Positions 1 through 34,668 of a stretch of 34,668 nucleotides of DNA are shown piece after piece. The translations under genes and the position numbers were made by a program. The notes under the pieces are model-generated. The model was not told where the DNA came from and did no database searches. It saw only the letters and a program-made list of their open reading frames with translations. Numbering within the stretch: the stretch's first letter is position 1; every line of letters starts with the position of its first letter. Origin of the DNA: Clostridia bacterium (lineage in GTDB: Bacteria > Bacillota > Clostridia > Oscillospirales > CAG-272); NCBI GenBank assembly GCA_017482465.1, contig JAFUMW010000182.1, positions 1 to 34,668 on the forward strand, read 5' to 3'.

Positions 1-128
1 CGCAAGGTGGTGCTGAGCGACCGAATTTAGTCCAAGGGAAGGGATACGTAAGGGAAAACCGCGAGGTTTCCCTTACGCACGCTTTTCCACCCTTTTCGCG
101 TGACCGAAAAGGGTGTCCCCCGGAAGGG
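1..128. repeat. Intergenic hairpin repeat upstream of the U32 gene
   Basis: No gene is evident here. The stretch holds two strong inverted repeats: 47-77 (CGTAAGGG...CCCTTACG, extendable inward) and 89-114 (ACCCTTTTCG, 6-nt loop, CGAAAAGGGT). It ends in a 14-nt string at 115-128 (GTCCCCCGGAAGGG) that recurs exactly at 11502-11515, in front of the DUF362 gene. Neither hairpin is followed by a T-run, so these are better read as an interspersed repeat than as terminators. The first 30 bases are open in one frame and end in TAG, but this is too short to claim as a gene end. Confidence 0.6.
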
Positions 129-255
129 TAACAAACAATCTCAACAAACAAAAACAAGTACCATAAACCCACCCCAAACATAAACTAACCAGACTAATAA
201 CCCCAAAACCACCCCAAAAATCAAACTATCTCACTAACCGAAAGGTAACTTCAAA
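129..255 (+). promoter_or_regulatory. A/C-rich, G-poor leader (copy 1) of the U32 gene
   Basis: Positions 131-240 contain only three G residues. The core at 134-154 (AACAATCTCAACAAAC plus A-run) recurs at 11522-11543, 23362-23381 and 25477-25500, each time just upstream of a start codon. A 19-nt run at 145-163 is identical to 23372-23390. The 3' end carries a GAAAGG ribosome-binding site at about 239-244, in a context (ACTAACCGAAAGGT) shared with the era leader. An RNA like this would be unstructured. Whether it is a real 5' UTR module or the end of an inserted repeat is not clear from sequence. Confidence 0.5.
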
Positions 256-1476
256 ATGCCTACAAAACCCGAACTGTTGTCCCCCGCCGGCAACTTTGAA
301 AAAATGAAAAGCGCTATCCTCTATGGCGCGGACGCCGTATACCTCGCAGGTAATGACTTCGGTATGCGTGCCGCCGCCGACAACTTTACCGAGGATGAGC
401 TCGCAAAGGCGATAGCGTACGCACATGAACGCGGCGTAAAGGTATATATCACACTGAATACAATGCCTCATCCCGACGAGTATGCCCGTCTTCGCGAATA
501 TCTCGCTTTCCTTAAAACCACACCGCCGGATGCAGTGATATGCGTCGACCTCGGCGTGATCTCGCTCGTGAAAGAGATACTTCCCGAGACCGAACTCCAT
601 ATTTCAACACAGGCGAGCGTTGTAAGCGCCGAAGCCGCGATAATGTGGCAGAAGCTCGGTGCAAAGAGAATAGTCCTTGCCCGTGAGCTCACCTTTGACG
701 AGATACTCAAGATCAAGGCGAAAATACCCGATGATCTTGAGCTCGAAGCCTTCATACACGGCTCGATGTGCATCTCATACAGCGGGCGTTGCCTGCTTTC
801 ACAGCACTTTACAAACCGCGATGCAAACCGCGGACGCTGTGCACAGCCATGCCGCTGGAACTTCGAGGTCTATGAGGAAAAACGTCCCGATGACGTACTC
901 GCGCTCGAACAGGACAAAAACGGAACATTCATAATGAGCTCCAAGGATATGTGTATGATAGAGCATATCCCCGAGCTTGTAGAGTCGGGCATCACAAGCT
1001 TCAAGATCGAGGGACGCATGAAGAGCGCGTACTATACAGCCGTTGTTACAAACGCTTACCGCATGGCGATAGACGCGTACCTGCGCGACCCGGATGGATA
1101 CAGCTTTGACCCGGCGTGGGCGCGTGAGCTTGACAGCGTAAGCCACAGGGAGTATGCAACAGGCTTCTATTATGATCGCCCTCTTGATGACGCAAAGACC
1201 TGTACAACACCGGGATATCTGCGAGAAAAAGCCTACCTTGCCATAGCCGAAAGCTACGACGCCGAGAGCGGACTTGCGCTGTTTATTCAGCGTAACAAGT
1301 CTGTAAAGGGCGAGGACGCTGAGATCATCTCGCCCGGCAAGTGCGGACGCGCGTTAACGCTTGACGAGATGTTTGACGAAAACATGACGCCGATCGACTC
1401 GGCACCGCACCCGTTCATGAAATTTTATCTTAAAGTCCCCTTTGAGGTAAAAGCGGGCGATATTTTAAGGTCGTGA
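256..1476 (+). CDS. U32 family peptidase-like protein (YrrO/TrhP type)
   Basis: A 406-residue protein with a TIM-barrel N-terminus beginning PELLSPAGNFEKMKSAI and the U32 signature near residues 165-185 (EAFIHGSMCISYSGRCLLS), followed by conserved RGRCAQPCRW. The family was named for collagenase activity. Characterised bacterial members (E. coli TrhP, B. subtilis YrrN/YrrO) act in prephenate-dependent 5-hydroxyuridine formation at tRNA position 34, and this protein is more likely in that group than a secreted protease: it has no signal peptide and keeps the conserved cysteines. In Bacillus two U32 genes lie in tandem; here there is one. The ATG follows GAAAGG by about 11 nt. uppP starts 22 nt after the stop, so the two are probably co-transcribed. 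The exact substrate is inferred. Confidence 0.85.
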   Translation: MPTKPELLSPAGNFEKMKSAILYGADAVYLAGNDFGMRAAADNFTEDELAKAIAYAHERGVKVYITLNTMPHPDEYARLREYLAFLKTTPPDAVICVDLGVISLVKEILPETELHISTQASVVSAEAAIMWQKLGAKRIVLARELTFDEILKIKAKIPDDLELEAFIHGSMCISYSGRCLLSQHFTNRDANRGRCAQPCRWNFEVYEEKRPDDVLALEQDKNGTFIMSSKDMCMIEHIPELVESGITSFKIEGRMKSAYYTAVVTNAYRMAIDAYLRDPDGYSFDPAWARELDSVSHREYATGFYYDRPLDDAKTCTTPGYLREKAYLAIAESYDAESGLALFIQRNKSVKGEDAEIISPGKCGRALTLDEMFDENMTPIDSAPHPFMKFYLKVPFEVKAGDILRS

Positions 1477-1498
1477 CCTTATCACGAAAGGATATACC

Positions 1499-2326
1499 AT
1501 GCTTGAGATATTAAGATCATTGCTTTTAGGCATAGTGGAAGGAATAACCGAGTGGCTTCCCATAAGCTCGACAGGACACATGATCCTTGTGAACGAGTTT
1601 ATCGGAAACGAAGGCTTTACAAGCTCGGATCTGTACCTTTACGTCATACAGCTCGGAGCGATACTCGCGGTCGTGACCCTCTATTTCAAAAAGCTCAACC
1701 CGTTTTCGCCGTCCAAAACACCGGAAGAAAAAAGGGACACATGGCAGATGTGGTTCAAGGTCGTAGCCGCGTGTATACCGGCGGCGGTCATAGGATTGCT
1801 TTTAGACGATTTTATGGAAGAGATCGAAAACTGGTTCGTAGTCTCGCTTACACTGCTTGTCTACGGTATCGCTTTTATTATCGTGGAGAACAGAAAGAAA
1901 ACACCGAACCTAACGTCAATGAGCGCGATGACATACAAGACCGCACTTGTTATCGGTGCGTTCCAGGTGCTCTCGATAATCCCGGGCACGTCACGCTCGG
2001 GCGCGACGATACTCGGCGCTATACTTATCGGAGCATCGCGGGAGCTTGCCGCTGAATTTTCGTTTTTCCTGGCTGTTCCGGTCATGTTCGGCGTGAGCTT
2101 TTTGAAGATCACAAAAACCTTGCTTGACGGCGATATCCCGTCAAGCTTTGAGCTTGTTGTCCTGCTTGTCGGCATGGCTGTTGCGTATGTTGTGTCACTG
2201 CTTTCGATGAAATTCCTTGTCGGATACGTTAAAAAGCATGACTTCAAGCCGTTCGGCGTATACAGGATCGTGCTTGCCGTGATCGTGTTTGCGTTTTTCA
2301 CTGTAAAGACGCTTATATGTGCGTAA
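1499..2326 (+). CDS. uppP: Undecaprenyl-diphosphate phosphatase UppP (BacA)
   Basis: Integral membrane phosphatase that converts undecaprenyl diphosphate to undecaprenyl phosphate, recycling the lipid carrier for peptidoglycan and wall polymers and giving some bacitracin resistance. The 275-residue length is normal. Both family motifs are present: EGITEWLPISSTGH at residues 14-27 and PGTSRSG at 162-168. Several hydrophobic segments fill the remainder. The ATG is preceded by GAAAGGA at good spacing. It lies 22 nt after the U32 gene and before the separate pgk promoter, so it is probably the last gene of that transcript. Functionally it belongs with the TagA/WecG-type glycosyltransferase at 16140-16886, which uses undecaprenyl-linked substrates, although the two are not in one operon. 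Confidence 0.95.
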   Translation: MLEILRSLLLGIVEGITEWLPISSTGHMILVNEFIGNEGFTSSDLYLYVIQLGAILAVVTLYFKKLNPFSPSKTPEEKRDTWQMWFKVVAACIPAAVIGLLLDDFMEEIENWFVVSLTLLVYGIAFIIVENRKKTPNLTSMSAMTYKTALVIGAFQVLSIIPGTSRSGATILGAILIGASRELAAEFSFFLAVPVMFGVSFLKITKTLLDGDIPSSFELVVLLVGMAVAYVVSLLSMKFLVGYVKKHDFKPFGVYRIVLAVIVFAFFTVKTLICA

Positions 2327-2412
2327 ATTGGCAATAATAAACTGTATAAAACACGAAAATAAGCTGATTTTTTTGCAAATTACTAAAATCGTCGTTTTTT
2401 TAACAAAAATGC

Positions 2413-2441
2413 TTGCCAAATAAGGCAAATTGTGATACAAT
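2413..2441 (+). promoter_or_regulatory. Promoter of pgk-tpiA with inverted repeat at the -35
   Basis: TTGCCA (2413-2418), a 17-nt spacer and TACAAT (2436-2441), with TG one base upstream of the -10 (extended -10). An inverted repeat TTGCC-AAATAA-GGCAA at 2413-2428 covers the -35 and the early spacer, a typical repressor position. The leader is about 70 nt and ends in AAGAGGTG before the ATG at 2516. The promoter call rests on hexamer match and spacing only; the operator is inference. Confidence 0.7.
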
Positions 2442-2515
2442 GTTAATTGTGAAAATTTGCGGAGCTATCCGTAATTATTAATATGTAAAAAAATTTATAA
2501 TAAGAGGTGCAAAAA

Positions 2516-3814
2516 ATGTACAACAAGAAAACCATTGAGGATATTGAAGTATCCGGCAAGAGAGTTCTCGTACGCTGCGACTTTAACGTACCGCTCAAGG
2601 ACGGCGTTATCACAAGCGATAAGAGAATCGTAAGCGCTATTCCCACGATCAAGTACCTTCTTGACAAGGGAGCAAAGGTAATCCTTACCTCTCACATGGG
2701 CAAGCCCCACGCGGTTCTTACCGAGGGCTTCGGTCTGACAAAGAAGGAAAAGGCTAAAGTAGAGGCTCTTCCCGCTGACGAACAGGCGGCAGCAAAGGCA
2801 AAGATGCTTGAAAAGGCTGCAAAGGAAGATCCCGTAAACTTCACACTCAAGCCCGTTGCAGACAGACTCAATGAGCTTCTTGACGGCAAGGTAACATTTG
2901 CTACCGATATCATCGGCGAGGACGCAAAGGCTAAGGTTGCCGCTCTTAAGGACGGCGAGGCTGTTCTTCTCGAAAACGTGCGCTTCGACGCAAGAGAAAC
3001 AAAGAACGACCCCTCCTTCTCCAAGGCTCTCGCTGAATTTGCCGACCTCTATGTAAACGACGCGTTCGGCTCGGCTCACAGAGCACACAGCTCCACAGCC
3101 GGCGTAACAGAGTTCATCAAGGACGCTGTATGCGGCTACCTCATTCAGAAAGAGATCAAGATCATGGGCGACGCGCTCAGCAATCCCGCACGTCCCTTCG
3201 TTGCTATTCTCGGCGGTGCAAAGGTATCCGACAAGATCGGCGTTATCAACAACCTCATCGAAAAGGTAGACACACTCATCATCGGCGGCGGTATGGCATA
3301 CACATTCTTCCGCGCAATGGGCAATGAGATAGGCACATCCATCTGCGAAGAAGATAAGCTTGACCTCGCTACAGGACTTCTCAAGAAAGCAAAAGAAAAG
3401 GGCGTAAACTTCCTTCTCCCCGTAGACAACATCATCGGAAGAGAGTATAAGGAAGACACCGAAAACATGAGAATATACTCCGACTGCATCCCGGACGGCT
3501 GGATGGGACTTGACATCGGTACAACAACACAGGAGCTCTTTGCAAAGTCCATTAAGGGCGCGGGCACAGTTGTATGGAACGGCCCGATGGGCGTTTCCGA
3601 ATGGAAGAACTTCGCGGCAGGTACAGAGTCTGTTGCAAAGGCAGTAGCTGAAAGCGGAGCTATCTCTATCATCGGCGGCGGCGACAGCGCGGCAGCAGTT
3701 GAAAAGCTCGGCTACGCAGACAAGATGACACATATCTCCACAGGCGGCGGCGCGTCTCTCGAATTCCTCGAGGGTAAGGATCTTCCCGGTATCGCATGCC
3801 TCAACAATAAGTAA
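2516..3814 (+). CDS. pgk: Phosphoglycerate kinase
   Basis: Cytoplasmic glycolytic enzyme: 1,3-bisphosphoglycerate + ADP to 3-phosphoglycerate + ATP. Family motifs are clear: RCDFNVPL at residues 20-27, [36 protein letters not shown] and the C-terminal [11 protein letters not shown] nucleotide-binding loop. At 432 residues it is longer than the usual ~395 because of a Lys/Ala/Glu-rich helical insertion of about 35-40 residues between SHMGKPH and [10 protein letters not shown] in the N-terminal domain. The ATG at 2516 is chosen because AAGAGGTG (2502-2509) lies 6 nt upstream; an in-frame GTG at 2507 lies inside that ribosome-binding site. tpiA follows after 18 nt. No gapA is adjacent, unlike the common gapA-pgk-tpiA order. 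Confidence 0.97.
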
Positions 3815-3832
3815 GAGCAGGAGAATGACATC

Positions 3833-4600
3833 ATGAATAAGAATCTCAGAAAGCCTGTTATCGCAGGCAACTGGAAAATGAATATGACCCCCTCCAAGAC
3901 CGCGGCTTTCATCGAAGAGCTCAAGGTCAAGGTAGCGGGCAAGAACGAGTGCGAGATCGTGCTTTGCGTACCCTTTGTTGACATTCAGACAGCAGTGTCA
4001 AGTGCAAAGGGAACAAATGTAAAGATCGGCGCACAGAACGTACACTTTAAGGAAAGCGGCGCTTACACAGGCGAGATCTCGGCTGAAATGCTCAAAGAGA
4101 TCGGAACAGAGTATGTTGTTATCGGACACAGTGAGCGCAGACAGTACTTCGGTGAAACAGACGAAACGGTAAACCTCAGAACACTCGCTGCACTTAATGC
4201 GGGACTCAAGGTCATCCTCTGCGTCGGCGAGATGCTCGACGAAAGAGAGCTTGGTATCACCGAGGAGATCGTTTCGATGCAGACAAAGATCGCCCTCAAG
4301 GACGTATCTGCCGAAATGCTCAAGAACGTGATCATCGCATACGAACCCGTATGGGCTATCGGTACAGGCAAGACCGCTACAGCCGAGCAGGCTGAAGAGG
4401 TTTGCGCTATCATCAGAAATGTTATCGCAAAGCTTTATACAAAGGCTGACGCAGACGCTACGGTTATCCAGTACGGCGGCTCGATGAATGCTAAGAACGC
4501 GTCCGAGCTTCTTGCTAAGGAAAACGTAGACGGCGGACTTATCGGCGGAGCATCGCTCAAGACCGAGGACTTTACTGTTATCGTAGACGCCGCTCAATAG
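3833..4600 (+). CDS. tpiA: Triosephosphate isomerase
   Basis: Interconverts dihydroxyacetone phosphate and glyceraldehyde 3-phosphate in the cytoplasm. It has a normal length of 255 residues with the full catalytic set: Lys in AGNWKMN near the N-terminus, His in [11 protein letters not shown], Glu in [11 protein letters not shown], and the phosphate-gripping YGGSMNAKN and GLIGGASL loops. The start follows AGGAGA (3819-3824) at 8 nt, 18 nt after the pgk stop, so it is translated from the pgk transcript. A hairpin repeat begins at the first base after the stop codon. Confidence 0.97.
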
Positions 4601-4772
4601 GTCCGGAGCCCGGACAGGCAAATCGCGCGTGGAGTTTATGAAGGCTTGGAGTCCTAAGCCCATACCCCAATGTTTGATAAAATTTGTCGGCAAAGCGCGC
4701 GGCGGGCGGGTAGCACCCGCGGGCAAATCGCGCATGAGGCTTATGCAGATTTAAAGTCCTAAGCCCATACCC
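4601..4772. repeat. Two copies of a hairpin-led intergenic repeat
   Basis: Copy A (4601-4668) starts with GTCCGG-AGC-CCGGAC. Copy B (about 4706-4772) starts with GCGGGT-AGC-ACCCGC. Each continues with GGCAAATCGCGC, a variable part, and AGTCCTAAGCCCATACCC. The loop AGC is conserved while the stems differ but still pair, which suggests selection on folding. A third, diverged copy lies at 23269-23340. No coding potential is evident in 4601-4842 apart from these units. Confidence 0.7.
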
Positions 4773-4842
4773 TGACATCTGTGAAAATTTGATTGAACAA
4801 GTTTTCGGAGTTCAGACGGGCAGATCAATTAAAAATTAAACT

Positions 4843-4871
4843 AAAAGCCTCCCTCAACGAGGGGGGCTTTT
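4843..4871. terminator. Hairpin terminator after tpiA
   Basis: AAAAGCCTCCCTC-AAC-GAGGGGGGCTTTT forms a 13-bp stem, with flanking A and T runs giving terminator character on both strands. The sequence resembles the AAAAGCCTCYCC hairpins of the repeat cluster at 13615-14570, so it may be a solo arm of that family used as a terminator. Confidence 0.75.
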
Positions 4872-4890
4872 CACTGACAGGTACACAGAA

Positions 4891-5793
4891 ATGAAAAAAA
4901 TAGGAAACAGTATGCTTCTGATGCTTACGGCGCTGATATGGGGCATCGCCTTTATCGCACAGAGCGAGGGCATGAACTACGTCGGTCCGTTTACCTTCAA
5001 CGGCATCCGCTCGCTTATCGGCGGACTTGTGCTCGTGCCGTTCGTTTTTCTTTTTCGAAAGCTTAACAAAGAGCAGACACCGGGCACACAAAGCGGAAAA
5101 ACTCTTATAATAGGCGGTATCTCCTGCGGTGCGGTGCTGTTTGCGGCATCCTCCTTACAGCAGTACGCGCTTGTAGACACCAGCCCCGGCAAAGCCGGCT
5201 TTATGACAGCACTTTACATAGTGATAGTGCCGATCATCGGTTGCTTTCTGGGCAAGCGTCCGGGTATAAAGCTTGCGTTTGCGGCAATAGCGTCGCTTGT
5301 CGGACTGTATTTTCTCTGCTTCGACGGCGAAACGCTCGTCTTTGAACGCGGAGACATACTGCTTATCCTCGCCGCGGCGGTCTTTTCCGTACACATTCTC
5401 GTCATCGACTACTTTTCTCCAAAGGTCGACGGTGTTGCAATGTCCTGCATCCAGTTTTTCGTCTGCGGACTTTTATCGCTTGCGCCGATGCTCATATTTG
5501 AACAGCCAACCATAAGCGCGGTTTTTGATGCGAAAATACCGATACTGTACGCGGGCGTGCTGTCCTGCGCGGTGGCGTATACGCTCCAGATCGTGGGGCA
5601 GAAGAACGTCAACCCGACGCTCGCTTCACTGATACTCAGCCTTGAATCGGTGTTCGCCCTGCTTGGCGAGTTCGTTTACGGCAGGATAACAGGAGAGGGC
5701 ACTATGCTTTCGCGTCAGGAGATATTAGGATGTGCGATCGTATTCTGCGCGATCATACTCGCACAGCTTCCGGATAAGCAAAAAAGAATATAA
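4891..5793 (+). CDS. EamA/DMT family transporter
   Basis: A 300-residue membrane protein with about ten hydrophobic segments in two repeated halves, as in drug/metabolite exporters of the EamA family. Typical sequence includes ALIWGIAFIAQ in helix 1, SLQQYALVDTSPGKAGFMTALY in the first half, and PTLASLILSLESVFALLGE in the second half. Family members export amino acids, nucleosides or other small metabolites; the substrate cannot be predicted here. The gene sits between a strong hairpin terminator and the beta-helix gene promoter, so it is probably monocistronic. The ribosome-binding site is weak (ACAGG at about 4877) and no clear promoter was found between the terminator and the start. Confidence 0.88.
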   Translation: MKKIGNSMLLMLTALIWGIAFIAQSEGMNYVGPFTFNGIRSLIGGLVLVPFVFLFRKLNKEQTPGTQSGKTLIIGGISCGAVLFAASSLQQYALVDTSPGKAGFMTALYIVIVPIIGCFLGKRPGIKLAFAAIASLVGLYFLCFDGETLVFERGDILLILAAAVFSVHILVIDYFSPKVDGVAMSCIQFFVCGLLSLAPMLIFEQPTISAVFDAKIPILYAGVLSCAVAYTLQIVGQKNVNPTLASLILSLESVFALLGEFVYGRITGEGTMLSRQEILGCAIVFCAIILAQLPDKQKRI

Positions 5794-5808
5794 ATAAGCC
5801 GAAAAGGC

Positions 5809-5837
5809 TTGACTTTCATATAATAATACGCTATAAT
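5809..5837 (+). promoter_or_regulatory. Near-consensus promoter of the beta-helix gene
   Basis: TTGACT (5809-5814), a 17-nt spacer and TATAAT (5832-5837). A small inverted repeat AAGCC-GAAAA-GGCTT (about 5796-5810) abuts the -35 and could be an operator or the end of the preceding transcript. AAAGGGG lies 7 nt before the ATG at 5870. Confidence 0.8.
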
Positions 5838-5869
5838 TCACCCAGTATCAATGTGAAAGGGGAAAACAC

Positions 5870-7462
5870 ATGAGAGAGATAATAAAAGCGGCGACAGCCG
5901 ATATGATACCCGCGCTCGACGCTGAATTTGAAGCAAGAAAAAATAAGATACTCGCAACCAAAAGCGAGTGGGAGCTCGGAGAGGGCGGTACGGTATACTA
6001 CATATCCGCAAGCGGAAACGATGAAAACGACGGAAAGAGCCCGGAGAGCGCACTTAAGAGCATTGAAAAGATCAATACAGACGGCTTGCTTAAAGCCGGC
6101 GATGTGGTACTCTTTAACCGCGGTGACAGATTTTACGGCATTCTGCAGTCAAAGCCGTACGTTACATATTCGGCATACGGCGAGGGCGCAAAGCCGATGC
6201 TTTGCGGCTCGATCGACGCAAGCCGCAGTGAAGACTGGGAAAGATGGGGCGAAAATCCGTACGTTTACAAGTACACCGGCTACATTGCCAAAAATCTTCC
6301 CAACGCAGAAGGCAAGTACCGTTCGATCCCGTCGGATATCGGTAATATCGTGTTCAATGACGGCGAGTATTACGGCTCGCGCGTACTCAAATATGAGGAT
6401 CGCGACATAAGCATATTCGTTGGTAATAACGGACTCACCTCAAACGGCAAGGAGTTCTGGTATCGCGGTGAAAAGAAGTTTGCAGACGCAAACGACCTCG
6501 GTCATAACCTTGAATTCTACTTTGACTACACAACAAGTGAGCTTTTCCTTTACTCGGTCTACGGAAATCCCGGCGATGTTTTCGAGCGCATCGACCTGTG
6601 CAAGAAGCAGAATATAGTACGCGGTGCAAGCGGTATAACGCTTGATAACCTGTGTCTTCGTTACGGTGCGGCACATGGCATGGGCTCGGGCACAGCACAT
6701 GATGTTACCGTGCGTAACTGTGAGGTTGGCTGGATCGGCGGCTCGATACAGCATATCAACGCAAACGGCTGGCCTACACGCTTCGGCAACGCGATCGAAA
6801 TATACGGCTATACGCATAATTACAAGACCTATAATTGCTATATCCACCAGGCGTTTGACTGCGGTCCGACCATACAGTGGAGCGGCGACCTTTCAAAGGA
6901 AGACCCTCAGTGGGGACTTCAAAAGCATAACAAGAACATCCGCTTCTACGGCAACGCGATCGAGAGATGCGACAGTCCGCTCGAGGTATGGATAACAACG
7001 CCCACAAAGCCCACAGCCGAGAGATATGCAAAGCTTGAGGATATCCGCATTTATGATAACCTCTGCCGTTATTCAGGCTATGGCTTCGGCGGATTTACCC
7101 ACCAGAAGGCAGACTATAATATGTTCTACGGCGGCGGTCAGACAGAGGCAGAGTACGATGAAGCGTACATCGAAAACAATTTCATGTGGCATATCCGCCT
7201 GTTCTTACAGTTTGCTGTGCCGACAAATACAAAGAAAGGCCGCGGCTTCAACTGGAGAAATAACGTCATAATCAAGCCGTACGGCAGTGAGCTGTCGCTT
7301 CTCGGGCAGGATTATGAAAATGCAAAAGGCTCTTTCAAAAAGTATTTTTACACTAACGAAGAGCTTGAAAAGCTCATAGACGGCGGCGCACTCGGCGAAA
7401 ACTTCTTCTATCACAGTATGCTGACCGAGTCCGACCGCTGGAACGGTATCGGAAAGAAATAA
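5870..7462 (+). CDS. Right-handed parallel beta-helix protein, probably carbohydrate-active
   Basis: A 530-residue protein. After a charged N-terminus of about 35 residues it has the YYISASGNDENDGKSPESAL motif that opens many pectate-lyase-like beta-helix proteins, then GDVVLFNRGDRFYG, and serial short strands with Asn/Gly turns (GITLDNLCLRYGAAHGM, VTVRNCEVGWIGG, IEIYGYTHNY, IRFYGNAIERC, IRIYDNLCRYSGYGFGG) typical of right-handed parallel beta-helices. It has no signal peptide or anchor, so it is expected in the cytoplasm and would act on imported oligosaccharides. It is transcribed alone, from a strong promoter to a strong terminator. I do not recognise a specific glycosidase or lyase family. 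The TIM-barrel isomerase and rhamnose genes elsewhere in the window make plant-polysaccharide degradation plausible, but that is inference. Confidence 0.75.
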   Translation: MREIIKAATADMIPALDAEFEARKNKILATKSEWELGEGGTVYYISASGNDENDGKSPESALKSIEKINTDGLLKAGDVVLFNRGDRFYGILQSKPYVTYSAYGEGAKPMLCGSIDASRSEDWERWGENPYVYKYTGYIAKNLPNAEGKYRSIPSDIGNIVFNDGEYYGSRVLKYEDRDISIFVGNNGLTSNGKEFWYRGEKKFADANDLGHNLEFYFDYTTSELFLYSVYGNPGDVFERIDLCKKQNIVRGASGITLDNLCLRYGAAHGMGSGTAHDVTVRNCEVGWIGGSIQHINANGWPTRFGNAIEIYGYTHNYKTYNCYIHQAFDCGPTIQWSGDLSKEDPQWGLQKHNKNIRFYGNAIERCDSPLEVWITTPTKPTAERYAKLEDIRIYDNLCRYSGYGFGGFTHQKADYNMFYGGGQTEAEYDEAYIENNFMWHIRLFLQFAVPTNTKKGRGFNWRNNVIIKPYGSELSLLGQDYENAKGSFKKYFYTNEELEKLIDGGALGENFFYHSMLTESDRWNGIGKK

Positions 7463-7465
7463 CAC

Positions 7466-7495
7466 AAAAAGCTCACGCAACAGCGTGAGCTTTTT
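7466..7495. terminator. Bidirectional terminator
   Basis: AAAAAGCTCACGC-AACA-GCGTGAGCTTTTT forms a perfect 13-bp stem between two convergent genes, the beta-helix gene ending at 7462 and the AI-2E family gene ending at 7512. Flanking A and T runs serve both strands. Confidence 0.92.
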
Positions 7496-7511
7496 ACTTT
7501 TACATTCACTT

Positions 7512-8795
7512 TTACTCGTCATCCTCGTCATCGTCCTCGCCGTTTGGTACGGGGATATCCTCGGCGACTGCAGACAAAGCCGCACCGCCGTCGAAGTAAT
7601 CGGCCGTTTCGACCGGGAGCTTGCGTTTTTCAAGACGCCTTTCGACAAATTTCTTTATAAGTGTGTATATTACTGCGAAGGTCGGTGCGCCGATAAGCAT
7701 ACCGAACAGTCCGAAATAACCGCCCATGACTGTGATCGCGAACAGTATCCACAGCGAGCTTATACCGATAGCCTCGCCGAGTATCTTCGGGCCGATGTAG
7801 TTTCCGTCGATCTGCTGGAGTATGATAATGAAGATGACGAACACAAGGCAGTACCACGGGCTCACCGTGAGCACGATGAACGCGCATGGAACAGCGCCGA
7901 TGAACGGACCTATAAACGGAATGACGTTTGTGATGCACACGATAACGCTGATAAGCGGATAGTAGGGCATACCGATGATTCCGAGCACTACAAGCGTTAT
8001 AAAGCCGATGATAAGCGAGTCTATTATCTTACCGATGATAAACGAGCCGAACTTCTTGTCGGTGTCATCAAGGAACTCATAGAACGCACGGTACGCCTTT
8101 TCCGAAAGCAGACTGCGGATGATCTTGCGTATCTGCGCGGCAAGCTTTTCCTTTGCCGCAAGGAAATAGATCGAGAAGATCATACCGATAAGCACATTCT
8201 TGAACCCGACGAAGAAATCGGAAACGTAAGTGACAAGGCTCGGAACGAAGCCCGAGAGCAGGGAATAAAGCTGATTTATCGCGTCCTCGATGTACTCGGT
8301 GATCTTTGTGAGATCTACAACGCCCGCAAGCTTTGAATAGATGTTGTAAAGCTCAGGGAAGGTGGTCTTGAGAGCTATCGGCAGGCTGAGTGTCTCATCA
8401 ACATTGTTGATAAACTCGGCAGTTATGACCTCAAGCTTTGAATAAAGGTCATTGTAGCTGGTGATGACTTGAGGGAGAAGCAGCATGAAGAACGCGGTGA
8501 TTATCGCGAGGATGATAACATAGGTAAGTAAAAGGGAGAGTGCGCGGCGCAACAGCTTGCGCTCCTTCTTCTTAAACTTAAAAACCTTATTCTCAATGAA
8601 TTTGAGCAAAGGATTGGCAATGTATGCAAAGATAAGACCGTAATAGACCGGAGCCATGACCGCGTTGAATCTGTTAAACGCGCGCGAAAAATAGGTCGCG
8701 TTCGCGCCGAGAAAATAAAGTCCGAGAATGATCGCGGCGCAGATACACACGTATACGGATATGGTTATGTACTTCTTGTTTATGTTGAGCTTCAT
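7512..8795 (-). CDS. AI-2E family transporter (YtvI/PerM-like)
   Basis: A 427-residue polytopic membrane protein of the AI-2E family (PF01594). Two N-terminal membrane segments, a basic FKKKERKLLRRALS loop and a third segment are followed by a soluble central region and a C-terminal membrane block containing GNYIGPKILGEAIGISSLWILFAITVMGGYFGLFGMLIGAP, in pieces matching the family signature. The tail after residue ~400 is strongly acidic (GEDDDEDDE). Members have been linked to autoinducer-2 export or ion transport, but most, including this one, have no defined substrate. The start follows AGGGGGA at good spacing. The gene has its own promoter (8849-8821, minus) and is divergent from nadC. Confidence 0.88.
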   Translation of the reverse strand: MKLNINKKYITISVYVCICAAIILGLYFLGANATYFSRAFNRFNAVMAPVYYGLIFAYIANPLLKFIENKVFKFKKKERKLLRRALSLLLTYVIILAIITAFFMLLLPQVITSYNDLYSKLEVITAEFINNVDETLSLPIALKTTFPELYNIYSKLAGVVDLTKITEYIEDAINQLYSLLSGFVPSLVTYVSDFFVGFKNVLIGMIFSIYFLAAKEKLAAQIRKIIRSLLSEKAYRAFYEFLDDTDKKFGSFIIGKIIDSLIIGFITLVVLGIIGMPYYPLISVIVCITNVIPFIGPFIGAVPCAFIVLTVSPWYCLVFVIFIIILQQIDGNYIGPKILGEAIGISSLWILFAITVMGGYFGLFGMLIGAPTFAVIYTLIKKFVERRLEKRKLPVETADYFDGGAALSAVAEDIPVPNGEDDDEDDE

Positions 8796-8820
8796 TTGAA
8801 ATTCCCCCTATGCTTTATTT

Positions 8821-8849
8821 ATTTTATAACAAATTTACACAATAGTCAA
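8821..8849 (-). promoter_or_regulatory. Promoter of the AI-2E family gene
   Basis: On the minus strand TTGACT (8849-8844), a 17-nt spacer and TAAAAT (8826-8821). The start codon is at 8795, leaving a short leader that contains the AGGGGGA ribosome-binding site. Confidence 0.7.
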
Positions 8850-8854
8850 GTGTA
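8836..8854. promoter_or_regulatory. Inverted repeat over the AI-2E gene -35
   Basis: TACAC-N9-GTGTA is a perfect 5-bp inverted repeat that encloses the -35 hexamer of the minus-strand promoter and lies about 45 nt upstream of the nadC -35. It could be an operator for either gene. It is short enough to occur by chance in this AT-rich region. Confidence 0.35.
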
Positions 8855-8897
8855 TACGTGCTAATATTATAATAAATCATGAAAAATATCAATCCAC

Positions 8898-8958
8898 TTG
8901 AAAAAAAGAAAAAAATGTGATACTATATTAGCATAATATAATGGATAGGTTTATCCAT
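8898..8958 (+). promoter_or_regulatory. nadC promoter and palindrome at the start of transcription
   Basis: TTGAAA (8898-8903), a 17-nt spacer and TACTAT (8921-8926), with TG one base before the -10. About 8 nt after the predicted transcription start lies ATGGATA-GGTT-TATCCAT (8941-8958), a perfect 7-bp inverted repeat in a classical repressor position. NAD synthesis genes in Firmicutes are commonly repressed by NiaR or NrtR-type regulators; I cannot match this palindrome to a known consensus, so the regulator is open. Confidence 0.6.
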
Positions 8959-8983
8959 GATCGTCAAAACGGAGCTGATCTAC

Positions 8984-9829
8984 ATGACAAAAATAAGCAA
9001 TAACCAGACAGACGCAATACTAAAATACGCGCTCGAAGAGGATATAGGCACAGGAGACATCACGACCCTTTCCACCATACCCGAAAACGCGCGTGCCCAC
9101 GGCAGATATATCGCAAAGGAAAGCGGTATAATCTGCGGACTTGACGTCGCCAAGCGCACCTTTGAGCTTTTGGGTGCTGACGCGGAGTTTACCATGTACA
9201 AAAAGGACGGCGATGCCGTCGAAAAGGGTGATGTGATCGCCGAAGTGGTCGGCAACGCTGTCGGCGTGCTTACAGGCGAAAGAACAGGGCTCAATATCAT
9301 GCAGCGCCTTTCGGGAGTTGCCAGCGCAACAAACAAAGCGGTCAAGGCGATAGAGGGAACAAAGGCTAAGATATGCGACACCCGTAAGACAACGCCCGGA
9401 CTTCGGGTGCTTGAAAAGTATGCGGTCAGAGTAGGCGGCGGCACGAATCACCGCTTCAATCTTGCAGACGGCGTGCTTATTAAGGATAATCACATTGTAG
9501 CCGCCGGCTCGATAACAAACGCGGTCAGCGCGGCGAAAAAGAGCGTACCGCATACGCTCAAGATAGAGGTCGAGGTCGAAGATCTCGACCAGCTTAACGA
9601 AGCACTTGCCGCGGGAGCTGACATAATCATGCTTGATAATATGTCAAACGAGGACATGGCAAAGGCGGTAAAGCTCACAGCGGGCAGAGCGCTTCTTGAG
9701 GCGTCCGGTAACATGGGCGAGCGCGATCTTCGCGCGGTAGCCGAGACAGGTGTTGACCTTATCAGCATAGGCGCGCTCACACATTCGGTAAAAGCACTTG
9801 ATATAAGCCTGAAATTCAAGCTTATCTGA
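8984..9829 (+). CDS. nadC: Nicotinate-nucleotide pyrophosphorylase (quinolinate phosphoribosyltransferase)
   Basis: Converts quinolinate and PRPP to nicotinate mononucleotide, CO2 and pyrophosphate in de novo NAD synthesis. A 281-residue protein with EEDIGTGDITT near the N-terminus, the signature CDTRKTTPGLR followed by KYAVRVGGGTNHRFNL and KDNH, and the later IEVEVEDLDQL and IMLDNMS phosphoribosyl-binding strands. The ATG at 8984 is preferred over one at 8957: GGAG (8971-8974) lies 9 nt upstream of it, whereas 8957 falls inside the operator-like palindrome. nadB follows after 26 nt and is presumably co-transcribed. Confidence 0.96.
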   Translation: MTKISNNQTDAILKYALEEDIGTGDITTLSTIPENARAHGRYIAKESGIICGLDVAKRTFELLGADAEFTMYKKDGDAVEKGDVIAEVVGNAVGVLTGERTGLNIMQRLSGVASATNKAVKAIEGTKAKICDTRKTTPGLRVLEKYAVRVGGGTNHRFNLADGVLIKDNHIVAAGSITNAVSAAKKSVPHTLKIEVEVEDLDQLNEALAAGADIIMLDNMSNEDMAKAVKLTAGRALLEASGNMGERDLRAVAETGVDLISIGALTHSVKALDISLKFKLI

Positions 9830-9855
9830 AACAGCCGTACAGGCGGAGAAAAAAT

Positions 9856-11403
9856 ATGAGAAGATACATATACAGCGAAGATATAACCGAGCTTGAAGTC
9901 AAAGACTATGATGTGCTCATAGTCGGAAGCGGACTTGCGGGCATATACGCTTCGCTTCACATTGATGAAAGCAAGAGCTGTGCTCTTGTAACAAAGGTCA
10001 ATATCGAAAATTCAAATTCGTGGCTCGCACAGGGCGGCATCGCCGCGGTCATCGACCCAAATGACAACTTTACAAGCCATGTCGAGGATACGCTCAAGGC
10101 AGGCGCGGGAATGTGCGATCCCGAAGCGGTAGAGGTGCTCGTCAAGGAGGGCCCCGAGAATATACGCGAGCTTGTAGAGATGAATGTCCCCTTTGATACG
10201 AATCCGGAGGGCGAGCTGATGATAACACGAGAGGGCGGTCATTCCTGCCGCCGTATCGTTCACTGCGGAGGCGACGCTACAGGACGCGAAACTACAAAGA
10301 AGCTCGGCGAGATAGCGATGTCAAGACCTAATATAACACCGCTTTTCGGCACATATATGATCGACATCATCACAGACCGCGGCAAGGCGGTCGGCGGAAT
10401 ATTCTACGACACAAAGGCGGCTAAGACCTTTATTATCCGCTCGTCTAATATCATATTGTCTACAGGTGGTATCGGTGCGCTGTATAACCATACGACAAAC
10501 CCGCGAGACGCGATCGGAGACGGTATAGCCGCCGCAATGAGAGCGGGTGCTGAGGTCGTCAACATGGAGATGGTGCAGTTCCACCCGACAACGCTCTTAC
10601 CTCACTCCAACAGCGACAGACTCTTCCTTATATCGGAGGCAGTGCGCGGAGAGGGCGGTATACTTAAGAACCATGAGCGCAAAGCGTTCATGAAAGGACA
10701 GCACGAGCTTGCGGACTTAGCGCCGCGCGATATCGTAACGCGAGCGATACTGGCAGAGCTCAAGCGCTCGGGAAAAACTCATGTTTTCCTTGACGTTTCC
10801 TCTATGACAAAGGAGTTCTTCTCGCACAGATTTCCGACGATATATAATGAGTGTACCGACTTCGGTATCAATATCCCCGAGGATATGATCCCCGTGCGTC
10901 CCGCACAGCATTATCTCATGGGAGGTATACGTACCGACCTGTGGGGAATGACCAATGTCGAAGGTCTCTATGCCTGCGGCGAGTGTGCGTGGACAGGTAT
11001 ACACGGCGCGAACAGACTTGCAAGCAACTCAATGCTTGAGTGTCTCGTGTTCGGCAGACGCGCCGCACAGCATATAAACGAAAAGACTCTGCCCGGGCAT
11101 GAGCTCAGACTGCCGTATACACTCGTTGCCGACAGCGAAAAGCTCACGGAAAAATATATAAACGGAACGAAAGGTAAAATACGCGATATCATGACCGAGT
11201 ACGCAGGACCTGTGCGTACCGAGCACGGACTTGCCGAAGCCGCGGGTAAAATTTACCGTATCTATAACAAGCTCCAAAATATCAAGCTTGATTCTACCGA
11301 AGAATACGAGCTGTATAATATGACTGCGAACGCGTATAAAATAATAACCGATGCCTTGTCGCGCAAGGAAAGCATAGGTGCTCATTATTTATTAAGTGAG
11401 TAA
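9856..11403 (+). CDS. nadB: L-aspartate oxidase
   Basis: FAD enzyme oxidising L-aspartate to iminoaspartate, the first step of NAD synthesis from aspartate. Its 515 residues show a Rossmann FAD site DVLIVGSGLAGIYASLH near residues 20-36, NSWLAQGGIAAV, the active-site region EGGHSCRRIVHCGGDATGRE, HPTTL, and LAPRDIVTRAI. The substrate/FAD-capping motif HYLMGGIRTD is followed by LYACGECAWTGIHGANRLASNS. A C-terminal helical domain completes the protein. GGAG lies 7 nt before the ATG. In an anaerobe the electron acceptor is likely fumarate rather than oxygen (established for E. coli NadB, inferred here). The usual partner nadA is not in this window. Confidence 0.95.
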   Translation: MRRYIYSEDITELEVKDYDVLIVGSGLAGIYASLHIDESKSCALVTKVNIENSNSWLAQGGIAAVIDPNDNFTSHVEDTLKAGAGMCDPEAVEVLVKEGPENIRELVEMNVPFDTNPEGELMITREGGHSCRRIVHCGGDATGRETTKKLGEIAMSRPNITPLFGTYMIDIITDRGKAVGGIFYDTKAAKTFIIRSSNIILSTGGIGALYNHTTNPRDAIGDGIAAAMRAGAEVVNMEMVQFHPTTLLPHSNSDRLFLISEAVRGEGGILKNHERKAFMKGQHELADLAPRDIVTRAILAELKRSGKTHVFLDVSSMTKEFFSHRFPTIYNECTDFGINIPEDMIPVRPAQHYLMGGIRTDLWGMTNVEGLYACGECAWTGIHGANRLASNSMLECLVFGRRAAQHINEKTLPGHELRLPYTLVADSEKLTEKYINGTKGKIRDIMTEYAGPVRTEHGLAEAAGKIYRIYNKLQNIKLDSTEEYELYNMTANAYKIITDALSRKESIGAHYLLSE

Positions 11404-11407
11404 TTTT

Positions 11408-11475
11408 GGGCGTTTTTTGCGGGGGAGCCTTTTTAGGCAAAAAGAGCTCCCCCGCACCCCCACCAAAAACCTTTA
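11408..11475. repeat. G/C hairpin intergenic repeat after nadB
   Basis: TGCGGGGGAGC (11418-11428) pairs perfectly with GCTCCCCCGCA (11446-11456). An inner stem CTTTTT/AAAAAG closes the loop. It is followed by ACCCCCACCAAAAACCTTT. A diverged copy with the same order of parts is at 25101-25168, after recO. There is no T-run, so it is not a canonical terminator. Confidence 0.6.
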
Positions 11476-11501
11476 TAAATATGGGCTTGGTGATTTTCCA
11501 C

Positions 11502-11554
11502 GTCCCCCGGAAGGGAAAACAAACGATCTCATCAAACAAAAAAGGGCAAACAAT
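11502..11554 (+). promoter_or_regulatory. A/C-rich leader (copy 2) of the DUF362 gene
   Basis: GTCCCCCGGAAGGG (11502-11515) is identical to 115-128 and is followed by the leader core AACGATCTCATCAAAC and an A-run (11522-11543), homologous to 134-154. The ribosome-binding site is only AAGGG at about 11542-11546. No promoter hexamers stand out between the nadB stop and this gene, so it may be read from the nadC promoter. Confidence 0.5.
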
Positions 11555-12742
11555 ATGCTTATCAACAAAACCACACCCGTCGCAATAACAGGTGTAAACG
11601 ACTATAATACCGAAAAACTTACACAGATCATAAGCTCACACTTCGACACAATAGGTATAACTCCCGATACATTCAATAATAAGCATGTCACTGTCAAGCC
11701 TAACCTTATAATGAAAAAATCCCCCGAGTACGCGGCAACAACCTCTCCCGAAATACTCGACGCTCTGCTCAATATTCTCGATACATACACCCCCGCGTCG
11801 GTAACAGTAGCCGAAAGCTCGGGCGGACCTTATACAAAGCAGTCTCTCGAAGCCGCGTATACGGTCTGTAAGCTCAAGGATGTCGCGCTGAAACACGGCG
11901 CGATACTTAATTATGATACGTCGTATGCCGAGCTTAACTTCCCGGAGGGAAAGGCGGTCAAAAGCTTCAATGTTATCACACCGATCGCCGAAGCGGATGT
12001 GATCATCAACCTGCCGCGCCTCAAATCACATTCACTTACAGGTATGAGCGCGGCGGTCAAAAATTACTTTGGCGTAGTACCCGGACTTGAAAAATTCGAG
12101 TTTCACGCCCGCTTTCCCGACTATAACGACTTCGCTTCAATGCTTGTCGACCTGAATCTGCTTTTGTCAAGCCGCGCCGAAACAATAAATATTCTCGACG
12201 CGATCGTCGGCATGGAAGGTAACGGTCCTACAGGCGGTACACCGAGAGCGATAGGATGCGTGCTCACCTCGCGCTCGGCTTTCGCAATAGACAGTATCGC
12301 AAAGGAGCTGATCTCGGAGGGAGAGGTGCTCACGGTAAAAGAAGCTCATGCGCGCGGACTTGCGGATATTGATGCAGATAAGATAAACCTTGTCGGCGGT
12401 GACTACAAGAAATTCATTGTACGCGATTTCAAGCGTCCCGACTCACGCAAACGCGGCATGGTCGCGTTGCTGCAGACCTTCGGAGGCGGAGTGATAGGCG
12501 AGTTTTTCAGACCGCGCCCGGTTATTGGAGATAAGTGTATCGGATGCGGCGAATGTGTGCGAAGCTGTCCTCAAAATACGATAACGCTGGTTGAAAACAA
12601 GCGCGGAAAGGTCGCGTCGATCGAGCTTGATAACTGTATACGCTGCTTCTGCTGTCAGGAGCTATGCCCGATACATACGATCAAGGTAAAAAAGCGCGGT
12701 ATAGTGGCATTTGTCAACCGCGCGAAAAGGAAAGATAAATGA
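11555..12742 (+). CDS. DUF362 domain protein with two C-terminal 4Fe-4S clusters
   Basis: A 395-residue protein. The N-terminal ~310 residues match the DUF362 family: VTVKPNLIMKKSPEYAATTSPEIL, VAESSGGPYT, ADVIINLPRLKSHSLTGMSAAVKN and AIVGMEGNGPTGG. The C-terminus has a dicluster ferredoxin pattern, CIGCGECVRSCP and CIRCFCCQELCP. The role is unknown; the architecture suggests an electron-transfer protein in an anaerobe. The ATG at 11555 is chosen because the open frame further upstream runs through the intergenic repeat. It overlaps ispE by ATGA, indicating translational coupling, so a link to isoprenoid metabolism (whose late enzymes IspG and IspH are Fe-S proteins) can be imagined but is speculative. 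Confidence 0.88.
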   Translation: MLINKTTPVAITGVNDYNTEKLTQIISSHFDTIGITPDTFNNKHVTVKPNLIMKKSPEYAATTSPEILDALLNILDTYTPASVTVAESSGGPYTKQSLEAAYTVCKLKDVALKHGAILNYDTSYAELNFPEGKAVKSFNVITPIAEADVIINLPRLKSHSLTGMSAAVKNYFGVVPGLEKFEFHARFPDYNDFASMLVDLNLLLSSRAETINILDAIVGMEGNGPTGGTPRAIGCVLTSRSAFAIDSIAKELISEGEVLTVKEAHARGLADIDADKINLVGGDYKKFIVRDFKRPDSRKRGMVALLQTFGGGVIGEFFRPRPVIGDKCIGCGECVRSCPQNTITLVENKRGKVASIELDNCIRCFCCQELCPIHTIKVKKRGIVAFVNRAKRKDK

Positions 12743-13614
12743 AAAGGATAACACTTGACGCACCCGCAAAGATAAATTTATATCTTGATGTCACATCAAA
12801 GAGAAATGACGGTTATCATAATATAGAAAGCGTGATGCAGAGCGTTACACTTGTCGATACCGTCACGGTAACGCTCGGAGAGAAAACAGGGCAGCATATC
12901 ACACAGCATTTTGAAAATTCGAGCCTGCCGTGTGACGAGACGAATATCTGCTTCAAGGCGGCACGCGCATATCTTGACCGCTTTGGAATAAACGACTATG
13001 ATATCGACATAAGCGTAATAAAAAACATTCCCGAGGCGGCAGGGCTTGCCGGCGGAAGCACTGACGGAGCGGCTGTATTGCGCGCGCTCGATATTTTGTA
13101 TGAAAATAACACAAGCACCGAAACGCTGTGCGAGATCGGACTTACGGTCGGCTCGGACATAGCCTTTTGTATCGTCGGCTCAACGGCGGCGGTAACGGGC
13201 AGAGGCGAGTATGTAAAAAAACTCGCGCCGCTTTCTGACACAGGCTTGTATCTGGTGATAGCGAAGTCGCAGAAAGAATCGGTGTCAACGCGCGAAGCGT
13301 ACAGACGTATCGACGCTGACAGCATATCTGCGCGCGGAAGTGTCAGCTTTGACGAATACGTAAAAGCGGTGGAAAATAAGGACATAAAAACGCTGACCGA
13401 GGGCGTGTACAATATCTTCGAGCGCGTAATGAGCGATAGTTTGACCGACACGTATAAGATCATATCCATAATGAAGGACGCAGGCGCGCTTGCGTCAATG
13501 ATGAGCGGAAGCGGCCCGTCGGTGTTCGGAATTTTTGAGAGCAGGGAAGCGGCGGAAAAAGCCTGCCATATACTTGAAAATGATTATTTTGCAACGGTGT
13601 GCGAGCTCGGATGA
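12739..13614 (+). CDS. ispE: 4-diphosphocytidyl-2-C-methyl-D-erythritol kinase
   Basis: GHMP kinase that phosphorylates CDP-methylerythritol with ATP in the MEP isoprenoid pathway. It has 291 residues, with APAKINLYLDV (Lys11) at the N-terminus, the ATP-binding glycine loop AAGLAGGSTDGAAVL, the catalytic Asp140 in VGSDIAF, and the third motif MMSGSGPSVFG. It is translationally coupled to the DUF362 gene by an ATGA overlap. The stop codon (13612-13614) abuts the first arm of the repeat cluster: the sequence ATGAGCCCTCTCACC at the stop is repeated at the inner ends of the gene-free units, so the element joined the gene exactly at its end. Confidence 0.95.
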   Translation: MKRITLDAPAKINLYLDVTSKRNDGYHNIESVMQSVTLVDTVTVTLGEKTGQHITQHFENSSLPCDETNICFKAARAYLDRFGINDYDIDISVIKNIPEAAGLAGGSTDGAAVLRALDILYENNTSTETLCEIGLTVGSDIAFCIVGSTAAVTGRGEYVKKLAPLSDTGLYLVIAKSQKESVSTREAYRRIDADSISARGSVSFDEYVKAVENKDIKTLTEGVYNIFERVMSDSLTDTYKIISIMKDAGALASMMSGSGPSVFGIFESREAAEKACHILENDYFATVCELG

Positions 13615-13664
13615 GCCCTCTCACCCAACTACGTCGGGAGCTCCCCAAAGGGGGGAGCCTTTTT
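13615..13664. repeat. Solo right arm (R) of the DUF559-associated repeat
   Basis: CCCTCTCACCCAACTACGTC, a hairpin (GGGAGCTCCCC-AAA-GGGGGGAGCC, imperfect) and a T-run directly follow ispE. It is the same as the right arms at 13753-13825, 14301-14348 and 14468-14520. It lacks its own left arm and probably serves as the ispE terminator. It is separated from the next unit by a GAAAGTAGATTTAAACTAACT spacer (one base over twenty shown in part) that recurs between units. Confidence 0.7.
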
Positions 13665-13685
13665 GAAAGTAGATTTAAACTAACT

Positions 13686-13825
13686 AAAAGCCTCTCCTAA
13701 TGGGAGAGGTGGCACGCGTCAGCGTGACGGAGAGGGAGAAAAATCCATGCATGAGCCCTCTCACCCAACTACGTCGGGATGCTCTCAAACGACCGCGAGC
13801 GGTCGATTAAAGGGGGAGCCTTTTT
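13686..13825. mobile_element. Gene-free inverted-repeat unit 1 (MITE-like)
   Basis: Left arm 13686-13736: AAAAGCCTCTCC-TAAT-GGGAGAGG, then a hairpin CACGC-GTCA-GCGTG and ACGGAGAGGG. A short centre AGAAAAATCCATGCAT follows. Right arm 13753-13825: CCCTCTCACCC...GGGGGAGCCTTTTT, with an extra GACCGC-GAGC-GGTC-type hairpin insertion. The outer ends are inverted copies of each other and match the ends of the DUF559-bearing unit, so this looks like an internally deleted version of it. No transposase is present. Confidence 0.65.
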
Positions 13826-13846
13826 GAAAGTTGATGCAAACTAAAT

Positions 13847-14348
13847 AAAAGCCTCTCCTTATGGGAGAGTGTGTCAAACAGTTTCTGCGAAACTGTGCTA
13901 AGCGTGACGAAGAGGGTAAAATGGAACGTGTACCAATACTAAAAAACAATAAACTATTAGAATATGCAAAAGACTTGAGAGCCAATATGACACCACAGGA
14001 AAAGCATCTGTGGTATGATTTTTTACAAAAGTATCCTGTCAAAATTTATAAACAGCGTATAATCGACAATTTTATTGCTGACTTCTACTGTTGCAAAGCT
14101 CGTCTTGTCATAGAGATCGACGGTGCTCATCATTATACAGCTGAAGGTAAAACTCACGATAGGCTCAGAACCGAAGCGATTGAACGATACGGCTTATATG
14201 TTTTGCGTTTCTCTGACAGTGATGTTGATTATCGCTTTGATCAAGTTTGCGAAAAAATCAATAACGTCATACAGACCCGAATTAACGAAAAGCCTTAGTT
14301 TTTCCCTCTCACCCAACTGCGTCGGGAGCTCTCCCATAGGGAGAGCCT
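13847..14348. mobile_element. Inverted-repeat unit carrying a DUF559 gene
   Basis: The left arm (13847-13917) begins AAAAGCCTCTCC-TTAT-GGGAGAG and ends GCGTGACGAAGAGGG, with an extra perfect hairpin ACAGTTTC-TGC-GAAACTGT (13878-13896) in place of the GC-rich hairpin of its neighbours. The DUF559 gene fills 13921-14298. The right arm (14301-14348) is CCCTCTCACCCAACTGCGTC...GGGAGAGCCT. The reverse complement of the right arm aligns with the left arm, so the gene lies between terminal inverted repeats. The T-A-rich junction sequence beside each unit recurs throughout the cluster. Mobility is inferred from this architecture and from gene-free copies on both sides. Confidence 0.6.
13921..14298 (+). 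CDS. DUF559 (Vsr-like) endonuclease domain protein
   Basis: A 125-residue single-domain protein. It has the DUF559 (PF04480) layout: LRANMTPQEKHLW near residues 19-31, then IADFYCCKARLVIEIDGAHH at 52-71, and EAIERYGLYVLRFSDSDV towards the end. Asp54, Glu65, Asp67 and His70/71 are candidate metal-binding residues of a PD-(D/E)XK/Vsr-like nuclease fold. Family members are annotated as endonuclease-domain proteins and have no established general function. The start at 13921 is chosen because AGAGGG, the inner end of the repeat arm, lies 4 nt upstream; the open frame to 13861 runs through the arm. The gene is visibly more A+T-rich than its neighbours, consistent with transfer. It is flanked by inverted arms and by gene-free copies of the same unit. 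Confidence 0.85.
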   Translation: MERVPILKNNKLLEYAKDLRANMTPQEKHLWYDFLQKYPVKIYKQRIIDNFIADFYCCKARLVIEIDGAHHYTAEGKTHDRLRTEAIERYGLYVLRFSDSDVDYRFDQVCEKINNVIQTRINEKP

Positions 14349-14372
14349 GTTAAAAGTAGATTTAAACTAACT

Positions 14373-14520
14373 AAAAGCCTCTCCTAATGGGAGAGGTGGC
14401 ACGCGTCAGCGTGACGGAGAGGGACGGAGAGGGACGGAGAGGGACGGAGAGGGAGAAAAATCCATGCATGAGCCCTCTCACCCAACTACGTCGGGAGCTC
14501 CCCCAATGGGGGAGCCTTTT
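14373..14520. mobile_element. Gene-free inverted-repeat unit 2 (MITE-like)
   Basis: The left arm from 14373 is nearly identical to 13686-13736, but its last ten bases are amplified (see 14413-14452). The centre AGAAAAATCCATGCAT equals that of unit 1. The right arm 14468-14520 ends GGGGGAGCCTTTT. Unit 2 and unit 1 bracket the DUF559 unit in the same orientation, giving a tandem L-R, L-gene-R, L-R series. Confidence 0.65.
14413..14452. repeat. Tandem repeat of a 10-bp unit, four copies
   Basis: GACGGAGAGG is repeated four times head to tail within the left arm of unit 2. The equivalent arm at 13686-13736 has one copy. Replication slippage is the simple explanation. Confidence 0.9.
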
Positions 14521-14570
14521 GAAAGTAGATTCAAACTAACTAAAAGCCTCCCCCCCGTCAGGTGGAGGCA

Positions 14571-14604
14571 AAAAACAGGCGATGCCACGGCATCGCCTGT
14601 TTTT
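14571..14604. terminator. Bidirectional terminator at the rlmB-like gene end
   Basis: AAAAACAGGCGATGCC (14571-14586) pairs with GGCATCGCCTGTTTT (14589-14604). On the minus strand it closes the methyltransferase operon, and its arm overlaps the TAA stop (14605-14603). It directly follows a truncated left arm of the repeat family (14541-14569). Confidence 0.88.
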
Positions 14605-15376
14605 AGTTTCTGTTATTTCTTAACACCTCGAATGCGAGAATACTTGCCGCGGAGGCTGCCGACAGCGCCTGCGGAAAATCACGCCCGTAATCAAGCCTTA
14701 CTATCTCGTCCGCGTTTTCGATAAGCGACTTCGACAGACCGCGCTTTTCACCGCCTACGCATAAAAGTATGGGCTTGTTTAGCTTGGCATCATACACCGA
14801 TACAGAATTTTCAAGCTCGGCGCATACCACCCTGTATCCCGCCGACTTGAACACCCTTGCCGCATCATCCGCGCTTGCCGTGAATATCCGTACCTGCTCG
14901 CTCGCGCCCGCCGACGCACGGCATACAACGCCCGCCGCACTCATCCAGTTGCGCTCTGGCAGTATTACTCCGTCAACACCCGCGGCGTACAAAGAGCGCA
15001 TCGCGTAGCCGAAATTGTACGGATCTTCAATACCGTCAAGCATCATGTAAAAGCCGCCCGAGACAAGCCTTTCCTCTGATAAGGAAGGGAAGTGCCGCTC
15101 TGTGGCGTAGACGATCACACCGCCGTGACTTGTACCGATAGCGATCTCTTCGATCGCCTCGCTGTCAACCGCTTCAAGCACAAAACCGTGCTTGTACGAC
15201 ATCGCCTTGATATACGACAAATGCCCGGCAAGCTTTTTTGCGCGTGACTTGTCATATATGACCTTTTCTATTTTTCTGTCGGATATTCCCGACTCAATGC
15301 CCGCTATCAGTGCGCGGAAGGATACCATTCCCTCAAATACATTCGAGTCGGCAAAGCGTGATTCCTCTCGCTTCAT
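14603..15376 (-). CDS. SpoU/TrmH family RNA 2'-O-methyltransferase
   Basis: A 257-residue SPOUT-class methyltransferase that transfers methyl from S-adenosylmethionine to a ribose 2'-OH of rRNA or tRNA. A substrate-binding N-terminal domain of about 100 residues is followed by the SPOUT domain: motif 1 LDGIEDPYNFGYAMRSLYAAG, given here for its Asn, Gly and Arg; motif 2 LCVGGEKRGLS; and motif 3 QALSAASAASILAFEVLR, in which the common SLNVS is changed to ALSAAS. RlmB (23S G2251) or a TrmH-like target is possible; I cannot decide. The start at 15376 is chosen because it overlaps the thyX stop by ATGA; the open frame to 15541 lies entirely inside thyX. It is the last gene of the minus-strand operon. 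Confidence 0.87.
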   Translation of the reverse strand: MKREESRFADSNVFEGMVSFRALIAGIESGISDRKIEKVIYDKSRAKKLAGHLSYIKAMSYKHGFVLEAVDSEAIEEIAIGTSHGGVIVYATERHFPSLSEERLVSGGFYMMLDGIEDPYNFGYAMRSLYAAGVDGVILPERNWMSAAGVVCRASAGASEQVRIFTASADDAARVFKSAGYRVVCAELENSVSVYDAKLNKPILLCVGGEKRGLSKSLIENADEIVRLDYGRDFPQALSAASAASILAFEVLRNNRN

Positions 15377-16134
15377 TTCGTGAAACCGAGCTCGCGCCTT
15401 ACTTCGTCGGGCTTTTTGCAGGAATACGAGCCCTCCTGACACTTGCCTCGCACGCATCCGGGTCCTGCCTTTGCAAACAGCAGAGGAGCAGCCTCGCGTA
15501 CAAGCTTGAGCATCTCTACCGCAAGCTCGCGTATCTCCCACTGTGCGCGTCTGCAGCAGCGCAGAGCAAAGAAATTGTGAAGTGAGCGCACATTCATGGT
15601 CATGATGATCTTGGTGTCGCAGGAGTTGGGAAGCACAAAGCGAGCGTCCTCGTTCGCCTTCTTTTCAGCCATTCTGCGGGCTTCCTTTTCGTCTATACCC
15701 TCGTCTGTAAAGCTCTTGAGGTGCTTTTCAATAAGTAAAGCTCTGAGACTCTCATAGTGAGCCGCATCCTCTTCCATCGCACGGATGTATTCTTCCTTTG
15801 CCTCGGGTATCGAAGCTATCTCGGGAGGCATGATGTATTCAAACGAGCTCTTGTCAACATAGCGCTGGCTCTGCACCGAGAAGGACGCGATCCTGTGGCG
15901 TGTGAGCTGTGCGAGAAGCGCACGCGATACGCCCTCGATACCGAAGGTGAAGCTTGCGTGCTCGATCGGACTCGAATGACCGAGATCGTTCAGTAATGTA
16001 AGAAAGGACTCGACCTTGTCGGGGGTAAGATTATCCATAAGTGTGGGAATATCGCTTCTTGAGTAGCAAAGCTTTGCCGCGGACGCGACGAGCTTGTCCG
16101 CGTCGGGGGTATATGTGAGAAGAGTAACAGTCAT
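15373..16134 (-). CDS. thyX: Flavin-dependent thymidylate synthase ThyX
   Basis: Makes dTMP from dUMP using methylene-tetrahydrofolate, FAD and NADPH. The ThyX motif RHR-X7-S is exact: Arg79-His80-Arg81 and Ser89, within RHRIASFSVQSQRY. HSSPIEHASFTF precedes it, and NVRSLHNFFALRCCRRAQWEIRELA, known from the family's nucleotide-binding helix, lies near residues 180-205. The length of 253 residues is usual. The gene starts 5 nt after the glycosyltransferase stop and overlaps the methyltransferase start by ATGA, so it is in the middle of a tight operon. ThyX is the common alternative to ThyA in anaerobes; no thyA or folA is in the window. Confidence 0.96.
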   Translation of the reverse strand: MTVTLLTYTPDADKLVASAAKLCYSRSDIPTLMDNLTPDKVESFLTLLNDLGHSSPIEHASFTFGIEGVSRALLAQLTRHRIASFSVQSQRYVDKSSFEYIMPPEIASIPEAKEEYIRAMEEDAAHYESLRALLIEKHLKSFTDEGIDEKEARRMAEKKANEDARFVLPNSCDTKIIMTMNVRSLHNFFALRCCRRAQWEIRELAVEMLKLVREAAPLLFAKAGPGCVRGKCQEGSYSCKKPDEVRRELGFTK

Positions 16135-16139
16135 TTAAC

Positions 16140-16886
16140 TCACGCCTTTCCAGTAATTTTTGCAAATATCGTACCGAATACGAACTTTGGCAGCTTCATC
16201 ATTCTGCCGATACGCTTCGGCTCTTTGATAAGCCTGTAGAACCACTCTAAATTAAGCTTGATGAAAATGTCGGGAGCACGTTTGACAGTGCCCGCGTACG
16301 AGTCAAGGCTTCCGCCCAGCCCCATTATAAGACCGATGCCTGAAAGCTTGTCTCTGTTAGCCATGATCCACTTTTCCTGTGCAGGTACACCGAAGCAGAC
16401 GAAAAGAATGTCGGGCGAGAGAGCGGCTATGTCATTTATCACCCTGTCGGATTCTTCACCCTCTTTTTTGAAGTAGCCGTCATGCGTGCCGACAAGCTTA
16501 AAGCCCGGGTATTTCTCTCTAAGCTTGTCCGCGGCAAGCTCGGCAATACCCGGCTTTCCTCCGAGGAAATATACGCCGTAGCCTTTCTTTTCGGACAAAG
16601 CGATCGCGCGTCTGCCGAGATCGACTCCCGCGACCTTGCCCTTAAGCGGCTTTTTCAGTATCTTTGACGCAAGCACGACGCCCGCGCCGTCGGGGACTAT
16701 AAGATCCGCGGAGTTTACGATACCGCGGACATTTTCGTCCTCGATGCAAAGCTGTACTATCTCCGCATTGGGAGTAAATACCGCGTGAAATGACTTTGAC
16801 GCGGCAAATCCGTCGATGATGCTTTCAGCCTCGTCCATTGTAACATTGTCGATGTTCACGCCTCTTATATTTATCTTGTTTTCCAC
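16140..16886 (-). CDS. WecG/TagA/CpsF family glycosyltransferase
   Basis: A 248-residue GT26-type enzyme. Family members add N-acetylmannosaminuronate or N-acetylmannosamine to an undecaprenyl-linked sugar in wall polymer or exopolysaccharide synthesis at the inner membrane face. The two catalytic positions known from TagA are present, Thr38 in FTPNAE and Asp66 in VPDGAG. VYFLGGKPGIAE, LVGTHDGYF, CFGVPAQEKW and MGLGGSLDSYAG are also family-typical. The C-terminal LEWFYRLIKEPKRIGR is the membrane-targeting tail region. The GTG start at 16886 follows AAAGGA. It lies 19 nt after the small Cys4 gene and 5 nt before thyX. The exact sugar is unknown. Confidence 0.92.
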   Translation of the reverse strand: MENKINIRGVNIDNVTMDEAESIIDGFAASKSFHAVFTPNAEIVQLCIEDENVRGIVNSADLIVPDGAGVVLASKILKKPLKGKVAGVDLGRRAIALSEKKGYGVYFLGGKPGIAELAADKLREKYPGFKLVGTHDGYFKKEGEESDRVINDIAALSPDILFVCFGVPAQEKWIMANRDKLSGIGLIMGLGGSLDSYAGTVKRAPDIFIKLNLEWFYRLIKEPKRIGRMMKLPKFVFGTIFAKITGKA

Positions 16887-16905
16887 GTCAAATATCCTTT
16901 CGTGA

Positions 16906-17127
16906 TCACTTGTTTATGTCCACATACTCGAGTGCTTCGATCTTCGCGCTCTTTCCTGGATCGCGCTTGAGAAAATCGTACGCGAATCTCCTGCAGGTGT
17001 GATCCTCGCGCACGATACCCTTGCGCGAGCAGAGCACATTGTCCGAGTCGTCTATAAGTCGCGCACTCTGACAAAATCTGCATATATTTTCGGGATTCTT
17101 TTTCTTAAAAAACATATCCTCATCCAT
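16906..17127 (-). CDS. Small Cys4 (zinc-ribbon-like) conserved protein
   Basis: A 73-residue protein with four cysteines spaced C-X2-C-X13-C-X11-C (CRFC, VLC, HTC), a pattern suited to one zinc ion, followed by RRFAYDFLKRDP. I recall similar short proteins with a CR-F-YD-LKR-P ending in Clostridia, but not a function. No signal or membrane segment is seen. It is the first gene of an operon with the glycosyltransferase, thyX and the SpoU methyltransferase. The start is uncertain: ATG 17127 is used here; a GTG at 17145 and an ATG at 17115 are alternatives, and none has a strong ribosome-binding site. Confidence 0.65.
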   Translation of the reverse strand: MDEDMFFKKKNPENICRFCQSARLIDDSDNVLCSRKGIVREDHTCRRFAYDFLKRDPGKSAKIEALEYVDINK

Positions 17128-17161
17128 TCTGCCGAAGTCCGGCACAGATATACTTTATTAC

Positions 17162-17190
17162 ATTATACTACGCAAACAAAATAAAATCAA
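17162..17190 (-). promoter_or_regulatory. Promoter of the Cys4-tagA-thyX-rlmB operon
   Basis: On the minus strand TTGATT (17190-17185), a 17-nt spacer and TATAAT (17167-17162). Transcription would start near 17155, just upstream of the GTG and ATG candidates of the small gene. Confidence 0.75.
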
Positions 17191-17213
17191 GACTTGAATT
17201 GCAGTATTTTCCT

Positions 17214-19208
17214 TTATATGCCGCCAAGCTGTTCTCTTATCTGTAAGGCAAAGTAAAGCGCAGTGTTCTGATCGTTTGACCAGACGTCATAGAATCTGCC
17301 GCGCTTGCCGTTTACCTTGTAGGGATAGATGTACGCACAGCTGCCGCTTCCGTCGCTGAAATAATTGCTTAAACAGTTTCTGACGCACGCTTTCGCCTTG
17401 TCGATGTATTCCTCGTTATTTGACGCGACACCGTAATCGGCAAAAGATCTTGCGGTAAGACAGCTCCAATAATGCGGCATAGTGTCGCCGAACTGCATAG
17501 CCTTTCCAAACCAGAAGCCGTCCCAATACCGCACAGGTATCTCGTTTAGACGATGGCTTGGCTGCTTTCCGTCAAAACGCTCTAAAAGCTCTACATGCAG
17601 AGCCGCCGCATCTATGTACGAGTCCTTACCCGTAAGTAATTTCATTTCCGAAATAAAGGTAGCCGCGGGAGAGACGATCGTCTGCTCGTAATTTACTTCG
17701 TGAGCAGGGAAGCTTGTCCCGATCTTTACCATATTGTCTACGTGTATCTTGAATTTGTCAAAAAGCTTTTCGGCATCATCTTTTAAGCCAGCGTGCCTAA
17801 GGGCGTCCACGCATTTTTTCGGCGAAAAGCCGTTTGGATAGAAGTGATCGCCGCCATGCTCGTAATAAAAATCGAAAATTTTGATTATTTCCGAAAGATA
17901 CCTTTTCTCGCCTGTAAGGTAATATACCTCAACAAAGAGATCTGCGACCCACGGCGCGTCGTACAGCCGTATCCTGGGCTGATCTTTGCCTATTGACGGG
18001 TAGACCCTGCCAATGTTCTCGTCATAAAATTCCCTGTATAAGAAATCGAGATATTTATTTAGCGCCCTTTTGTACCTGTCGTTTGGATGGTCTTGCAAGT
18101 ATTTTGTGAGAAGAAGCGCCATTCCGATGCGCTCGTGACACGCGTTGTGATCGGGAATGGTGTCGTCGTATATAAGATGCTTTTCTTCGCAGTCGTATAT
18201 AAGAAACGCCCCGTCAAGATGACTGCCCTCTCTGTGGTACTGTTGCTTGTCAACTATGAAATCCACCGTTCTTTCAACCAAACTGTCAAGCTCGGGCGAC
18301 ACGAAAAAGTCGGCATGTGTACGAATACCGTTTATCTCAATATCGAAGCGATGCTCACCGATGCGCTTTGGCAAACAGCTTATATTAACACACCCGTTTT
18401 CAAGCGAATACGGCAGGCTTGTGCCGTCGAGAGCGATCTTTATATCCTTTGGTGCGGTGTGCGTGTACAGCGAAAACTCGATGCTTTCGTTTTCAAAAAA
18501 TGTGAAGTATTCAGCCGACACCTCAATGTGAGAGTCATACTCCTTTAATATGCGGATAAAATCCTCTCTTCCGGTGTGCCAGAAAAGCTCCCATTCGAGA
18601 ATATATTCTTCTTTGGGTAAAAGCTCTGTGTGAGCCGGATTGAAGATAAATCTGCCGCGGTCATTTGAGTCAACGCCCTCCTGACTGTAGCTGTCAAGCG
18701 CACCCTTAGTAAGCACAAGACCGAGGTTTATCTCAGACGGCCCCATTTTAAGAGCGCAGACATTTGACACGTTTTTCCCGCACCAGATATGCGTGTTGCA
18801 CCTGTTTGTCATACAGACATCGGCGGAGGAGTACCTGTCGTCAAACGGGAGAGTGATACCGAAATTGTCCGGCTCGATAAATATATCGTAATCGGTGGCG
18901 TTGCGGATCGTGTAGCGCTCGACGAGCCTGTCGTTATCCTTGAAAAAGCGCTCGACTCTGACGTCGACCATGCCGTTTGAGTATTCGGCAGACATACGCT
19001 TGTCTTCAAGCCTTACGTCCTTTACCGTCATATGGGTGATACGCTCCTTGTAGTCAAGCCAAATGCCGTCGTAAACGTCGCATTTGATCTCCCCCCATTT
19101 TGCATCAGGCCGGCAAAAATTCATTTTGTATACGTCGTTTATATTCGAGATACTTGTCAAAGTGCCGCTCTCGCTGTCGACCACTATGTCAAAGACACTG
19201 TTTTTCAT
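17214..19208 (-). CDS. Six-hairpin glycosidase-like protein
   Basis: A 664-residue protein without signal peptide. The N-terminal ~310 residues look like beta-sandwich domains (repeated short strands, IEPDNFGITLPFDDRYS, FFENESIEFSLYTHTAP). The C-terminal ~350 residues are helical with the (alpha/alpha)6 toroid look of six-hairpin glycosidases: HERIGMALLLTKYLQDHP, RLYDAPWVADLFVEVYYLTGEKRY, FYYEHGGDHFYPNG, MPHYWSCLTARSFADYG, YDVWSNDQNTALYFAL. Acidic residues in these helices could be catalytic, but I cannot place it in a GH or PL family. It has its own promoter (19270-19242) and no partner gene. Cytoplasmic action on an imported oligosaccharide is inferred. Confidence 0.7.
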   Translation of the reverse strand: MKNSVFDIVVDSESGTLTSISNINDVYKMNFCRPDAKWGEIKCDVYDGIWLDYKERITHMTVKDVRLEDKRMSAEYSNGMVDVRVERFFKDNDRLVERYTIRNATDYDIFIEPDNFGITLPFDDRYSSADVCMTNRCNTHIWCGKNVSNVCALKMGPSEINLGLVLTKGALDSYSQEGVDSNDRGRFIFNPAHTELLPKEEYILEWELFWHTGREDFIRILKEYDSHIEVSAEYFTFFENESIEFSLYTHTAPKDIKIALDGTSLPYSLENGCVNISCLPKRIGEHRFDIEINGIRTHADFFVSPELDSLVERTVDFIVDKQQYHREGSHLDGAFLIYDCEEKHLIYDDTIPDHNACHERIGMALLLTKYLQDHPNDRYKRALNKYLDFLYREFYDENIGRVYPSIGKDQPRIRLYDAPWVADLFVEVYYLTGEKRYLSEIIKIFDFYYEHGGDHFYPNGFSPKKCVDALRHAGLKDDAEKLFDKFKIHVDNMVKIGTSFPAHEVNYEQTIVSPAATFISEMKLLTGKDSYIDAAALHVELLERFDGKQPSHRLNEIPVRYWDGFWFGKAMQFGDTMPHYWSCLTARSFADYGVASNNEEYIDKAKACVRNCLSNYFSDGSGSCAYIYPYKVNGKRGRFYDVWSNDQNTALYFALQIREQLGGI

Positions 19209-19241
19209 GGTTTACCTCACACTATGAAAATACTAACCTTA

Positions 19242-19270
19242 AGTATACAACAAAGCCATGGAAAAGTCAA
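19242..19270 (-). promoter_or_regulatory. Promoter of the six-hairpin gene
   Basis: On the minus strand TTGACT (19270-19265), a 17-nt spacer and TATACT (19247-19242). The -35 overlaps the last codons of the YlbJ-like gene (stop at 19267). Confidence 0.78.
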
Positions 19271-20205
19271 GTACATAGGGCTTTACACAGCATATAGACC
19301 GCCGCCGAGACCGCCGCGATCAGCGCTTGCGTAAGCTTCAGCTTAAGATGTAAGCTCACCGAAAGCTTGTGAGAGGCGCACACCGATGCCGCCTGCATAT
19401 GTACGCACAGTCCGCCGAAGCTCAAAGCCGAGCACACCGCGATAAAGCTATACGCAGTACCAACTCCCGATGCCGCCCGCGAACCGCTCACGATCTCGAT
19501 AAACGGTTTTATGTACGCAAGTATGTTATTCAACGGCAACAGCGAGAGCGCATCGCTCACGCATGAAAAGAGTATCACATACGCGCATAACACCGCGCAC
19601 GAGCGTATACTCCCCTCGACCGAATCGGTAACGGCTCGAAGCGCGCTTGAGCGCATCTCGGGATAAACAGGCTCATAGCGCTCGCGCGTGTGCTTGCGAA
19701 AGACAAAAGCGCATATAAGCGATGAAAGTATCTGTATAAAATAGACAGCAAGACCGCACGATGTGTCGCCGAAAAAAACGCCACCTATAAGAAATACCGG
19801 CAGAGCAGGGCCGGTGTTGTTTGAGACAGCCGCAAGCCTTTCCGCGTCTTCTTTTGTCACCGCGCTTGATTTATAAAGCTGTGCGGCGGCTATGACGCCT
19901 GAGGGAAAGCCCGATAAAAATGAAAGTAAATACACCCCGGCGCAAAAGGAGGGAAGACCGGTAAGCATATAAAACAGCCTGCCGAACGGCTTGCTTATAA
20001 CATACGCAAAGCCCGAAGATACGATGATCCGAGTGAGAACCGTAAAGCAGAACAGAGAGGGGATAACGCTCTTAAGGCATACGCTTACAGCGTCGCGCGT
20101 ACTGCTGCCGAAATACTCGGGCATCGCCGTTATCAGAATAAAAAGCGCGGATACGCATGCGAGAGTGAAAAACGAGGCAAGCTTGGTTTTTGACCGTACT
20201 ATAAT
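19267..20205 (-). CDS. YlbJ-like sporulation integral membrane protein, apparent AUU start
   Basis: About 312 residues with eight or so hydrophobic segments. PSLFCFTVLTRIIV, a glycine/proline-rich LLSFLSGFPSGVIAAAQLY and LAAVSNNTGPALPVFLIGGVFF match YlbJ-type proteins (nucleoside-recognition/Gate fold), which are needed for spore coat or engulfment-stage development in Bacillus. The first in-frame ATG (20124) would delete the N-terminal helix encoded just upstream (about 25 hydrophobic residues, LASFFTLACVSALFILITA). A strong ribosome-binding site AAAGGAG (20220-20214) lies 5 and 8 nt before two ATT codons; no ATG, GTG or TTG lies between. The start is therefore set at ATT 20205. Divergent from yqfC, another sporulation gene. 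Shorter than Bacillus YlbJ (about 400). Confidence 0.7.
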   Translation of the reverse strand: MIVRSKTKLASFFTLACVSALFILITAMPEYFGSSTRDAVSVCLKSVIPSLFCFTVLTRIIVSSGFAYVISKPFGRLFYMLTGLPSFCAGVYLLSFLSGFPSGVIAAAQLYKSSAVTKEDAERLAAVSNNTGPALPVFLIGGVFFGDTSCGLAVYFIQILSSLICAFVFRKHTRERYEPVYPEMRSSALRAVTDSVEGSIRSCAVLCAYVILFSCVSDALSLLPLNNILAYIKPFIEIVSGSRAASGVGTAYSFIAVCSALSFGGLCVHMQAASVCASHKLSVSLHLKLKLTQALIAAVSAAVYMLCKALCT

Positions 20206-20213
20206 AATCGACG

Positions 20214-20220
20214 CTCCTTT
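20214..20220 (-). promoter_or_regulatory. Ribosome-binding site that fixes the AUU start
   Basis: AAAGGAG on the minus strand, followed by CGTCG and then ATT ATT ATA GTA. The first conventional start codon in frame is about 90 nt away, so this site decides the start of the YlbJ-like gene. The gap to yqfC is under 60 bp and AT-rich. TATACT at 20235-20240 is a possible yqfC -10, but I found no well-spaced -35 partner on either strand. Confidence 0.6.
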
Positions 20221-20262
20221 GAAATATAATGTAATATACTATATTTGCTTTGGAGCGTAAAT

Positions 20263-20559
20263 ATGAAAACAGGCAAAAAACAAAAGCAGGGTATGATCAA
20301 CAGACTTGAGCAGGGTGCAAAAGAGCTTGTAAGTCCGTCGATGTTTATAAGCTCGAACAGTGAGCTCTCGTTTTACAGATGTACGGGACTAAAGGAGTAC
20401 AGTAAGGAGAGAGTGGTACTTGACACGGACGAATTTGTGACAGAGATCATCGGTAATGACCTTGAGCTTATGACCTTTTCGACAAGCGAGATCACAGTGA
20501 ACGGCAGAATAAAGAGCGTGAGCTTCACAGAGCATAACGGAGGACACAAAGTTGGATAA
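20263..20559 (+). CDS. yqfC: Sporulation protein YqfC
   Basis: A 98-residue protein of the YabP/YqfC family: SNSELSFYRCTGLKEYSKERVVLDTDEF, seen in pieces, followed by LELMTFSTSEITVNGRIKSVSF. In Bacillus yqfC lies upstream of yqfD and is expressed in the mother cell during sporulation; the molecular role is unclear. ATG 20263 follows TGGAG (20251-20255) by 7 nt. The gene overlaps yqfD by 8 nt and heads the yqfC-yqfD-phoH-ybeY series. Confidence 0.88.
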   Translation: MKTGKKQKQGMINRLEQGAKELVSPSMFISSNSELSFYRCTGLKEYSKERVVLDTDEFVTEIIGNDLELMTFSTSEITVNGRIKSVSFTEHNGGHKVG

Positions 20560-21748
20560 GCCGACACTGAAGGAGAGATTTTTCGGATACGCCGAGATCA
20601 CACTGCCGCACGGCAAGGAGTTAGAATATCTTGATCTGTTCATAAAAAGCAGGGTCATCTTCAAGACCGTGGATACCGAGACACAAAATACACGCATCAG
20701 AGTGCCGTACCGTGAGCTGGGATATATAAAAAAGCTCACACAAAGCGATTACAGCGCGCTTGAGATCGTCTGCGGCGGCAGTATAAAATATCTGATCGCA
20801 TACAGACACCGTCCGGGAATACTTGTCGGAGCTGTGCTGGCACTTGTCATAAGCGCGTATTTTTCCACTCTTGTCTGGAATATCGAGATAATCGGAAACA
20901 AAAGCATATCCGACAAGCATGTGCTTGAATTACTTGACAAGGGCGGACTGCGCCCGGGTGTGCCGCGCGGCTCGGTCGAGCTTGACACTCTCACGAACAA
21001 TATCATTATCGAAGACGGGAACATAGGCTTTATAAGCGTCAATTTCAGAGGAACGACAGCCTTTGTTGAGCTGAGCGAGTATGTACCGCCCGCAAATGAG
21101 GTGCAGGCGGCGGACAGCGCGTGCAATATAGTCGCCTCGCGTGACGGCGTTATAGTCGGGCTGGATGTGTACACGGGAAGCGCCGCGGTAAAAGAGGGGG
21201 ACACCGTAAAAAAAGGAGAGCTTATCATCAGCGGAATAGTTGACAGCGCAAATGAAGGCTATAAGCTCAAGCGTGCTTACGGGAGCGTTATCGCCGAGGT
21301 AGTCGACACTGTATCGGTCGATATACCCTATAAATATACCCAAAAGGTGTCGACAGGACGCTCAAAAAGCGAAAAAACATTGATTTTTTTCGGAAAACGT
21401 CTGGAATTTTCAAAAAACAGTGGAAAAATATATGACAGTTGTGATATAATAGAAAATATAAAAAGGATAGAGCTTTTTGACAGCGTTAAATTACCGCTCG
21501 AGCTTGTCGAAACGACCTATAACGAATACAATGAAAAAGAGCTCACTTATACGCGCGAACAGGCGCGTGAGCTTGCTTACGCAAAGCTTAAAGAGGATAT
21601 CGCCGCGCTTGCAAAACAGGGCGACATCACCTTTACAGCTGTCACCGAAAGTGAAACAGCAGATTCGTTCAGCGTGGAAGCGCTGGTGTATCATACACAG
21701 GATATATCCAAAAGCTTGCCGATATCTCAAAGCAAAAGCACAGAATGA
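20552..21748 (+). CDS. yqfD: Sporulation protein YqfD
   Basis: A 398-residue protein with a cytoplasmic N-terminal domain of ~90 residues (RVPYRELGYIKKL), one membrane helix near residues 90-107 (GILVGAVLALVISAYFSTLV), and an outer POTRA-like region (VWNIEIIGNKSISDKHVLELLDKGGLRPG, in parts). A lipoyl-like strand section (GVIVGLDVYTGSAAVKEGDTVKKGELIISG) follows. This is the usual YqfD architecture; the protein is sporulation-associated in Firmicutes. The start is TTG at 20552, with GGAGGA 8 nt upstream and overlapping the end of yqfC. phoH follows after 22 nt. Confidence 0.9.
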   Translation: MDKPTLKERFFGYAEITLPHGKELEYLDLFIKSRVIFKTVDTETQNTRIRVPYRELGYIKKLTQSDYSALEIVCGGSIKYLIAYRHRPGILVGAVLALVISAYFSTLVWNIEIIGNKSISDKHVLELLDKGGLRPGVPRGSVELDTLTNNIIIEDGNIGFISVNFRGTTAFVELSEYVPPANEVQAADSACNIVASRDGVIVGLDVYTGSAAVKEGDTVKKGELIISGIVDSANEGYKLKRAYGSVIAEVVDTVSVDIPYKYTQKVSTGRSKSEKTLIFFGKRLEFSKNSGKIYDSCDIIENIKRIELFDSVKLPLELVETTYNEYNEKELTYTREQARELAYAKLKEDIAALAKQGDITFTAVTESETADSFSVEALVYHTQDISKSLPISQSKSTE

Positions 21749-21770
21749 AAAACCGAAAGGAAAAGTATAA

Positions 21771-22799
21771 ATGCCTGAAAAGATAATAAGGACCGATTCG
21801 ATCGAGGAATTGCTCGAGCTTTTCGGCGCGTTTGACGTAAACGCAGAGCAGATCGAAAAAGCATTCGGTGTACGCCTTTTCAACCGAAGCCTCTCTGACG
21901 CGGGAAGTGCCGCGCTTACCGTAAGCGGTGAGAACGAGGACAGCGTTAAGATGGCATCGAACGCTGTCAACTGCCTCTTGCGGATAATAAGAAGCGGAGG
22001 TACTGTCAACGAGCAGAATATCGGATATATCACCGATATGATAAAGGACGGACGCGACGAGGAATTACGCGGCTTTGATGATGACTGCATCTGTCTTACC
22101 AACCGCGCAAAGCCGATCAAGGCAAAGACGGTCGGACAGAAGAAATACGTCGAAGCGATAAAAAATAATACGGTGATATTCGGAGTCGGACCAGCGGGTA
22201 CGGGTAAGACCTTTCTCGCCGTAGCCATGGCGGTAGCCGCACTGCGCGAGAAGAAGGTAAACCGTATCATACTCACGCGTCCGGCGGTCGAAGCAGGCGA
22301 AAAGCTCGGATTTTTGCCGGGTGACCTGCAGAATAAGATAGATCCGTACCTGCGTCCGCTTTACGACGCACTTTATGAGATGCTCGGAAGCGAGACATAT
22401 CTGCGCCACGTGGAGCGGGGAACTATCGAGATCGCGCCGCTTGCTTATATGCGCGGACGCACGCTTGACGATTCTTTTATCATACTTGACGAGGCACAGA
22501 ACACAACGCCCGAGCAGATGAAGATGTTTTTAACGCGATTGGGCTTTAACTCAAAGGCGATAATCACAGGCGACATCACGCAGACCGACCTGCCGTTCGG
22601 GAAAAAGAGCGGACTTGTCGAGGCGACAAAGATACTTGAAAATATCGAGGGCATCGCGATACACTATTTCAGCGACCGGGATGTCGTACGCCACCGCCTG
22701 GTGCAGAAGATAATTCTCGCATACGAAAAGTACGCACGGGAGAATAAAGCAAAAGAAACACAAAAATTCACGTATAAGACAAACAGGGAGAAAAACTGA
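21771..22799 (+). CDS. phoH: PhoH family ATPase
   Basis: A 342-residue protein with a P-loop GPAGTGKTFLA near residues 138-148, RPAVEAGEKLGFLPGDLQNKIDPYLRP, and Walker B FIILDEAQNTTPEQ near residue 236. The last third carries ITGDITQTDLP and the conserved RHRLVQKII. PhoH proteins are ATPases resembling superfamily 1 helicases and are thought to act in RNA metabolism. In Firmicutes phoH (YbeZ-type) precedes ybeY, as here with a 2-nt gap, and the pair probably works with ribosomes. The ribosome-binding site is GAAAGGAAAAG upstream of ATG. Confidence 0.94.
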   Translation: MPEKIIRTDSIEELLELFGAFDVNAEQIEKAFGVRLFNRSLSDAGSAALTVSGENEDSVKMASNAVNCLLRIIRSGGTVNEQNIGYITDMIKDGRDEELRGFDDDCICLTNRAKPIKAKTVGQKKYVEAIKNNTVIFGVGPAGTGKTFLAVAMAVAALREKKVNRIILTRPAVEAGEKLGFLPGDLQNKIDPYLRPLYDALYEMLGSETYLRHVERGTIEIAPLAYMRGRTLDDSFIILDEAQNTTPEQMKMFLTRLGFNSKAIITGDITQTDLPFGKKSGLVEATKILENIEGIAIHYFSDRDVVRHRLVQKIILAYEKYARENKAKETQKFTYKTNREKN

Positions 22800-22801
22800 C
22801 A

Positions 22802-23308
22802 ATGAACCACCGCATCATAATAGTAAACGAACAGGACAAAGAGCCGTTTCTTAAGGAAACGCAGAATCTGCTGACGCATGTAATAAGAGAATCGCTCTTC
22901 ATGATGGGCGCGATATTTTCCGCAGAGGTGTCGGTAACGCTTACGGATAATGAAAAGATACAAAAGATCAATAAAGAGCACCGCGATATCGACAGTGCAA
23001 CAGATGTGCTGTCATTTCCGCAGTACACCTCAAGCGAGCTTGACGAGTTTGAGCTTGACGAAAAGATCGTCCTTGGCGATATAGTTATATCATGTGAGCG
23101 GGCACGCGAGCAGTCTGTAGAGTATGACCACAGCTATACGCGCGAGCTTGCGTTCTTGGCGGTGCATTCGGTACTGCACCTGCTCGGCTACGATCACATG
23201 ACGCCCGACGAGGAAAAGGTTATGTGCGAGCTGCAGAACTACATCCTTGACAGCATTGGAATAGTAAGGTCCGGACACCCGGGCAGGCAAAACGCACGGT
23301 TTCTTTGA
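22802..23308 (+). CDS. ybeY: Endoribonuclease YbeY with repeat-encoded C-terminus
   Basis: Single-strand RNase needed for 16S rRNA 3' maturation and ribosome quality control. Its 168 residues contain the zinc site H-X3-H-X5-H (His122, His126, His132 in HSVLHLLGYDHM) and DSATDVLSFPQY. The family normally ends near residue 156 (SIGIVR). Here the last 12 residues (SGHPGRQNARFL) and the stop are encoded by the hairpin repeat that begins at 23269, so the native stop appears to have been replaced. In Bacillus dgkA and cdd often lie between ybeY and era; here only the repeat and leader intervene. Confidence 0.93.
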   Translation: MNHRIIIVNEQDKEPFLKETQNLLTHVIRESLFMMGAIFSAEVSVTLTDNEKIQKINKEHRDIDSATDVLSFPQYTSSELDEFELDEKIVLGDIVISCERAREQSVEYDHSYTRELAFLAVHSVLHLLGYDHMTPDEEKVMCELQNYILDSIGIVRSGHPGRQNARFL

Positions 23309-23340
23309 TGAAAATGGAAGCCTTTAACCCATCCCCTTTA
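23269..23340. repeat. Third copy of the GTCCGG hairpin repeat, overlapping ybeY
   Basis: GTCCGG-ACAC-CCGGGC (23269-23284; one U-G pair) is followed by AGGCAAAACGCACGG and later AACCCATCCCC. It aligns with copy A at 4601-4668. It overlaps the last 40 bases of ybeY and supplies its stop codon. Confidence 0.55.
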
Positions 23341-23349
23341 TAGATAAAA

Positions 23350-23435
23350 AATAAACAACAAAAAGTTTCATCAAACAAAAACAAGTACCACCCTATAAAA
23401 CACAAAACTAACAGAAAGGTCACCACACCGAAAGA
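23350..23435 (+). promoter_or_regulatory. A/C-rich leader (copy 3) of era
   Basis: It contains the core TTTCATCAAAC plus A-run (23362-23381) and a 19-nt run (23372-23390) identical to 145-163. The ribosome-binding context AACTAACAGAAAGGTCAC resembles that before the U32 gene. A second GAAAG is closer to the ATG. No promoter hexamers are obvious. Confidence 0.5.
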
Positions 23436-24329
23436 ATGAAAAAAACAGGATTCATAGCAATAGTAGGCCGACCCAACGTCGGCAAATCCACACTTTTAAA
23501 CGCACTGCTCGGCGAAAAAATAGCGATCGTGTCGAAAAAGCCGCAGACCACGCGTAACCAGATACACGGCATTCTTACAAAGGACGAAACACAGTATGTC
23601 TTTGTCGACACACCGGGTATGCTGCGTAAATCCTTTAACCGCCTTGGCGACTATATGGTAAAAAGCGTTAATACCGCTATCGGCGGAGTGGACGCGGCAT
23701 ATCTTGTCTGCGACGTTACCAAAAAGGTCTCGGACACCGAGCGCGAGATCGCGGACAAGCTTAAAAAGCGTAAGATCCCCGTGATACTCGTAATAAATAA
23801 GACCGACATAGCCTCCGCGGCACGCCTTGCAGAAGCGATAACCGAGTATAACGAGCTTACCGAGTTCAACGCGGTAGTTCCGATGTCGGCACTCAATAAA
23901 AAAGGAGTGGACATACTGCTTGAGGAAACGGACAAGTTCATAACAGAGGGCGAGTGGCTCTTTGACGAAGACATGATAACCGATCAGCCCGAACGAAGCC
24001 TTGCCGCCGAGATAATACGCGAAAAGCTTTTGCGTACGCTCGACGAGGAGATACCGCACGGCACGGCAGTCGTTATCGAGGGCTTTAAGGAAAACTCAAA
24101 ACTCATAACGATAAACGCCGAGATATATTGCGAAAAGGCTTCGCACAAGGGCATCATCATAGGCAAGGGCGGCGAAACGCTCAAGAAGGTCGGCACTTAT
24201 GCAAGAGAAGACCTTGAAAACTTCTTCGGTGTCAAGGTGAATCTCCAGCTTTGGGTACGCGTAAAGGAAAACTGGCGCGACAGCGCGGTAAACCTTGCTA
24301 ATTTCGGATTTTCGGAAAGCGACCTGTAA
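23436..24329 (+). CDS. era: GTPase Era
   Basis: Ras-like GTPase with a C-terminal KH domain that binds the 3' end of 16S rRNA and acts in 30S assembly. A 297-residue protein: G1 GRPNVGKSTLLNALLG near residues 9-24, G2 region KPQTTRNQI, G3 DTPGM, G4 NKTD, and G5 SAL. The KH domain begins with IIGKGGETLKKVG near residue 240, followed by VNLQLWVRVKENWR. It acts in the same process as YbeY, the gene just upstream. Its stop overlaps the recO start (TAATG). Confidence 0.97.
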   Translation: MKKTGFIAIVGRPNVGKSTLLNALLGEKIAIVSKKPQTTRNQIHGILTKDETQYVFVDTPGMLRKSFNRLGDYMVKSVNTAIGGVDAAYLVCDVTKKVSDTEREIADKLKKRKIPVILVINKTDIASAARLAEAITEYNELTEFNAVVPMSALNKKGVDILLEETDKFITEGEWLFDEDMITDQPERSLAAEIIREKLLRTLDEEIPHGTAVVIEGFKENSKLITINAEIYCEKASHKGIIIGKGGETLKKVGTYAREDLENFFGVKVNLQLWVRVKENWRDSAVNLANFGFSESDL

Positions 24330-25081
24330 TGGAGATAAGTGCAAGAGGGCTGGTCATAGGCGAGACCAAGCTCGGCGACAATAAAAAATATATACGCGTG
24401 CTGACCGACGAGTACGGAACGCTTTCGGTGATAGTACACGGCGCGTCGGGTATAAAAAGCAAGCACCTCGCCGCGGTCAGACCGTTTACACTGTCGTCGT
24501 TCGTGCTGACAAAAAAGCGTGACAGCTATACGCTTAAGGAAGCCTCGGTGGTAAAAAGCTTCTTTAACCTCGGCAGTGACCCCAAAATGCTGGCACTCGC
24601 ATCCTACATAGTAAGTGCCGCCGGGTATGTCTCTGCAGAGGGCGAGGACATGAGCGCGCTCTTGTCGCTTACGCTCAATTCGCTGTATGCTCTGTCCGAG
24701 TCGAAAAAGCCGCACGAGCTGGTAAAAGCCGCGTTTGAACTTAAATGCGCGTCGGTTATAGGCTTTGCTCCCGCGCTGATCGCTTGCTCTAAATGCGGCG
24801 CGGATATAGCAGGCGGTTCGTATATGCACATATACAATGGCGATTGCGTCTGCGAGAACTGTAAAAATAAGGTGACTTACCCCGAATATGAGGTGACATA
24901 TAAGCTCACTGCCTCGGTCACAGCCGCGATGCGCTATATTGTCTACAGCGACATAAAAAAGATATTCTCGTTCACCGTCCCCGATGACGAGCTCGAGATC
25001 CTCTCGGAAATATGCGAAAAGTTCCTGAGCGCTCATATTGAGACTGCTTTCCCGGCACTTAAGGTTTATAAGGAGCTGTGA
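24329..25081 (+). CDS. recO: DNA repair protein RecO
   Basis: Mediator of RecFOR homologous recombination; anneals ssDNA and helps load RecA. A 250-residue protein with an N-terminal OB-fold (ARGLVIGETKLGDNKKYI, LSVIVHGAS) and a helical domain. A zinc-finger segment near residues 152-178 has paired cysteines (CSKC and CVCENC). It is coupled to era by TAATG, a conserved Firmicute order. A hairpin repeat follows about 20 nt after the stop. Confidence 0.94.
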   Translation: MEISARGLVIGETKLGDNKKYIRVLTDEYGTLSVIVHGASGIKSKHLAAVRPFTLSSFVLTKKRDSYTLKEASVVKSFFNLGSDPKMLALASYIVSAAGYVSAEGEDMSALLSLTLNSLYALSESKKPHELVKAAFELKCASVIGFAPALIACSKCGADIAGGSYMHIYNGDCVCENCKNKVTYPEYEVTYKLTASVTAAMRYIVYSDIKKIFSFTVPDDELEILSEICEKFLSAHIETAFPALKVYKEL

Positions 25082-25100
25082 GGTTGGTTTATTTGCTTTT

Positions 25101-25168
25101 GGGGTGTTTTTTGCGAGAGGTGACTTTTTGAGAAAAGTCCCCCCCTCGCGCTCCCCTTCAAAAACTTT
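25101..25168. repeat. Second copy of the G/C hairpin repeat, after recO
   Basis: It has the same order of parts as 11408-11475: GGGTGTTTTTTGCG, an imperfect GC stem (GCGAG/CTCGC with GAC/GTC), an inner stem ACTTTT-TGAG-AAAAGT, a C-run and CAAAAACTTT. The stem has decayed compared with the nadB copy. Confidence 0.5.
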
Positions 25169-25192
25169 GAAGGCTCTGGCACAATGAATTTC
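25169..25192. repeat. 24-bp direct repeat, left copy
   Basis: Identical over 24 bases to 25426-25449 (contains GGCTCTGGCACAATG). Similarity continues for about 15 further bases with a few changes. The two copies bracket the inverted-repeat element at 25234-25432. Confidence 0.85.
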
Positions 25193-25233
25193 TCCATCTC
25201 CACACTGTGTGAAGTGGATAAAAGCGCATGTTT

Positions 25234-25432
25234 AGCCTTCTCCAGCGGAGAAGGGGGACCGCGATAGCGGTGGATGAGGAGAGCATTTACCGCAGATGAA
25301 AAATTAGATCATTGCGTTGTTGAGCGGAAAGTAGTTTTCCTTAGGACAAGTATTTTGAACAAATAATATTTCATATTGATGATCTCCTCATCCGCCTCAC
25401 TATGTTCGGCACCTTCTCCGCTGGAGAAGGCT
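25234..25432. mobile_element. 199-bp MITE-like element with long inverted ends
   Basis: The left end (25234-25285) and the reverse complement of the right end (25381-25432) share their outer 21 bases exactly, including the hairpin CCTTCTCC-AGC-GGAGAAGG, and match again at GGATGAGGAGA. The left end also has ACCGC-GATA-GCGGT. The order hairpin, second hairpin, GGATGAGGAG mirrors the left arms at 13686-13736, so this appears to be a diverged member of the DUF559-associated family. The ~95-bp centre (25286-25380) is AT-rich and shows no coding frame. The right copy of the 24-bp direct repeat (25426-25449) overlaps its right edge. Confidence 0.6.
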
Positions 25433-25449
25433 CTGGCACAATGAATTTC

Positions 25450-25512
25450 AACATTCCCACACCCAGAAGTACAACTAACGATTTCAACAAACTAAAAACA
25501 CAGGAGAAAACA
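25450..25512 (+). promoter_or_regulatory. A/C-rich leader (copy 4) of mutS2
   Basis: The core AACGATTTCAACAAACT plus A-run is at 25477-25500. It ends in AGGAGA, a strong ribosome-binding site, before ATG 25513. No promoter was identified between recO and mutS2. Confidence 0.5.
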
Positions 25513-27900
25513 ATGCCCGGATTTGAAAGATCCATAACAACACTTGAATTTGATAAGGTGCGCGAGCTTCTGTCCCATCACGCAATGACAGAGGGCGCAA
25601 AGGGAATGGCACTTAAGCTTGAACCCGAAACGCGCATCGACAAAATACGTATATTGCAAAAGCAGACGAGCGATGCAAAGAATGTCTCGGCTTCCAAGGG
25701 AGTACCGTCCTTTTCTGCTGTAAAGGACGTGCGCGACGCGCTCGAACGCGCCGATAAGGGCGCGACTCTGTCTGCTCGCGAGCTTCTTGATATCGCCGGA
25801 CTTCTTCGTTGTGCGCGTACCCTTACCGATTACGCAAACGGGCAAAACACAAACGTCGGAAGCCTTGCCCCGATATTCTCGCGGCTTATCGTTGACAGAA
25901 AGGCAGAGGAGCGAATATCAAAGGCGATAATCTCGGAGGACGAGATCGCAGACGAGGCAAGCCCGGAACTTGCAGATATCAGACGCAAGATACGTGCGGC
26001 AAACAATAAGGTGCGTGACAGCCTGCAGTCTTTCATAACAGGCGCACGCTCAAAATATCTGCAGGAAAATATCATAACCTCGCGTAACGGACGATTTGTT
26101 ATCCCCGTAAAGGTCGAATACAAAAACGAGATCAAGGGACTGGTACACGACACGTCATCATCGGGCGCGACACTGTTTGTCGAGCCCATATCGGTAGTCG
26201 AAGCAAATAACGAGATACGCGTGCTTACCGGAAACGAGCAAAAGGAGATCGAGCGAATACTTGCATCCCTCTCGTCAATGTGCGCGGGCATTTCGGACAC
26301 ACTTGCCTTGAATTTTGATAACATCAACCTGCTTGCATTCATATTCGCAAAAAGCGAACTTTCCTATAAGCTAAACGCGGTCGAGCCCGAGGTCAACGAT
26401 AAGCGTAATATAAACCTCATAAAGGCACGCCACCCGCTTATAGATAAGGATAAGATCGTTCCGATAAACGTAACGCTCGGCGACGGCTTTGACACGCTCG
26501 TGATAACAGGCCCGAATACCGGCGGTAAGACTGTAACGCTCAAAACGCTCGGACTTTTTTCGCTGATGGCACAGTCAGGACTTCATATCCCGTGCAGTGA
26601 GGGCTCGTGCGTCTGCGTTTTTGACAGGATATTTGCAGACATCGGCGATGAGCAGAGCATAGAGCAGTCGCTTTCGACATTCTCGTCGCACATGGTCAAT
26701 ATCGTCGGCATAACAAATGAAGTAACACCAAGCTCGCTTGTACTCTTTGACGAGCTCGGAGCGGGCACAGACCCCATAGAAGGCGCGGCGCTCGCCGTGT
26801 CGATACTCGAGCATATAAGAGAGCGCGGCGCGTTATGCGCGGCAACGACGCACTACGCCGAGTTAAAAATGTATGCACTTGAAAATGAAGGTGTGCGAAA
26901 CGCATCATGCGAGTTTGACGTAAACACACTGCGTCCCACCTACAGACTTATAATCGGTGCGCCGGGCAGATCCAACGCGTTCGCGATATCGTCAAAGCTC
27001 GGTATATCCGACGCTATAATCGAGCGTGCGTCAATGCTCGTGTCAAGCGAGAACAAGCACTTCGAGGACATTATCGGCAAGCTTGAGGAAAGCAGGCTCG
27101 AAATGGATAAGAACCGCGTCGAGGCGGAAAAGATGCGAGCCGAATACGAGGTGTTCAAGAGCGAAAAGGAAGCCGAGCTCAAAGCAAAGCTTGATGAAGC
27201 GGAAAAGCAGCTTGCACGGGCACAGACACAGGCGGCGGGAATAATCAGAAGCGCACGCGCCTCAAGCGATTATATCCTTGGTCAGCTCGAAGAGGTCAAG
27301 CGTCACCGTGAAAGCGAAAAGCTTGCCGAAAAGCTTGAATCGGCGCGTGCCGATATCAGACGCAAGCTCAGGCAGGCAGGAAATGAGGCAGACCCCGTGA
27401 TCGAGCGTAAGCTTGAAAACTACGTGTTGCCCAGACCGCTCAAGGTCGGCGACAAGGTCCACCTCGTTGATATCAACAAATCGGCGACCGTTACCGAAAT
27501 ATCGGACAGAGACGGAAAGCTCACGGTAAAGGCGGGCATACTCACCCTCCGCACGAACGTGTCAAACGTAATGCTCGACGAGGATGACGGCAAGGGTGCA
27601 AAGGATGCCAAAAAAGCAAAGGCTTACGCCAAGTACCATACCGCGGTCAGAAGCGATTTTACGGACGAGCTTGACATACGCGGACAGCTCGGCGACGACG
27701 GTTGCTTTATGATCGACAAATATTTCGACGAAGCGAAGATCGCGGGAATACGCACGGTACGCATCATTCACGGCAAGGGCACGGGAGCACTGCGTGCGGC
27801 TGTGTGGGCATATCTCAAAAAGGACACGCGAGTCAAGGAGTTCAGACTCGGACGCTACGGCGAGGGAGACATGGGTGTTACCGTGGTCGAGCTTAAATAA
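25513..27900 (+). CDS. mutS2: Endonuclease MutS2
   Basis: A 795-residue MutS-family ATPase/nuclease that in Firmicutes splits collided ribosomes and restrains recombination. The N-terminal core/lever domains (ERSITTLEFDKVRELLSHHAM; VHDTSSSGATLFVEP) precede the ATPase: Walker A GPNTGGKTVTLKTLGL near residue 333, Walker B SLVLFDELGAGTDP. A Lys/Glu/Ala-rich coiled coil at about 520-640 is followed by a KOW-like segment, and the Smr nuclease domain from about 715 has LDIRG and HGKGTG. ATG 25513 is used because AGGAGA precedes it; the frame open to 25402 runs through the upstream repeat. Length is typical (about 780-790). Confidence 0.96.
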   Translation: MPGFERSITTLEFDKVRELLSHHAMTEGAKGMALKLEPETRIDKIRILQKQTSDAKNVSASKGVPSFSAVKDVRDALERADKGATLSARELLDIAGLLRCARTLTDYANGQNTNVGSLAPIFSRLIVDRKAEERISKAIISEDEIADEASPELADIRRKIRAANNKVRDSLQSFITGARSKYLQENIITSRNGRFVIPVKVEYKNEIKGLVHDTSSSGATLFVEPISVVEANNEIRVLTGNEQKEIERILASLSSMCAGISDTLALNFDNINLLAFIFAKSELSYKLNAVEPEVNDKRNINLIKARHPLIDKDKIVPINVTLGDGFDTLVITGPNTGGKTVTLKTLGLFSLMAQSGLHIPCSEGSCVCVFDRIFADIGDEQSIEQSLSTFSSHMVNIVGITNEVTPSSLVLFDELGAGTDPIEGAALAVSILEHIRERGALCAATTHYAELKMYALENEGVRNASCEFDVNTLRPTYRLIIGAPGRSNAFAISSKLGISDAIIERASMLVSSENKHFEDIIGKLEESRLEMDKNRVEAEKMRAEYEVFKSEKEAELKAKLDEAEKQLARAQTQAAGIIRSARASSDYILGQLEEVKRHRESEKLAEKLESARADIRRKLRQAGNEADPVIERKLENYVLPRPLKVGDKVHLVDINKSATVTEISDRDGKLTVKAGILTLRTNVSNVMLDEDDGKGAKDAKKAKAYAKYHTAVRSDFTDELDIRGQLGDDGCFMIDKYFDEAKIAGIRTVRIIHGKGTGALRAAVWAYLKKDTRVKEFRLGRYGEGDMGVTVVELK

Positions 27901-27951
27901 ATATTCGTTTTTTCACTAATATACAATTTTTTCTTAATTTGTAAAAAGGAC

Positions 27952-27980
27952 TTTATTTTTAAGGCAAAATTTGCTATACT
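27952..27980 (+). promoter_or_regulatory. Promoter of the first TIM-barrel isomerase gene
   Basis: TTTATT (27952-27957), a 17-nt spacer and TATACT (27975-27980). The -35 lies within ACTTTATTTTT, which recurs at the same distance from the -10 of the second isomerase gene. The weak -35 suggests an activator or a regulated promoter. Confidence 0.55.
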
Positions 27981-28026
27981 TGGTACGAAATAAAATGCCG
28001 TGAAAGACGGCGGAACGGAGCTTATT

Positions 28027-28818
28027 ATGAGTAACAAAATTGCACTGGGAATTCAGCTTTTCTCACTCAGAGATCACCTTAAAACTGTTGAAGATTTCAC
28101 CGAATCCATGAAGAAGATAGCCGACATCGGCTATAAGTATGTTCAGGTATCGGCGATCGGTCCTATTCCCGCAGAGGTGATCAACGAGGAAACAAAGAAA
28201 AACGGACTTGAGGTCATCCTCACACACTGGAATCCCCAGAAGATCAGAGAGGAGACCGAGCAGGTTATCGCAGACCACACCGCCTTCGGCTGTGACGCGA
28301 TCGGCATCGGCGGACTTTACATCTACGGTACAGGCGGATGTGCGGGCGTGCCTTATGAAGCTTACGATATGTTCAAGAAGGACTTCGGTCCGGCTCTTGA
28401 AAAGATCAAGGCGGCAGGCAAGACCTTTGTATATCATAATCACCGTTTTGAGTTTGCAAAGCATAACGGTAAGCTCGATCTTGTTTACATGATGGAAGAA
28501 AATCCCGACATACAGCTTGTATTCGATACGTTCTGGGCTCAGTCGGGCGGATATGACCCCGCGCTCTTTATAAGACAGTACGGCGACAGAATACATACCG
28601 TACACCTCAAGGATATGAAGGTCGTACAGGACGTACCGAAGTTTACAGAGATCCTCGAGGGCAACCTCAACTTTGACTCTGTAATGGAGGCAAGCCTTGA
28701 AAAGGGCATCAAGTATATGATGGTAGAGCAGGACGAGATCGAAATGGAAGATAAGTTCGCAAGCGTAAAGCTCAGCTACGACAACCTCATGAAGCGCTAC
28801 GGCGATATACTTAAGTAA
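28027..28818 (+). CDS. Sugar phosphate isomerase/epimerase, TIM barrel (1)
   Basis: A 263-residue protein of the xylose-isomerase-like TIM-barrel superfamily (PF01261). It starts with ALGIQLFSLRDHL, and likely metal/substrate residues lie in the usual strands: VYHNHRFEF, LVFDTFWAQSGG, VHLKDM and MMVEQDE near the C-terminus. Family members isomerise or epimerise ketoses and inositols; the specific substrate cannot be read from sequence. The ATG at 28027 is 6 nt after GGAG. It has its own promoter and a strong terminator at 28839-28869, so it is monocistronic. A second paralogue follows 212 nt downstream with rhaB and rhaA. Confidence 0.85.
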   Translation: MSNKIALGIQLFSLRDHLKTVEDFTESMKKIADIGYKYVQVSAIGPIPAEVINEETKKNGLEVILTHWNPQKIREETEQVIADHTAFGCDAIGIGGLYIYGTGGCAGVPYEAYDMFKKDFGPALEKIKAAGKTFVYHNHRFEFAKHNGKLDLVYMMEENPDIQLVFDTFWAQSGGYDPALFIRQYGDRIHTVHLKDMKVVQDVPKFTEILEGNLNFDSVMEASLEKGIKYMMVEQDEIEMEDKFASVKLSYDNLMKRYGDILK

Positions 28819-28838
28819 TAACAGACTGTATCACTCAG

Positions 28839-28869
28839 TGGCGGCTTTGATATTATACCAAAGCCGCCA
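28839..28869 (+). terminator. Terminator after isomerase gene 1, inside a larger inverted repeat
   Basis: TGGCGGCTTTG-N9-CAAAGCCGCCA gives an 11-bp perfect stem, followed by TTTCTATGGGTTATTTT. An outer inverted repeat TCACTCAGT (28831-28839) and ACTGAGTGA (28908-28916) encloses it. Confidence 0.8.
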
Positions 28870-28972
28870 TTTCTATGGGTTATTTTAACTTAATGGGGGC
28901 GATTTTAACTGAGTGACAAAAAATGCGGCGAAAAATCGGCAATTTTATGCTGAAAAAATATTAAACAAATAC

Positions 28973-29001
28973 TTTATTTTTTTCTCCGGCTGTGATACAA
29001 T
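28973..29001 (+). promoter_or_regulatory. Promoter of isomerase 2-rhaB-rhaA
   Basis: TTTATT (28973-28978), a 17-nt spacer and TACAAT (28996-29001), with TG one base before the -10. ACTTTATTTTT in the -35 region is identical to that of the isomerase 1 promoter and at the same spacing. Confidence 0.6.
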
Positions 29002-29030
29002 ATAAAGGTCGGAGCACGAAAGGAAAAAAC

Positions 29031-29891
29031 ATGGCAAACTTTAAGATATGTGCTTTTGCGGACGAATACTCTCCCAATATCGACGAGCAGATCGTCGGCA
29101 TGAAGCAAAACGGTGTTGAATACATTGAGATACGCAACGTGGACGGCACGAATATAGCGGATATAACCGAGGATAAGGCTCGCGAGGTAAAGGCTAAATT
29201 TGACTCGGCGGGTATAAAGGTGTGGTCGATGGGCTCGCCTATAGGAAAGATCGACATCGACGGCGATCTTGACGCGCATCTTGAAAAGCTGGGGCATGTT
29301 ATAAAGCTCGCTAAGATATTCGATTGCGATAAGATACGTATGTTCTCCTTCTTTATTCCCGATGGCGCTGAAAAGAGCGCTTTTCGCGAAAAGGTAATGA
29401 GCGGACTTGAGAAGATGCTCGATCTCGCCGACAGAGAGGGAATACTCCTCTGCCACGAAAACGAAAAGGGAATATACGGCGACACGGTCGCGTCCTGCCT
29501 TGAGATCAAGGAAAGATTCGGTGATCGTATCAAGCTGATCTTCGATCCCGCAAACTTCTGTCAGTGCAATGAAGAGACCTACCCCTACGGTTACTCAAAG
29601 CTCGGTGAGCATCTTCACTATATGCACATCAAGGACGTAAGGCTTTCGGATCAGACCATAGTACCTGCAGGCAAGGGTAACGGACATATCCCCGAGATAC
29701 TTTCCGAGATCAACAAGAGAGTAGAGGGCGACTTTATACTTACACTTGAGCCGCACCTTTCTGTTTTCGACGGACTTGCCGGACTTGAAAAGCCCGGTGA
29801 CACAACAAAGATAGGAAACGCCTATGCAAGCAAGGCAGAGGCGTTCAAGGCTGCGGCTGATGCGTTAAAGGCGGTCTTAGCCAATATCTGA
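29031..29891 (+). CDS. Sugar phosphate isomerase/epimerase, TIM barrel (2)
   Basis: A 286-residue member of the same TIM-barrel superfamily as the gene at 28027, but divergent. Likely metal residues are Glu in CHENEKGIYGD, Asp in IFDPANF, His in MHIKDV and Glu in LTLEPHL. The substrate is unknown. It starts 39 nt before rhaB, after a clear promoter, so it is probably the first gene of a rhamnose operon. An epimerase role in handling rhamnose or a related deoxysugar is inferred from position. ATG 29031 follows GAAAGGA by about 7 nt. Confidence 0.85.
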   Translation: MANFKICAFADEYSPNIDEQIVGMKQNGVEYIEIRNVDGTNIADITEDKAREVKAKFDSAGIKVWSMGSPIGKIDIDGDLDAHLEKLGHVIKLAKIFDCDKIRMFSFFIPDGAEKSAFREKVMSGLEKMLDLADREGILLCHENEKGIYGDTVASCLEIKERFGDRIKLIFDPANFCQCNEETYPYGYSKLGEHLHYMHIKDVRLSDQTIVPAGKGNGHIPEILSEINKRVEGDFILTLEPHLSVFDGLAGLEKPGDTTKIGNAYASKAEAFKAAADALKAVLANI

Positions 29892-29929
29892 TCTAATTTT
29901 TGCCGCCAAAGGCGGTTGTGAGGTTCATT

Positions 29930-31411
29930 ATGAAAAATATCAAAATGCTTGCCGTAGACCTCGGAGCATCGAGCGGCAGGACGATCGTCGGAAGCTTTAA
30001 CGGAGAAAAGCTCACGCTTGAGGAAAACCACCGCTTCCCGAACGAGCCTGTAATGTTAAACGGTAATTTCACATGGGACACGGTACGTATCTTCCATGAG
30101 ATCAAGCAGGCGCTTAATAAGTGCGCCACAAGTGATGACCGTGACATAAAAACGATCGGTATCGACACATGGGGCGTTGACTACGGATTGATAGATAAGA
30201 ACGGCAGACTTATGTCAAATCCCATGCACTACAGAGACCTTCGCACAGATAAGGTCATACCGCAGGCTCATGAGATAGTGCCGCGTAAGGATATCTACGC
30301 GTCCACGGGCATACAGTTTATGAACTTCAATACAATATATCAGCTTTTCGCGGATAAGGTAAATAACCCCTATTTACTTGAAAACGCAGATAAGCTTTTG
30401 TTCACACCGGATCTTCTCAACTACTTCCTCACGGGAGAGAAGAGATGCGAGTACACGATAGCGTCAACAGGCGCGATACTTGACGCGAAAAAGCGTCAGA
30501 TCGACACGGCGCTTCTTGCAAAGCTCGGAATAAACGCGGAGCTTTTCGCAAAAATGGCTATGCCCGGCGACAGCGTCGGAAAGCTTGCCTCGTACATAAC
30601 AGACGAGATAGGCTCGCTTGATGCAAAGGTGGTAAACTCGGCATCGCACGATACCGCAAGCGCGGTCGTAGCAGTGCCCGCGGGCTCTGCCGAGGACTTT
30701 GTTTACATAAGCTCGGGAACATGGTCGCTTATGGGCACAGAGGTGTCCGAGCCGATCATCACCGAGGAGTCGCTTAAATATGACTTCACAAACGAGGGCG
30801 GATACGGCGGAAAGATACGTTTCCTTAAAAACATCATGGGATTGTGGCTCGAGCAGGAGTCGCGCCGTCAGTATAAGCGCGAGGGCAAGGACTATTCCTT
30901 CAATGACCTGTCCGAAATGGCAAAGGCTGCAAAGCCCTGCGCGTCGCTGATCAACCCGGACGACCCGGCGTTTGCCACCCCCGGCAATCTCCCGAAGAGA
31001 ATAGCCGAATACTGTGCAAAAACAGGTCAGAGCGTACCCGAAACGCCCGGCGAGATCGTGCGTACTATATTTGACAGTCTTGCGCTCAGATACCGCTGGA
31101 CGCTTGAAAAGATAGACAAACTCAAGGGCAAAAAGACACCGTTTATCAATATCGTAGGCGGAGGAACTAAGGAAGAGATGCTCTCGCGTCTTTGTGCAAA
31201 CGCGTGCAAAGTGCCCGTGTACGCAGGACCTGTGGAAGCAACGGCTACGGGAAATCTGCTCGTACAGGCGATAAGCCTTGGCGAGATAAGCGGGCTTGCA
31301 CAGGCAAGGGAAGTGGTTAAGAACTCATTTGAGATCAACTGCTACGAGCCTGACCTTTCCGAGTCGGCTATGTGGGACGACGCATATGATAGGTTTTTGA
31401 AACTTATATAA
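29930..31411 (+). CDS. rhaB: Rhamnulokinase
   Basis: FGGY-family kinase that phosphorylates L-rhamnulose to L-rhamnulose 1-phosphate with ATP. The 493-residue sequence has the N-terminal phosphate-binding LAVDLGASSGRTIVG, TWGVDYGLID, the glycerol-kinase-type SHDTASAVVAVPA and SSGTWSLMGTE loops, and the C-terminal INIVGGGTKEEMLSRL and EATATGNLLVQA. The start at 29930 follows GTGAGG; the frame is open to 29900 but that section covers the ribosome-binding site and a small hairpin CCGCC-AAA-GGCGG (29903-29915). rhaA follows after 17 nt. No rhamnulose-1-phosphate aldolase gene is in view. Confidence 0.94.
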   Translation: MKNIKMLAVDLGASSGRTIVGSFNGEKLTLEENHRFPNEPVMLNGNFTWDTVRIFHEIKQALNKCATSDDRDIKTIGIDTWGVDYGLIDKNGRLMSNPMHYRDLRTDKVIPQAHEIVPRKDIYASTGIQFMNFNTIYQLFADKVNNPYLLENADKLLFTPDLLNYFLTGEKRCEYTIASTGAILDAKKRQIDTALLAKLGINAELFAKMAMPGDSVGKLASYITDEIGSLDAKVVNSASHDTASAVVAVPAGSAEDFVYISSGTWSLMGTEVSEPIITEESLKYDFTNEGGYGGKIRFLKNIMGLWLEQESRRQYKREGKDYSFNDLSEMAKAAKPCASLINPDDPAFATPGNLPKRIAEYCAKTGQSVPETPGEIVRTIFDSLALRYRWTLEKIDKLKGKKTPFINIVGGGTKEEMLSRLCANACKVPVYAGPVEATATGNLLVQAISLGEISGLAQAREVVKNSFEINCYEPDLSESAMWDDAYDRFLKLI

Positions 31412-31428
31412 TTAAGAGGGTTTGGAAA

Positions 31429-32679
31429 ATGAGAACAGAAAAAGCATACGAGATAGCAAAAGAGCTTTACGCATCTATCGGCGTTGACACCGATAGGGCG
31501 ATAGAAAAGCTTAAGACCATACCCGTGTCTATTCAGTGCTGGCAGGGCGACGATGTTTGCGGCTTTGAAAACTCGGGCCCGCTCACCGGCGGTATTCAGG
31601 CAACAGGCTCTTACCCCGGCAAGGCGAGGAATATCGACGAGCTTAAAGAAGATTTTCTTTTTGCTTCAAAGCTTATCCCCGGTAAAAAGAAGCTCTCGCT
31701 TCACGCGATCTACCTTGATAACGGCGGCAAGAAGATCGAGCGCAACGAGATAGAGCCCAAGCACTTCGATACATGGATAGATTATGCAAAGGAAAACGGC
31801 TTCGGACTTGACTTCAACCCGACCTGCTTCTCGCACAAAATGAGCGAGGACGGTCTTACCCTGAGCCATCCGGACAAGGCTGTACGCGATTTTTGGATCG
31901 AGCACTGTATCGCTTCCAGAAAGATCGCGGAGCATATGGGACGCGAGCTTGGCATAAGAGCGGTCACGAACCATTGGGTTCCCGACGGATTCAAGGACAT
32001 TCCGGTTGACAGATACGCGGCTCGCGCAAGACTTTTGGATTCGTATGAAAAGATATTCGCATATAAGGGCGAAAAGGAAAATAACCTTGACGCGGTAGAG
32101 AGCAAGGTGTTCGGTATCGGCGCGGAGAGCTGTACCATAGGCTCGCACGAGTTCTATATGGGACTCGCTTCAAAGCTCGGTATCGCGCTCACCCTTGACA
32201 CGGGCCACTATCATCCGACCGAGGTAGTGTCCGATAAGATAAGCTCGCTTTTGCTTTTTGCTGATGAGCTTCTTTTACACGTCTCCCGTCCGGTAAGATG
32301 GGACTCCGACCATGTGGTCATCTTTGATGACGAGCTCAAGGCGATCGCGTCCGAGATAATACGCGGCGGCTTTGAAAAGAGAGTGAATATCGGACTTGAC
32401 TTTTTTGACGCGAGCATAAACCGCATTGCCGCTTGGACTATCGGTGCGCGCAATATGGAAAAGGCGCTTTTGTACGCGCTCGTTGAACCGTCGGAAAAGC
32501 TTAAAAAGCTTGAACTTGAGGGTGACTACACATCAAGGCTTGCTCTGCTTGAGGAGCTTAAATCCTACCCGTTCGCGGCAGTATGGGATATGTACTGCAA
32601 GAGCTGTAATGTACCCGAGCGCGACGAATGGCTCGCGCTTGTGAAGGATCACGAAAACAAGGTGCTTGCAAACAGATAA
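31429..32679 (+). CDS. rhaA: L-rhamnose isomerase
   Basis: Converts L-rhamnose to L-rhamnulose; metal-dependent TIM-barrel enzyme. The 416-residue length is normal. Family sequence is clear: PVSIQCWQGDDVCGFE near the N-terminus, KKLSLHAIYLDNGG, RAVTNHWVPDGFKD and GAESCTIGSHEFYMGLASKLG, in parts. LTLDTGHYHPTE, SRPVRWDSDHV, and NIGLDFFDASINRIAAW contain the metal-binding Glu, Asp and His residues. It is last in the isomerase-rhaB-rhaA series, with AGAGGG upstream of the ATG. The order kinase then isomerase is as in many Firmicutes. Confidence 0.96.
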   Translation: MRTEKAYEIAKELYASIGVDTDRAIEKLKTIPVSIQCWQGDDVCGFENSGPLTGGIQATGSYPGKARNIDELKEDFLFASKLIPGKKKLSLHAIYLDNGGKKIERNEIEPKHFDTWIDYAKENGFGLDFNPTCFSHKMSEDGLTLSHPDKAVRDFWIEHCIASRKIAEHMGRELGIRAVTNHWVPDGFKDIPVDRYAARARLLDSYEKIFAYKGEKENNLDAVESKVFGIGAESCTIGSHEFYMGLASKLGIALTLDTGHYHPTEVVSDKISSLLLFADELLLHVSRPVRWDSDHVVIFDDELKAIASEIIRGGFEKRVNIGLDFFDASINRIAAWTIGARNMEKALLYALVEPSEKLKKLELEGDYTSRLALLEELKSYPFAAVWDMYCKSCNVPERDEWLALVKDHENKVLANR

Positions 32680-32698
32680 AACAAAAGGTGCAGAATTA

Positions 32699-32726
32699 GC
32701 GTGATACTCTTAACGGAGTATCACGC
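32699..32726. repeat. Hairpin after rhaA
   Basis: GCGTGATACTC-TTAACG-GAGTATCACGC has a perfect 11-bp stem 20 nt after the rhaA stop. It lacks a T-run. The GTGATA/TATCAC sequence echoes the motif of the following array. Confidence 0.75.
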
Positions 32727-32730
32727 AACT

Positions 32731-32897
32731 CTATTCGCCTGCGGCGAGTGATATTGCCACGCAGTTATATTCGGCTTACGCCGAGTTATATTTGCTTCGC
32801 AAGCTTTAGGCGAATAGAATATCACTGCGAGGCAAAGCCGAGCAATATCACTTCCCGACAGGAAATATCACTCTTTGCGTGAGCAAAGAATATCACT
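32731..32897. repeat. Two-sided array of AGTGATATT / AATATCACT with hairpin spacers
   Basis: The motif AGTGATATT or AGTTATATT occurs at 32747, 32763 and 32784, and its reverse complement AATATCACT at 32818, 32844, 32864 and 32889. Spacers are small hairpins: TCGGC-TTAC-GCCGA, GGC-AAA-GCC, CTTTGC-GTGA-GCAAAG. A 10-bp outer stem CTATTCGCCT (32731-32740) and AGGCGAATAG (32808-32817) encloses the left half. There is no open frame of note. Function unknown; it could be an RNA with many short hairpins or a DNA-level repeat. Confidence 0.7.
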
Positions 32898-32912
32898 TTA
32901 ATACTAACAGAA

Positions 32913-32953
32913 AAAGAGAGGACATTTCGGATTTCCCGATTTGTTCTCTCTTT
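32913..32953. terminator. Terminator between rhaA and the convergent ATPase gene
   Basis: AAAGAGAGGACA (32913-32924) pairs with TGTTCTCTCTTT (32942-32953, one G-U pair), with an inner TCGG/CCGA stem. It sits between convergent genes. Confidence 0.75.
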
Positions 32954-32960
32954 CTGCTTG

Positions 32961-33030
32961 AAATAGGGGTTTGGGCTTAGCCCATATTGCGTTTGACCAG
33001 TCAAATGCGATGCTCGCACTTGGCTGAGTT
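32961..33030. repeat. Short hairpins downstream of the terminator
   Basis: TGGGC-TTA-GCCCA (32972-32984) and GCGTTTGA-CCAG-TCAAATGC (32989-33008, one G-U pair). Read on the minus strand, GGGCTAAGCCCAAACCCC resembles the tail of the 4601 and 4706 repeats, so this may be a reversed, decayed copy. Nothing coding is visible from 32954 to 33080. Confidence 0.45.
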
Positions 33031-33080
33031 TGTAATTCTCCGCTAAGAACATCACCCCTTTCTCTGCACCTTCTTTTTCA

Positions 33081-34668
33081 TTACATAATTATCTTGTTTC
33101 CGCCAAGCATGTCAAAGTATTCTTCCTTGCAGGTAAGAAATATTACCTGATGCCTTGACGCGAAATCCTTTATCATCTCACATGATCTTGCACTGCGCTC
33201 CGCATCCATGTCGGTGAGCGGATCGTCAAAGACTACGACAGCGCCGCCATCGGGAAACAAATGGTCAAGTACGGCTAATCTGAAAGCAAGCGAGACGGTC
33301 TCCTTCGTTCCCTCGGAAAGCTTACCGTAGCTTAACAGCCTGTCATTACTGTATATGTTCATGTCAAGCTTGTCCGCATCGGGAAATTCAGAGTATATCC
33401 CGCCTTGTGAGATCTCACCGAGATAGTGAGTGAATTTTTGTGCTATATCGTTCATCGGCGAGTCTGTAAGCTCGCTTTTTTGCTTTTCAAATGCTTCCTT
33501 TATGCCAAGCCAGTGATCGAGAAGCTCCTTTTGCTCCGCAAATCCGATTTTTGCTTGCTCAAGTACAGACACAGGCTCGTCCTCAAGCGTTGACCTGTAC
33601 GCTTCAAGCGCGCTTGCGGCGCTTGCCTTTGCACTCAGTGCCCGTTCTTTTTCCTGCCGTGACAGCTCAAATAACTGCTTTAGCTTTGCGGTGTGAGCCT
33701 CGGGATCGGATATAAGCATGTACTCCTCGGGAATGTCCGATCCGCATTCGAGCGAGGCTTGTGAGCGTTCAAGCTCGCTTTTTATATCAAGCGCCTTTTC
33801 CTTGAGCATATCAATACTGCCGTGATCCGACTCGTTCTTTGCAATAAGAGCCTCCAGACGCGCGATAAAACGCGAAAGCTCGGTCTCGCCGCACAGCTGC
33901 TTTATTTGATAAGCGATCTCATCGCCTGCACGCGGCGAGGCTGTGATGCTTTTTACCGATGCTTCGAGCTCATCGATCTCCGTGTCGCCCAAAACAGCAG
34001 AAAGACGCATACCGTAAGCGTCGACAGAGCTTTTTAGCTGTGCGTACTCCTGAGCGAGCTGTTCAAGCCCGTCAACGGTGTCCACACCGTATTTTTCATA
34101 TATCCCGTCAAGATCTGCACGTTGCTTTTCCGCCTGCTTTGCGATGCTTACGGTGTCAACATCGGCAGGGGAGAGCAATATCTGTGCAACATCGGGTATA
34201 ATTAAGCTGACAGCCTCTGTGATCGCAATGTCCTCACCCGAGCCGTCGAGTAATTCCCCGGTTCTGAGCGATCTTACCTCAAGCCTGTTGCCGCCGAGCA
34301 TTTTTATCTTTGCGGATATGTTCATGCCGCAAAGCTCGTTTTCAAGACGAATGATGGCGGCAGAAGCGGCTTTTGCCGCGCTTATATCATCTGCGTCGGG
34401 ACATACCTTGCCGTCAAGACGTGAAGTATACTCCGAAAGCTCGTCATAAAGCTTCTTTGCCGCGTTATACTTATCAGTAAGCTCGCGCTCCGCCTTTTCC
34501 TTTGACAGCGACTGTGCAAGCTTAAGCTCGTCTGCCATGCGCGGCCACTCGCTTAAAAGCGACGCTGTCCGGCAGAGCTCTGCTTCAAGCTTTTTGATCT
34601 TGGCACGCCGTTCGCTCTGAAGCGCCAGACGTCCTGCGAACCTGCTGAAATTTTCGTACTCTGCCTCA
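33081..34668 (-). CDS. YhaN/SMC-like AAA ATPase, C-terminal part (runs off the window)
   Basis: At least 529 codons remain open to the window edge; the N-terminus, including Walker A, lies outside. Most of the visible part is coiled coil rich in Glu, Lys, Ala and Leu. The C-terminus has the ABC-type signature KLSEGTKETVSLAFRLAVLDHL, Walker B AVVVFDDPLTDMD, and RHQVIFLTCKEEY, the pattern of YhaN/RecF/SMC-like ATPases. Such proteins hold DNA ends in repair and often pair with a metallophosphoesterase nuclease (YhaO or SbcD type), expected upstream beyond 34668 but not visible. It is convergent with rhaA. An internal ATG at 34538 is not a likely start because coiled-coil sequence continues upstream of it. 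Confidence 0.82.
   Translation of the reverse strand, partial: EAEYENFSRFAGRLALQSERRAKIKKLEAELCRTASLLSEWPRMADELKLAQSLSKEKAERELTDKYNAAKKLYDELSEYTSRLDGKVCPDADDISAAKAASAAIIRLENELCGMNISAKIKMLGGNRLEVRSLRTGELLDGSGEDIAITEAVSLIIPDVAQILLSPADVDTVSIAKQAEKQRADLDGIYEKYGVDTVDGLEQLAQEYAQLKSSVDAYGMRLSAVLGDTEIDELEASVKSITASPRAGDEIAYQIKQLCGETELSRFIARLEALIAKNESDHGSIDMLKEKALDIKSELERSQASLECGSDIPEEYMLISDPEAHTAKLKQLFELSRQEKERALSAKASAASALEAYRSTLEDEPVSVLEQAKIGFAEQKELLDHWLGIKEAFEKQKSELTDSPMNDIAQKFTHYLGEISQGGIYSEFPDADKLDMNIYSNDRLLSYGKLSEGTKETVSLAFRLAVLDHLFPDGGAVVVFDDPLTDMDAERSARSCEMIKDFASRHQVIFLTCKEEYFDMLGGNKIIM

Follow-up and report, generated by a model that had tools for sequence, protein, structure and literature searches.

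How a single DUF559 gene comes to lie between inverted repeats, and whether gene and repeats spread as one unit, is the question raised by a locus in the window (the whole stretch of Clostridia DNA that was analysed, 34,668 nucleotides in length). DUF559 is a widespread family of unknown function, and the initial annotation had proposed that this member of it, together with the repeats, is a minimal mobile element. The comparisons described here lead to a similar reading, in which the locus probably holds a mobile element of ~505 bp, with two inverted arms of the triplex class placed around one Vsr-like nuclease gene in a self-spreading partnership.

The array in the window and its nuclease

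The gene and its arms are part of an array that extends from 13616 to ~14567 and holds, in order, an orphan right arm, a gene-less unit, the gene-bearing unit (13847-14351, ~505 bp), a second gene-less unit and a partial arm. The neighbours of the array are housekeeping genes, namely a GHMP kinase/IspE-like gene and a SpoU methylase gene. The features are as follows:

13616..13663, + strand: orphan right-type arm (CCCTCTCACCCAACTACGTCGGGAGCTCCCC..GGGGGGAGCCTTTTT) at the array edge, of family D2 and 96% to the query arm
13686..13824, + strand: gene-less unit 1, with left arm 13686-13737, a spacer of ~19 nt and right arm 13757-13824
13847..13917, + strand: left arm of the gene-bearing unit, with hairpin GCCTCTCC-TTAT-GGGAGAG, a diverged second hairpin and mirror tail GAAGAGGG
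13921..14298, + strand: DUF559 (PF04480) gene for a predicted Vsr-like PD-(D/E)XK nuclease, from profile match, conserved residues, AF2 model and PDB match
14304..14351, + strand: right arm of the gene-bearing unit, with reverse complement AGGCTCTCCC..GGGAGAGCTCCCGACGCAGTTGGGTGAGAGGG; families I1 and D2
14373..14520, + strand: gene-less unit 2, with left arm 14373-14424, a spacer and right arm 14473-14520
14541..14567, + strand: partial arm (hairpin GCCTCCCCCCCGTCAGGTGGAGGC), present too in the gene-less orthologous locus of a congeneric genome (G144)

The description of the gene as enclosed by inverted arms was upheld, with 13846-13869 and 14329-14352 being 88% complementary over 24 nt, but the arms are not confined to the edges of the gene, a point that the initial annotation missed, and they recur around it as the array. 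The left arms of the two gene-less units are 99% identical; the right arm of the first (13757-13824) has an extra hairpin, and in the second a 10-bp repeat of the left-arm tail (GGACGGAGAG) extends to 14454. The arm-spacer-arm plan of the first is common to the gene-less units of relatives. In the gene-bearing unit, ATG 13921, directly 3' of the left arm, is the likely start of DUF559, with an alternative ORF opening at 13861, and the left-arm mirror tail occupies the expected Shine-Dalgarno position of the gene. The gene is also A+T-rich, as had been observed (GC 36.8% vs 49.1% for the window), and neither the unit nor any of the window ORFs that were scanned yielded a transposase.

Some further observations concern the surroundings. 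The listed start of the SpoU ORF (14603-15541, - strand) is over-long, as relatives begin near MKREESRF, and stop-codon recoding in the genus was considered and rejected, the in-frame TGAs of two congeneric SpoU genes (G044 and G144) falling upstream of the true start in an over-long ORF. An ORF of 664 aa at 17214-19208 (- strand) had no Pfam match at E 0.001. The same MAG contains a second DUF559 gene (L001:358-705, - strand), which has arms of another subtype (GCCTTCTCC..GGAGAAGG..GGATGAGG) on its 3' side only and adjoins a gene-less unit.

By profile search the window protein belongs to DUF559/PF04480, with 90 bits against a gathering cut-off of 20.6 (E 1.1e-25). Asp54, Glu65 and Asp67, earlier named as candidate nuclease residues, proved to be conserved among 21 relatives, in which D54 and D67 are invariant and E65 near-invariant; H71 is likewise invariant. 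The AF2 model of the protein (pLDDT 91) had as its best Foldseek match the catalytic domain of the homing endonuclease I-Bth0305I (3r3p, E 2.3e-5), followed by the DUF559 protein NGO0050 (3hrl) and then by Vsr (1cw0/1vsr), and the sequence profile agrees with this fold (3hrl, E 4e-23; 3r3p, E 3.6e-5). With the core fold and the acidic residues both present in the model, the protein is a predicted nuclease of the PD-(D/E)XK, Vsr-like fold. Only DUF559 and its relatives match the window protein, and no HUH domain was found in it. The E. coli family member YcjD had been placed in the PD-(D/E)XK superfamily by 2005 (PMC1189080).

Recurrence of the arms at DUF559 genes and their repeat class

In the window's bacterial family DUF559 is present in a patchy manner, in 140/295 genomes, and examination of these relatives bore out the annotated arrangement, since arms at DUF559 edges are strongly enriched over controls. 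A flank inverted-repeat score of at least 30 was obtained for 56% of 91 same-family DUF559 loci and for 0/168 control segments of the same size, and a second Clostridia set, overlapping the first in a few contigs, gave 57% of 74 loci and 0.7% of 401 controls; with such control values, chance pairing of the arms is excluded. An arm-type palindrome lies within 300 bp of DUF559 at 83/92 and 70/76 Clostridia loci, leaving ~10% of them without one at that distance. Pyrimidine-purine palindromes were present on both sides of the gene at 47/92, 40/76, 19/25 and 29/40 DUF559 loci and in 1/32, 0/87 and 0/37 control gene blocks, these values depending on a palindrome threshold that is arbitrary but fixed across sets, on control blocks that are few in some sets, and on loci that are not independent and come mostly from MAGs.

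The association extends to other phyla. DUF559 was found in 105/146 genomes of Cyanobacteriota, in which flank inverted repeats accompany 28/40 large-genome and 21/25 small-genome loci vs 3/118 controls, and arm-like palindromes were also seen beside DUF559 in E. coli, Deinococcus, Sinorhizobium, Azospirillum, Sphingomonas, Neisseria and Photobacterium. Among the named loci, a small set, 8/10 have a palindrome on either side. Stand-alone GIY-YIG genes in the window's bacterial family (L376, L378, L384) are also bordered by inverted repeats, which are of other families (GTCATTGCGAG...GGCAATCTC and CGTCATCCTCGAGCG...GGATCTC), and a second nuclease family may be paired there with a second repeat family.

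Across loci, an arm has first a hairpin whose 5' stem is made of pyrimidines and whose 3' stem is made of purines, next, in most cases, a second hairpin of free sequence, and then a purine tail mirroring the purine stem of the first hairpin; CCTCCC-loop-GGGAGG-TG-GCACGC-loop-GCGTGAC-GGAGGG is one example. The difference between left and right arms tends to follow a fixed pattern (GCC..GG/..GGAGG vs GGC..GC/..TGAGG). A mirror copy of the purine stem occurs at most 60 nt to the 3' side of 41-48% of strand-oriented hairpins, for which the ceiling is ~50% because each palindrome is counted on both strands, and to the 5' side of 10-14%. The orientation of the arms relative to the gene differs between lineages, as the mirror tail lies toward the gene in Clostridia and most Cyanobacteria, and outward in the small-genome gut Cyanobacteriota and E. 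coli. In one nuclease clade (L019, L038, L042, L063), a conserved tail of ~110 bp with two further hairpins comes after the right arm and travels as part of the unit, and NUDIX-like ORFs are often located upstream.

With pyrimidine stem, purine stem and mirror block all present, the arms by their base pattern belong to the intrastrand-triplex (BoxC/PIT/TM) repeat class. BoxC, then PIT elements and then TMECO are the successive names given to the E. coli intrastrand-triplex motifs, and knowledge of triplex/BoxC repeats, which are abundant in bacteria generally and have been linked to genome instability, goes back to the 1990s (PMC4666352). Holder et al. described 23 TMECO copies in MG1655, with more variable surroundings, and inverted pairs that always join type A with type B; in vitro, the isolated strand folds as a triplex and the duplex does not. 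No mobility functions were found near TMECO by these authors, who left origin and mechanism open (PMC4666352). The initial annotation knew of no formal description of such a pairing. The arm class itself was already known as BoxC/PIT/triplex (PMC4666352). A search of open-licence PMC text yielded no paper that connects DUF559, COG2852 or YcjD with repeats, and none that connects NGO0050 or YcjD with repeats or mobility.

The TMECO pattern sensu stricto (CCCTCNCCC-N3-6-GGGNGAGGG-N3-GGGNGAGGG) is present exactly at 7/25 small-genome Cyanobacteriota DUF559 loci, among them the arms carried within priA of gut Cyanobacteriota, and at the 3' arm of E. coli ycjD (L182), and is absent from the DUF559 loci of Clostridia (the window's group) and of large Cyanobacteria. 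As a universal definition of the arms the exact pattern fails in the latter two groups, and the broader plan of palindrome plus mirror tail was therefore used. No Rfam family scored above gathering for the arms.

The arms also vary in step with the nuclease. Over 132 Clostridia loci, arm similarity and protein similarity between genomes are correlated (Mantel r=0.70, p<=0.0005, with none of 2000 permutations near the observed r), and in 31/34 cases the arms are closer to those of the nearest DUF559 relative in another genome than to those beside a divergent DUF559 of their own genome. The arms apparently co-diverge with the nuclease and not with the host genome, which shows, at the level of sequence comparison, that arms and nuclease are inherited together; by itself, co-divergence is no demonstration of recognition.

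Mobility, gene-less copies and transfer

Among 240 locus pairs with protein similarity >0.8, neither outer flank is common in 166, and both outer flanks are common in only 4, which are the same contigs fetched twice. At the window locus, from the IspE-like kinase gene to the SpoU gene, congeneric genomes are empty (G044), contain a gene-less unit (G144) or contain the gene-bearing array (G000), so that the unit is not fixed at its orthologous site and the annotated mobility withstood this comparison. Gene-less units mostly consist of a right arm, ~25 nt and a left arm, with the gene replacing the spacer in the full unit. A 22-nt arm core (GGCTCCCTTGTGTAAAGGGAGC) is found in 93/295 genomes, in up to 34 exact copies each, and DUF559 is present in 32/41 genomes with at least three exact cores vs 108/254 others (p=3e-5), the genome-wide copy counts resting on pattern and BLAST searches. 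Together, these comparisons show a mobile unit, made up of the gene and its own arms, with gene-less derivatives dispersed in the manner of REPINs or MITEs.

In small-genome Cyanobacteriota the unit is located in frame in priA (L237, L239, L241, L254), just before the Walker A motif; an M14 peptidase (L242) also holds an in-frame DUF559 unit, and another in-frame unit is found at L234, the names priA and M14 peptidase being read from the translated flanks. The in-frame arms translate as PSPQPSPAGGEG / PLPLRERVGVRGE-like peptides, and no splicing domain was seen at the units in priA and the peptidase. Related priA alleles are empty, full or one-arm scars, and the full ones lie scattered over the PriA tree (4 changes for 4 rows). 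Between two species with full alleles (G303 and G425), identity is 93-100% across the unit and the adjoining linker and ~83% in the remaining priA, the signature of a recent horizontal transfer in which some flanking sequence accompanied the unit, of the kind that homing would produce; in another pair of full alleles, conservation is lower in the unit than in the sequence around it. No target-site duplication is visible at priA, where the allele pairs compared are diverged, and neither a target-site duplication nor a clear target consensus was found in the compared loci generally.

These alleles bear on whether the arms merely serve the gene. DUF559 could be a repair or defence nuclease of use to the host, with arms acting only as its ribosome-binding site, terminator and mRNA-stabilising hairpins, and for this can be cited an SD-like GGAG/GAGG before the start in 58/85 loci, a T-run after the right hairpin in 21/85, and weak PADLOC similarities of DUF559 to restriction nucleases. 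Such a role is very improbable in view of the dispersed gene-less copies, the empty and gene-less alleles, the patchy presence of the gene, the in-frame insertions in priA and peptidase, and neighbours that are unrelated. The repeats could instead have spread by another route, through an unidentified enzyme, slippage or template switching, and DUF559 have been captured between two of them as a passenger at a hot-spot. Repeats do exist in genomes where DUF559 was not detected (G083 has 24 exact arm copies and no DUF559 found, in a set of incomplete MAGs), triplex repeats are themselves unstable (PMC4666352), and cutting of the arms by the nuclease is something that we infer. Capture is nonetheless unlikely, as one gene family has come to lie between subtype-specific arms in many lineages independently, and as ParE toxin genes from the window's bacterial family, which are likewise small and patchy, have an arm-type palindrome within 300 bp in 0/26 cases. 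Genomes with DUF559 also carry more repeats, both in the Clostridia family and in E. coli.

For E. coli, an even sample of 60 genomes has 14-29 BoxC-like places (median 20) in the 37 genomes with ycjD and 1-19 (median 4) in the 23 without it, a correlation that is confounded by phylogroup and based on counts that ignore strain relatedness. Both K-12 and BL21 carry ycjD and BoxC copies. The arms of E. coli ycjD are only on its 3' side, and the gene may be a fossil. In the K-12 ycjD-fabI interval (L192:2096-2817), ycjD is followed by a further, partial copy of its own 3' end together with arms, and in strain CUPF09 the stretch between two copies of the ycjD 3' end is deleted. A simple empty site for ycjD was considered and rejected, as strains lacking the gene carry the eef efflux operon there (PMC12817139), with no clean insertion junction.

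Proposed mechanism and relation to known systems

Taking the phyla together, it seems on balance that DUF559 and BoxC-like triplex repeats constitute an undescribed, transposase-free class of element in at least four phyla (Bacillota, Cyanobacteriota, Pseudomonadota and Deinococcota), with a Vsr-like nuclease as the sole protein and triplex-forming arms as the ends; E. coli BoxC would then be its non-autonomous residue and ycjD the surviving partner. The nuclease of such an element would recognise its own arm class, either as double-stranded DNA or as a folded single strand exposed at replication, and would nick or cut DNA at arms or at its targets. The break could then receive, through host repair or replication, a copy of the whole unit or of its arms only. 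If arms are already present in the target, they would supply homology, and a gene-less unit might in this way gain or lose the gene by homing-like conversion, with gene-less copies being mobilised in trans. The nuclease fold, the priA transfer and the series of empty, gene-less and full loci speak for homing-like conversion; what speaks for single-strand transposition is that the ends are hairpins and the sites non-homologous. We know of no unaided way for a single-domain nuclease to move DNA to non-homologous sites.

Single-strand transposition, which concerns the mechanism only, would have the nuclease act on folded lagging-strand arms and move the single-stranded unit by peel-and-paste, as IS200/IS605 TnpA does, without homologous repair. 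It accords with arms that are hairpins with left/right asymmetry, with TMECO folding as single-stranded but not double-stranded DNA and in A-with-B inverted pairs (PMC4666352), and with units that reach non-homologous sites. The transfer within priA together with flanks, however, resembles homing. The enzyme, moreover, is of predicted PD-(D/E)XK/Vsr fold and not HUH, and since enzymes of the former kind are not expected to form a covalent intermediate for rejoining strands, this route is possible but rather doubtful.

DUF559 would be the first candidate partner gene for BoxC, a long-known orphan repeat of E. coli, and the pairing answers part of two questions, one being the spread of triplex repeats and the other the function of DUF559; the rise and spread of these repeats has been stated as unanswered (PMC4666352). 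Should the nuclease act on the arms, it would be a compact natural enzyme for structured DNA and would provide a third enzymatic route, beside HUH and DDE, to selfish bacterial repeats.

Among known systems, the BoxC/PIT/TMECO repeats share with the arms a pyrimidine stem, a purine stem and a mirror purine tail, as well as intergenic location and unequal inverted pairs (A+B resembling left and right arms); they differ in having been described without a partner gene (PMC4666352), and the Clostridia arms have a hairpin as the second loop. The initial analogies with REP sequences and their RAYT partners and with Vsr-like homing endonucleases fit the gene-less copies, the I-Bth0305I match and the priA transfer with flanks. 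Like REPIN/RAYT systems, the unit has dispersed inverted palindrome pairs, a nuclease gene flanked by the same palindromes and non-autonomous copies, but a Vsr-like PD-(D/E)XK fold takes the place of the Y1 HUH transposase, and a triplex tail that of the GTAG/CGTC tag. The EDxHD homing endonuclease I-Bth0305I (3r3p) is the closest solved fold besides a DUF559 protein, and homing endonuclease genes resemble the unit in its transfer at one priA site with flanking sequence; unlike them, it is not in an intron or intein, occupies many non-homologous sites, and has its own terminal repeats and gene-less derivatives. NGO0050 (PDB 3hrl) and E. coli YcjD are members of the same DUF559 family. The MITEs of DDE insertion sequences are analogous as gene-less terminal-repeat copies mobilised in trans, whereas the unit has no DDE transposase, no target-site duplication that could be seen, and structured multi-hairpin arms. 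The element is most likely a selfish nuclease-plus-repeat that works like REPIN/RAYT systems or homing genes and belongs to neither.
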